This document shows, piece after piece, positions 1 to 64,000 of a stretch of 64,000 nucleotides of DNA (the first letter of the stretch is position 1; every line of letters starts with the position of its first letter). The notes beneath the pieces are model-generated. The model worked only from the letters and a program-made list of their open reading frames with translations. It ran no database searches and was not told the DNA's origin. The position numbers and the translations under genes are program-made. This stretch comes from Sipunculus nudus (lineage: Eukaryota; Annelida; Sipuncula; Golfingiida; Sipunculidae), in NCBI GenBank assembly GCA_026874595.1, contig CM049318.1:53981250-54045249 (forward strand). Reading direction: 5' to 3'.

Positions 1-380
1 AAAAGTGGCGTCACAGTATCACCATCTTCGGGCAAAAATTAGGAGGAAGATCCTTATCCGTGTTCCCCATGTCGAAAACATTAAAGAACTTATCTTTCTC
101 TGTTCATTCATTTGTCTCCCATACGCTGTTAATGTGTCTTCTTGAGTGTAGTTCTTTTAATACTGCGGTAGCAATTTCAAATTTCTATTATTTTATTAAC
201 ACTATTTATTTTCATTCTAATATTATTCATTACTATGGTAACTTAGTGTGTCCGTTAATCGAATGATGTCAAAGGTTAAAAAGATGATTTGACAAACTTA
301 GTTCAGGTTGATACAGACACCTGAACCATAATATTATACGAGAGGTGAACTTCTATGTTGGTTAAAAGTTGCTGCTTTTA
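1..380. other. AT-rich flank, no gene seen
   Basis: This stretch is AT-rich with no recognisable protein, RNA gene or repeat. It ends at the TA dinucleotide (379-380) that borders the foldback element. Confidence 0.5.
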
Positions 381-1392
381 CACTCAAAAAACAGATTGGT
401 TAAATCAACCAAAAAATTGGTTGAATCCAACCAATTTAATTGGTCAAAATATGTCCAAACAATTTATTGTTTAAAACAACCAATTTATTTTGGTCGTTAT
501 CAAGCAAGAGGTTTTGGTCAAATCAACCTATATATTGGTCAGAGCAACCAACACTGCTCATCATTTAAACCAACAAAATTGGTCAGTTTGACCAAAGTAA
601 TTTGGTTATTCTCAACCAATGTACATTGGGTTGAGGTCAACCAAAACAAATTGGTTAAATCAGATAATAAATTGGTCACATGAACCAATTCAAATTGGTC
701 AGACTAGTGGACACATTTATATGTGAACTGCTACTATCAGTACCCTTTTTAGTTGTTTTATTCCCGAGATTGATTATGAGTTTTCTTGTAAGTCATTCTT
801 AGGTTGCTCTGGTGTGGGTTTCAAGAAGAAACACAAATTCCGCCCGGTCTTGGACTCGATCCTGTGACCGCTCGCATACAAGTCAGATGTGTCTAATTTG
901 GAGCACTTTTGTGTCTGATGTTAAAACTGACAAATCGGATTGGTCAGTGCTTGACCAATCAGTTGGTAAAATAACCAATATGTTGATAAAATCAACCAAT
1001 GTTTAACTCAACCAAGAAAACTGGTTAAATATATGCAACCAAACGGTCGACCAATCAAAATTGGTCTAAATGACCAATGAGTTTGGTTACAAGTTGGTTG
1101 AAATTACCAATGTGTTAGTTAAATCAACCAATATCATCTCAACCAACCAAACTGGTCATATATGTGTGCTAAAGTAACCAATATTTTGGTTGTCAATTGA
1201 CCAATATATTGGTTAAACCTACATACAGTATTTTATTCTGTTAACCAATAAAAATTGGTCAAAACAACCAACTGGTTTGGTTTGTACTTTAACAATGCAT
1301 TGGTTAAGATAAACAATATCTTGTTAAAAACAACCAAAACTGGCTTAACCAATTAAATTGGTTATATATTTAACCAATCTGTTTTTTGAGTG
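381..1392. mobile_element. Foldback MITE made of TTGGT/ACCAA words, TA-flanked
   Basis: The ends are perfect inverted repeats of 25 bp (381-405 against 1368-1392), starting CACTCAAAAAACAG. Each is flanked directly by TA (379-380 and 1393-1394), the target duplication typical of Tc1/mariner-like elements. Both arms (about 381-712 and 935-1392) are packed with roughly 45-50 copies of TTGGT or its complement ACCAA. Many are paired as short inverted repeats such as TTGGTTAAATCAACCAA. The centre (about 713-934) lacks the words and holds a SINE-like piece. No transposase is present, so this is a non-autonomous element; open frames across it are incidental. Assignment to Tc1/mariner rests on the TA alone. 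Confidence 0.8.
825..925 (-). repeat. Possible tRNA-derived SINE remnant in the foldback centre
   Basis: On the minus strand, 852-862 reads GGATCGAGTCC, one base off the RNA polymerase III B-box consensus GGTTCGANTCC. It is preceded by a tRNA-like stretch (CTGACTTGTATGCGAGCGG). No convincing A box is visible, so this would be a truncated SINE or a tRNA-like relic. Confidence 0.35.
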
Positions 1393-2990
1393 TAAAAATG
1401 GCTTCCGGAAGGAATAATATATGACAGATAGAAAGGGAATCAACTTCTATTCAAAGGGAGTAAATTTGAAATGCAAAGAATAGTTTATCTATCATATTTA
1501 ATTTAAATTCTAAGGGAACTCGAAAATTTTCGGTTCAACTCCGGTCAGTCAATGTTTTTGTGCCGTCAGGATTGGATAAAGCGATTAATAGTGCAGGGCA
1601 GCAGAAAATTTCACATAAAAAATATTGGGGGGGGGGGGGGGGGTATGGCCTTACATTTTTTTAAACAGGGTGGATGATAGGAGACATACAATTAACTAAA
1701 ATATTTACATTTTTTGTTAATGAAGGTATATCTTTTTTGTCATAAAACTTTTCCCAATACTAAGCATATGTTTTAGTCTCCCGCCATAAAAGGGAGGACT
1801 ACTTAAATGGTTCGGGTCCGTCCGTCCCGCCCCATTCTTTTAATGATCTTTTATCTCCAAGACCTTGCTGTTTTCTTCACCAAATTTTCATACTTACTCA
1901 GCAAATGACTGACATGTGATTATAACCTGCAAGTGGCGCCACCTCTGTTTAACGCCATTCTGCGCTCGAAAAAAATTTTTAATGGTCTTTTTCACTTCCT
2001 TCAGATAATTTATATATTTAACTATATATATATATATATATATATATAATGTTACCTTACTCTTGCTCTATAAGGGTTCAGAAGGGTCGAAGAACACTCC
2101 TAAAAGTAAGCGTTATTGTGTATCCCCTGCTTGGGTCTCTCCGATTCATTCCTCTATATCTTAAGAAGTATTCCTGTATATTGTAATATTGTAACAAATT
2201 ATTGTATCAAACGTTTTATTTAACTGTGAACAAGGAAAACTGGTTAAGGAGGTGACCTGTTTCGGATTAGCTTGCATATTTTGAACATGCGTTTAAAAAA
2301 AAATCAAATTGATCTAATTTAATATTATTGTCATATATCATATATAATAAATTTAATATAAATCTAATATGATATAATTGTAAATCATATTGATTAGAAT
2401 CATTAGATTATTCGCGCAAATGGATTTGGTTGGGTAATATGTTGTACATTTTTTTAATATCAAATGTGCCAGAAATAGTCTTATACAATATTTCGGGACC
2501 TTGGATGCTCGCATTGGCTGGTCAGTGTGCCTGTCTGATCTCAAACTACTACAGCTATGGGCCAATTAGGCTGTCAGGGACTAATTTAGACGGGTTCGCG
2601 CGACCCCCTTATTCGACTAAAATACCTGGGGATCAGAAAAATAAATGCTTGATTAGAGCGCCAATACAGGGGGACTGTATGTATATACCCCCCCCCCCCC
2701 CCTCCATTACACACAAACTTTTAGCTAGGGTGAAGATCAATGCAATCATCTCCATACTATTCCGAGAATAAGATTTATATACTGGAGATAAACTAGAATG
2801 ATAGACTTTGGTTAATTTTAGGGGTTTTTATTTATAAAATATTATGTATGTTGGCTAAATTAAAATTAACCTATCCTGAGGAGCTAACACTTTTTAAACC
2901 TTGTACTTATTTGCTATAGACATAAGATGACTCACATCCACATGGCTTAAAGTGTATCTTTGAATATATATATTTTGTTAGTATATACAT
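1393..2990. other. Gene-poor stretch with homopolymers and a (TA)n tract
   Basis: No gene is recognised. It holds a poly-G tract (1627-1643), a (TA)n microsatellite (2023-2048) and a poly-C tract near 2689-2702. An isolated GTGGCGCCAC core near 1932-1941 resembles the palindrome of the 277-bp array further along. Short open frames over the poly-C tract are composition artefacts. Confidence 0.5.
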
Positions 2991-2999
2991 ATATGTGCT

Positions 3000-4165
3000 C
3001 TATATGGTATGGGACCAGAGGAATGAAATTTTGTTGGACGTATTCATTGCTCCGTAGTTTCGTGCCACATGTTGTTGCGCTCATCAGGTGAGACTGTCAG
3101 ATTGAAAACTTCCCCAGGTATCTAATATTTATAAAAGGAAACCGTGTTGCTTATGACGTTGGGCTATACCTCATTTTAATGTTACCGCAGAGACCTCGCC
3201 GAAATGAAAATAAATAAGTTTTAATGTACACGTCATTTCGAGTGATTTTGCGTGTTTTTTAAGTGCGTGGAGGTACCAGCAAAAACAGCCGAACTGCCTT
3301 CCTCAACGACCTGAATTCCTGCGTTGTCGCTGTTTCTTTACAACAGGCCTATTGAAGTCTCTATTGAGCATATTAATAAACCCTGCTTTCAGTGACCGAT
3401 TTAGACCTATTTAACTTGACCCTGACACTGGCCGACTTGCAGGGTCAGTAAATGTTAACAACAGGTGATTTCTCGATGCCTGGGCACACATTTCTCATAT
3501 CAGCATGCAATAATAGCGCATACGGGTGTGGTCGAGGGGGTACGGACACCCCCTCCCCCCTTGTTTTTTAACCGCCGGAACGCTTTTAAGGGATTTAGAC
3601 CTCTGTTTGCGAACTACTCCCCCCCCCCCCCATCCGCTTTCAGGACCTTGGTATCATTTTTAGGTTAAAATTAAGGAAACCCCTAAAAAGGTTGCGGCGA
3701 CTGGGGGGGGGGGGGGGGGGGGGTTCGAACGCCATTGGATCCGCTTCTGCTGCTAATGAAGCATGCATATTCCTATTTCTGTCTTTAGAAATAGCTTCCT
3801 TGCCTTAAACATACATTAAAATCATCTTCCATCAATCTTACCCTTATACTGCTATCAATAATAATACATGTAACCGGTCATAGGATCTTGGAATATCTGA
3901 ATGCCCCCGCTTCCCCTTCCGGTTCGCAATTCACTGACTAGGTCTTCAAGGTAAACATACCAATGTATGAATTTCTTGCCACAAGAACAACGCCACAAAA
4001 TAACTGTAAAAAATATTTGTACATATCGAGACAGTATCCGGCTGAAAATTTACATCTTATTTTAAATTTAAGAAGCCAACATTCTTCAGCTCATATAATA
4101 AATCAACCCAACTCGGATAAAAAGCCTGTATACCGGGTTTATCAGCTAGCATGTATATAACGCAT
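3000..4165 (+). repeat. Dispersed repeat family AC, copy 1
   Basis: This copy runs colinear with 17090-18190, and more distantly with 6225-7175 and 20460-21265. Shared landmarks in order are: a segment around CTCATCAGGTGAGACTGTCAG (AC1 copies only), a GCGTATGAC-like segment followed by AATAAATAA, a poly-C/poly-G section with TTGCGGCG, GGATCCGCTTCTGCT, a CTTCAAGGTAAACATACC segment, and an end near GGTTTATCAG. No protein is encoded. It is a mobile or segmentally duplicated repeat of unknown class. Confidence 0.7.
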
Positions 4166-4334
4166 ATTCTTCAACCCCCCCCCCCCCCCGATCGCATCCA
4201 GTACTCGCCGTCCTTTCGGAATTTCACCTCGTCTAATACTAAAATGTATATGTAATAAACAGACTCTTTACGGTAACTTTTATTATAATAAGTATGTACG
4301 GCACTAAGACGAAGGTCAAGGATGGCAGTCACTT

Positions 4335-4815
4335 TAGGTTAGAGGGACGTATTTCCAAGCCCCATATATATTATCATATGAGGCGCACATGTTGGGTGCA
4401 CTGAAAAAGTTTTATCTATCGAGTGTTTGGCATCATGTTATACATCAACACGTGAAATTTTATTTAATTTCAGAAAACCAGGGGATTCAGTATCTCGGGG
4501 TTTTTTTTCCGCTAGAGACCAGCATCAGAAGATAATTATAGTGAACCACGTTGTCGCCACCTGCCGAGCCATGCCCACACCACCAGTACTGACATTGTCA
4601 ATCTCCCCAAACGGCACAAAAAATTGTGACTACCTCTGAGAAAAAAAAAATTATTAAAAGTCTCCTGTCTCTCCCATATGGAACCAATATATTTTTCCTC
4701 ATACATTTAATGCCTAACATTCTCTGCTGCCCTTCAATATTTAATGCCTGCTCACTCTTGACGCCACAAAATGGGTCGTCCTTGACCGGACCTGGAAATA
4801 GGTCCCTCTAACCTA
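4335..4815. mobile_element. MITE with ~26-bp imperfect terminal inverted repeats
   Basis: The left end 4335-4360 and the complement of the right end 4790-4815 match at 23 of 26 positions; both begin TAGGTTAGAGGGAC. The element is about 481 bp and encodes nothing recognisable. It sits between repeat AC copy 1 and the Gypsy fragment and is absent from the corresponding place in the second copy of the chain (18190-18420). Flanks show no exact target duplication, so the superfamily is open. Confidence 0.65.
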
Positions 4816-5150
4816 CAGCACACACATGCGGCAAGTCAAGCTAGCCAGTTTGTATTTCCGGAATAAATATTGTTGTTTTCACGTCGTTCTCAAGTTATAA
4901 CAAGTGGCGACGAGCGGAATATCTTTACCAAATATCAAAATTAAGTGACCAAGATATTATTGAGAAGGTTGAGGGTATTCCTATCCCTTGGGTGTCACCC
5001 ATTGTAACACCTCCTAAGAAAGATCCTAATGCGATTAGGCTCTGTATAGATATGCGACAAGCTAACAAAGCCATCCAGAGGAAGCGACATCCGATGCCTA
5101 CTCTCGATGACATGGTAAATGAACTCAATGGAGCAACCCATTTACTTCAT
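4816..5150 (+). mobile_element. Gypsy/Ty3-like LTR retrotransposon fragment (LTR end, primer site, RT piece)
   Basis: A possible LTR end with AATAAA (4862-4867) closes at ...TAACA (4902). It is followed two bases later by TGGCGACGAG (4905-4914), which fits a primer-binding site complementary to the 3' end of tRNA-Ser. Directly after comes an open frame (about 4920-5145) reading DIIEKVEGIP, WVSPIV, PPKKDPNAIRLCIDMRQAN and PTLDDM. These match the N-terminal block of Gypsy reverse transcriptase. Homology ends at NGATHL, just before the catalytic motifs. Gag, protease, the rest of RT, RNase H and integrase are missing, so this is a deletion relic. The joining of primer site to mid-pol shows an internal deletion. 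Confidence 0.75.
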
Positions 5151-5179
5151 AATGAAAGAGTTCAATATATCAGTTATTT

Positions 5180-6215
5180 CAATATATGTTATGTGTGTAA
5201 TTATATCAAAGAAGTACTCCTGGAATGCATGAAATTTGAATATGAATAGATTCTAAACAAAAGGATATGCTAGAGTTATGAAACATATGTCAAGGTTTAT
5301 TTGGTATATGCCAGGAAGATGTAGGATATAAGAGCGTACAATAATTCATTGTCAATTATAAAACGGGGACGCCTCTGTTTTAATACTTCATTTATTGGGT
5401 CACTCTTAAAGTATCCATACATGAATAACATTAATAATACACATTGCTGTCACCTGTACCCGACGACACCCTGTGCTATTCAAAACAAGGGATTTATTTA
5501 TCCTTGTGAAGCTTGGTCTCTTATTATAGCGTATACCTCAATGGCATCCATACCTTTCCCTTATCTAACCAACAACTAAGTTACTTCATTGAGTGAACGC
5601 TTGGAACTGAAGATTCCCGAGTGCTGTACACAATAAATGATTTATTAATCCTTGTTCAGTGTGTCTCCTCATTATAGCGTTTATTAAAAAATTATGCGTT
5701 GCTCTGGTCAAACCAACAATTCAAATACTTTCACTGTGTACAACCTTTAAACCGATGTTGTCTGTGTGCTATTCATAATAAATAACTTATAGAACTTTGT
5801 TGAGCGTATTCTCTGATTATGACGTTTACTTCAAGAAATTCATGCGTTGCTTTGGTCAAACAAACATTTAAAGTAACTTCCACTGTAGGAAAAAAGTAGC
5901 TTTGCACTGAGCTAGGGTTAATACGTATAATATGCCGCCGCTATATAATGAGATTGTTCATTTCTTAGGAAGCTGTTCAATACAGGCTCTGTAATTTCAA
6001 ATTATAACACGGACAATTGCCTTATCGTTTTCCATGACCTCTGACCTTGCATTCACATTTCAGTCAGCCAACTTTTTGTGACTATTTTCTCAAATCAATA
6101 ATTCAGTGAAACGCACTATGTGCAGTATGATATTTCTCACTATCTATAAAAAAATAAATTTTAAATAAATGTATAAATTATTTTGCACTTGTATTTGAAA
6201 GTATCTAATACTTAA
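5180..6215 (+). repeat. Dispersed repeat family B, copy 1
   Basis: It is colinear with 18430-19430, sharing segments such as GAAGTACTCCTGGAATGCATG, AGAGCGTACAATAATTCATT, CAATAAATGATTTAT and TATGCCGCCGCTATATAATG. More distant relatives lie at 26100-26430 and 39330-39640. No coding capacity is supported. Confidence 0.65.
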
Positions 6216-6224
6216 AAAAGGAAT

Positions 6225-7175
6225 TCGGTCAACCTGCGTTCGCAATGTTCTCTAGAAACGCGTTGCGTATGACACTGTGCCATACCTAGTTTTAAAGGTT
6301 ATTGTTCCCGCAGTGACATGGCCGATATGAGAATAAATAATATTTAATGTACACATCATTTTGAGTGAATTTTGCGTGTTTTATGAACTGACCGAAATCT
6401 ACCGAACTGCCCTCATCAAAGACAGCACTTCTGTGTGGTCGCCTCAGCATTAAGGACATATTGTGCATGAATAACCTCTGCTTTCATGTGACGGTCTAAG
6501 CATGTTTGGCCTGACATTTAACCAAGGCTCTGAACCACGTGCATGGTCAGTCAATGTGAAAAACACATAACTCTCGCTTTATTAAGTGGAGGTGTTCAAC
6601 CCAGAAGGGTCAATGACAAAATACGTCTCATTTCCGAGAAAGGGGTGGGGGCTGGGTTCCAGGACTCAAAATGGGCCTGACACGATTAAAACAAGTTGCG
6701 GCGGCTGTAAGGGGGAACCCCTGGACTTCCTTTGGGTCCGCTTCTGCTTCTAACGAGGTATGCATATTTCCGTTTCTTTCTTCAGGAACAGTTCCCTTGC
6801 CTCAAAGGAACCTTTAATTCAGCTTTCATGTCTTCCTCACATCAACCTATTATTTGTAGTCCAACAATAGTAACCAGTCAAAGATCATCGAAAATCTGAA
6901 CGCCCCCGCGTCCCATCCCGGTTCGCAAATGTAAACATCCAGGTCAATATCCAGGTCTTCAAGGTAAACATACCGGTTTGTGAATTTCTTGCCACAAGCA
7001 AAGCGCCACAAAGAGATGTTAAAATATGTTTGTACATATCTTATTGAGATAGTTACCCACTGAAAATCTATATTTTCTTCCCACTTTTAGAATAAAAAAA
7101 TGCCAACATTCCTCATATCAGCTAATCATCTCCTCAACCTCGGTTTAAGCCCGATAGACCTGGTTTATCAGACAG
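6225..7175 (+). repeat. Dispersed repeat family AC, copy 2
   Basis: It is colinear with 20460-21265 and a divergent relative of 3130-4165. Shared landmarks are GCGTTGCGTATGACAC, AATAAATAAT, AAGTTGCGGCGGCTGTAA, TTTGGGTCCGCTTCTGCTTCTAACG and the GGTTTATCAG-like end. It abuts family B directly here, whereas in the second copy a LINE fragment lies between them. Confidence 0.65.
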
Positions 7176-7275
7176 TGTGATATAATCTTCTTTCTTTATT
7201 TCCTTTATAAAGCAGTTGCAGAAAAAAAAGAATCATTTATTAATTCGTCATAAAAGAAGAAAATATGATAAATAT

Positions 7276-7965
7276 TCAGTAAAAACGCCTGGTGATGTTT
7301 GTGTGTATTTTAATCAATATTATGTTTTCATCATATAAATCTTTTACATGTATTATCCCTGCATCTAACCAGTTTTTAAAATATAAGCATTTGCCATGGA
7401 ACATAAAGTTCTTGTTTAACCATATTTGTTGTTTTAGGAATTGGTTACTGCTCATATAGCGAATATCAGATTTCGTTTGACATTGGCTAAAATTACATAA
7501 CATTTCTTTCATAGTGACAATTAAAATCGCCAGCAATTATTAGATTTTTTTCGTTTACTGTGTGTTGTAATATCCATTTAAGAGCGTGCCTATAAAAATT
7601 GCATTTGCTATTTTCATCGTTTGGTGCATATAGTGATACTAAAGACAATTTCTCATTTTTAAATTCTAAATTTACCATAATAAGCCTACCATCGTTGTCA
7701 CAAACAGAATTAATTATACTATATTCAAAATTTCTACCCAAAGCTATAGCTACACCTCTGCTATGTTGACTTTCACTACAAGAGTGAAATATTTGTCCAT
7801 ACCAACTAGAATTATATATATATTTTTTTTATTTGGTACAAAATGTCTCTTGTAAAAATGTTATATCTATATTATTATCTTTCATCCACAGATACAGTTT
7901 TTTTCTTTTCATATTATCATCCAGTCCTCGTATGTTAAAAGACATACATCTTATAAAAGGCCCCA
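7276..7965 (-). pseudogene. LINE ORF2 remnant: endonuclease start fused to a post-RT piece
   Basis: The endonuclease N-terminus reads MSFNIRGLDDNMKRKKLY and ITFLQETFC (the Q-E-T motif of APE-type endonucleases). A frame break lies near 7830. The frame then resumes with SRGVAIALGRNFEY, LSLVSLYAPNDE and LIIAGDFNC (the G-D-F-N motif). After about 7515 the sequence jumps to a segment typical of the region after the RT domain. RT motifs, including the YxDD box, are absent. The product would be inactive for retrotransposition. Confidence 0.8.
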
Positions 7966-7999
7966 TTCTCATCTTTTTCTGGGTGTTTTTTTTGTGGAA

Positions 8000-9241
8000 G
8001 AAGGCTTGAATGTTGGGCGATTTATCTCTACTCGACCGTGGAGGTTGTTTTCTTTTACTTACAGTCTCAGGCTCCTCTGTATGCAAATCATCTGGTAGCG
8101 CCATAAGGATTGATCCGTAGACATTTTTCCCTGGCCATCGGTTTGGTTTGGTGATTGCGGTCACTTCATAATTCAGTCCTGTTCCCCAGTATAGGTCGTT
8201 CACCTTTGGGTTTATGAGAATTCTTGTTTCACTTTCTTGTAGTGCATCACGAAATTCTTCACTCTGGTTTAACTTGGCAGTCAGGATTTCTTTCATAACC
8301 CTGTCTTTCTGGCCTTCCCAGTCCGAATCGGACTTAACCTGAGCGGACAAGCTCTTTATATCAGAAGGTTTTGTGGCCTCTTTTATTTTTGTTGAAATAT
8401 CCAGTCTCCCGGATATAATCGCCCTTGTGTATTGAAAGGCCTGCTCAACAGACCCAAACTCTAACCCAAAGACCGGGAAATCCTCCGAATGAAACACAGA
8501 TAGCGGGGTTTTAGCATTATAGACAGATGAGACCCTGTCGTGATTATCCTCAAAGGCTTCACACTCTGTTGCCCCTTCTGTATGTGATTCAGATTTACAT
8601 ACTGCACAGACTTGTGGTTTTTCACAATTTGATGCCCAGTGACCTGGTTGTCTGCAGTTTCTATACAGAGGTTGATCTCCGAAGCCAGGCTGGTGTTTAT
8701 GAAAAATTCTACATTTGAAGCTGCCGCACAGTCTTTCTCGGGAGTGGTTTATCCTTAATTGAGTTTTCAAATACATACACAAATCTGTCCCCATTTTTGA
8801 TTGATGTCAGTTTACCATCATTGTCTCTTATATTTCCATATTTTATATCTCCACTCAGATCTGCACCAAGTTCCCCCAACATGTCTACGATCTCGTTATT
8901 GCTATAGGACAATGGGATGTCTTTTACTGTAACTTTAATTGTGTTTCTTGATTGGTCTGTATTCCCCACAGCAAATGGATTTTTGTCATACACACTCACA
9001 GACTGAGATCCAAAGGTTATGCCTTCAGACAGTAATTTTGTTCTAGATTCAATAGTCTTTAAATAGTCAATAGTCTCCACAGCGAACCAATTTTTTGACA
9101 CCCTTCTATGCACTCAAATGTCACACAATCCGCAACGACCTGTGACATTCTAAACAGAGTCAGATCCTTTCTTTGTGAGTACACAATATCCCTTTCAATA
9201 ATGAACACGGGCAGGACAGGTGTAGATTCCATGATTGGCAC
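8000..9241 (-). pseudogene. LINE ORF1: nucleic-acid-binding region, CCHC zinc knuckles and NADAR domain
   Basis: ORF1 must be read through at least two frameshifts: frames 9241-9059, 9113-8709 and 8794-7829. The N-terminal part contains NTIKVTVKDIPLSYSNNEIV, consistent with the RRM-like fold of L1/Tx1 ORF1 proteins. In the last frame (321 codons) residues about 43-78 form two zinc knuckles. The first is CRQPGHWASNC with its first Cys replaced by Tyr; the second is CAVCKSESH with a Cys seven residues on. Residues about 96-236 are a NADAR/YbiA-like domain. Residues 259-268 (SPNIQAFFHK) resemble a PCNA-interaction motif. The same frame runs without a stop into the ORF2 endonuclease. ORF1 proteins bind element RNA and package it with ORF2; a role for NADAR here is inference. 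Confidence 0.8.
8087..8509 (-). other. NADAR (YbiA-like) domain inside LINE ORF1
   Basis: Residues 96-236 of the 8794-7829 frame follow the NADAR pattern. They show TPLSVFHSEDFPVFGLEF, then FGSVEQAFQYTRA (the family's S-x-E-x-x-x-Q block, E117 and Q121), DWEGQKDRVM (W159, K163, M167), LTAKLNQ, D200 with LYWGTGLN (W203, G204, G206), and NVYGSILMAL at the end. Spacing and order match bacterial YbiA. NADAR proteins are ADP-ribose-linked N-glycosidases; some reverse guanine ADP-ribosylation of DNA. The reading frame is open across the domain. That the domain belongs to the element rather than a chance insertion is inferred from its place between zinc knuckles and endonuclease in one frame. Confidence 0.85.
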
Positions 9242-9249
9242 TGAGAGTT

Positions 9250-10255
9250 AATTGTCTTTCCAAAAATATGACAATTCTCTATAGTTTTAATTCAAAAGAT
9301 GCGAACATTTGCACTCCTGTATAGATGCGTACTTTACTCACCCTTGTGACAATTTCTATTCTAATACGTCAATAAAATCCTGCCGAAAACTGGCCAAATC
9401 AATGCAGCTACATGAAGTTCTCGCCATGAGCGCATCACGTTTCCTTCATCTAAAATGAGCAGGATCGGTTAAGGTGTGGGTGCAGCTGTGCTCGACTGAA
9501 AATTCGGTTGATATGATGACGAAACCAATCAATCGGCCGGGTTTTCCTCCAACTTTTCCTTCTCCTATTATTCATGCCAACAATAATAATCCTGGAGATG
9601 ACATCAGAAGTGACCAAAATGACCAGCAAGATCTGGTGATCTGCACGCGAAATATTAAGGCCGATAATGTAAAAAAAAATCGGTAGATGGGAATCTGGTT
9701 TTCTGACCGTGTATGGGATCTTGTAATAATATTTAAGATATTCTTTTCAAGCAATTTACCTGCTTAAATAATGTATTTTTTTATAAATCATATAATCCAA
9801 AAACGACGTCTTTATGATAGATGTGACTTTGAATTCTGTCTATTGAAGATCATATTTATTAATTTTCGGATTTTAACTTCATAATATTTAATCGAAAATC
9901 CCCTACCCATGGTATAATGATGTCTGTATGGTTTATCAGCTTTTGTTTATCATGGGGGTATCAAGGATATTGGAAAAAGGGCAAAAGGTTGGTGCAAATC
10001 AGGAAGACTGATGAGAAAACCTTACAATGATATTCAGGGCCGGGAAATGTGGGTCTAGACTACAGTAACTTGGTTTAAACTCGAAAAGGATTATATCAGC
10101 TTAAACGAGGAGGGTCCAAGCCTCTGCACTCTCCAGTTTGGATTCGCTATTGCTTATACACATAATCGGTTATACCATACTGAGATATCCACCAAAAGGT
10201 GTTTAGTTTTCACTCAAGTCAGGAGCGCTCCGGGATCAAAAACATGCCCTGGAAA
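9250..10255. other. Gene-free stretch before the minisatellite
   Basis: No gene, RNA or clear repeat is recognised. Short frames (for example 9474-9686) show no family resemblance. Confidence 0.4.
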
Positions 10256-11085
10256 TTTAACTCCATCGGTATCAATATTTATTTATACCATCAACTATCT
10301 AACGGCACTAATATTTTATATTTTATAGCATAAGCTGTTCATCGGAATCAATAATTGTTTATACCATAAGCTTTAGACCGGCATCAAGTTTTGTTTAAAC
10401 CACCAGCTGTCCACCGGTATAAATATTTGCTTATACCATTAACTGGATGTTAACCCGGATTAATAATGGTGTAAACCATCAATTGTCCAACGCCATCAAT
10501 ATTTGTTTTTACCATTAACTGTATTACTGCATCAATATTTGTTTATGATATCAAGTGCATGTTCACTAGCAATAGTATTTGTCCATACCATCAACTGTCC
10601 AAAGGCATCAACATTTGGTTTATACCATTATCTGTCCACTGGAATCAATGTTTTGTTTATACCATTAGCTGCCCCCTGGCTTCGGTATTTTGTTTGTACC
10701 ACAAGCAGCCTATCCGTATCAATACTTTGTTTATACTATAAGCTGCGAACCGGCATAATTATTTTGTTTATTCCAACAGGTGCGAACTGCCATCAGCATT
10801 TGTTTATACCACCAGCTGCCAGCCGGGCAAATACTGATTTTTAAGTAACATTTGATGCCCATTGGCATAATATATTGGTTATACCATCAACTGTCCACAA
10901 GCATCAGTATTTGTTTGCACCATCAGCTGTCCAACGGCATTGATGTTTGCTTATACTATGAACTGCATGTCCACCGGAATCAATATTTTGTTTATACCAT
11001 CACTGCCGACCGGCATCTGTCTTTTTTATACCATCAGGTGACAACCGGCATCAGTATTTGGTTATACCACCATCGCGCAATTTTC
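10256..11085 (+). repeat. Minisatellite, ~36-bp unit, about 20 degenerate copies
   Basis: The consensus unit is roughly GGCATCAATATTTGTTTATA followed by CCATCAACTGTCCACC. About 20 units are recognisable by the recurring TTTATACCATCA and GTCCACCGG words, with much point divergence and a few irregular spacers (for example near 10835-10865). Two units remain at 21885-21960 and about four in reverse orientation at 32975-33160. In each place the array precedes the same downstream block. The translated frames are by-products of the repeat. Confidence 0.8.
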
Positions 11086-12910
11086 TCATCTGAAAACCAA
11101 ACTGGCATAAACTTCAGATATGATATTTTGCGCGTCTCGTGTGTGGTTAGCATATAAATATATATAAAGGGTAGGTAAAGATAATGACTGACGCCTTCTC
11201 GATATTTACTGTTACACAAGGAGTCAGTCACTCTTGCTGGTCGCCTACCCTTCGACTTCGGAATAGCAGGGCTGTACAATTAATGTATACATTTATATAT
11301 ACATTTATTAATTATTACATATATATTAATATAGATCGTGTTGGTGTCCTATAAAAGTTCTTCACAAATGATTTTATTATTATAACGTCCTTCCTAGTTA
11401 CAACGAAAAATCCTTAAAATGAGTAACAGGAGTTAGTGAAACAGTGTATATGTATTAATGTATGCGTTTATTGGCATTTATTCCTTCTTTCAGTCCCCGG
11501 TGAGTGAAGGCCATCGGGACACGTTCCAAGAAGACCAGCCCTCGGCAGGCTGGTTGAAAATCGGGATCTAGGCGAGCTGCTCAGTCCGAGTCCCTAGTAC
11601 TGTTGCTGTACATTCACACAGTTATCTATATACAGTAATTAAGTAATTTTATTTCGACTCTATTGGATCTTGATGCAAAAAAAGCTAGTTCATTAGAAAC
11701 GTCTGGAACTCATAATTAAAAGGTTTCATGCAACACTAAAACCATAATTGTGACTGTATGACATAGAGTTTCAAGTTTCAAATACAGGAATCTTTGACAA
11801 GGATACAATATTTTTTGTCTTTCTGTTAAGAATGATCATGTGTAATATACTGATCTACTGATCTTGTTTTATTGTCGGGGTTTTGTATACCCCTTTCTCC
11901 CCGCAATGAAACATGCATGTGTTTGTGTTGGGGAAGGGTTAGGGTTCTGAGCCCCCAGTAGTATGATGGGGATAATAAGTAGTATTATTAGTAGTATATT
12001 GATATGCCATCAATACTTTCCCCTGTTCAGAACTTTAAATCTAATCACCGGTATAAGTGTAATGACTAATTATGCACAATATAAAAATATATACCCCTAA
12101 GCCCCCTCCCCCACAACCACCTGAACCATTTGTAACCGCCCCCCCCCCCCCCAACTCAGCCCCTATTACCCATCTCCGCCTCCTACTTTCGCCCTCGATG
12201 CTCGCAACACCAAATAAAAGTCTATTGTCCCCCAAAATGAGAGAGAGAGAGAGAGAGAGGGTGTATTTTGGTGTTCTAAACTGACGCCAGCGCACGCCAC
12301 ATTTCAGCACCATGTATACGGATACCGAGCAGTATACATCACGGCATGACAGACACAGGTTATTGTCAACAATACTTTTATACGTTTTCCGAATACATTT
12401 ATATCAAATATCGTCAAGAAAATTGTTTACGCGTTATATTTTAAAAGTGGGATGAGAAAAAGATTTGAATGTGACTATGTTATATTCTATAAGAATACAG
12501 TAGTAATGATGTAGATGTGAAGAATAATGTTTTTAAGATTATAAGAGTATGTCAGCTTGATGCCGCTTTGTGTATCCAGCTCCCATTTTTAAACATGTCA
12601 CACCTGGCCCTGTGCCCATAACCGTTGTTATCAGATCAACGAGAGCGGGTGTCACGTACACAGTGTATAACCGCTACGTGAGGAGTGTATATGTTATCAG
12701 AGCCAAGGAATCTTCAGAACATTCTTTTTTAAAAATGCACAGAAGAAAACACTTTTGAAAGTGCCAAAATGAAATATTAGCATAAAGCCAAACTATCTAA
12801 GTGCCATAAATATGCAATAAAGCCCAAAATGTTCTTTAAGTCTTTAACGCTTGAGTGAAATTTACATTGGACAGATCAATTACTCCAAGTAAATTAAAAA
12901 CAATTCACTT
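11085..12910 (+). repeat. Post-minisatellite repeat block, copy 1
   Basis: It is colinear with 21985-23920 and, reversed, with about 31600-32780. Landmarks in order are: TCTCATCTGAAAACCAAA, GACTGACGCCTTCTCG, ATATATTAATATGGATCGTG (one base different here), GCGTTTATTGGCRTTTATTCC with TTTCAGTC, TTTCAAATACAGG with TTTGACAAGGATAC, CGTTTGAT-free AT-rich DNA, a CCC-rich section ending GAGAGAGAGA (12239-12259), and GTGTATCCAGCTCCCA. A fragment lies at 62400-62705. It encodes no recognised protein and is probably part of a dispersed non-autonomous element. Confidence 0.7.
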
Positions 12911-13645
12911 CATGATTTCAAAAAGTTCATATAACAAACTCGCAAAGCCAAAGGAATATTTCCAAGGTATTATGCACGTGTAAGTGAAACACAAACTAAC
13001 CTTGACATAGAGTCTCATTTCAGACTGAAACTTACCTAACCTTGACATTGTCAGACTTCTTGTGCAAGTTGCGACCAATCTCACAGAAGTACATTTGACG
13101 GATAACAGAGGGCGCTGCAGGATACTGGACTTTTCCTCTATTCTACCAGCTTTGGAACTTGAGAGACTTCTGTTAAGCATCATGTTTATATAAAACTGTC
13201 TTGGATGGGGGGATGGTTTTGAACGCAGATCAGTCGCAATCTGGTCCCTTGTTAACACTGTTGCATTTAACAGGGTATATTTGAACTTCTTATCAAAGAC
13301 AGTTATATTTATTGAATTACTAGTATTATAAAAAAAATGACAGTTTTATAAATGTATGTGTGAAATTTGTATGTGTTTTTCTGTTAAAATACTTGACTGT
13401 TGGCAATTTTAAAATTGTTCAAATTATATGATAATATACAGAGCCTTGAGATACGTCCCTTAAGCTTGGAGAAAAGGCTTCATAACCATTGTGTGTTCAG
13501 TCATCCAGGCCACCGACTCCTTGACAGTAACGGGGCATTTGGCAAGCCAGAAGTTTCAGAGACCACCAGCAGGTGGACCCCAGCCTATGTGGGTTTGTTC
13601 TGAGGACTCTGAGCTGTACCCGGTGCCAGAGTTTACAGTCAATTC
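12910..13645. other. Gene-free stretch
   Basis: No gene is recognised. The 117-codon minus frame (13258-12905) has no visible domain and no splice or poly(A) context that would support it. Confidence 0.35.
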
Positions 13646-13649
13646 ACGT

Positions 13650-13810
13650 CCAAATATATTTCTAAAATGACATAAATACCTGTCTTAAAAGTGCCCATTG
13701 CACACTTTAGCATGCAATGCAGTTCGTCATTAAATATTAGGATAAAAGTGTATTTGAGAGTTTTTTTAGGACACTCTTTTTACAGTCATGTACACATTTT
13801 ATAAACACGA
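13650..13810 (+). repeat. Dispersed repeat, inverted relative at 28790-28920
   Basis: Segments AGCATGCAATGCAGTTC, GTGTATTTGAGAGTTTTTTT and GACACTCTTTTTACAGTCAT match the complement of 28790-28920 with scattered differences. Confidence 0.6.
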
Positions 13811-13833
13811 AAGAAAAAGGTGCATATGTATAT

Positions 13834-15346
13834 TAGGGCCCTGCGCGGGCTAAAAATTGAACCCGCACCCGCCCCGCATTATGCCCTGTCAGCCCGCAGC
13901 CCGCCCCGCAATCAGAGAAATAAATTCAGCCCGCCCCGCCCCGCAATTACTATGATTCTTTCAGCCCGCGCACGCCCCGCCAAATTTTCTTTCAGCCCGC
14001 GCCCGCCGCGCCCCGCATTTTGTAAGTTTCTGGCCCGCAGTCCAGCCCGCAGAATAATTAAAAATAGTTTTCGGATCGAAAGGTTTACATGTCAAGATAT
14101 TTTACAGCACATACATGACACTTTTATTATTAATATATATGAAATGTTTGTTGATTGGAATGAAAAATTTATTTGGATACGTTTTTTGCAATAATTCAAA
14201 CCATAATTCATGAAATATTTAAAAAAAAAATGTTTGATTGGTTAGATGGATTTAATTTATACATAATAATTTTGCACACCTTAAATATGTTTTCATATTT
14301 TACAGGGGAAATAAACAAACCTTTGGTTTATTGTATCTGTTTCTACTTAAACATATAAAAAAGTAAAGAAAAAAATTAGACTTCTTCAAAGTATTTGTAC
14401 CCAAAGTGATCCTTTAGAATAGTATTGGCTAATCACAAGCCATCAAACTAACGAGATGTGTTGCTGGTTAAATTTTTTCAGTCAATCTGCTAAATAGCTG
14501 AAACTGGGACTAAACAGGTCAAGGGAGTAAAGGGGTAATCTGACCCATGTGACTTTAGGTTCAAGATGTTCACTGAGATCTAGACATGGCCAGAGCCTTG
14601 TTTCTTATAGCAATCATCAACACATTATGCTGTGACAAAGCAGGGAATTGACCAGCCAGTGGTAAGTGTCATTTGCAATTAGACAGCACATGGAGTTACA
14701 ATTAGTTAAGGAGTCCACCTTAGGCTTTGTGCAGTTCCAGGTCAATTGAGTCACCTACAGAGCCTGCTGTAGCCACACACTGTCTATTACAAGATCAAAG
14801 GTAAACCATCTCTTGCTTTACTCCCAGCCATATCATGTAATATGTTAGACATGACACAAGTACAGGGTTTCAGTCCAAATACAACATCAGGCCAGGTAAC
14901 TTCATACAAAGTTATGACCAGCTCAAATGGCAAATTGTTTAAAGTCTAGATTTCAGATTAAGGATGCATCATTTATTTTGTATAACAAATTGATGTTATA
15001 CCTAGAAAAGACATATTTGCATAGTGTTGTTACAACTTTCAGTCAGTGTAAGGGCTTAACAGGAATAATTTTTTTTTTCAAATTTACGACACCTGAAAAC
15101 ATTTTATACAATTTCCCAAATGATATTTTTTTTAAGTACAATTTTATATTCATGTTTTACTGAACTGCCAGATCATCAACCCGCAGCCCGCCCCGCCCCG
15201 CATAGACGTCATTTCGACCCGCCCCGCCCCGCACTTTCTCAGATGTAGCCCGCCCCGCAAATATTCCTATGCGGGGGCCCGCGGGGGGCCACAGGCTGCT
15301 GGCCCCCGCGGGCTGCGGGTCAATACCCGCCCCGCGCATGGCCCTA
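13834..15346. mobile_element. hAT-like non-autonomous element with GC-rich ends
   Basis: The left end begins TAGGGCCCTGCGCGGGC and the complement of the right end begins TAGGGCCATGCGCGGGG. Both continue into a second matching segment ending GACCCGCA or its like. Both subterminal zones are saturated with CCCGCCCCGC-type words (13858-14055 and 15178-15340), while the interior is AT-rich without transposase. TAGGG termini fit hAT elements. I see no matching 8-bp duplication (ATGTATAT on the left, ACGATATA on the right), so the class call is provisional. Confidence 0.65.
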
Positions 15347-15522
15347 ACGATATACAGGGGTAAATATCGAATAACTGTAACTGGGTATTTCAGATTGTGT
15401 GCTAATATGTCTTTTTTGCCACAGATTTCAACCGTCAGCCATAACGTTAATCCTAATGTCATTGATGTCACTGTGTAAACAATGCCCAGGATCTGTTGTG
15501 TATCCAAATTTAATGCTCTGTG

Positions 15523-15616
15523 TTTTATAAAATCTATTGTACAATGAATAGTCCTTATTTTTGTATGTTTTATAAAATCTATTGTACAATGAATAGTCCT
15601 TATTTTTGTATGTATA
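15523..15616. repeat. Two exact tandem copies of a ~46-bp unit
   Basis: The unit runs from TGTTTTATAAAATCTATTG through TCCTTATTTTTGTA and is repeated immediately without visible change, which indicates a recent slippage-type duplication. Confidence 0.85.
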
Positions 15617-16048
15617 TAATCTTCCTATATAAGACAGAATAAATGCAATCTACTAATATAAAAGTACATGCCTATAGGAAGCCTTGGATTAAAAAAAAAT
15701 CACTCTAAAATACCCTTAAACCAATTTTAGTAACCAGAAATTCATCATTGTTAGCTGAACTGTACTGCACTGTGTATTCGAAGAAATAATTTATTTTGAT
15801 AAATGTAAAACCCTTGGATGTGATAAATCAGACTAACCTCGGTGGTTTCCATCTCTGTACCCTGCCCCCTGATGTCCATCCCCGTATATAATGCACCTTT
15901 ACCCAGATATGGAATAACCTCAGTTGAGCCATTTGGGCTAAATTCGTCAATTGTACATATTCCTCATTTGTACATATGTAGCAGGGAGGTCCAGACTGAA
16001 GGCTTCGGGTAGGCATAGCTGTGTTGCTCTCCGAACTCCTCCGACTTA

Positions 16049-16056
16049 TATATATA

Positions 16057-16139
<83 letters not shown>
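16049..16139. repeat. Compound (TA)n-(GA)n microsatellite
   Basis: A (TA)n run is followed directly by a (GA)n run. The IYIYIY and SLSLSL frames across it are artefacts of the repeat. Confidence 0.95.
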
Positions 16140-16143
<4 letters not shown>

Positions 16144-16737
16144 GAAACCTGCACTGCCTGATCTTGCAATATTTATACTTATTGAACGTAAACCACAGAA
16201 ATAACACATATGTATATATATATATACAGAGAGCATTTAAAAGTACAGAGAGCACTGGTCTGATCCATCTTGCCTGAAAGGAGTAAACATGTCTGAAAAG
16301 ACCACACTGTACCGAATCTTTCGATTATGCCGGTCCGGGATTGAGAGTAAAGAAGTCCTTTCCCCACAATGCATCGGGCCTTCTAAATTCACCAGCGGCG
16401 TAGATATAAATGTTTAGTTAAGACGGTAAAATATGTTGGATAAAAATTGTTTCCAAGCAAATTATACGAATATGCGTTTTGTTCGGAAGTACTTCCTGGA
16501 ATAAGTGGTTTTTAAGCATGCGCGTGCGCATGAAGGTGTTTCGATGTACTGTGAAAAATTCAATTTTAAAGTTGTGTAGTCCCGCCAATTCTTTCTGAAA
16601 TAGTTTTTTTAAGTAGAAATGAGCTCTGACTAAAGGGTAGAAGCAAACCATCACAACACAATTTCTTGCAATATAATATGTATTTATTATTCTACTTGTT
16701 TTCTTACTCTCGAAATTTGTATATCTAACTCTCTTTC

Positions 16738-17082
16738 ATGTTCTTTTTAGCGAACCTATGAGCTTATGCGTTGGTGTGGCGTCAACCGTCGTCCGTAGGT
16801 TGCCCCGTCCTATCACAAACACCGACAGAGCTAACACCGCCAAATTTGATACAAATATCAGTCACATGTAAAATGTTATCGCATTGAGCTTATTTCTGCG
16901 TCGTCTTGCGTTTTACACGGAACAGGCTTAAATAACTTTTAAAATCTTCTCCGAAATTGTCTAACCAAATTGTTTAATGTTTCACAGAAATAATCCATGA
17001 AACAATCTCTCTTTAATTCGTTCGAATGGTTCCAGTTTTGTGAATTTTGGCCGAGTAACAGGAAGTTCAACTTAGTCATTTG
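16738..17082 (+). repeat. Dispersed ~350-bp repeat, inverted copy at 36178-36542
   Basis: It starts TTTTTAGCGAACCTATGAGC and includes GTCTAACCAAATTGTTTAATG, ATAATCCATGAAACAATCTC and TTTTGGCCGAGTAACAGGA. The complement of 36178-36542 carries the same segments in the same order, with moderate divergence. Confidence 0.7.
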
Positions 17083-17089
17083 GTAAGAG

Positions 17090-18190
17090 AAATCAAATTT
17101 TGTCGGACATTTTCACTGCTCCGTAATTTCTTGCTTGCTGCACTCATCAGGTGAGACTGTCAGCTCGAAAAAATTCCCCAGTTATCTAATATTTAGGAAC
17201 TTGGTTCACTTTTGTCTTCTGAAACCGCGTCGCGTATGACGTTGGGCTATACCTCATTTTAATGTTCCCGCAGTGACCTCACCGATATGAAAATAAATAA
17301 TTTTTAATGTACACGTCATTTTTGGTGATTTGTGCCTTCGGCAAAGACCGGAATGCCTGCGTTGTCGCTGTTTCTTTACAACACAGGCCTATTGATGTGT
17401 CTGTTGTGCATATGAATAAACCCTGCTATCAATGGCTTATTTAAGCATGTTTAACCTAACTTTTGACCCTGTCACTGACTACTTGCAGGGGCAGTAAATG
17501 TTAATAACATATGACTCGAGATTCCTTGGCACTCAGTTCTTATGTCAGCATGCATTAGCGCATACGGGTGGGGTCGAGAGGGTACGCCCCCCCCCCCCCG
17601 CCCCGGCGTGTTTCTTAACCGCCAGACCGCTTTTAAGGGTTTTAGATCCCTATTTGCGACCTGCCCCCCCCCCCTCCCGCTTTCAGAACCTTAGTACCTA
17701 TTTTTTTAGGAATCCTTTAAAAAGTTGCGGCGGCTGAAAAGGGGTTGGGGGGGGGGGGGGGGAGGGGGGTCCGAACACTATTTGTTCCGCTTCTGCTGGT
17801 AACGAGGCATGCATATTTATCATTACTTTCTTTAGGTCCAGCTTCCTCGCCTTAAATATACATTAAAATCATCTTTCATCAATCTAGCCTTTATACATCT
17901 GACATTTAAATCACATATAACTAGTGATAGGATCTTTGAATATTGGAATGCCCCCGCGCCTCATTTCGGTGTGCAAATCACTGACTAGGTCTTCAAGGTA
18001 AACATACCAATGTATGAACTTCTTGCCAAAAGAACAACGCCACAAAATAACTGTAAAAATTTTTTGTACATATTGAGAGAGTATCCCACTGAAAATCTGT
18101 ATTCTATTTTTAATTTAAGAAGCCAACATTCCTGATCACTTTTAATACTTCAACCCAACCATGATTTAAAGCCTGCTTACCGGGTTTATC
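17090..18190 (+). repeat. Dispersed repeat family AC, copy 3 (partner of 3000-4165)
   Basis: It is colinear with 3000-4165, about 14 kb upstream. It carries the CTCATCAGGTGAGACTGTCAG landmark, the poly-C and poly-G sections (17587-17599, 17746-17768), the CGCTTCTGCTGGTAACGAGG segment and the TACCGGGTTTATCAGG end. Confidence 0.7.
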
Positions 18191-18419
18191 AGGTAGTACA
18201 TTTATATATATATAATTTTGAAATGTGATATTTTAACATTTATGGGTTTTTAAAAGCCTACGCCCCTACGTTTGATAATGCCTGTGAGTCATCCCACCTC
18301 CCGTGTCCGCCCCTCACTGCCGCGGTAGCATGACTCGCCCAAAGTGACATAATCATTAATGTGTTCAGCGGCGAAAATCAAGAAAACAACACGCACACCT
18401 ATACTGATAATTAATGTCC

Positions 18420-19430
18420 AAGAATGCAAAGAAAAAGATGTTATGTATGTAATTATATCAAAGAAGTACTCCTGGAATGCATGCGATTTGAATATGAATA
18501 CATTCTAAACCAAAGAAATGCAGGAGTTATGAATCATATGTCAAGGTTTAATTGGTATATGTCAGGGACATGTAGGATACAAGAGCGTACAATAATTCAT
18601 TGTCATTTATAGTACGGCGACGCTTCTGTTTTCATACTTAATTTATTAGGTAAAGTATCTACAAATGAATGAACAATAATAATACACACTGCAGTCACCT
18701 GTATCCGACGACGCCATGTGCTTGTTCAGCTTTGTCTCTCGTTTTAGCGTTTACCTCAAAGCATCCTAATATTTCCCTTATCTGACCAACAGCTAATTTA
18801 CTTCATTGTGTGAAAGCTTGTAAACTGAGAATTCCCGGATGATGTACACAATAAATGATTTATCAATTCTTGTTCAGTGTGTCCCCTCATTATAGCGTTT
18901 ACTTAAGGGAATTTATGCGTTGTTCAAATCAAATACTTTCATTGTGTACACCCTTTAAACCAATGATGTCTGTGTGTTATTCACAATTAATAATTTATAG
19001 ATCTTTGCTGAGCGTATTCTCTGATTATGACGTTCACTACAAGAAATTCATGTGTTGCATTTGTCAAACTAACACTTTCAACGTATAAAAACAGGTAGCT
19101 TTGCACTGAGCTAAGGTTAATACGTATATAATATGCCGCCGCTATATAATGAGAAGTTCATTTCGTAGTAAGCTGTTCAATACAGGTTTCTGTAATTTCA
19201 AATTATAACACGGGCACATGCCTTACCGTTTTCCATGACCTCTGACCTTGCATTCACATTTCAGTCAGGCAACTGTTTATGACTGTTTTCTTAAAACAAT
19301 ATTTCAGTCAAACGCAAAATCTCCAGAATGATATTTCTCACTATCTATAAAACAATATATGAATACATTATTTAGCACTTGTATTTGAAAGCATCTAATA
19401 CTTGTATTTGGGAATCGGTCCACCTTTTTT
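18420..19430 (+). repeat. Dispersed repeat family B, copy 2 (partner of 5180-6215)
   Basis: It is colinear with the first B copy throughout, including GAGCGTACAATAATTCATT, TATGCCGCCGCTATATAATG and TGACCTCTGACCTTGCATTC. The Gypsy fragment and MITE that precede the first copy are absent. Confidence 0.7.
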
Positions 19431-20458
19431 CACAATTTTTTAGATTTTAAATTTTTTTTTTATTTTTTCCTTCTGTCTCTATGATGTCTCAGATTTGTAC
19501 TTGTTCTTTATTTTTGAAAAATAGGTTTTATCATTGACATCATAGACTATTATGAAACTTGCAACAGTGAATTACAAACCAAATAACAGTATAATACAAG
19601 TACAATTCGATGTTTTACATGCGAGTACCATATAAATCTGTCAAGGTTCATTTAGTTTTAGAATTTCCATGACTTTGAGATATTACGAAAACTCAAATTT
19701 TCAGTATACAATTTTGTGTCCTGTAGGTACAATGTTACAAATACAAAAAAATATATATTTATATAAAACTTTCTGCTTCCCAGTTCATGTATTTACGTTA
19801 ATGTGTTTACCACTAAATATTCAATTATTTCAATCATTATTATTTTCAAAAATTTATAAGTTTGTCTCACAGAACTTCACAGATCGAATGGGGAAATCAA
19901 TCTAACACTGACGTTTCATATTATGTTTACATTCCATACTATATTCATATAAAATTGAAACAAATATCACTTATTATATACACACTCATGAAGCCGTAAG
20001 GGTCACCGCATGGCTGTAGATAGCAAAATGATAGTCGTTGAATAATATACATCATTTCTTTTTAAGTATAGTTTGAGGAATTGGTTTCCATTTTATTTCA
20101 TGTATAGTACTTTTGTGCCTTTTTTCCGCCACTTTGCGTTCAAGATATTCAAATCAGTTTTGTCAATTTCTGATCCAATGAAAGAAGTGCCAGATTATAC
20201 CTATTACTAAAGAGCATGATCTTGTAGACCAACATCAACATATTTACAAGAGCAGCATGTTCTGATTTTTCTGCTCCAGTGTATAAAAGTTGACGACCGA
20301 GGCTTGGCATCTCTAATCCAAAGGTCTTAGCCCAAGACTTAATTTGCAAGTAAAAGTTTTTGGAAATGTGACATTCACAGAATAAATGATAAATAGATTC
20401 ATTTTCAATGGAACAATAAGAACGTCTGTTATCCTCCATCTATATAGATTTTTGTGAA
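19431..20458 (-). mobile_element. 5'-truncated LINE 3' end, inserted between repeats B and AC
   Basis: The frame 20439 to about 20105 encodes the C-terminal end of an L1/Tx1-like ORF2. The Cys/His-containing segment SYCSIENESIYHLFCECHI resembles the zf-RVT-type motif and is followed by a helical tail rich in Leu and Lys. A ~670-bp AT-rich 3' region with T-runs on the plus strand follows, compatible with a tailed minus-strand insertion. In the first copy of the chain the corresponding site (about 6225-6245) is uninterrupted. No clear target duplication is seen. Confidence 0.7.
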
Positions 20459-20459
20459 C

Positions 20460-21270
20460 AGCAATGATCTCTGAAACCGCGTTGCGTATGACACCGTGCC
20501 ATACCTCATTTAAAATTTTATTGTTCCTGCTGTGACATCGCTGATATGAGATTAAATAATTTTTGAGTGATTTTTGCGTGTTTTTATAACTGAGTTGAGG
20601 TAACCACCGAAAGCAGCCAAACTGCCTTCGGCAAAGACCGGATCTACTTTTTGGTCGCCTCAAGGATTAAGGACATATTGTGCATGAATAACCCCTGCTT
20701 TCATGTGACGGATTTAAAATGTTTGGCCTGACATTTGATCCAGGCTTTGACCCACGTGCGTGGTCAGTCAATATGAAAAACACATGACTCTAGCTTTATG
20801 AAGAGGTTTACAAGGTTCTTATGTCCGGGAAAGGGTTGGGGTGGGGGCCGGGGTTCCAGGCCTGAAGACGGGCCTGACACGATTTAAACAAGTTGCGGCG
20901 GCTGTAATGAGATATGGACCCCCTGGACTCCCTTTTGGTCCGCTTCTGCTTCTAACGCGGTATGCATATGTCCGTTTCTTTCTTCAGGAACAGTTCCCAC
21001 GCTTTAAAACGAACATTTAACACATATTTTATGTCTTCCTCACACACACCTATTATTTGTATTCCCAACAATTTTAACCAGTCAAAGACCCTGAAAAACT
21101 TGAATGCTCCCGCGTCCCATTCCGGTTCGAAAATGTAATCATCATCAATATCCAAGTCTTCAAGGTCAACATACCGGTGTATGAATTTCTTGCCATGAGC
21201 ACAGTACCTCTAAATAAATATGAAAATTTATCTGTACATTATTGAGATAGTAACTCACTGAAAATCTAAA
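20460..21270 (+). repeat. Dispersed repeat family AC, copy 4 (partner of 6225-7175)
   Basis: It is colinear with copy 2: GCGTTGCGTATGACACCGTG, GCAAAGACCGG, CACGTGCGTGGTCAGTCAAT, AAGTTGCGGCGGCTGTAATG, GGTCCGCTTCTGCTTCTAACG and TCAAGGTCAACATACCGGTG. Confidence 0.7.
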
Positions 21271-21435
21271 ACCACAGAAATTAATTTGGATATATTCATT
21301 CTTAAGCTAAACTTAACCAAGGTAGTTTGACGACAACATGACTTTAACGTGTAAGGGGGTTTAGTTACTGCAAAACAATATATCAAGACGTATTTCAGCG
21401 TTTTCTAAGGTTCGCTAATTGGCTGAAGCTTTTGC

Positions 21436-21810
21436 TTTATAAAAACACCAACATCACCAGCTCACTCATTCACTTATAATTAAACAGGGATAGACCCACT
21501 GAAGCAGAAAACGAGTTGGACGTCGCGACGTTAACACCGTGACGTGTTAGTATCGTTCGTGTTCCATACATACGCATCACTGTAGCTGTTGTTCTGCTGC
21601 TGACGGCCATGCAGGTACTGCTAGCCCCGTCGGACGTCTGGTGGACTTGGAGATGCACGTGTCCTAGTATGTTTGACTTGTCATTCAAAGCCAAAATATT
21701 AATGTTTAAAAATGTGTTTGAAGGTTACCGCCTCCATAACCGCCTACTTATTAACCTAAGCAGGCACACTTGCAGAATTCCAATTAAGTTTCCTCTATTT
21801 GACATCGCGG
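21436..21810 (+). pseudogene. Degenerate copy of PGRP exon 1, leader and intron start
   Basis: It begins with a TATAAAA box (about 21437-21443) and a leader containing TTAACACCGTGACGTGTTAG. The coding part 21570-21666 aligns with exon 1 of the PGRP gene (40993-41254) but the start codon is ATA. The signal-peptide region and the WWTW/WWFW segment are kept. The 165 bases encoding the whole cysteine-rich domain are missing in frame (between 41077 and 41241 of the intact gene), so TGGAGA runs directly into TGCACGTGTCCT. The donor GTATGT (21667) and about 140 bp of intron also match. No PGRP-domain exons follow, so it is a dead or orphan exon. Homology fades near 21810. Confidence 0.8.
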
Positions 21811-21884
21811 GGGCACTTGCTTCCCGTCTAAAAATAGGCTTGTTTCACCCCGTCCCGTGTCTTACCATACATTATGTCAACAGC

Positions 21885-21960
21885 ATGTCCACTGGCATCG
21901 GTATTTTTGTTAATACCATCAGCTGCCAAGCGAACATCAGGTCAGCTGACTAGCAAGACA
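21885..21960 (+). repeat. Remnant of the ~36-bp minisatellite
   Basis: About two units are visible: TGTCCACTGGCATCGGTATT and AATACCATCAGCTGCCAAG. They stand at the same position relative to the downstream block as the 20-unit array at 10256-11085. Confidence 0.7.
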
Positions 21961-21984
21961 TTATAACATACGATACACAACAGG

Positions 21985-23920
21985 AATTATCTCATCTGAA
22001 AACCAAATTGTCATAAATTTCAGATATGATTTTTTTTTGCGCGTCACATGTTTGGTAAGCATATTAATATAAATAGAGCAGGTAAAGAGTATGACTGACG
22101 CCTTCTCGTTATTTATTATAACACATAGCGTCACTCTTTCTTGTAACCTTCCCTTCGACTACGGACTATCATGGCTGTACTATTAATTATATATAAAATT
22201 TTATATATACAATTATTAATTATTACATATATATTAATATGGATCGTGTTGGTGTCCTATACATGTCTTTGCAAATTATATATATATATGTTTTAAAATG
22301 TGCGTTTATTGGCGTTTATTCCTTGTTTCAGTCTCCGGTGAGTGGAGGCCATCATGGCCCGTCCTATCTTGGCCCGTCCCATCATGGCCCGTCCCCATGC
22401 AGATGTCTAGACCTTGATAGGTTGACCTGAAGGTCGGGATCTACGGGAGCTGCTCAGACTGGGTGTGTGTGGTTCTGACCACTGTTGTTGTGCATTCACA
22501 AAATAAATAACATACAGAAATTACATACGTTACTTTATCTGAACTCGATTTGATCTAAATGCAAAATATCTAGTTCATGAGAACGTCTTTAACCAATAAT
22601 TAAAAGGTAACATGCAAGATTAAAACTTTAATGGTGACTGTATGATACAGTTTCAAGTTTCAAATACAGGGAAGTTTGACAAGGATACAGCCAGTCGATC
22701 TATAAATAAAATATTGACGGGAGTATTTTTTTGTCTTTTCTGCTTAGAATGCTCTTGTGTAATGTACTGATATACTGATATACTGATTTCTGTTTTATTG
22801 TCGGGGATGTGGTGCGCGTATACCGCTTCCCCCCACTACTACCATCAACCATTTTTTTAAGCGCCTCCTCCCCCATTATCCATTTCCGTTTCGTATTATC
22901 GCCCTCAATGCGTGCAGCACCATATAATAGTCTACTGTCCCCCAAAAATGAGAGAGAAGGGAGAGAGGGAGAGACAGAGACAGAGACAGAGAGAGAGATA
23001 TATATGCACGTTTCCTTTCAGTGTATCATGTATACGAATAACCAGCAGTATACATGCAACAGAAACAGAATATTGTCAACAATACTTTTATATGTATTCT
23101 AAATACATTTATTTCAATTAACATAAAGAATATTTTTTACGTGTTATATTTAAATAAATGGGATGAAAAAAGGATTTGAAATCGTCTTAGTTATATTCAT
23201 ATACGAATACAATATTAAAGTAATGATGCAGCCCTTGGTGATGTGATGAATGACGTCATTAAGATCACTCATGAACTAACAAATGACAACTTAGTGCCAT
23301 ATTGTGTATCCAGCTCCCAATTTGAAACATGTGACACCCGCTCTCGTTGGTCTGATTCTTGGCTTTGTGCCAGAACCGTTGGATTCAGACAAACGAGAGC
23401 GAGTGTCACATATACAGTGCGGTACCATGCTTTCATTGGTCTGATTTGAATTCTTTGCTCTGTGACACCCCTTTCCGTGAAACTCAGGGAATTTTGCGAT
23501 ACAAAGCAGCGGTTAAAACAAAGGAGACCTGGAAAGACTACAGTGTATAACCGCTACGTGAGCCAGGGAATCTTCAGCGACATCTTGTTTTTAATGCAAA
23601 GAAGAGAACAATATAAAAGACAACATAACTACCTGAGACTTTATGTTTAAGTTCAATATGATCTGATGTCGAGATAAAAGCACACAGGTTTTAGATTCAT
23701 TCATAAAAATATGAAAAATAGACTTTTATAACCAACTTGTGTACATAATTATCAGCTGGTTGAAAAGCATACATACCTGATGGAATTTCATCGCTATTGG
23801 CACTTTTGAAAGTGAAATCATGCACACATAAATGAATAAAAAAAATAATCAACTAAAATAAGCCTGAAACGCTAAATGGAATTTCATTTTGGAAAGATCA
23901 AGTATTAGTACCTGGTTTTA
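21985..23920 (+). repeat. Post-minisatellite repeat block, copy 2
   Basis: It is colinear with 11085-12910 over nearly its whole length, including the (GA)n-rich section (22949-22998) and the GTGTATCCAGCTCCCA segment. It additionally keeps about 250 bp (23330-23600) that are partly deleted in copy 1 but present in reversed copy 3. Confidence 0.7.
23329..23411. repeat. 30-bp-arm hairpin within the repeat block
   Basis: Arms 23329-23358 and 23382-23411 are complementary at 27 of 30 positions around a 23-base loop. The left arm reads GTGACACCCGCTCTCGTTGG. Only one arm is recognisable in the other two copies of the block. Confidence 0.8.
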
Positions 23921-25465
23921 TGGCTTTAAAACCTAAAAAAAATCTATAATATTCACCGTTGAATACTTTCACATCACTGTCTACACATCAAACATAGCAA
24001 GACACTTATGACAATTATTAACATTAGAGACATCATGTCTAAGATCTGGCTTTTTTTTATCACATTTGAATATTTATTTTTTTTAAATAAAAAAAAAAGA
24101 AAAGTAATCCCAGCTGTGAAACTAATACATGTTTTAAAATTAACCCAAGGATCAAAACACCCAATATATCATACAAGGAACAAACTGGAGTTTGGAATGT
24201 TTAATTTTATTAACTGAAATAACAATCAGTACTATAAATTTTGATTATTTACCTAGCTGATACAGAAATGAGTCTTAAATGTCAAGCATATTGACATCTT
24301 GAATGAGCACTTGTCAGAAAAATATTTTAAGTTTTTGACATATTTAATTTTATTTAAATTTAAAATTTTCCCCCAATTTTTATGATTGAACTGAAAAAAA
24401 ACCAAATGGTGACTGCATGGTGTCATTTGGAATACATTTTCGGCCATCCATGGAACATCCATAAAAAATCAGTAATTGCAGGGTAATTCCTAGTTACTCA
24501 TTAGCTATTAAATTCCTTTTATATATTTTTATAAAATGTTTTTTAAGTTGTTATTATAAACAAATAAAGTCTTTAACATTATTGCTTATTGTTATGTTTT
24601 CGGTCATTACAACTACTGAAGGAGGGGGTTGAACAGTTAGATCCAGCTGAAGCCACCCAAGAGCTGGCTGGCTGCAGAGTATGCCTCGCTTCAAACATGT
24701 ATAAATAGCCTGAAAGGTCAACAAGGGGACATAAAGAGGGGTTTCAGTATAGCCTAGGTTTGACATGGTTTTTATAAAAACTTTAATAAAAGCAACAGTT
24801 TTTGGGCAATTCCTTTCAAATTTCAAAATTGATAAGCTTAAATCCTTACGTGTGCATGATATGAATATCAAATCAAAAGTGCTTACAGGGAAAAATAATT
24901 GGGCACAATTTGAGTAGCCGATTTTATATTTATGCCAATAACTTTTATAATTTGAAAAGTTCAGATCTAATTTCCGGTATTGAATCATGATAAAATGAAG
25001 TTATATCCCTTCAAAAAATTCTCTAGCTTCAGCACTTCTTATGTTAAAAGAGTAAATATGTTTCGTGAAGTTTTACAAGGTGAATTAAGTTCGGGCCCAT
25101 AACTTCGATAACTTACGCAATACTGACCTAATATTTCATAAATGCATAGGAAATGTATAGAAGAATATGCATACTAAATATGATTAGAAACAGATAACTG
25201 ATTCTGATATTAGGCAGTCTTGAAGTGTAACAATGGTTTTTTATGCAGCACGGAGGTTTTTTTCTTAATATCTCGAAAGAAACGTCCTAGTGACCCAATT
25301 TTCAGTTATGGTAGGAGATTTTGGAGACATCTAATTGTATGCCAAATTACAGATTCGTAGGTCCAACGGTTTCAAAACATGCCAGGATGGAGACAGACGG
25401 ACGGACAGCCAACTGTTAAGGGACAACGACTATAGCTCAGATGACTTATAGTCAGCTTAGCTTAA
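23921..25465. other. Gene-free stretch with a dispersed-repeat tail
   Basis: No protein family is recognised; the 144-codon minus frame (24988-24554) has no visible domain. The end (25300-25450) has the ACAGACGGACGGACAGCC and CGACTATAGCTCAGATGAC type of tail seen again near 46130-46185. Confidence 0.4.
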
Positions 25466-26430
25466 AAACATGTGCAATCAGCTACTTCCGGTCACTGTTT
25501 TTGTTTTTCAATACTGGCACGTGTACCGTGTTTACTAAGAACATGTAGAAAAAGATGCTCCTTTTTCTATCAAAGGGGCATTAATGGATCTGTTCTAACT
25601 ATTCTAAGCTGGAATTTCCCACAGTTTATCAGTTTTTACCCAGCGTAAGCGAGAAATCATAAAGATACGTGGTGTTCTAATTAATCGATTGTATCGATGA
25701 TTGGTCGTTTTCTTTCATAATCGATTTAATCAATTTGAATTGAGCATAATTGATCACAGACGATTATGTATGCACATCCAGAGAAGTCATATCATCCCGA
25801 CGGTACAAAAAAATAATAATTAATCGATCATTGTTCGTTCTTTATCTTTTAATTATTTTATATAATTTTACAAACGAGTCTTACCACTAATCGAGGCTAT
25901 TAATAGAGCAGGTAATTAGCCGGCCTTAAGTGAGGAATGCTTTATAAAGATCACTCTTAATGCAGTTTATCTTACTTTTAATAATACAAAGGATGTTTGG
26001 AGAGTAGAGTCAAGCAGGCAATAGCATGCTGACTCATCCAAGTAACAAATGGCGACACACATAAATATAAAATATATAAAACATTAAGGCGCAGTAAATA
26101 TGAAGTGCAAATGTCTCTCCATGTCACGTGATTGCTATTTGAATATGAATACATCCTATTAAAGGAGAGAAACATATCTCCAAGGTTGAACGGATTCGTT
26201 CTAATAAGATGACAAGAAAACCAATACATTGGTGTTACCTACAAACCCGTGACGCCTGTGTCTTACACAAAAAAAACTGACTCATTATTTCAGTTATCCT
26301 CTCATTAACGACTATCGGTAAAGTATGAATCAAGAGCGTAACTGTACTGCTGTCACTTGTAAACTTAATGGAATCTGTGTGCTATACAGCCTCTAACATA
26401 ATCTACTGCGACCGCACAGTGACATCCGAA
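25466..26430 (+). repeat. Dispersed repeat family H, copy 1
   Basis: It is colinear with 38465-39640. Shared segments include CTTCCGGTCAC, TTTATCAGTTTTTACCCAGC, a cluster of ATCGAT/ATTAATCGAT words and GACGATTATGTATGCACATC, AATAGCATG and GACGCCTGTGTCTTA. Its end resembles family B. Confidence 0.7.
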
Positions 26431-28785
26431 GCTCGGTTGGTAATTTTTTCTTACCATGTTGTTTGCAAGATGCGAGATGTGGATGAGGCAGAAAGCAAAT
26501 GAAACAAAAGGATCTTATCGTGGACTTTTTTTAGGGTATTTTATTATTGAATTATTATACGGACACTTGACCTGCTGGTCCCCGCCCCAGCTTATTTTGA
26601 CATTGTTAAATGAAACAGGTAAACCCAAACAACAATATTCTGTGATGATATTTATTTTTTTCAAATCAATTTAAATTAATTTAGGACACTGGGGCAAATT
26701 TCTTTAATTCTACATGGAGGTAAGTTAATTTTATCACTTTTATCAAAGGGCTTTACATTTTTCAAAATAAAATATTTCTTTCGATATACCATACAGTACA
26801 GATCAGCTAACAAATACGAATTTTTGGTAATTGAGATTGGTAAAATTATATTGTAGAGGGATTTTTTTATCCAGGGCTTTCCTTTAGACATGAACTTACA
26901 TTTTAGTCAATGGTATTTCTTGTCTTATGTAGGAAGAGTATATACATACAAATATAAGAATTATTCATGAAATAATATCATATTTTATATAAAACAGAGT
27001 TACAAATTTGGATACACAATAGGTCCTGGCCATTGTTTGCACAGTGACGTCAATAAGCGTATCCGAACTTACGGTAAACTCTTTTACAAGAGAAAAGCGG
27101 AAAATGTCATTTACGTTTCACTCTCCACCAGAGGTCACTACCGCTACGCTGATATCACCCGGAATACCTCAGGGGACACTCGATATTAGGCCCGGATGTA
27201 TGTATGGCCCTAGGGCCTAGGGCATGGGTATTTTCTGCGCCGGAAGTACGGCGAATAACAACCACGGTTTGTAATTATCTTATCCCTCATAAACTTCATC
27301 CATAGGCATTCATTAAACAAGAACAAAGTAAAAATACTTTTTATTAGCGCTATAATAAGGTATTTAATATTGCCACACGGCGTCTTCGGGTATGTCATGA
27401 CAACAAGGCGATGAATGAAACAGAGTACGACAGTAACGTTCACGCCAGAAAGCGTACCAGCCGGCGTCAACTTCATCCTAATGCAGCAAAACTAGGCGAA
27501 ACAACCGCAATGCAAACAATACATAAAGTACAAGGAATCTACGTGTCTCTCGCCTTATATTCCTTGAATATGATCAATACTATTACATGCAGAGTATGTC
27601 TCTTTAAATGTTGGTTTGTTTTTAATCGCCCGATGATGCGGTCTTGACCTTCTCTCCCGCCCTTCTTCCATGGGAAATATGGCTGCGCCCTTGAAACGTC
27701 TAAGTTATATTAAGAATACGAATTCGGCCGAGGAGTTCCGAGTGCGCTAATATTAGCGAAGCTAATTTTTTAGGGATTTTTATATTTAAGGAAATCGACT
27801 TTAAATCACAACTTTAGTGTAACTACCCGCCTTTGTCTTCCCTTGGGTGATGATTACCTTGGCTACAACGGAGCAGCTTGAGAACCTTGTCCTCTCGAGC
27901 ACACACATGGAAAAGGCCTGAAATCCCATCTGGCGGTCAGTCGAATGGAAAGAGAAGATTTGGTTTGTTGACTTAGAGAGCCAGGAAAGCAGCCCTGACA
28001 TTCTTGGTGTGTGCATTCACCTTTATATTCAAGATCATAGTTTGATGACTGTTAAAGTTTATAGTTAATTAAACTGGTATTTAACCCTGTATACTTATTG
28101 TGTTTTTTTAATTACCCAAGCAGATAGAAGTAGAAAATCATGTCCCCCGAAGTAGAAATCTACAACACAATATTGAGCGTATATTTCAAGTATACTTACA
28201 TGTTCCAAACTAATGGGGTCGATGTTAATAAACGCACATTTAGAGTTCATATAATCCTTTCAACGGTGGTTTGTAGCATGGAGTCTATGTAAAATATAAA
28301 AGGGTAATAATAGCAGGAAGTTTTGCAAACGCGAGGTTGTGGGATTAAATATGAATGGAGTTTTCATGGAATTTAATCAATTTCAAATTTTTTTCCGAAC
28401 CCGGATTTGAAAAGCGTTTATTTGAATTGTTATAGTAAAATTAAAATGAATGTAGCCGCTTTGCTTGGTCACTGGTGTTGCGTTTTATCAGCCCGTCTAC
28501 CCGGGGTGTGCCATACGCGGTGTTTCAAAGAACTGGTTGCCATGTGACGTCATGCCAGAGACGCCTGTACATTTCAATTATGCTCCGGGAGTTGGAATGC
28601 TGTGCATGTACATTTCAAAGATGTATATTTCCATGTTTCCCTTATGATAAACGTTCTGGCGGACGATTGAATCCTGTGTCGAAAAAGACATATTAGCACA
28701 TAATCTGAGGTACACAGTTGATTTATTAGTTCAGATATATATCCTTGTATATAAAAAAATACACCTCCTTTAATAATATAGAGTA
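26431..28785. other. Gene-free stretch
   Basis: I see no recognisable gene in about 2.3 kb. Several short frames (26456-26674, 27411-27647, 28016-27801, 28465-28696) lack domains, and I would not annotate them. Confidence 0.4.
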
Positions 28786-28789
28786 ACTG

Positions 28790-28925
28790 CCGTGTTTTCA
28801 AAATGAGTACATGACTGTGAAAAGAGTGTCCGATAAAAAAAACCCTCTGAAATACACTGTTACCCTAAAATTTATTTTAGAACTGCTTTGCATGCTAACA
28901 CGTGTAATATGCACTTTTAAAACGA
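28790..28925 (-). repeat. Inverted relative of the repeat at 13650-13810
   Basis: The complement carries AGCATGCAAAGCAGTTC, GTGTATTTCAGAGGG and GACACTCTTTTCACAGTCAT in the same order as 13650-13810. Confidence 0.6.
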
Positions 28926-29244
28926 GTATGTTCTAATACATCCTCCCCCCCCCCCCCCATCCCAATGCATAAACACTGTTTTATTGCATTTGGTGGGGAA
29001 GATCATAGGCTGTATTTTTTATGTCATGTAATTACAAAGTTTTGTATATGTTTCTTTGAATATGAATCCCATTAATCACTCTCCTGTTTGTACAGGATTT
29101 GTCCCCAGGCTTTAACCATATATTTGACATCTGATGTCGAACGCGGGAGTTCCGTATAACCTATGACTGGCTGCTTAAATAAAAAAATAGAGATAAAATG
29201 ATATATCATAAAGCGAATAAGTGCCCTGCTCAGGTCACAGAATA

Positions 29245-29252
<8 letters not shown>

Positions 29253-29312
<60 letters not shown>
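29253..29312. repeat. (TA)n microsatellite
   Basis: About 30 uninterrupted TA units. Confidence 0.95.
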
Positions 29313-29313
<1 letters not shown>

Positions 29314-29379
29314 TAGTAGTATATAAGTGCTGAATGGATCTAACTGTGCTCTATTAGCCTGATGCTACGGAATTTACAA

Positions 29380-29562
29380 CGAAAATGTTCAGTTAAACAT
29401 TAACACGTGTTTTCATGCTGTCGCAATCGTCAGATATGAAGTAACCATGGCTGAGTGCTTCGGCACATAATTACATAATGTCACCAACCGTTCCTTAACA
29501 CTTCATATCTGACGATTGGGACAGCATGAAAACACGTTTTAATGTGTAACTGGACATGTTCG
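29380..29562. repeat. Foldback with 63-bp arms
   Basis: Arms 29380-29442 and 29500-29562 are near-perfect reverse complements (only a few mismatches), separated by 57 bases. The inner ends read ATCGTCAGATATGAAGT and ACTTCATATCTGACGAT. There is no coding content. It lies 70 bp after the (TA)n tract. Confidence 0.85.
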
Positions 29563-29795
29563 TGTAAGTACTGACGTAGGGGCCAACTGCGTGTTAAAAT
29601 ATACCCCGCTAAATAGCAGTGTTAACCGAGGACCAGATAAAAAATCTAAGACCGATTTATATAAGCTTGATACATATGGAAAGTCTGTTTCCGAGTTTCA
29701 AGACCAAAAGTTGAACACCGGAGGACTGAAGTATGCTGAAGCGCCCCCTGTTATAATTTGTATATACTTCTGACAGATTATGCGCAACCTGCATA

Positions 29796-31360
29796 TGTGC
29801 TGCCTACCGAAAACATGCAAAATAAATAAAGTCAGTCTGTAGTATCAACCACTTAAATTACTGTTCAACACGCTTACTGCCCACACATACTGTAAAGCCT
29901 TCACACAACCCAAGCATAAGCTGGTCCCAGTGGAGGGCGCCATGCAGCTCCTTGAAACATCTCCCACTTTATCCAAAAAATAAATCAATAAATAAAATCC
30001 CCTCATCATCAAATGACAAAAAAAAGAAAAATTCGTAGCTCATCATTAACATATTAAGCAGATATGAACATAATATGAGTCCTTCGGTATGTAGCACAAT
30101 ATAGGCCTAGTTCACTTAGATGGATATAAAATCAAGAGCTTATAATTGCGGCCGGGTAAGATACATGGGAGTGTTTATATTCCCTTTAAGTACATTAGAA
30201 AGCCCACCACCAAAACTGAGGTGAAGGGGTCCAATCAGAAGTCAGCTCCTGTGATGCTACTTCCTTGGAATCAGCTGGCGGATGTCCAGGGAGATTGGCG
30301 TTACCTTGACCGCTGACCACAGAGGCAGGTGTAAACTCGACCATGGGCACATGGGCAGGTGAGGGAAAAGTACTCTCTGGGCGGAGCTGCTGCTGGACGA
30401 ACCTGCACGCGGTTCATGTGAAATTGTCCTTTGGGAGTTTACATATGATCTAGGATCAGACAACTTGGTTACCTGACCAGAATGCCTTCCGTCATCTTTG
30501 GTGTGAGGTGGGGGTTCTACATAAGCATAGTCATCTGGTGACAAATCTAGGAGAACAGAAGAAACACGTTTATCTTTAATCTGCGACTGTGCCAGCTGAG
30601 AGAAGGCTGGGTCTGAAATCAACTGCCGCATCGGTACTGGAAGAGTACTTCTAGTTCTTTGGCCGATGCATCGCTGGGCGGGACTTAATGCATGGCCCTG
30701 AGGTGGAGTGTTTCTGTAAAATGCAAGGCCATTTGTATGTCATTTTTTTCTTAAGGAAATAATTCAAATTTTGTACAGATGCTCCAGCCTTCCCATCCAG
30801 ACCCATGGTTTCGTCTTATCTGACACGGGTATCTGTGGTTCAATAATATTTCGTACAATGTCCAGTATCTTGTTTGGGAAACCGGACCTGAATGATGAGA
30901 TTGCTAGAGCCCATTTGCTCCCAACATAATGTTCGTTTGTGTCCATTAAGGAAGGATCTCTGTATTCCTTTATGATACAATAAACGTTGAATCTTGTTCT
31001 GCATATGCGGAAATTGTCCTCCTTATCACCTCCTTACCCATGCTAGAATAAAAGGGGCACTTTGTCGAGACCTCTATTTCCGCTCACTCGCCCGTGCTTA
31101 CGATTGACGGGTCGAATATCAGTTCAAAGTAAAGCGGTCGGTCAGTCCCCTGTTAACAGCCAAGGACCAAGCTAAAATCCACTTCCAACACCATGTTACA
31201 TGCCGGACTCATGCAAAATAAATAAGTCAATGTGTAGTATCGAAGCACTTTAATTACTGTTCATCATGCTTACTGCCCACACATACCGTAAAGCCTTCAC
31301 ACAACACTTGTGTCAGCTGGTCCCAGTAAAGGGCGCCAGATCCTTGTAACGCCTGAAGTC
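29796..31360 (-). mobile_element. Small LTR retroelement, minus strand, non-autonomous
   Basis: Direct repeats at about 29796-29961 and 31194-31360 share GCTTACTGCCCACACATAC, GTAAAGCCTTCACACAAC and AGCTGGTCCCAGT, and behave as LTRs of roughly 165 bp. On the minus strand the 5' LTR ends ...GTAACA. It is followed at once by TGGTGTTGGAAGTGG (31193 downward), matching the tRNA-Leu-type primer site of several Gypsy-group elements. The ~1.2-kb interior holds only short frames (30946-30764 and 30631-30257) that could be gag remnants. Protease, RT and integrase are absent. LTR divergence indicates an old insertion. Confidence 0.65.
30257..30946 (-). pseudogene. Possible gag remnant of the small LTR element
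   Basis: Two open frames lie between the LTRs on the element's sense strand: 30946-30764 (containing PWVWMGRLEHLYKI) and 30631-30257 (a Pro/Ser-rich 124-codon frame). They are not in one frame. I cannot match either to a specific gag domain, so the assignment comes from position only. Confidence 0.35.
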
Positions 31361-31599
31361 AGAGATAAGTTTAAGTCTGACTCTATGTTTGTGCTTTACT
31401 TAATCTTTTGTAAAATCATAACTGAAATTTATTTAATTTAGGTTTACTAGCTCATTATATTACGAAAAAGTAAAACAAAAAATTAGTAATAACAAGACTA
31501 AAAAAGCGTTACTGAAGCGTTAGTAATATCAAGACTAAATATATTTAATTTAGGTTTCTTGTTCCTTTTATAACGAAACTATTTTCAATGTCACTTTTT

Positions 31600-32960
<1,361 letters not shown>

Positions 32961-32974
32961 TAAACATAAGCTGA

Positions 32975-33160
32975 TGCTTGGTTAGCAGCTGATGGTATAA
33001 ACAAATACTGAGGCGGGTGACAGTTGATTGTATAATCAATATATTGATAGCCGTTGGACAGCTGGTGGTATAAACAAAGTATTGATGCCGGTGGACTGCT
33101 GGTGGTTTTAACGAAATGTTGGTGCCGATTGAAAGCAAATGATATTAACAAATATAACAA
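32975..33160 (-). repeat. Four units of the ~36-bp minisatellite, inverted
   Basis: The complement reads as four units with GTTTATACCATCAGCTG and CCACCGGCATCAATACTTTG words, the same consensus as 10256-11085. Confidence 0.75.
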
Positions 33161-33164
33161 AGTA

Positions 33165-33965
33165 TATAAAACATAAAGACATAATTATACCATGAGTACG
33201 GATTTATAATTACATAAGCTGAAGTTAAAATGCAAAAATTAAGAAGTGGCCCTTAAAAAGTTAGAATTCAATGTAAATCTATTATAAAGACGTGAGATAA
33301 TATATTTGGATTGTGTGTTTTATAAAAATACAATCGTAAAGGAGGTACAATGCATTAAAAAAAATAACTATAATATTATCATAAGGTCCCGTGAACCGAC
33401 ATAAAACCGGATTCCCAATTAACGATATTTTAATTTAGCGGCAGATCACCAGATTTGTATGTCCATTTTAGTCACTCCTGATTGCGTCTCCATGATTATT
33501 ATTGTCGTAATGAATAATAAGAGAAGGAAAAGTCGGAGGAAAACTCTTGTGAAGAATCAAGAAGAGTCATTCTAGAAATATCTAATTAAGGATCAAGAAA
33601 AAGAAACTAGCATTTTGATGGGGGGAAATATTTACTTTTCATGAAGTATAAAAAAATGTTACTTATATATCAAAAGAAGAATGTGTCAATATTTAAATAT
33701 TCAAATGTTGAATGACACCGAAAAGTTTCTACAACTAGCACCAGACGCTTCGATAACAAGAGCAAAAATACTTTTGGCCTTATGGGACAGTAAAAGATCT
33801 GCTGAATAAAAACAAGGCCTACAGGCCTAATGCGAACCTGTGCAAAGTTTGGGAGTATGAATGGAGGTTTAATTTTAAATTTTAATATTGATCCTTTTAA
33901 GTCCTGCATATCTACCTTAGTCATTATGATTTCAGCAAAATGGACATTTCGGACCTGCAAGTTTC
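33165..33965. other. Gene-free stretch
   Basis: AT-rich; no gene or clear repeat recognised. Confidence 0.4.
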
Positions 33966-33979
33966 AGACTAGGACATTT

Positions 33980-35560
33980 TAAAACTAGAATATGGGTAAT
34001 CGACAAGCGACTATGTGTATCTGCAGAAATCAGAGTGGGACGGGTTAAGTGAGGCATGTATTAAGTGGCAAGGGGAATAGAGTGAGGTGTGATTCATATT
34101 AGCATGGATGTCTGCAGCTTAAACGTGAATGTAGGTGGTGCCACTTGTCATAAAATCGAGAAAATTGTCCAGGATGTATAAACCTGCAAAATTTCAGGTG
34201 GTTAAGTCAAACCACTGCTGAGAAATGAGTGATATATTATCCCAAGGCAGATGAATATATGGACGGTGTTCATAAGTGGTTGCAGGTTGCGCCACTAGTT
34301 TTGCTTATGATGAAGAGCTATGTGAGATCAATACATATGCCAAATTTTGGCCCAATCGGTCAAACGGTTCCCGAGATATGAGCGTGGATGTCTGCAGAGC
34401 AAACGTGAATGTAGGTGGCGCCACCTGTCATAAAATTGAGAAAGCTGTCGAAGTGTATAAACCTGCAAAATTTCAGGTGGAAAAGTCAATCCACTGCTGA
34501 GATATGAGTGATTTTATCCCAAGGCAGATGAACAGATGGACGCTGTGCAAAATTGGTAACATGAGGCGCCACCAGTTTTGCCTTTGATGAAGAGCTATGT
34601 GAGATCTATACACATGCAAAATTTTGGCCCAATCGGTCAAACCGTTCCCGAGATATGAGCGTGGATGTCTGCAGAGTAAACCTGAATGTAGGTGGCGCCA
34701 CCTGTCATAAAATCGAGAAACCTGTCCAGGATGTATAAACCAGTAAAATTTCAGGTGGATAAGTCAAACTACTGCTGAGATATGAGTGATTTTATCCCAA
34801 GGCAGATGAACAGATGGACGCTGTGCATAAATGGAAACAGGGGCGCCACCAGTTTTGCCTATGATGAAGAGCTGTGTGAGATCTATATACGTGCAAAATT
34901 TTGGTCCGATCGGTCAAACGGTTCCCGAGATATGAGCTTGGATATCTGCAGAGTAAACCTGAATGTAGGTGGCGCCACCTTTCATCAAATCAAGAGTGCT
35001 GTCCAGGATGTATAAACCTGCAAAATTTCAGGTGGATAAGTAAAACCACTGCTGAGATATGAGTGATATTATCCCAAGGCAGATGAACAGATGGACGCTG
35101 TGCAAAAATGGTCGCAGGTGGCGCCACCAGTTAGCCTATGATGAAGAGCTATGTGAGATATATACACATGCAAAATGTTGGACCAATTGGTCAAACCGTT
35201 CCCGAGATATGAGCTTGGTTGTCTGCAGAGTAAACGTGAATGTAGGTGGCGCCACCTGCCATAAAATCGAGAAACCTGTCCAGGATGTATAAACCTGCAA
35301 AATTTCAGGTGAATAAGTCAAACCACTGCTGAGATATGAGTGATTTTATCCCAAGGCAGGTGAACAGATGGACGCTGTGCAAAAATGGATGCAGGTGGCG
35401 CCACCATTTTTAGTGTATGTTATAAAGCTATCAAAGGGCTACATTTGTGCAAAATTTTTAGCCTTATCGGTCAAACGGTTCCCGAGATATGCGGGGTTAT
35501 GTGTGGAAACAGACGCACAAATGGACGCTGGGCAGTGAGGAAAGGTCAGAGGTCAACCAA
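33980..35560 (+). repeat. 277-bp tandem array with GGTGGCGCCACC palindromes inside a dispersed element
   Basis: After a leader shared with 58930-59080 (AATCGACAAGCGACTATGTG, GTGGCAAGGGGAA), the equivalent site recurs at 34134, 34414, 34691, 34968 and 35245. That gives spacings of 280, then exactly 277 three times. Each unit comprises two related halves, each starting near the palindrome and ending TGAGATATGAG or CGAGATATGAG, and each containing TGCAAAATTT. The tail (35490-35560, GGACGC and GAGGAAAGGTCA) also matches the element at 59460-59520. Frames across it are repeat artefacts. Confidence 0.85.
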
Positions 35561-35675
35561 AAATGAGGGCGCAGCAGTTCACATGTGACCTGATGATAAA
35601 CCCAATTCGCTTAAAATGCAAACCAAATTTCTTCAAACAGTTGAAAGATAAGCTGGGAATTCTGCAATTAAAAAT

Positions 35676-35730
35676 TGTGTCTAGACGTCTAAACGCTGTG
35701 TCTAGACGTCTAGACACATTGTCTAGACAC
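35676..35730. repeat. Cluster of GTCTAGAC palindromes
   Basis: 35698-35717 is a perfect 20-bp palindrome, GTGTCTAGACGTCTAGACAC. It is flanked by the near copy at 35676-35696 and by TTGTCTAGACAC (35719-35730). Confidence 0.85.
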
Positions 35731-36047
35731 CCCCCTCCCCAGAGCCAGGTCGGTTGCCATGGTGATGTCTGGACCCCACCTGTTTGTACTGAGTGACCTC
35801 TTGACATGGCTGATGAAACTCAGCATGTTGTCAAATCTGTTTTCAAATACAGAAAGCCTTTTTTCAATTGGCTACAATGCTTTTTTAAAACTGTATTTAC
35901 CCAATCTACTCTTATAAAACTAGCATAACCCTACCAAAGAATAATTCTTGTAAAGTTTAAACCAGCTTAACAGTTTCATTATAAATCAGTGGATAAGTTA
36001 GAAGGGTTTAAAATTACATTATCGCTTGCAAAAAACACATCAATGTA

Positions 36048-36059
36048 GGTGGCGCCACC
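36048..36059. repeat. Isolated GGTGGCGCCACC palindrome
   Basis: An exact copy of the 12-bp palindrome preceded by AATGTA as in the 277-bp array, about 490 bp beyond the array. Confidence 0.8.
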
Positions 36060-36177
36060 AATACCTCAAAATCAGATATGACATATGTGACAAACATTGG
36101 TATAAAATTTGGTGATTATAGCTCTAGCCGTTTCTGAGATTTTAATTTTAGTGTGCATTTTGGACAGATGACTAAGT

Positions 36178-36542
36178 TGAACCTCCTGTAACTCGGCCAA
36201 AAATCTCTGAACTGGAACCATTCGAACAAACTTGAGAGAGATTGTTCCAGGGATTATTTCTGTGAAATATTGGACAATTTGGCTGGACAGTTTCAGAAAA
36301 GAAGATTTTTAAAGGTTTTAAGCCTTTTCTCTATAAAATCTAAATTAATGCAGATACCCAATAATAAGCTCCAGGGCACCAAGTTTCACATGTCACTATT
36401 CTTACATGTAATTTGGAGCTGCTAGCTCCGACGGTTTCTGACTTACAGCCATGGACGGCGGAAAGCCAGCCCTGGACGGCGGACGGCTGACGGTGCGCCA
36501 TCGCATAGCCATAAGCTCACAGGTTCGCTAAAAAAGAACATT
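36178..36542 (-). repeat. Inverted partner of the dispersed repeat at 16738-17082
   Basis: Its complement matches 16738-17082 in order. The outer end is TTTTTTAGCGAACCTGTGAGC on the minus strand. Confidence 0.7.
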
Positions 36543-36563
36543 TTACATTTAATCATCGTTAAT

Positions 36564-36646
36564 ATTTTAATCTCTGGACCCTATCGTCCTATGTTAGTCC
36601 TTTTGGACGGCTCTTACGTGTAGGAGGACAAGGTCCAGAGATAAAA
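36564..36646. repeat. ~27-bp-arm hairpin
   Basis: Left arm (36564-36592) ATTTTAATCTCTGGACC pairs with right arm (36621-36646) GGTCCAGAGATAAAAT; a further TCCTA/TAGGA segment extends it with a few mismatches. The loop is about 28 bases. Confidence 0.7.
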
Positions 36647-37504
36647 TAACCTCCATGGTGTCTATTGGGCTAAATTCGTCGCAGTCGCCACTTGGGTGTT
36701 GCCTTCTGGTAGCTGTTAAATGATATTTTCAAAACCAAGACCACTCTGTGAAAGTCCTTTTACAGGAGTGAAATTATTATGATATTATGATATCCAACAA
36801 GATTAATAGAGCACTGTAGTTGTATAGCACTAGGACACAGCCTTCATTGAGTTTACAAGTGACAACAGTGTAGTTACACACTTTATTCATACTCTACCGG
36901 TTGTCGTTCATGACAGGATAACTGAAATGGTGAGTCACTTTGTTTGTATAAGACACAGACGTTTATAGGAAACATTAATGTATTGTCCGCTGTTTTTTTG
37001 CTAGTCTTCTTCTTCTTGGTACGAACCCGTTCAACCCTTGAGTTTTACACCCTTATAAGAATGTTTTCATATTCAACACATGATAGGGAGTATTTCTTAG
37101 ATATATCTACACAAAAAAAAATCTTTTCTGTTATATAATTTGTATGTTTAAGTTGTGCCAACCGGACGCAGTATATTACTTGGGTGAGTCACCATGCCAA
37201 TGCGTGCATAATTCTACTCCCCAATATCATTGGTATGAGTAAAAAAGGAAGATAAACTGCGTTTACAGTGGTCTTTGTAGAGTATTACTATTGGTAAAAC
37301 TCGTTAAAATGTATCTGGAATAAACTTAAATTGACCTAATTACCCATCTGCTATTAATAACGTATGCCTCCTCAGAATTTTTTTGTCTGAAATTTTCAGC
37401 TACCCTGGACTATTTACTGCCCTACCCAGAAAATGGGCTGACCTGATCAGACACGGATTATATACAAGGTCCTCTATGATCCTCTCCGGGTCGTCAATGA
37501 TCTA

Positions 37505-37605
37505 GAGCTTGACTCTTGGTTATTTCTGGTACACGGACGATACGAACACGTTACGATGGAAATGTCTGGTACACGAACAGAAACCAACACGTTACGGTGT
37601 TCATG
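37505..37605 (-). pseudogene. Inverted copy of the PGRP 5' leader
   Basis: On the minus strand this reads GAACACCGTAACGTGTTGG, then TTCGTGTACCAGACATTTCC and CGTATCGTCCGTGTACCAGA. It matches the leader just upstream of the PGRP start codon (about 40913-40993), which has the same internal doubling. The match ends at the position of the start codon, where AAATAACC replaces ATGCGC. No exon-1 coding sequence follows. Confidence 0.75.
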
Positions 37606-37847
37606 CTCTTTAATATAAAAAGCAAGTGTGTCTCTTGTATCGACGGTCACTATTTTCAAATTTTCAAATTTTCAAATCAACGACATTTCCTGTTTTAACA
37701 CATGAGCCAATAGGGAAAAGATGTATTTCTGTCGGATCATACGTGCTTTTAACCATTTAATGTTATGGTCATTTAAAAACCCCTGACAACTGGAACAGAG
37801 TTGAAATATTCTATTGGTCAGGTAACATGGGGCCAATGTGATATGAT

Positions 37848-38228
37848 TTGAGTTCTCAATTTGATTACACACAGAAATGTCTACTTATAATACACCAGTC
37901 CCATGCTGAAGTCGGAGTCCAGTTCTTGGAGTTCGAGACCATTAATTCCAGTAATGGTCCGCCTTCCCCGGAGTCGGAGACCGTGCAGAATATATTTCTT
38001 ATAAAGAAAACGTCAAAATGGGAATTTAGAATGTCATGTATATTCATGTATACTTTTGATACTGACATAAATCTAGCGCAATCTAAGGACAAGAGTTCTT
38101 CACCGTTAACTAGTAGAAAATTAAAAGAAAGACAGAATGAAAATCCACAAGTGACCTCGCCTAAGTCCAGAAAAACTGAAAGACAACTGAGCTTAATGTG
38201 GGCCATTCCGATATATGGCTTGTATTAA
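37848..38228 (+). other. Unrecognised open frame with downstream AATAAA, possible 3' exon
   Basis: A 126-codon frame ending TAA at 38228 is followed by AATAAA at about 38227 and 38256. The last third is Ser/Lys-rich (SSSPLTSRKLKERQ). I recognise no family, and an almost equally long frame lies on the other strand, so coding status is doubtful. Confidence 0.15.
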
Positions 38229-38464
38229 ATAAAGATAATACCTCTTAAAACTCAATAAAGAAAGAAAACTTTAAAAATGCGCTGATCCCATGAAGTTGTT
38301 CTTTTTGTTTATATCTACCTAGTTATAAATTTGGAGTGGCCGCTAAAATGGCCAACGGTCGTTATCCAATGACAGTAAGAAGGAGATCTGGCGGCAAATC
38401 AGAAAAATTAGAGTTCTGTATTTGACAAAAGGAGGCGTTGCTTCACATGCTTTCACAAACAATA

Positions 38465-39645
38465 AACAATCATGCGCAGTCAACATCTTCCGGTCACACG
38501 TATTTTTTCGGTGACAACACTGACACTTTTACCATGTTTTCTGAGAACATGAACATAAAGATACTCTTGATTCCATCATGCGGCGTTACAAAATCTGTTT
38601 TAACTATTCTTAGCTGGAATTCCCACAGTTTATCAGTTTGTACCCAGCATAAGCAAGATATCATACAGGTACAAGTGGTGTGCCAATTAATCGATTATAT
38701 CGATGATTGTTCGTTGTCTTTCATAATCAATTAAATCAATTGCAATTTGGGCATAATCGATTACAGACGATTATGTATGCACATCCACAGAAGTCATATA
38801 ACTACTATGAAATATTCATATTCTGCTGACATTATAAGAAAGACGAGACGGCGAATCGCGTTTTATTTTAACCTTGTGTGCAACGATTAAAGGTCAACAT
38901 GCTGGCAATTAAAATAACCTTTTAGCTCGATGCACAAACTGAGTAACTCGTTTAATATTTTAGGTATAATTCGATACAGCACTATACACGGTGATCCAGA
39001 TGGTATAACAATTAATCGATTAATGATCGATCACCGCTCGTTCTTTAACTTTCAATCATTTATATAATTTCACAACTGATAATATTCCTACCACTAATCG
39101 GTACTGTTAATGAAGAAGGTGAATAGCTGGATTGAAATGAGAAATACTTTCCAAAGAACATTCTAAATACAGTTTTTCTTCTTCTTAGGAATACTAAAGA
39201 TGTTCGAGGAGTAGAAATATGCACGCAATAGCATGGTGACTCACCCGAGTGACAAATTGCGTCTGGTTGCGAGAGGCATACACATATAATCTATATAACT
39301 TAAACCATTAATGCGGACATTTTTCCTTTGTGTATATATTTCTATGAAGTACTCCCTGTCACATGTTCGCTATGAAAGGAGAGGTACATCTCTCCGCGGA
39401 TGAACGGGTTTGTACCAGGAAGATGAAGACTTAAAAAAAAACAGCGGACAATACATTGATGCCAATGATAAAACCGTGACGCCTGTGTCTTATACAGACA
39501 AAATGACTGATTCTTTCAACTATCCTATTTTGAATGATTTCGAGAACAGTAAGAATACATGGCATTACTACAATGTTGTCGAATGTAAAGCCAACGAAGC
39601 CTGTCTGCTATACAACTAAAGTGATTTATTAATCGCGTCGGTCGT
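38465..39645 (+). repeat. Dispersed repeat family H, copy 2
   Basis: It is colinear with 25466-26430, including CGATGATTGTTCGTTGTC, GACGATTATGTATGCACATC, ATTAATCGATTAATGATCGA-like words, AATAGCATGGTGACTCA and GACGCCTGTGTCTTAT. Longer than copy 1 because of local insertions. Confidence 0.7.
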
Positions 39646-39844
39646 ATCCTTGTCAATATAATATGGTGATTATTTCACTCAATGAAAAACAGCTATCAAC
39701 TACGTATAACTCCCACACAGATTCGGCCCCCCCCTTCCCCGGATGGGAACTGAATTACACGTGAGAAACTCTTATAATTAAGATTTTGTTAACAGGTGTT
39801 CTGTCTAGTTAGGTGACCTCTGACCTCTCGATTTTCGATGTGTA

Positions 39845-39847
<3 letters not shown>

Positions 39848-39886
<39 letters not shown>
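39848..39886. repeat. (TA)n microsatellite
   Basis: About 19 TA units. Confidence 0.95.
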
Positions 39887-39888
<2 letters not shown>

Positions 39889-40636
39889 TATAAGACGTCG
39901 CTATTGCATTTGGACCATTTGGTCCTATCTTCTCGATCTCTATAGGCCATACTTGTATGTCAGTCCAGCAGGACTACCATGGGATATAAAGGTTCATGTA
40001 TGGACTAGCATGCATGCGGGCTTTGCGCCAAGCGTTAACATGTGTTCACGTGTTGTTGCACGTCACTAAAAGTCCCCGCTTGGCCTCGATTCATTAAGGT
40101 TAACAAAAAGCACCTGGCTGATTAAGAATGCTGTATAGAGACCGAGAAGACACGACCAAATATGAAATTGCCATGTCACACACGAACATACCTGAAACTC
40201 ATGTTTTTTTTCAAATTATTTATAACCGTCTATGCAGTACCATTTATAATAAAACCTGTGAGGTTTCTTGTGAAAACAATTCAATTATTCAGCAAAAGTG
40301 TTATGTATGTAGAATTATTAAATGAAACGGTTATGTGTCATTTTCGACTTTTGTCTGTAGGCCTTAGGCATCAATGTATTTAATGTGTGGGTCTAAGTAT
40401 TGATATATAGTAAGATGAAAAACATTCAGTCAATTCAATTGGCCCTGTCTCGAAATTATTTTGTAGGCAGTAATGCGGTCAAAATGTAATTAATTAATAA
40501 AATAGTAAAATAAACTGCATGCCTCCTATGTACCTCTGTTAAAATACAGATAAGGGGGGGGGGGGGGGTTTCCGGTATAATTCTTGGAGAGCCGTTGCCG
40601 GCCCCCTGTTCCGGTGGGATATTCTATTATTTTCGA

Positions 40637-40640
<4 letters not shown>

Positions 40641-40693
<53 letters not shown>
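40641..40693. repeat. (TA)n microsatellite upstream of the PGRP gene
   Basis: About 26 TA units, roughly 200 bp upstream of the gene's TATA-like box. Confidence 0.95.
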
Positions 40694-40697
<4 letters not shown>

Positions 40698-40846
40698 AAG
40701 TGTTGTAAGCCGGTGCATCCTGACGCCATCAATATCGCTTGATTTCTGAGAACAGTTGCGGGGACACTCCCGTCTCCCTAGAAACGTATAAGCAAAGGGT
40801 GCATGTCCTGGTCCATAACGGCATCGCCCACGCCACCAACTTTTCT

Positions 40847-40854
40847 TATATATA
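40847..40854 (+). promoter_or_regulatory. TATA-like box of the PGRP gene
   Basis: TATATATA lies 139-146 bp before the start codon; a TTTAAATAG stretch at 40870 is an alternative. The degenerate exon-1 copy at 21436 has a canonical TATAAAA box at a comparable position, supporting a core promoter here. Confidence 0.4.
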
Positions 40855-40992
40855 GTTAAGAAGCGCCTGTTTAAATAGAAAGAAGCTAGTCGGGCGGCGG
40901 AACCACAGAACATTAACACCGTAACGTGTTGGTATCTTTCTGTGTACCAGACATTATCATCTTATCGTGTTTGTATCGTCCGTGTACCAGAC

Positions 40993-43900
40993 ATGCGCAT
41001 CACTGTAGCTGCTGCTCTGTTGCTGGCGGTCGTGCTGGTGCTGCCGGTCTCGTCAGACGCCTGGTGGTTTTGGAGACGCCGTACTAGCTGTACCCGCGTG
41101 AATTGCATCCCGCGGTCTTGGGGGAAATGGGGTGCTTGTACTCCGTTTGTTCCAGGGGAATGTTATCAGAGGAGAACCCGTTCACTTGTGAGACAGGGCA
41201 GCTGCGGCGGCACCACGTGTGCTATGGTCAGCCGACAAAGGTGCACGTGTCCTGGTATGTTTCATTTTTCATTCAAAGCCAAATATTAATGTTTCTGGAA
41301 GATAACCGCTGCAATAACCGTCCACTTAATACTTCTTCACCAAAGCATGCAGATCTGCAGAATTCCATTTACGTTTGTTCTACATGACAGAACGATGACG
41401 AGTGCTACCTGTCCTTTTATGCTTGTGTCACCCAGGCCCGGTATTTACTGCACTTGCGCCTCCTGGGTGTATAATCAGTAATATTGCTGGGTCAAAACAA
41501 GCAGGAAACCCTCCAAAGGCGCACTACTTAGTGAGTGATACACGGCCGTAGGGCACGATTCCCATTATGCCTGCACAGTGCTCACCCTGGATGGGACAAA
41601 AAAAATCTGAATGCTCCTCAGCTGACATTTAAACTCTCTGTTTGTCCTTCTCCCATATAGATGGGATAAAATTAAGATCAAGTAGTCTAAGGACAACTGA
41701 ATTCGCCAGAAAACAAGAGCACACCAAGGCTGTATAATACGCCTGTCATTTTTATTGTGATCTCAGACCTCACTTAATATGCACGGTTTTTTTTCGAGAA
41801 ATAAATCAAGGTGAGAAATGAGTTTCATGAAAATGCGTAAGATGTTGGGTAAATCGTAAGGACGTTATCAAGCTCGGGTGACCTCTGGATGAGTTAACAT
41901 TTTTTTGTATTTGAATTTAGAGTGGAAAGTTCGGTTTTTTGTTCTTATCCAATAAATGAGGGAATATTTAGAAAAGGAATGTGTTTGTAATAGCCATACA
42001 CAAAAGACTTGAGAAAGGTAATCCCTCTAATTGCATTCTTTGTAATGATTTTAACAGGTAATATCAGGTGTTCGTATGTAAGTCGGACCGAGTGGGGTGC
42101 GAGAACGCCTCGTGCCAGGAGCCACCTACCAACCCCTGTGCCATACGTTTTCATTCACCACACTGTCACGCCCGAATGTTATACAAAAACTGCCTGTAAA
42201 GCCCGAGTGAAAACTGTGCAGAATGGCCACATGGATGACTCAGGTATGTGTACTGGTATTTTAAGAATTCAGATTTCCTCAGCATTATTTTATGATAGAT
42301 GAAAGAAAGACTGTATACTATCTCTGGAAGATATTCCAGCTTCGATCTAAAATAATATATTTACAATACAATTCAAAGAAATGTGCACAGGGTTCCAAAA
42401 TCACGATGGCATAAACGTTAAAAGAAAAAAAAATATCAAAACTATTTGTCTCCTCATCCAGATTTTTAATCTAGTTTTCGACAGAGCATATTGTGCCATT
42501 CTGACGTATCTGAAGACTGTCTTGTGTGAAAGGGCACAGGTGCCGCTACACCACAAAGAGACAAGGGATCAAACAGAGACGTATAAATCACTTGCATAAT
42601 CCATACCTCAAGTTTGTATCCGTATCCAGGCTTAATCCAAAAACTTAATTAGCCATTTTGCACATTAATTCACGAAAAAACCCCTGAGAACGTATGATCT
42701 TGCTATCAAACATAGGAAAATCGAATCTACTTTCAGGTGTGCATCTGTTAAAAAAAGTTGAAAGCAAATCGTGCGAGAAGGTTCGGAGATTTTATGTTGT
42801 GAAAAACTGATAAAGTGAATCCATTGGCTATTTTTTTATGGACTGATGTTGAATCTTAATCTTAATAATTTAAAAGTACTTAAAACATCTTTTAAGACAC
42901 TCGTTATGATGACATCGGTTACAACTGGCTGATTGGGGGAGACGGACTGGTGTATGAAGGGCGAGGATGGGACTTACAAGGGGCTCAAACCAAGTATTAC
43001 AACCACGTGTCTATAGGCATCGCCTTCATCGGAAACTTCGTATCCAGACGACCCTCTGCAAAAGCACTGAGTGCCGCCCAGTCGCTGATCCGCTGCGGAG
43101 TACAAGCAGTAAGTTCACCTTTCATTTTCATTCAAAACAAACCTCTTCTAATTATGGATTGTGGGACGGCAGGGATTTTTTGTTTCATTTGTCAATTTTT
43201 AAAATCAAAATTTGTCCTAGTTAAAGAAAAGGCCTTAATCATGTAATTTGCCATGGAAACATTCATACCAACATATTTATATGGACTATACATCCTATCT
43301 TTAACTAAATTTATGCCTACGTCTCTAATGGATTAAGAAGCCCTAGTGTATGTTTGGAAAAGATTTCTTTACCTACAATCCCTAACCAGCATAGTTGTGT
43401 TCTTGAGAGTAAGATTCTGCGCAGTGTGGAAATAAGTCCAAAATATATTTAAATTAACTGTATCATACTCATTTATCCCGTAAAAATGTTCGCAGGGACC
43501 AAGGACTCCCCGACGCCAGAAACCGGGCGATAATGAATTTTCGGCTATGGAATGTACGGCCTTCAGAATAAGGTCAACGAAAAAATAAATATCAGATGAA
43601 AGTTTGTCACCTGTGACTGATAATATGCCCATAAGTCAGATTTTGAAAGTATTTGAGATCTAGCGCAAACAAAGACAGAAGTGCATTCGACAATTGTGCA
43701 CCTACGTAAGTCAACCCAAAGAACATTTGGCTCGAATATTGATACAGAAGTACACTCATCAACCTCTATAGGCCTAACTTCAATATATACAGCGGGAGGC
43801 TTTAATATCTCGAAAAAATATAATCCGGATGCAACATGCGGACGGGTCCTCGGACGAAATATTTCTCTTTCATTTAGTATTTTTAGTGCCAAAGTTAATG

Positions 43901-45018
43901 TTATATTATATTCTGTTCTCAATGTCTCCTTGATTCCAATGCCATTTTAGTCCTACACCTCTCAGGTGCTGAGAAGTATTATAATTGACTTGTAACGTTT
44001 AAGTTCTAAACAGATTTTGTTGGAAATTTGTATAGTATTAGGGAAAGACTGAAGGAACATCCTATGAAATTTTGAAGTATTCTGGATCACCAGAAAAAAC
44101 ATTTAGACTAGGGCTTTCAGGAATGCTGGAATAGGCGTCTGTGACGCTCACAATCCAACTGGGACGCTCGGTTCTGAGCGTCCAAGGGTCCAACCGGACG
44201 CGTTAAAATTCTGGCTATTTGACACAGAGGATCAAAATTGATCTTTGTAGCAGTTACTGACCATTGTTGATTTCACGTGAAATAAAAAAAAATTGAAACA
44301 CACTACAGAATTGGACACATATCGCCTTCCATTGGGACGCGCCATATTGCAATGTGACCTTATAGCTCTCTATTAGAGTGCTTTTGGCTTCTGTTAATAA
44401 AAAAATTTAAAGAAATTTGATATACCTCCCACTCAGAGTCATTTCCCGACCTTTGAGATAAATTGACGCCACTGGCATACATAACCGTGGGAGTTTATTT
44501 TCTTTGGAGATAAATTGACGCCACTGGTATACATTACCGTGAGAGTCCATTTTCTGTGGAGATAAATTGACGCCACTGGCATACATGACCGTGAAAGTTC
44601 ATTTTCTCTTGGAGATAAATTGACGCTACTGGCATACATTACCGTGACAGTCCATTTTCGTTGGAGATAAATTGACGCCACTGACATACATGGCATTGAG
44701 AGTCTATTTTCTATGGAGATAAATTGACGCCACTGGCATACATTACCGTGAAAGTTCATTTTCTCTTGGAGATAAATTGACGCCACTGGCATACATAACC
44801 ATGAGTGTCCATTTTCTCATCAAGTATTTGCTCAAGGAATAAATAAGTTCTTCTTATTTAGTTTTACTTTTTTTTCTTATCAGGGCAAGATAAGGACGAA
44901 CTACGAGCTGTTTCCACACAGCCGCGCCAAGAAAACGGCTTGTCCTGGAAGTCAACTTGAGAACATCATAAGGACTTGGCCAAATTACAGCAACAAAGTA
45001 ATCAAGAAATACAATTAA
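40993..45018 (+). CDS. Secreted peptidoglycan recognition protein with N-terminal TSP1-like domain (4 exons)
   Basis: Exons are 40993-41254, 42058-42243, 42897-43108 and 44884-45018 (795 bases, 264 residues). All introns are GT/AG, and junctions are phases 1, 1 and 0. Residues 1-23 are a signal peptide (MRITVAAALLLAVVLVLPVS, cleavage probably after SSDA). Residues 33-86 carry eight Cys with SWGKWGAC, RRTR and CGGTTC, resembling a thrombospondin type 1 repeat. Residues about 92-255 are a PGRP domain: SRTEWGAR, FIHHT (119-123), the C128/C134 pair, DIGYNW (Y158), VYEGRGW, SIGIAFIGNF and KKTACPG. The zinc and catalytic residues of amidase PGRPs (His of FIHHT, Y158, H232, C240) are all present, so it probably hydrolyses peptidoglycan outside the cell in innate immunity. 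Exon 1 is the part that recurs elsewhere. Isoform structure is inferred, not observed. Confidence 0.88.
41360..41565 (+). repeat. Intron-1 segment shared with 61655-61830
   Basis: Segments TGCTTGTGTCAC, GGCCCGGT, CTCCTGGGTGT, GCTGGGTCAAAACAA and GTGATACACGGCCGTAGG recur in the same order at 61655-61830, downstream of the exon-1 fragment there. Confidence 0.8.
43560..43950. other. Intron 3 open frames on both strands, unrecognised
   Basis: Overlapping frames of 119 codons (minus, 43922-43563) and 89 codons (plus, 43681-43950) lie inside the third PGRP intron. Neither shows a family signature, and they are probably incidental. Confidence 0.2.
44457..44820. repeat. Seven-copy ~52-bp minisatellite in PGRP intron 3
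   Basis: The unit starts GAGATAAATTGACGCCACTG and ends TCCATTTTCTNTG. Seven copies follow each other with few changes and lengths of 52-53 bp. The array stops about 65 bp before exon 4. The minus-strand frame across it is a repeat artefact. Confidence 0.9.
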
Positions 45019-45121
45019 CTTACTATGTTACAGCATCGGGGAAATCAGATCAGTCTTTTGGACATTGTATCAGTTTTGGGCCTTGTCTTGTCTGTTAGGA
45101 GTCAGGACCATGAAGTTAAAT

Positions 45122-45127
45122 AATAAA
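45122..45127 (+). promoter_or_regulatory. Poly(A) signal of the PGRP gene
   Basis: AATAAA lies 104 bp after the stop codon, the first canonical signal downstream. Confidence 0.6.
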
Positions 45128-45139
45128 ATGAAAATAATG

Positions 45140-46560
45140 TATCTCTTTGGAATGAGGTAAAATCACGCTAATTACTATTTGCTGTTAAACAACAGGATAT
45201 TTTATCAGCGCTGTATTGGCCATCTTTATACACATTTTATTTTCAATTTTTCTTTGTAAATTGTCACAGGTTCACCAAATTAAGCTTCCAGAAGGGATAA
45301 GTAGTTTAACAATCATTTCTGTGAAAGATCATCCTAGATATACCGGTGATAATCAACTATTGATATACCGTAAGTATACAATAATATATTACATAAACAA
45401 TAAATTGTATTGCCACAGATTATGAAGAATCCATCGACTACTGTTCTACGGGTTGACATAATAATTGGAAAGAAAGTAGCTGTTATTTTTGTATTTTTAG
45501 GACCATTATCCAAGGCAACTGTATAAAGATATTTTAACAATGATATTCCATATGTACTTTATGCTTAGTATATAATTTAGCCAAGGAATACCTTATATCA
45601 ACAGCAAATTAATGTAAATACAGATTGTTTATAGGCCAGTAATTTATTATTATTTTCTTTTACTGTAGAAAATTATATCTTCGATATGGTGTCACAATAA
45701 ATTGGGTAACCTTGATCAGCTAGCTGAAAAAAGCCTTCACTTTACAAAAAATAAATGTATTACTCGTTCATACTAATTTTTACCTTTTACCACACAATGT
45801 CCTTTTCCGGCTTACTTAAATGGTATTGACTGAAATATAGTTACAATAAAGCATCATGCAATATTTTCTTCTATTGCCTTCTGTAGTTCTTGATCGCCAA
45901 CAAGCTGGCATACCAAATAACAAGATCTACCCAGCAGTTCCTTAAGAATCTGGTCATTTGTATGAATTTTTACCGACTTGAATCTGAACTCAAATGTTTT
46001 TTTTTTCGCACTGTAACTCATAGATCATAAGTCATATTGACCTAACATTTAATCCTACATGCGACATTTCAGCATGAGAAGTTAGCACTTCCTTAGTCTA
46101 AAAGGTTACAATTTGTCTTTTGCTTACGGACGGACTGACGAATAGCCGTTAACAAGTGGCCATTCCTATAGCTCGGATGCCTTAAAGTGACTTACAATTA
46201 CAGCCAAAAATACTTTATTTTATTGGAATACGTATAACATATTTAATTAGTTTGGATTTTAATATGACAGCTATTGTTCGACAATGACGTCATAAACACA
46301 GATACAAAAGGACATGATGATGACAATGTAAACAACAGCTAGGTCACTTATAAATAGTGCTGCATTTGGGGAATTTTTCGTGATTTGCCATTATCGGTAC
46401 CCGGGGCGCCTTCAGAACAATTTTTTAAAATGCACAAAGGATGACCATGTAATGAACGGAATAACCAACAGAGCCCGCTAAGCTTAAATATAATTTGATA
46501 AAAAAAGTCAACATCATAAAATACCTGAATACGCTGTTATCTCAGACCCCAGGGTTTCCT
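45140..46560. other. Gene-free stretch
   Basis: No gene is recognised. The part around 46020-46190 resembles 25300-25450 (CATATTGACCTAAC, ACGGACGGACTGACG, CTATAGCTCGGATG), a common dispersed-repeat tail. Confidence 0.4.
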
Positions 46561-46567
46561 CAACCAT

Positions 46568-46795
46568 ACCGGGGGCGGATCCAGGATTTAGGTAAAGGAA
46601 GGGTCCAACTCAGGAGGAATAATGATAAAACATATAAAGGTCCCAAGGTCCTGAAGGGGGGAGGTTCCATGCAGGCCGCAAAGAGTGATCTGAAACCCTT
46701 AAAACAAGGTTTCGGCGACGGAAAAAAAGAGGTGGGGGAGGGGGGTGGGGGTGGGTGGTTGTCAGATCCTGCTCTGGATCCGCTTCTGATTACAG
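46568..46795 (+). repeat. Short dispersed repeat with GCGGATCC ends
   Basis: It begins GGGCGGATCCAGGATTTAGG and ends GGATCCGCTTCTG. Interior landmarks are GGGTCCAACTCAGGAGGAAT, CCCTTAAAA, CGGCGACGG and a poly-G section. The same family occurs at 54083-54280, inside the AC copies, and in the 1,498-bp duplication (58365-58560, 59863-60058). Confidence 0.7.
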
Positions 46796-46799
46796 AGAA

Positions 46800-47285
46800 A
46801 TAAACGCCATAGATAGTGCTTGGTATTAGTTATCATGACCTTTTGAACAGTCCATTTAAAAAATACATTTTCAGTCAAATTAAATATTAGACTTGCTTAT
46901 ACCGAACGTTATGCGTCTTCGGGCCATTCATGTTATCACTGATATATGGTATTTTCTACTTCAGGGACTATGCATCAAACTGTGTGTTTATGCGTGTGTG
47001 TGTGTGACTGTAAATCAAATAAAAACGTCACCAGGTGACGCCACGAATGCTTCAATTTCATATTTCCTTGGCGTTGATTCCGACGTTTGCATACAAACTG
47101 AAACAGAGTGAAAGTGAACGTGCATGATTAATATTCATAATAAGATCATTTATAGCAAAGGCGACCATAGTAATATACATTAACATATCTGTTACAATTA
47201 GAAATGCAAAAATAAATCAGATGCGCTATATACAATAGATATAAGGTGATTCATGGCCTCGTTATCATGTTTACTCAGGATATTA
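46800..47285. other. Gene-free stretch
   Basis: No gene seen; a short (GT)n tract lies near 46993-47005. Confidence 0.4.
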
Positions 47286-47289
47286 ACAT

Positions 47290-47500
47290 TGTCACTTTAA
47301 GAATATTCATAATAAAATGCCAAGTTTCACAGGGAATTAGTATTCAAGAAATATTTAATCCTCAGCATGAACGTATTTCGTTAAACGAGACTTGTCACTT
47401 GAAGAATATTCATAATAAAATGCCAAGTTTCACAGGGAATTAGTATTCAAGAAATATTTAATCCTCAGCATGAACGTGTTTCGTTAAACGAGACTACTGA
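47290..47500. repeat. Tandem duplication of a ~107-bp unit
   Basis: Two almost identical copies, each running from GAATATTCATAATAAAATGC through CAGCATGAACGTRTTTCG to AACGAGACT. Only a few bases differ. Confidence 0.9.
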
Positions 47501-47856
47501 ACTTCCAATTTGTTAGAAAGATCAATCAATTTTTTTATTCTGGATCACTCGATTCTTGAATGAAAAAAAAGTGCACTAAGGACATTACGTCATCTACTTT
47601 TCATTTCACTTTCAGAATGGTCATTTTTCCTCGACTATCCATGAGAATCAATAATTTATAAATAAATTGATATATAAATATTTGAATGTTATAATTGTTA
47701 ACTAGACTTGGTGTGCTAAGTGCAATTTGTGGTTTTATTTATAACTAAATTTAAAACATTAAGATTAATATTTCAATGGGACAGAACTATCTCCATGCAA
47801 TTACACACAAAGCAGGGCCGTACGCTGACAAAAACCGGGAGCACCGAGGAGACACC

Positions 47857-47857
<1 letters not shown>

Positions 47858-47907
<50 letters not shown>
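47858..47907. repeat. (GA)n microsatellite
   Basis: About 25 GA units. Confidence 0.95.
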
Positions 47908-47909
<2 letters not shown>

Positions 47910-49560
47910 ATTGGGAGAGAGTATAGTCATGGCTAATTCTTAAAGCTGCCAAATTTTACGAAAACGACACACCCAAAACCTCATTTTCTAGGACAAATAA
48001 AGTGCAGGAAGTTGGGCTTCAGTTTGATATAAAGCGCTTTCCCGGGGTCTCCAACATATGCACTTCATGTGATATTATATAGGGCCTAGAAATACCTCTG
48101 ATCTAATCATCCTTCATCGCTCCTAGCTCACCAGCTCCCTCTGGATGAGTAAGCCAGAAGCTCTTGGTGAAGCCATCGAGTAAATCAGGAGTGGATCTAG
48201 CGGGGGAGGGGGAGTGATAAAATCTCATATCATTGTATATTGGTACAGATATATTGCAAATTATTATACATGCCCGACACATAGTAAACAAGTGGGAAAA
48301 AATGGACACGGTAAAACCAAAACGTGAATACAGACTCAAAGTCATAAATGTCTTTTTATGTTTATCGGAAGTTTACTTTTTGGAATCATCCTATTCTGAG
48401 AAAGCTAGATGTTAATTCAAAATCACCCTTGTACAGGAACCATCATATTTGGAAGGTTAAAGATACTTGACAAAATAAACTAGAGAACAGTAAGAGACCA
48501 CAAAAATACATCCAACAACATTATGGAAACCCAAACCGGAAAACTATGAGGTTCCTGAACAAATATTTAAGTGGTAAATGAGAGCAGGAAAAAAAATTAT
48601 TCAATAGAAATGTGTGTAATCGTTCACCAACTGGAAGGTTACATCACAGTTCGGCTTCACCCGCAAGAACATAAGCTGGCGCAATTAGGAGACACCTGTG
48701 CACATTGTGGAAATTTCATCACATTCGGAAATATACGGTTAAAGTCCCTCACCCCACACTCCTACCCCCCACCCACAACAATGGAACGAGGCTGGTTTCG
48801 ATTGCCTCCAAAATTTTATGGTTTCCCTCGGATGTTACCTTGACCCGCCATAACATTTCATCAACATCCGTATGTCAAAAACATTATTTTTGAGTAAGGT
48901 TGTTAACAGACAAACCAACCAACGTCAATAAAAAAAAAAAATACACAAGACAGCCCATTGATGTTGTAATCAGCAAACACAGATATCTATTTGGAAAAGT
49001 GTGAACGACGGAGAGTAAGACGGCAACGGAACAAAATAGTCTTGGTATAAATATTCTTATGTTCAACTGATTTATCAATAAATATAAGATTGGTTGGATA
49101 ACTTTGTGTTATTATGATCTCAAAATATAGATATAAACATTATAGTACCAGGACCCCACAATTTATTCACAGTATTATAGATATATAAAAAAAACTAAGG
49201 TCTGTCATAATATAAAGACTAAAACACACATAAAATTCAAAAATATTAAACAACATTGATAAATGTATATTTTATTTATTAATTAAAGGCAAACCAATAG
49301 ATACACCATTAATCGTAATTATGCTTTACTATAAATAATACTGAATACATTTAATTATTCAAGTCCACAAGCCCGAGGTCAAAGCCAATAGAGGCTGAAC
49401 TATTCCACTTGAATTACGGACGTCATGATTGTGACATCATGTTGGAAGAAACTAATTAAATTAAAATTAAATGGGGCCAATCGAAACTCCTGTTTTATAT
49501 GTCATCAAATATAGTCACTTAGTTCTAGAGCGCAAGTCTATGTGGAAACATTTCTAAGCA
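47910..49560. other. Gene-free stretch
   Basis: No gene is recognised; frames such as 48571-48843 show no domain. GTGGATCTAGCGGGGGAGGGG near 48190 resembles the short GCGGATCC repeat family. Confidence 0.4.
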
Positions 49561-49569
49561 CAATTCAGT

Positions 49570-49730
49570 TATTCAGTTTCTGTATGTTGCCAAATAGAAA
49601 GATCTTCGTGTTCTTTTTGAAAGTCAGAAATGAAGATGGCTTGCCTAGGTCTATGTTTAGTGCATGCATTCCATAAGCGGGGAGCTGCTACTTGGAAAGA
49701 ACCCTCAGAAAGGGGGAGGGGGGATTGCAA
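49570..49730 (-). pseudogene. C-terminal scrap of a second LINE type (RT tail)
   Basis: The minus-strand frame contains SEGSFQVAAPRLWNA followed by a basic-acidic helix (DFQKEHEDL). This is the characteristic SFxxAAPRLWNxLP C-terminal signature of CR1/RTE/Jockey-group LINE reverse transcriptases. Only about 45 residues survive. Confidence 0.6.
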
Positions 49731-49807
49731 ACAGAAACACAAACACACACACATCCCAGACGAGCCCCCTTTTTGTTACGAAGACAAATAAATGAGGGGA
49801 AAATCCT

Positions 49808-49882
49808 GGGCCGATCCGGGAGTCGAACCCAGGTCGGTGGCGCACAAGTCCATCATCCCAACCTCTTCGCTAGAAAAACAAG
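49808..49882 (-). repeat. tRNA-derived SINE head
   Basis: On the minus strand TAGCGAAGAGG (A-box-like) is followed, with near-tRNA spacing, by GGGTTCGACTCCCGG (an exact B box). The body continues toward lower coordinates with GGGGGCTCGTCTGGGATG. It is not a functional tRNA, since acceptor-stem pairing is not evident. Confidence 0.65.
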
Positions 49883-50194
49883 CTTCACTAGCGAGACAGT
49901 TGGGTCCGCTTTTATGTCACCCCGTAACAATATATATCTTAAGCGTCTGTATGACATATTTCATATATATATACGTTATTATATTTCAAATACTTTAAAA
50001 TTAATTGTAAGGTTTTAGAAAATAAGGTATTATGCTTCAAGTATAAGTGAATTCTAAACCAGGTGTAGATGTAATATTTCATAGTAAACTCATAAATGGA
50101 ACAAGAGTCTATAATTCTTTTTATTAAAATGTTGCATATGCAATATATTAATATTATTATCTGAATAGTGTGTGTATGTGTGTGTATGTGTGTG

Positions 50195-50272
50195 TGTGGG
50201 ATGATTACATTGACCATCCCTCCTTGCCCAAATAAGGGGATATATCCACCCCCCCCCTTATTGACGCCCCTG
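50195..50272 (-). mobile_element. Truncated copy of the hAT MITE found at 63510-63923
   Basis: The right end ATTGACGCCCCTG (50260-50272) is the complement of a CAGGGGCGTCAAT terminus. The adjoining ATTACATTGACC and poly-C segments match the complement of 63511-63590. The other end is missing. Confidence 0.6.
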
Positions 50273-50535
50273 TGTGTGTGCGTTTGTGTCCGCAAGATAT
50301 CTGAAGAAAGGGACACTGATGTTTTTGAAATTTTAGATACAGGCAAGGTTGATATTGAGATACGTAAATAATATTTATGTGATTCCCACCGTAAACAAGC
50401 CCGGGCGATCTTTGGAGTGCTTGTCGTGACTTCACAGAGGCTCCACGTGCCGTTTCCCTGAAAGGTGTCAGTAAAACAATCGGGCCAGGGGCGTAGCCAG
50501 GATTGACGGAGGGGAGGGGGCCGTAATATTTGGCA

Positions 50536-50540
<5 letters not shown>

Positions 50541-50595
<55 letters not shown>

Positions 50596-50597
50596 AT
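50541..50597. repeat. (TA)n microsatellite
   Basis: Nearly pure TA, broken once near 50584. Confidence 0.95.
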
Positions 50598-50737
50598 CAC
50601 CTCACAATAATTCCACACAATAAACAATGTTTAATCCAATAAAAAAAATCAGTTGTTCAACATGAATAAATAAAAACAAATATATTTAGATCAAACTTGA
50701 AAAGTAGAATCAGCAATAAAAAATACATTAATTATAG

Positions 50738-52830
50738 ACTCCTCAGCCCTCCTGGATGTCTCCTTGCGAACGCGGATATGACATCCTGAGGTTCGACCTC
50801 AATGTCTCTGTGCACTGACATCAGTGCCAGGTCAGTGAGTCTCTCATTTCTTCGGCTATGCATGGCAAGCTGCAGATGGTGTCTTCGGTAAGCTGTCTGC
50901 ACCTGCTGCAGTCCTCTGCTTTCGCTATTTCACCTGCCAGCTATGGAACTCGCTCTCGACACTTGCTGGAAAAGGAAGGTCTTCTTTGTATAATTTTGCA
51001 AGTGATGCAAATTTCTGCTCAGCGTCTTCAGAAGTCAAGGACAGCATGGCAGCAGGAACAAGACAAAGTCCCTGTATAGCCTGGACCTGATGGGCGGCAA
51101 ACCTTGTCGTTTATGCCGTGAGAACATGGTCCAGTAACGTAATTGCGAGGACCCGTTTATAATTCTCGTTTGGAGTTTCAGCCGGGGTATTTGCTCGGTG
51201 GCGCTGTTTACGACACTGACTGGGCATCATCGGCTCTATGCCCCCATCTTCGTAAATCCTCTCCGCCTGCTTAAACCACTCTGTATGGTGCTAATCTACA
51301 TTTTCCCTGACATTCTGCAGGCTTTCTGTCAGGGTGCCAATGCCATCAGCTGCCTCCATGATGTCTTTGGACTCGGCTTGTAGACTGTGGGTGATTGCTG
51401 TTGTATAGCAGAGGACCTTCTGGGTTATTACCAACGCTGCAACAAACTGAGTCGATGTGATGGCAAGCAGCAAGGACCTGGCATCTGTGAGGGTGTCTGT
51501 AGACCACTTCTGAGATTCATCCTGAATTGTCTCAAAAGAGTGAACTATTGATGGATGAATTGTACAAAAAGTCTCTAAAGTGTCAAGGCGCTGAACCCAT
51601 CTGGTACGTGACATGTCTTTTATCTTGGCCTGCCTTGATTCTGGTTAAGTGTTCTCGATGGAATTTTCTAGTTCCTTCTGTCGTTTTGATGAGCATGGAA
51701 AATGTCATGCAGCTTCTTGCTGGTCCCGATCATATTCCTAAAAACTGTTACCTCAGCCGATCTGATCATTGAGAGATTTAACTGATGGGAAGCACAATGC
51801 AGAAACATAGCTAGGGGGTACTGTGCAGTGATGATAGCTGCGGCATCTTTGGCTTTTCCTGCCATGTTGCCAGCACCGTCATAGCCTTGCCCTCGCAACA
51901 GTTTAGGGTCCAAGTTGAACTTTTGCAAAAGGCCGAGAATCTTATCTGCATCTGCTTGACCCGAAATTCCCATGTCACACTCTGTAAATGCCATAAGATC
52001 CTCGGCAGCTTCTTCACTAGCTGGATCAATGTAACGGAGAACTAATTCAAGTTGCTCTTTATTGGCAGAGTCTGTCACCTCATCAGCTATGACGGAGTAA
52101 AACTTGGATTCTCTCAGGATCGTTCGACGATGGCGACAAGTTCGTTCTGGGTCATGGCAGACGTGTAGGTGGCATTTTTCCTGCTGTGGCCAGTGCTCTG
52201 AGAGATCACGATCTCCCGCGTCCATTCGAAATTTCAGTAAAGCTCCAAAATTGCCACGGTTGGTATGAGATGAACTTAAAGCGTCCGTCTGCTTGATATG
52301 GTCATGGCCTCTTAGAGCGATGTTTTGTCTGCCGCAAAATAGTATAGTTTTAACAAAAGGCACCATTCTTCGTCTGTTAGCTGCAACTCTCTTAGCCAAT
52401 ACGGCATCTATATGGTGGTGAACCGATTTCTGCTGGCCGTGCATCACCCTGAGAAAGTGATCACTCCTGGTCACAGAGTCGATGCGGGTGGCCTTGGCGT
52501 CGTGAGCCTTCAGTTCATCTAGGGCTCTCTTAAAGTTTGTGAGAGGTCAGCTAACAAAGACGCCAAAAACTACACCGCCAGGTCCAACATCAAACAGAAT
52601 ACAGGGCACACAGAAACCTCCGTTAGCCTGAAAACTGTACTCTTACAAGCTGTACATCTGCAACCAGCTTGCTTGGAAATGTCTCAGACAGCCACGTTTC
52701 TCTGCTCTGCCTGGGAACTGGAGGTTACGGGGTGAGGTGTACCGTTTGTCAGGATCTGGAACCTCTGCTCACTGGTCAACTTACACCTTGCCTCATATGA
52801 TGCATTACTGGCAATGCCAACTTGTTCTTG
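50738..52830 (-). pseudogene. Decayed hAT transposase, ZMYM1/DUF4371 type
   Basis: Read on the minus strand from about 52830. A TTF-type zinc-finger region (FQANGGFCVPCILFDVG, then PLTNFKRALDELKAHDAKAT) is broken by stops. The 268-codon frame 52474-51668 carries DUF4371 features: KFYSVIADEVTDSANKEQLE (D131, D135), LLRGQGYDGAGNMAGKAKDA (D199) and LHCASHQLNLS. Around residues 100-120 the family sequence is in the neighbouring frame, a compensated frameshift. Frames 51614-51291 and onward to about 50935 continue the C-terminal half with stops. The end (50850-50738) keeps RLTDLALMSVHRDIEV of the hAT dimerisation domain, but the catalytic Glu region is deleted. The element is inactive. Confidence 0.85.
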
Positions 52831-53375
52831 TATCAAACAGAAAGAAAAATTAAACTATATCAACCATCATTACGTATGCTAGCATTTTTGCGTCACTGAA
52901 GCTTGAAATTGCTTGGCAATTCTTTCTCCTCAATTAAATCGTAAAATCAGAAGACCATACTCTTTCAGACTGATACACATAAAACATACTTTTGACAGCA
53001 TCATCACCCAGATGACACTATTTCGTCAACATCCCTGTGTGACCCATTAAAACCCACATCTTCTGTTTTTGCATAATTTAAAGATATGGCCAAAAAAAAA
53101 TGTAAAGTCGCTGAGATGAATAATATATGTTCCAGGTGGGTGAATGTTTTCCCCCTAAAATACATAGGCCTATAGTTTCTAAATGAATGGTCACTTACAC
53201 TCGTTCCACCTGACAAAAAAAAGTCAGATCCGTTGATTCAACCACAGAAGACGAGCTGTATGATGTAGATGGTAATTCCTGGTCAGACGTCTGCCGTGAT
53301 TAAAATCTTGGCATATACTTAAGAATGGAACACTGCCGCTTCGACATTGTAGTGGACCAGCCAAAGTTGATTCTT
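52831..53375. other. Gene-free stretch upstream of the hAT relic
   Basis: No protein is recognised. It may contain the 5' untranslated part of the hAT element, but I see no terminal inverted repeats. Confidence 0.35.
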
Positions 53376-53379
53376 TCAC

Positions 53380-53700
53380 TTTTGAGTTAATGTATTTCAC
53401 TTTTACTTTATTGCTTGTTAATAGCAGGCATCCATGCTAAATCAATCAGCAATTGAGTGAAGAAAAAAGTGTGGGTGGTTGCCACCTGAAATTTTGAATT
53501 TCAAGGTCACTTTCAAGGTCAAACTGAAAAATCGGCTTTTGTTGACATTGCTTGTTGATATCAGGCATCCATGCCAGATCAACCAACCAAACAGTGGTGG
53601 AAAAATGTGTAGATGGATGTCCTCCTACATTTTAATAGTAAAGGTCATTTTCAGGGTCATATTTAAGGTCAAACTGAAAAAAAACGTAACCTGAACGGGT
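53380..53700 (+). repeat. Two to three ~150-bp units, TCAAGGTCA type
   Basis: Units share TTGCTTGTTRATATCAGGCA, TCCATGC, ATCAA, GTGG and TTTCAAGGTCAAACTGAAAA. An inverted relative lies at 57755-57870. Confidence 0.7.
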
Positions 53701-54082
53701 ATAGTGTTTCTCTATCAATAAAAACAAGGTATGTTTATAAAACCTTAAGCTTTAGAGATATCTTTCTTGTCAAGTGCAACGTACCCAAGCCACGTTATAA
53801 TAATTTTCATAATTTATTACACTTTGAAAGTGTGAAAAATACAACTTAAATATGTGTTTTTATTTACATAGTGACGTTTCTACTACTCTGAATCCGGACA
53901 TATGGAAATGGAGTAAAGGGGTACTTTTTATGTGTGCCTCAAAGTGTCTTTAACACACTTTAAATTATAACAGAATAAAACATGGCCAAATTTTGTTAAT
54001 GCAGGATAAAAGATCTATGAATAACGGATATTTGCTTATAATTATGTTGTTTCGGGAGCGAGTTGTTGGTATCAGAACAGGG

Positions 54083-54280
54083 TCGGATCCATGATTTAGG
54101 AAAAGGAGGGGTCCAACTCAGGAGGAATAATGATAACAACCTGAAAAAAAATCCACACGTCCAGAAAAGGGGGGCAGGTCGCAATAACTGGTCTGAAACC
54201 CTTAAAAAGGTTGCGGTAGCTGAAAGGGGGGGGGGGGGGTACGAACCCCTTGAACCCCTCCTATTGATCGACTTCTGCAG
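54083..54280 (+). repeat. Short dispersed repeat with GCGGATCC ends, second stand-alone copy
   Basis: It aligns with 46568-46795: GGTCGGATCCATGATTTAGG, GGGGTCCAACTCAGGAGG, CTTAAAAAGGTTGCGGTAGC, a poly-G section and GATCGACTTCTGC. Confidence 0.7.
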
Positions 54281-54284
54281 GAGA

Positions 54285-57200
54285 CACTGGATGGACGTTT
54301 CACATTTTAAGTTTAAAAGTATACTGAAACTTTTAAAATGGCTCTAAAAATAGCTGCCACAATGAAAAACTGTCGATTTCTATTATTATATAGTAGTCAT
54401 AAAATATTAATGTTTTATTAGACCAATGTATTTTAGTTCAAATAGGATCATTCGGTGGTATTTATTGCCAACAAAGCTCTTCAGGCAACCACACAAATTT
54501 TGTAACCGATCCTTGGGACAGTTCATGCTTTACGTAAGGAAATTAAATAAATATAAGACGGTAAGATGATAAAAAGGAGACACAATATATGCCACCATGC
54601 CTGCACCGTAACACGAAGAAACCAATTTTTTCAGGGTTCCCTGAACTGTCATTGGACACGAGAATAATTTGAAAATAGTAATTACCCTGTTAAATCCGAG
54701 AGGCAAATATGTCCAATATATATGGGGAAAAGCAGACTCTTTATCTTCTGACAGTTGAATATGCACGATGTTAATAGATGCTCTTTTAAGGTTACGGTGT
54801 TATTTTTCTAATTATTTATTAGCTCAAAGAAGGTGTTTAAATAACAATAAGTATATAGGATCTATAATCCTTGGATCCCCTAACCAACCCCTCTCAAATA
54901 TGTATTATAATCTTATTTACTGATTAAGCCTTTTTAAAGCAATTTGTGGTTAAGGGGACCACCTCAATTTTCGTAGTGTAATTTTTGTATCCTTACCAAA
55001 TCATATCATGAGCAGGCATCTTGGAAGGTGTGCCTGTCAGATCTGCAGATTGCTCAAGATTTATAGTTAAATAAAGAGAATCGATGCTTGATGCGATTGT
55101 GTTTTATACTCATACTGATGAAACTGATTGTGTTAAAAGATACATACTTTGTTACAATCATGTACCACTATGAAATGATTTAAAGCTGTACTTTTAGAAT
55201 TGACAAGCTAATCCAGTTGTTATGGGTAGTTTTAGTGTAATTATGCAATTTGACAACCAACACTTTGAAATCATATATAATAAATCTGTAAAATAACTTG
55301 GGGCATCTTTTGATAATGATTCCACTTGAGATACACACAGCGGAAATGTACTCCAAAGCAACTACACAGTAAAATTTGCTTCAGCTGATTAGTATTTAAT
55401 CCGTCGGACAAGGACAGTCGTGTTGGTATCTACAGAGCTCTTATCTCCGGTATACCGCTTTTAAGAGTGCCCTTTATATATACCACGTTTGTGTTAATGA
55501 AAACTTAAAGAGTCTTGGTAACTTTCTCAATGCCATTTTCAAGGTCAAACAGAACAAAACAGGAAATGATAATATAACATTTATTTTTAACTTCAAAGTA
55601 GGACACTACATATAAAATGTTCCTTTAAAACATATCTTAATGCAAATTCCGGTGTACATCAACGTTACACATCTCAGGTGAATGTTGCGCAATACTTTTC
55701 AACAACAGGTCACACATTCAGCTGAACATCGTTTGTGACATCTATTGGTTGCAAAAAAGAAAACAACAACAACAACAACTTCTGTTGGTGATTAGTTGAG
55801 ACGGCAGATTATTAATTTAGTACTAATCCTAGCCTAAAGTATACACTCCATCACAATATGCCAAACTGTCACCATGTACAATGGTGATAACACAGACACA
55901 GGTGCCCATGTCTATCTCCTCCCATATGTCTGTGAAGCTGACTAATTACTTACTCATTTTATATCCCAATTATGGCATATCAATATTGCTTTCACAAGGA
56001 TTTAATTGATAAAAGCAACTTACGGATCCTAGTCTTTCATGTAAGTGATTATAGTATACCTGGTCTGGTAAATTGTCATTATACATGAACATTATATAAT
56101 CGAGAAAAAAATCTTTCATCTGGCATGGCTTTTCACCCTAACCTAAAATAAATTTTACAGGCATTTTAACAGATAAAGAGAAAAATTAAAATGATATAAA
56201 ATAATAAACTATTTACACATTTATTTATGAGTTATGAATCTTAATAATAACACCAAAAATGTCATGGAAGCTATAAAGGAGAGCACCAAGGTTTACATAT
56301 CAAAATTTTAACAGCTTATGTTAGGGCTGTTTAACTCATATAAACACAAAATCTTAGGTAATGGTGTAGTTTAGTTTTTTTTTATAAAGGCCTATATTAC
56401 CAATTGTAAACGCATCATTTCCAAATTTGTTTGGTTCTATAATAAGAAGTAATGTATACATATATAAGAATAAGGCATATATAGTTTAATAACCAATATA
56501 TTTTATATATAATGACATATTTTGCTCAAATATAGCTTGTTTTCCTGGCGCCGTCATGAACATCATGCATAACGTCATGGTGGAAGATCAAAATTTGAGA
56601 AAATAAAGTCAACTTTTAAGCCACAATGACTCTCAAACAAGACCACCTTTCATTATATAATCTTTATTTTTCTAAAACTATACATCTCCTTTATATTATA
56701 GAACATTTCTTTTGTTTATAATTTGCGTTAAATAGGCGTTTTATAAATACCCCATGAACTACACCATTACCAAATCATACATAAACAGCATACGGGTTGA
56801 CTAATAATCAAAGTACAAAAGGTGCATGGTATATCACCAAATCTGCCAGATGATATATTTGAATTAATTAATATGTAATTTAAGGTATAGCTGTAGAATG
56901 CAGTTTATTACATGCAGCTTAAGTCAAATTACCAAATTATTATTATTATATGTCACTATTCCTGTTATCATATTTGCATATGTCTAAAATAGTTCCAAAC
57001 ACCTGGGACTTTCATTCATGCATGCAATCGATTAATCAGTCATAGATATTCAATAACAATTCTTATATTTGATATACATGTACATTATATCATGCATGAT
57101 ATTATTATTCTATTCTTAAAACTTTAGTTCTCCAAGTAGCATGTACAAAAAAAAAATAAAAATGATTATACACCAGTTAGCAGTATATCATAAGTCAAAT

Positions 57201-57750
57201 ATATGCAGAATTCGTCCATTTGAGACTTCATTTGCTTCATTTGGCTATAGGACAGAAATAAAAAGTTTGTATCACTACAACGGAAAGAGTTGACAACTTA
57301 ATATTGTCCAAGAAACTGCTGTCAAATTGTCAATATTTGATAACACACAAAACAAACTGACATCTATAGCAAAACAAAACGTAGCCGTGCCATAGTCGCC
57401 AGCGCCCCCTGATGGCCACAGTTATATAGCAAACAATTGGGTTCTAATATGGGCCTTGCATGATAAAATGACTGAGTTTAAGTTAATGATTTCAGACATC
57501 CCACACAAGAGTGAGATACAAACACACAAACCCACAGACACAAGGACGATCAATCTATATACAGTGCAAACTCAGGGTTAAAATTCAATGAAATCGCAGT
57601 CCTATATAGTTAATTATCTTTATTTTTTATTAATTCCAAGTAAATTAGTTTGTAATACTATATATTCATATGCAATCAATAAAACAATTTAATATTATGG
57701 ACATCTTAAATGGGAAAAAGAAGCCTTGGGAAAACCCAAAATGTTATACC
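54285..57750. other. Long gene-free, AT-rich stretch
   Basis: About 3.4 kb without a recognisable gene, RNA or long repeat. The only notable part is a short CAACAACAACAACAAC tract near 55764. Confidence 0.45.
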
Positions 57751-57754
57751 TTGT

Positions 57755-57870
57755 GACCTTGATGATCTTCAAAATGACCTTCAAATTCAAAATTCGCGAT
57801 GGCATCCATCCACATATTTTATACCTCCTAACACTTGTTAGATCCCACATGGATGCCTGCTATTAACAAG
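57755..57870 (-). repeat. Inverted relative of the 53380-53700 repeat
   Basis: The complement reads GCAGGCATCCATG, GTGGATGGATGCC, AATTTTGAATTTGAAGGTCA in the order seen at 53380-53700. Confidence 0.65.
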
Positions 57871-58261
57871 CGCTGCCGTAAAAATTAATTCTATAGGATT
57901 TTCAGAGTTTGGCTGGCCCACTTTTGCAAAGTATTAAAGTGTGCATGGGCGGGAAATGTTCCCGGTGCTTCACCGTAGCATGATCTGCAGGTGCTACCGG
58001 GAGGCCACCGTACTTCAAGCGGGATTAGAGCGAGTGTAACACAATGTTGTTGTAAGGGGGAGGGCAATCTGAGCAATGCCGTGAGTAATAACAGGGCCTA
58101 AGTCCCTTTATAAAGAAATTTAAACGAATTTCATAACAGTGACAGACCTCGGTTGTAAAAAATACAAAAGAATGTCTGTGACATGTTAACTTTTTTCTTT
58201 TACTTGTAAATGTACTTCATGTCAAACTGATGGCAGACACAAGAAATAAAAAATTCAGATT

Positions 58262-58288
58262 GGCTTCAGTTATCTATCTATCTATCTA

Positions 58289-58340
<52 letters not shown>
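58262..58340. repeat. (TATC)n-(TA)n microsatellite
   Basis: Five TATC/TCTA units are followed by about 25 TA units, abutting the first copy of the 1,498-bp duplication. Confidence 0.95.
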
Positions 58341-58344
<4 letters not shown>

Positions 58345-59830
58345 ATATGCAACAAATCCTATAGCAGAAGCGGATCTGGGGAGGGTTCAGGGTGTCCGCT
58401 CCCCCTTTTTCAGCTGCTCCAAATGTTTTTTTAAAACCAATTATTGCGGCCTGGACCACCTCCACCCCTTTTCCAGAACTGGGGACCTTTTTCAGGTTTA
58501 GTCATTTGTCCTCCTTGGTTGGACCCCTCCTTTTCCTAAATCCTGGATCCGGACCTGTAAAGCCATTACTAATAGTTCGTTTAATAGCAAAGCTATAGCT
58601 TGACTTTTTCTGCATGAACTTTTTTGCCCATATTCCCAGGGTCATGTTGTTTGATGACGCTCCAAAATCCGAAGAAGATGTTTGATGCACACAGAACTCA
58701 ATTCATTCTTCCTAGGCCGATTCCCGAAATGTCCTGAAAATGTCATGAGATTCCGTTCGATATTGCGTGAGGACGCACACACACATGGGAACAATAGGTC
58801 ATGGTAAAATAAGACAAACACCAAATCTGCAACCTGTGACTATTACTCTGACCAAAGGTCAGTTTTTGAAATCCATTAGTATAACAAACAGATCTGACGT
58901 TTAAAAAGGTAGATGCAAGAAATAAGAACATATTCAACTGGAATACGGGTAGTCGACAAGCGACGATGTGTATCCGCAGAGTGGGACGGGCAAGTGAGGC
59001 ATGGATTGAGTGGCAAGGGGAAATAGAGTGAGGTGTGTTGCATATAAGCATGGTTGTCTGGAGCCGAAATGTGTATGTAGGTGGCGCCACCTGCTACAAA
59101 ATCCAGAAAGTTATCCAAGTTGTATTCAATTATAAAATTTTAGGCAGATAAGTCAAACCAGTCCTGAGATATAAGCCTGGATGTCTGCAGCCTAAAAGTG
59201 AAACTAGGTGGCGCCACCTGCCTCAAAATCGAGAAAGCTATCCATGGTGACTACACATGCAAAATTTCAGAAGGATAAGTCCATTCACTGCAAAGATATG
59301 AGTGATTTTATCCCAAGGCAGATAAACAGATGGACGCTGTGCAAAAATGGTTGATGGTCGCCACCATTTTCTATGTATGTTATTAAGCTATCCAAGGGCT
59401 GTATTTGTGCGTATTTTTTTCCTGATCGGTCAAAATAGTCCGAAGATATGTGGGTTAATGTGTCAAAACAGACGAACAGATGGACGCACTGGAAGGAGGA
59501 AAGGTCAACAGTCAACACAAAATATTTTGGCACCAGTTCACATGTGACCCGATAATCGTGCAAAGTTTCGGAAAATCTGTCCAGTCGTCTCACAGTTATA
59601 TTCCGGAAACGAACGCGGCGGCGGCCTCGAATTCGAACGGTGTGGACCAAACTACATCACTGATTAAAATATTGTTAACTTTGGGTTAGCATATCATGAC
59701 AGGACTTCAAACCATTTTGAAGGTTGAGGACTTGAAATCAGAGGTCCTGTGTTACTGAACACAAGAATTGAACCCAATTTGATTCCAGATTTTGCGGATA
59801 CCAGAATGACCATGACGTCAAATAGTAAAA
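58333..59830 (+). repeat. 1,498-bp tandem duplication, first copy
   Basis: Identical to 59831-61328 apart from about four single-base differences that I can see (near 58895, 58962, 59728, 59751). Contents in order: a short GCGGATCC repeat (58365-58560), a unique part, the same dispersed element as at 33980-35560 with two GGTGGCGCCACC palindromes (59080, 59207) and its GGAAGGAGGAAAGGTCAAC tail, and an end at GACGTCAAATAGTAAAATA. It encodes no recognised protein. Confidence 0.95.
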
Positions 59831-61330
59831 TATATATTATAAATATGCAACAAATCCTATAGCAGAAGCGGATCTGGGGAGGGTTCAGGGTGTCCGCTCC
59901 CCCTTTTTCAGCTGCTCCAAATGTTTTTTTAAAACCAATTATTGCGGCCTGGACCACCTCCACCCCTTTTCCAGAACTGGGGACCTTTTTCAGGTTTAGT
60001 CATTTGTCCTCCTTGGTTGGACCCCTCCTTTTCCTAAATCCTGGATCCGGACCTGTAAAGCCATTACTAATAGTTCGTTTAATAGCAAAGCTATAGCTTG
60101 ACTTTTTCTGCATGAACTTTTTTGCCCATATTCCCAGGGTCATGTTGTTTGATGACGCTCCAAAATCCGAAGAAGATGTTTGATGCACACAGAACTCAAT
60201 TCATTCTTCCTAGGCCGATTCCCGAAATGTCCTGAAAATGTCATGAGATTCCGTTCGATATTGCGTGAGGACGCACACACACATGGGAACAATAGGTCAT
60301 GGTAAAATAAGACAAACACCAAATCTGCAACCTGTGACTATTACTCTGACCAAAGGTCAGTTTTTGAAATCCATTAGTATAACAAACAGATCTGGCGTTT
60401 AAAAAGGTAGATGCAAGAAATAAGAACATATTCAACTGGAATACGGGTAGTCGACAAGCGACTATGTGTATCCGCAGAGTGGGACGGGCAAGTGAGGCAT
60501 GGATTGAGTGGCAAGGGGAAATAGAGTGAGGTGTGTTGCATATAAGCATGGTTGTCTGGAGCCGAAATGTGTATGTAGGTGGCGCCACCTGCTACAAAAT
60601 CCAGAAAGTTATCCAAGTTGTATTCAATTATAAAATTTTAGGCAGATAAGTCAAACCAGTCCTGAGATATAAGCCTGGATGTCTGCAGCCTAAAAGTGAA
60701 ACTAGGTGGCGCCACCTGCCTCAAAATCGAGAAAGCTATCCATGGTGACTACACATGCAAAATTTCAGAAGGATAAGTCCATTCACTGCAAAGATATGAG
60801 TGATTTTATCCCAAGGCAGATAAACAGATGGACGCTGTGCAAAAATGGTTGATGGTCGCCACCATTTTCTATGTATGTTATTAAGCTATCCAAGGGCTGT
60901 ATTTGTGCGTATTTTTTTCCTGATCGGTCAAAATAGTCCGAAGATATGTGGGTTAATGTGTCAAAACAGACGAACAGATGGACGCACTGGAAGGAGGAAA
61001 GGTCAACAGTCAACACAAAATATTTTGGCACCAGTTCACATGTGACCCGATAATCGTGCAAAGTTTCGGAAAATCTGTCCAGTCGTCTCACAGTTATATT
61101 CCGGAAACGAACGCGGCGGCGGCCTCGAATTCGAACGGTGTGGACCAAACTACATCACTGATTAAAATATTGTTAACTTTGGGTTAGCATATCATGACAG
61201 GACTTCAAACCATTTTGAAGGTTGAGGGCTTGAAATCAGAGGTCCTGTGTCACTGAACACAAGAATTGAACCCAATTTGATTCCAGATTTTGCGGATACC
61301 AGAATGACCATGACGTCAAATAGTAAAATA
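59831..61330 (+). repeat. 1,498-bp tandem duplication, second copy
   Basis: Every landmark lies exactly 1,498 bp after its counterpart (for example palindromes at 60578 and 60705). The divergence of about 0.3 percent points to a very recent duplication, or to two haplotypes joined in assembly. Confidence 0.95.
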
Positions 61331-61425
61331 GTCTGAAATAGACTTTGTCCCTGTTGATTGTGCGATACTATGTGCAAAAGCTTAACACACAAACACTCTC
61401 ACACACTCCCACACGCATATATGTA

Positions 61426-61428
<3 letters not shown>

Positions 61429-61488
<60 letters not shown>
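61429..61488. repeat. (TA)n microsatellite
   Basis: About 29 TA units directly upstream of the exon-1 fragment. Confidence 0.95.
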
Positions 61489-61491
<3 letters not shown>

Positions 61492-61511
61492 TCCTTCCAT
61501 TACTATGCCAT

Positions 61512-61830
61512 CAGCAGAGAACCCGCTCACTTGTGAGACAGAGCAGCTGCGGCGGAACCACGTGTACCATGGTTAGCCGACACAGATGAGGTGTACTGGT
61601 ATGATTAACTTTTCATTTATACTTAATTTCTAACCTTAGCATGCACATCTGCAGTATTCTATTTGCATTCTACGTAACAGCGCGGTGGCAGTCGCTTCCT
61701 CTGATACAATGTGCTTGTGTCACAAGGCCCGGTCGCTACCCCACATGCGGCTGCTGGGTGTGTAATCATATTCATGGCTGGGTCAAAACAAAAACGCGCT
61801 CGTTTGAGAGTGATACACGGCCGTAGGACA
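61512..61830 (+). pseudogene. Fragment of PGRP exon 1 plus intron-1 sequence
   Basis: 61512-61598 matches the 3' part of exon 1 (41168-41254): AGAACCCGCTCACTTGTGAG, CAGCTGCGGCGG and GTTAGCCGACA. An indel then brings TGA into frame. The GGTATG at the former donor is kept, and the following 230 bp matches intron 1 including the 41360-41565 segment. The signal-peptide part and all later exons are absent. The 5' break falls near the (TA)n tract. Confidence 0.8.
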
Positions 61831-62395
61831 CAAGATTCCTATTTAGGCTGCAGATCGTGAAAACAATTGAAATCACTGTGTCCCGACCTTGAGTCCCAAA
61901 TGTTAAAGACAGACAGCTATTGATCTTCAAGCTACATATATTCGATGTCATTAATTTAAAACGAATGGCTTCATCCACCACCAAGGAAATTTAATAAAAT
62001 GTTATTACCAATATCTTAAATGCTGACGGGTCTCCATCAACCAGGAATCGGTTGTCTTTACATTGTTTTCAACAAAGATGATCACAGGTTAAATTTTGTT
62101 CAAAATCCGTGACCCATATTCTAATGAACCATGAAAGCTGCTATACATCTTTTCCTTAAATATTAACAAAGACCGAAATAATTATAGTGTGTTTTTTTTT
62201 ATTCAGTAAGGTATGTTACTGTCCCATAAGGCCATAAGTATTCGTGCTCTTATTATGGGGGCGTCTAATACTAGTAGAACGCATTATTTCCTTCACAATG
62301 CTAGTTGCATCGGCTATTTCTTAATCATTAATTAAAAAAAAGTTATAGAAGGACTTTTTTCCCATCAGCTATCCAAAGGGGATCAATATAAAACT
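61831..62395. other. Gene-free stretch
   Basis: Nothing recognised. Confidence 0.4.
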
Positions 62396-62399
62396 AAAA

Positions 62400-62705
62400 T
62401 GTTATGTTGAGTATATGGTACAGTTTCAAGTTTTATATACAGGAAACTTTGACAAGGATACGGACAGTCGATATGTAAATAAAATCTTTACTTGAGCATT
62501 TGTATTTTTTACTTAGAATGCCCTTGGGCTGATATAGTAATTCCTATTTGGTCTGATATACCCCCCTTCCCGTAATGAACGTGTGTCTGTGTGTGTGTGT
62601 GTGTATGGTGGGAGGGGTTGGAAGGTTCTGAGCCCCCAGTAATATGATGGAGGTAATAAGTACTAGTATACTGTGATATACCTTAAATACTTTACCCTGT
62701 ACAGA
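62400..62705 (+). repeat. Fragment of the post-minisatellite block
   Basis: GTACAGTTTCAAGTTTTATA, ACTTTGACAAGGATACGG, GGTTCTGAGCCCCCAGTA and TATGATGGAGGTAATAAGTA match 11765-12030 and partly 22640-22760 in order. Confidence 0.75.
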
Positions 62706-62709
62706 CATT

Positions 62710-63500
62710 AAATCAAAATTTAAGGGGAAATATGACACTTTTTTTCTATTAATTGAATTTCTTATATATTTTGCACATATCGACATGCCATACTTTCTAA
62801 AACTTTGAAATAAAATTTGTGTTTATTTAAGCATTATATTAGGTTGAAGTTGATATTATAACCAACGGGGCAACAAAAATTATATGTTTTAGAAAACTGA
62901 CCGATAGATTATCCATATATCCTATTTAGTCATGCAAAATTCAATATATATCTGATTAAAAAAAACAAAAATGTATATGTCAATAGGTTAAATTTTAAAA
63001 TATCATGAAAAAATGATCATTCTGGAGATTACTAGTTTAGTAAAGCAATAAAAAGTTGGCGATTGTGAGACAGAGAGCCAGTCTACACATAAACGGATGC
63101 TGGCGTCAACGATATGTAATCGGCTTTTAAAATGCCAAGACCAAAAGAAAAAAATTTATAAATATCAACATTAAAAAAATCTGTATTTACTAATTTTCTC
63201 TTTAGAGTTCAACATCAATTTCACCTAAAATCATGGTGATACATGTATTTATGTTCTGTTTTGTCATCTATTTGCAACTCTCAAAACTGACACTTGACAA
63301 GATCGCCAATGGTATGTACCTGCAGTTGAGCCTTTTCTGATGATAGTCTTTTTGACAATATCTTAGTCAAAATGTGTGACTGGTCATAAAATTAATAAAT
63401 AAAGCCATTTCGCTGTGAATTTCTACAGTTTTTGCTCATTCTAGTTACTTTTCTCAAATGAAGCACTGAAGCGATATATTTGTTTATAACAACATACCTA
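62710..63500. other. Gene-free stretch
   Basis: Nothing recognised. Confidence 0.4.
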
Positions 63501-63509
63501 ACAAACGGC

Positions 63510-63824
63510 TAGGGGCGTCAATATAAGGGGGGATGGGGGTATAATACCCCCCACTTTTCGGTAAGGGGGGGGGGGAGGTCAATGTAACCCCCCCCCCTTT
63601 TCAGAGGATAATATTGTAATATGGCAAACGAAATATATTAATAAATAGAATTAAAGACTTTGGATCTAATTACTAAAACATGTTATATCTAACCTTGCTT
63701 AGAATTCTCAAAATAACTTATTTTCTGAACAATTATAAATATTTGAAATATGATCATGTATATATATATATATATAATAATTATATATATATGGTTGAAT
63801 ATGCCACTCACGTAAGCTGAAAAA

Positions 63825-63870
<46 letters not shown>

Positions 63871-63923
63871 CATACAAAGTCACTCCCCCCCCCCCCACCC
63901 TGGAAGAAAAATTGACGCCTCTG
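63510..63923. mobile_element. hAT MITE with perfect 8-bp target duplication
   Basis: Termini are TAGGGGCGTCAAT and, complemented, CAGAGGCGTCAAT: a 13-bp inverted repeat with two differences. It is flanked by CAAACGGC on both sides (63502-63509 and 63924-63931), the 8-bp duplication expected of hAT. The 414-bp interior has poly-G/C sections and (TA)n tracts (63759-63775, 63831-63866) and encodes nothing. Confidence 0.85.
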
Positions 63924-64000
63924 CAAACGGCAAAATATGTCTAGCCTCATGACAATATTTTCAACCAGAAAATGTTAGTATGCATTGTCCTCATTAGTCA

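Follow-up and report, generated by a model that had tools for sequence, protein, structure and literature searches.

A NADAR domain without the usual catalytic acid in ORF1 of LINE elements of Sipunculus nudus

The coding sequence of a LINE in the genome of Sipunculus nudus contains a NADAR domain, which raises the question of whether this retrotransposon carries an ADP-ribose eraser or has kept the domain for another use. The domain lies on the minus strand of a stretch of 64,000 nucleotides (assembly GCA_026874595.1, contig CM049318.1, positions 53,981,250 to 54,045,249), which is called the window below. A preliminary description made from the window had placed the domain in ORF1, between zinc knuckles and an endonuclease.

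The window copy and the class of the element

The minus-strand frame 7829-8794 of the window is open over 321 aa, and its protein (P0001) matches the NADAR profile PF08719 with an E value of 3.7e-26 and 92.7 bits, against a curated cut-off of 35.1. This match, significant over the 321-residue frame for which the profile check had been proposed, bears out the NADAR domain described for ORF1 of the LINE. An AlphaFold2 model of the domain reached a pLDDT of 93.9 and matched only two PDB entries at E<=0.001, the NADAR of P. nicotianae with ADP-ribose (8bau) and YbiA of E. coli (2b3w), with a TM of 0.77 to both (by query length). The alignment used for the model contained 78 viral and bacterial NADARs and favours the NADAR fold; the model therefore confirms compatibility with this fold and is not a discovery of it. 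A model made from an alignment with two relatives only (3 sequences) had a pLDDT of 46 and was not used. The features of the window copy, together with those of three host genes discussed below, are listed in Table 1.

Table 1. Features of the LINE copy in the window and of the TRIM-like genes (positions of the latter are those of their own loci)
Feature	Position	Strand	Evidence or remark
LINE copy, family A	7310..9440	-	5' end near 9440, shared 5' end; blastn vs L032-L036 93-99%
ORF1 N-terminal part, RRM-like by eye	8709..9113	-	open frame; 95% to L032 ORF1 residues 60-172
Zinc knuckle 1	8624..8665	-	CX2CX4HX4C in L032, L033, L035; first Cys is Tyr in the window
Zinc knuckle 2, CX2CX4HX6C	8561..8608	-	also precedes NADAR of host TRIM-like genes
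NADAR domain, P0001 residues 99-237	8084..8500	-	PF08719, model, fold match
N195 codon, at the place of catalytic glutamate E125	8210..8212	-	alignment to NADARs
ORF2 APE endonuclease start	7838..7945	-	shares the frame of NADAR in this decayed copy alone
Further ORF2 endonuclease piece, up to the deletion	7514..7828	-	PF14529 E 4.5e-5, 23.7 bits (cut-off 27.4); blastn to L032-L036
Internal deletion of the LINE copy	7513/7507	-	blastn vs L032-L036
Distal element piece past the internal deletion	7310..7507	-	98.5% to L032 7184-7381
L041, single frame with knuckle-NADAR module	3596-5524		RING, B-box above cut-off
L042, single frame with knuckle-NADAR module	6532-8559		RING, B-box above cut-off
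L043, single frame with knuckle-NADAR module	6527-8314		RING-like by eye

The copy is without its 3' part, as the match to L032-L036 in blastn ends at 7310. No Pfam profile exceeded its own cut-off in the N-terminal part of ORF1. Two zinc knuckles do stand before the NADAR domain, as had been described, but the CCHC profile reached only 18.6 bits in the window copy, under its cut-off of 20.8, and knuckle 1 has lost its first Cys. The endonuclease start that shares the frame is weak when taken alone (Exo_endo_phos, 16.1 bits against a cut-off of 24.5).

That knuckles, NADAR and endonuclease form one continuous frame was seen correctly in the window, but the frame does not reflect the protein encoded by the element. 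In L032, L033, L034 and L035, the NADAR frame ends before the endonuclease and its ATGA stop overlaps an ATG of the ORF2 frame; ORF1 of L037, L039, L044, L045 and L050 likewise terminates ahead of ORF2. The ORF1 frame of L032, open over 424 aa, holds two knuckles, the NADAR domain and a basic tail, and the next frame is that of the APE endonuclease. The joined frame of the window is a product of decay because the length of an A-run differs between the window and L032-L035, with yet another length in L036. The unbroken knuckle-NADAR-endonuclease frame thus belongs to a dead, internally deleted copy and is not an architecture, and an endonuclease in the same protein as NADAR is ruled out by the ORF1 stops of the relatives and the A-run difference.

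The APE profile is clear in L032 (PF03372, 1.6e-11) and L044, and that of reverse transcriptase in L040 (PF00078, 4.3e-35, with the zf-RVT profile PF13966 at 4.3e-8) and L044. Compared with solved structures, ORF2 of L040 is closest to human L1 ORF2p (237 bits, vs 67 bits for R2). The element belongs to the L1/Tx1 superfamily of APE-type LINEs, the label Tx1 being taken from a report on oyster elements (PMC12477816). Its ORF1 protein starts with an RRM-like N-terminal part, which is followed by zinc knuckles, the NADAR domain and a tail that is basic or charged. By eye, family A has a 5' end common to L032, L033, L034 and L036 and a 3' end with A-tails common to L032, L034, L035 and L036; target-site duplications could be read in L032, L034 and L036, only the 5' end of L033 and the 3' end of L035 having been examined.

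Several further observations were made on these copies and on the window. At the 3' end of L034, extra bases, seen by eye, separate two A-runs ahead of the target-site repeat in the manner of a 3' transduction, and L032 has a 516-base tandem duplication within ORF2 (4907-5937). The sequence SPNIQAFFHKK in the ORF1 tail of the window copy (about 7988-8020, minus strand) resembles a PCNA-binding (PIP) box in degenerate form; near the end of its ORF1, family B has TRSLRDYLKK. Elsewhere, the window contains a Ty3/gypsy reverse transcriptase-like piece (4845-5100, plus strand, by eye) and minisatellite arrays (10262-11069 and 32986-33155; 34096-35491; 44451-44817; units of about 36, 277 and 52 bases).

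Spread in the genome and inheritance of the domain

A search of the genome (1.43 Gb) with P0001 gave 129 match rows, a single copy being able to yield several, which leaves no room for chance, and five further places are more than 90% identical to the query. PF08719 itself gave at least 141 match rows, of which one gene may likewise yield several. Just downstream and on the same strand of 29 of these 141 rows (two of them pieces of one copy), an APE start like that of family A is present; the window, L039, L045, L049 and L050 add to the 29 by their sequence. It is hardly credible, then, that a piece of a host NADAR gene once landed in a LINE copy, or that an assembly artefact created this arrangement. 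The broken window copy with its odd frame would suit such an origin, but the five close copies elsewhere, the rows with an APE start and the occurrence of the domain in deeper families speak against it, and a one-off insertion is already refuted by the other copies in the genome. Apart from the LINE copies, clusters of short NADAR matches at C15:13.1-13.2 Mb and C2:44.6 Mb are perhaps exons of host gene arrays.

The association between NADAR and a particular kind of ORF1 was followed with N-terminal parts of ORF1 as queries. With the family A query, for which 88 of 147 table rows were used and 69 counted, NADAR was found within 900 bp in all 18 counted rows at >=43% identity (15 of them through PF08719 and 3 through a match to P0001), in 17 of 26 rows at 38.5-43% and in 1 of 25 below this; 32 of these 36 positive rows were recognised by PF08719 itself and 4 by a P0001 match. 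With the family D query (76 of 143 rows used, 76 counted), NADAR follows 27 of 31 rows at >=50% (25 by PF08719), 8 of 13 at 40-49%, 1 of 3 at 36-39% and none of 29 at <=35%. Most of the rows used extend to the query end; further rows with low scores and short pieces, some of which extend as far, were left out, and rows scored as negative could carry a NADAR too decayed or diverged to detect. As NADAR follows close but not distant ORF1 N-terminal parts, it marks one lineage among related ORF1s.

Within this lineage, the NADAR domain has been inherited through at least four LINE families, A, B, C and D. The N-terminal parts of ORF1 are 54% identical between A and B, 56% between C and D and 38-42% for other pairs, and the NADAR domains follow the same order (48%, 49% and 30-34%); the identity of the APE domain tracks the families weakly (45%, 46% and 39-43%). 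Between families or subfamilies, the NADAR domain has a pS of 0.69-0.89, at or near saturation, and a pN of 0.19-0.49. The rest of ORF1 is constrained much as NADAR (pS 0.67-0.80, pN 0.33-0.44). As judged from these sequence comparisons, the family identities and the pN/pS pattern fit vertical inheritance with purifying selection, so that the selection on the domain that had been suggested for examination is seen between families. Close copies are uninformative: their dN/dS, where defined, ranges from 0.09 to 2.1, based on 0-4 synonymous and 1-8 nonsynonymous differences, scatters around neutrality and mostly records decay after insertion.

The active site and the possible role of the domain

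In 8bau, ADP-ribose is contacted directly or via water by E43, K50, W89, R93, E125, D130 and W133 (PMC11543638). The structural equivalent of E125 in the E. coli C7 NADAR, D171, is described in the same work as needed for efficient guanine de-ADP-ribosylation, which was lost in both D171A and D171N, while a K-to-R change at the place of K50 left the protein active in vitro and no longer able to rescue cells (PMC11543638). Phage NADARs have His at the E125 place (PMC11125620). Within the YbiA subfamily, competence was judged by Glu at this place (BC4488 has Asp there, and phage forms have His).

The window NADAR keeps E117, W159, K163, D200 and W203, and has R124 at the place of K50 and N195 at that of E125 (8bau numbers). 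It shares with the P. nicotianae NADAR and YbiA the fold, E48 and D130, and, in family A, also W89 and W133; it differs from them in the missing acid at E125, in the Arg at K50 in family A and, by alignment, in a shortened Y84 stretch in the same family. All 97 canonical NADAR rows have an acid at the E125 place; none of 17 LINE rows and none of three TRIM-like rows has one. The canonical rows comprise 6 from the host and E. coli, 14 from phages, plasmids or bacteria and 77 from IMG/VR, one phage being counted twice; they were chosen by similarity to the window, L056 or three canonical NADARs, and include five of many host NADARs, the 77 from IMG/VR being those kept of 105 loci after removal of stops, short and near-identical rows. 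Thirteen further LINE copies, five read as 60-base pieces and eight as fragments, also have no acid at this place, which brings the count to 0 of 30 LINE copies. A His at or beside the E125 place occurs in three of the 30 (L018, L048 and L177), the relatives of which have Asn, Leu or Ala, and L006 has a His near a frame break around this place.

Other residues behave differently. In YbiA numbering, E48, K104 and D130 are kept in 17 of 17 LINE rows and N143 in 16 of 16 readable ones; G134 and G136 are also invariant where readable. Family A keeps W89, K93, W133 and D130, W89 is absent in families C and D and W133 in B and D, and G78 has been lost in A, B and B2 and R79 in A, B2, C and D. As the losses of W89 and W133 differ by family, even ligand binding may differ between the families.

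Since the usual catalytic acid is missing, the NADAR of the LINE copies more likely binds than cuts. We consider it probable that the domain is a conserved pseudo-NADAR, a predicted binding module of the ORF1 particle that would not remove ADP-ribose. Such a pseudoenzyme would have a retained pocket, the ligand of which may, as a guess, be nucleotide-like (ADP-ribose conjugates, NAD-type RNA ends or adenine-rich RNA); together with the knuckles, NADAR could keep RNA of the element, or a host factor that is ADP-ribosylated, within the ORF1 particle. A single lost residue is no proof that activity is gone, and the few His copies, the retention of W89, K93 and W133 in family A and the tolerance of K-to-R in vitro by the C7 NADAR count against a pseudoenzyme.

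The role of an ADP-ribose eraser, put forward in the preliminary description, found no support in the residues at the E125 place. According to this alternative, the domain is hydrolytically active by an altered chemistry, strips ADP-ribose from RNA, cDNA or proteins of the element and so counters PARP-type marking by the host. It agrees with the fold, with the several ligand residues that family A has retained, with the His of a few copies, which is the phage residue, and with the NADARs of animal RNA viruses, which have been proposed to target host ADP-ribosylation (PMC9503650). It seems unlikely to us nonetheless, given the absence of the acid in all copies read, the behaviour of the two D171 mutants (PMC11543638), the loss of W89 or W133 in families B, C and D and the losses of G78 and R79. 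A second alternative holds that the domain does no more than help ORF1p to fold, to multimerise or to bind RNA by its surface, with a vestigial pocket. The variation of pocket residues among families that share the core motifs, and the similar constraint on the rest of ORF1, agree with such a structural passenger, which we nevertheless regard as rather doubtful, as the six invariant residues listed above perhaps go beyond the needs of a pure scaffold, although some of them are structural.

For the pseudo-NADAR, parallels exist among relatives of other ADP-ribose enzymes. ZAP is an inactive PARP. It restricts retrotransposition (PMC4441479), and TASOR has been termed a pseudo-PARP (PMC7532188). 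Inactive relatives of ADP-ribose enzymes thus act in transposon control, and a reader-type role of the LINE NADAR is therefore plausible by analogy, though these cases are no evidence for it.

TRIM-like host genes and comparison with known systems

Three single open frames outside the LINE copies, L041, L042 and L043, have the CX2CX4HX6C knuckle directly before NADAR and no acid at E125, as in LINE families A-D. Unlike LINE ORF1, the frames of L041 and L042 contain a RING and a B-box; in L043, Pfam gave neither of these at E<=0.1 and, besides NADAR, no more than a weak Phage_30_3 match that stays under its cut-off. APE and RT profiles found no match in the three frames. L041 and L042 are located on C5 near 28.2-28.9 Mb, in a cluster of four NADAR matches, and a dN/dS of 0.12 between their NADAR domains is as in working genes.

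In phylogenetic trees, one branch sets the LINE and TRIM-like rows apart from the canonical ones (97/97 for 26 rows, 93/91 for 24 rows, 99/95 for 59 rows). The TRIM-like rows branch together with families C and D of the LINEs (88/85 with 26 rows, 95/95 without two long rows, 93/88 with 59 rows), while trees that hold the LINE rows together are not rejected (AU p 0.246; 0.448 in the 59-row set). The three TRIM-like rows do not form one clade in the 59-row tree, for which IMG/VR rows with a locus number divisible by four were taken. B2_L009, B2_L023, B_L014 and D_L048 were dropped from the trees as partial LINE rows; three of them were read for E125, and B_L014 ends before this place. Viral contigs yielded no NADAR relatives when searched with the window, L052 and L041. 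The sole viral-contig match to an E. coli YbiA query, L059, was dropped, as no NADAR was seen in its open frames.

TRIM-cyclophilin fusions recognise or co-assemble with capsids. A tentative possibility, which we hold to be rather improbable, is that LINE ORF1 and host TRIM-type ubiquitin ligases share an inherited module of zinc knuckle and pseudo-NADAR that one obtained from the other: the host may have captured it to recognise or co-assemble with LINE particles, or the LINE may have taken it up to mimic an ADP-ribose reader of the host. If true, the pseudo-NADAR would be the contact point at which transposon and host meet in a conflict that rests on recognising ADP-ribose.

Conflicts between viruses and their hosts repeatedly involve ADP-ribose systems. 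A LINE lineage that keeps a selected ADP-ribose-related domain without its catalytic acid, in a genome with the same module in TRIM-like genes, offers a concrete case, open to testing, in which ADP-ribose recognition may take part in the control of LINEs. It also serves as a warning that annotation as NADAR alone is no evidence of an ADP-ribose eraser.

The preliminary description knew of no LINE with this architecture, but it is already in print: several families of Tx1 LINEs listed in Repbase for Crassostrea gigas have ORF1 proteins that appear to hold a YbiA-family NADAR, found alongside NADAR in Gypsy elements of Ectocarpus and suggested to act in RNA processing (PMC12477816, 2025). Among open-licence papers, searched by title and the start of the abstract, no other LINE NADAR, no TRIM-NADAR and no report of the missing acid was found. 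As far as this search extends, the absence of the E125 acid in each LINE family read and the host TRIM-like genes with the same knuckle-NADAR module are new. The oyster elements resemble those of S. nudus in being LINEs with NADAR in ORF1; the two sentences that report them are without catalytic-residue, selection or host-gene analysis, and the likeness is one of description alone (PMC12477816). The Ectocarpus elements are also retrotransposons with a YbiA-family NADAR, but they are LTR elements, the nearest NADAR relatives of which outside Ectocarpus are, according to the authors, almost all bacterial (PMC12477816); we infer that they gained the domain independently. SNA-3, a nematode trans-splicing protein with three NADARs, is similar in that a NADAR is present in an RNA-handling eukaryotic protein and in that its NADAR1 is also without the YbiA residues, and it differs in being encoded by a host gene that is not mobile, in which residue mutations of NADAR2 and NADAR3 harm function (PMC9303266).
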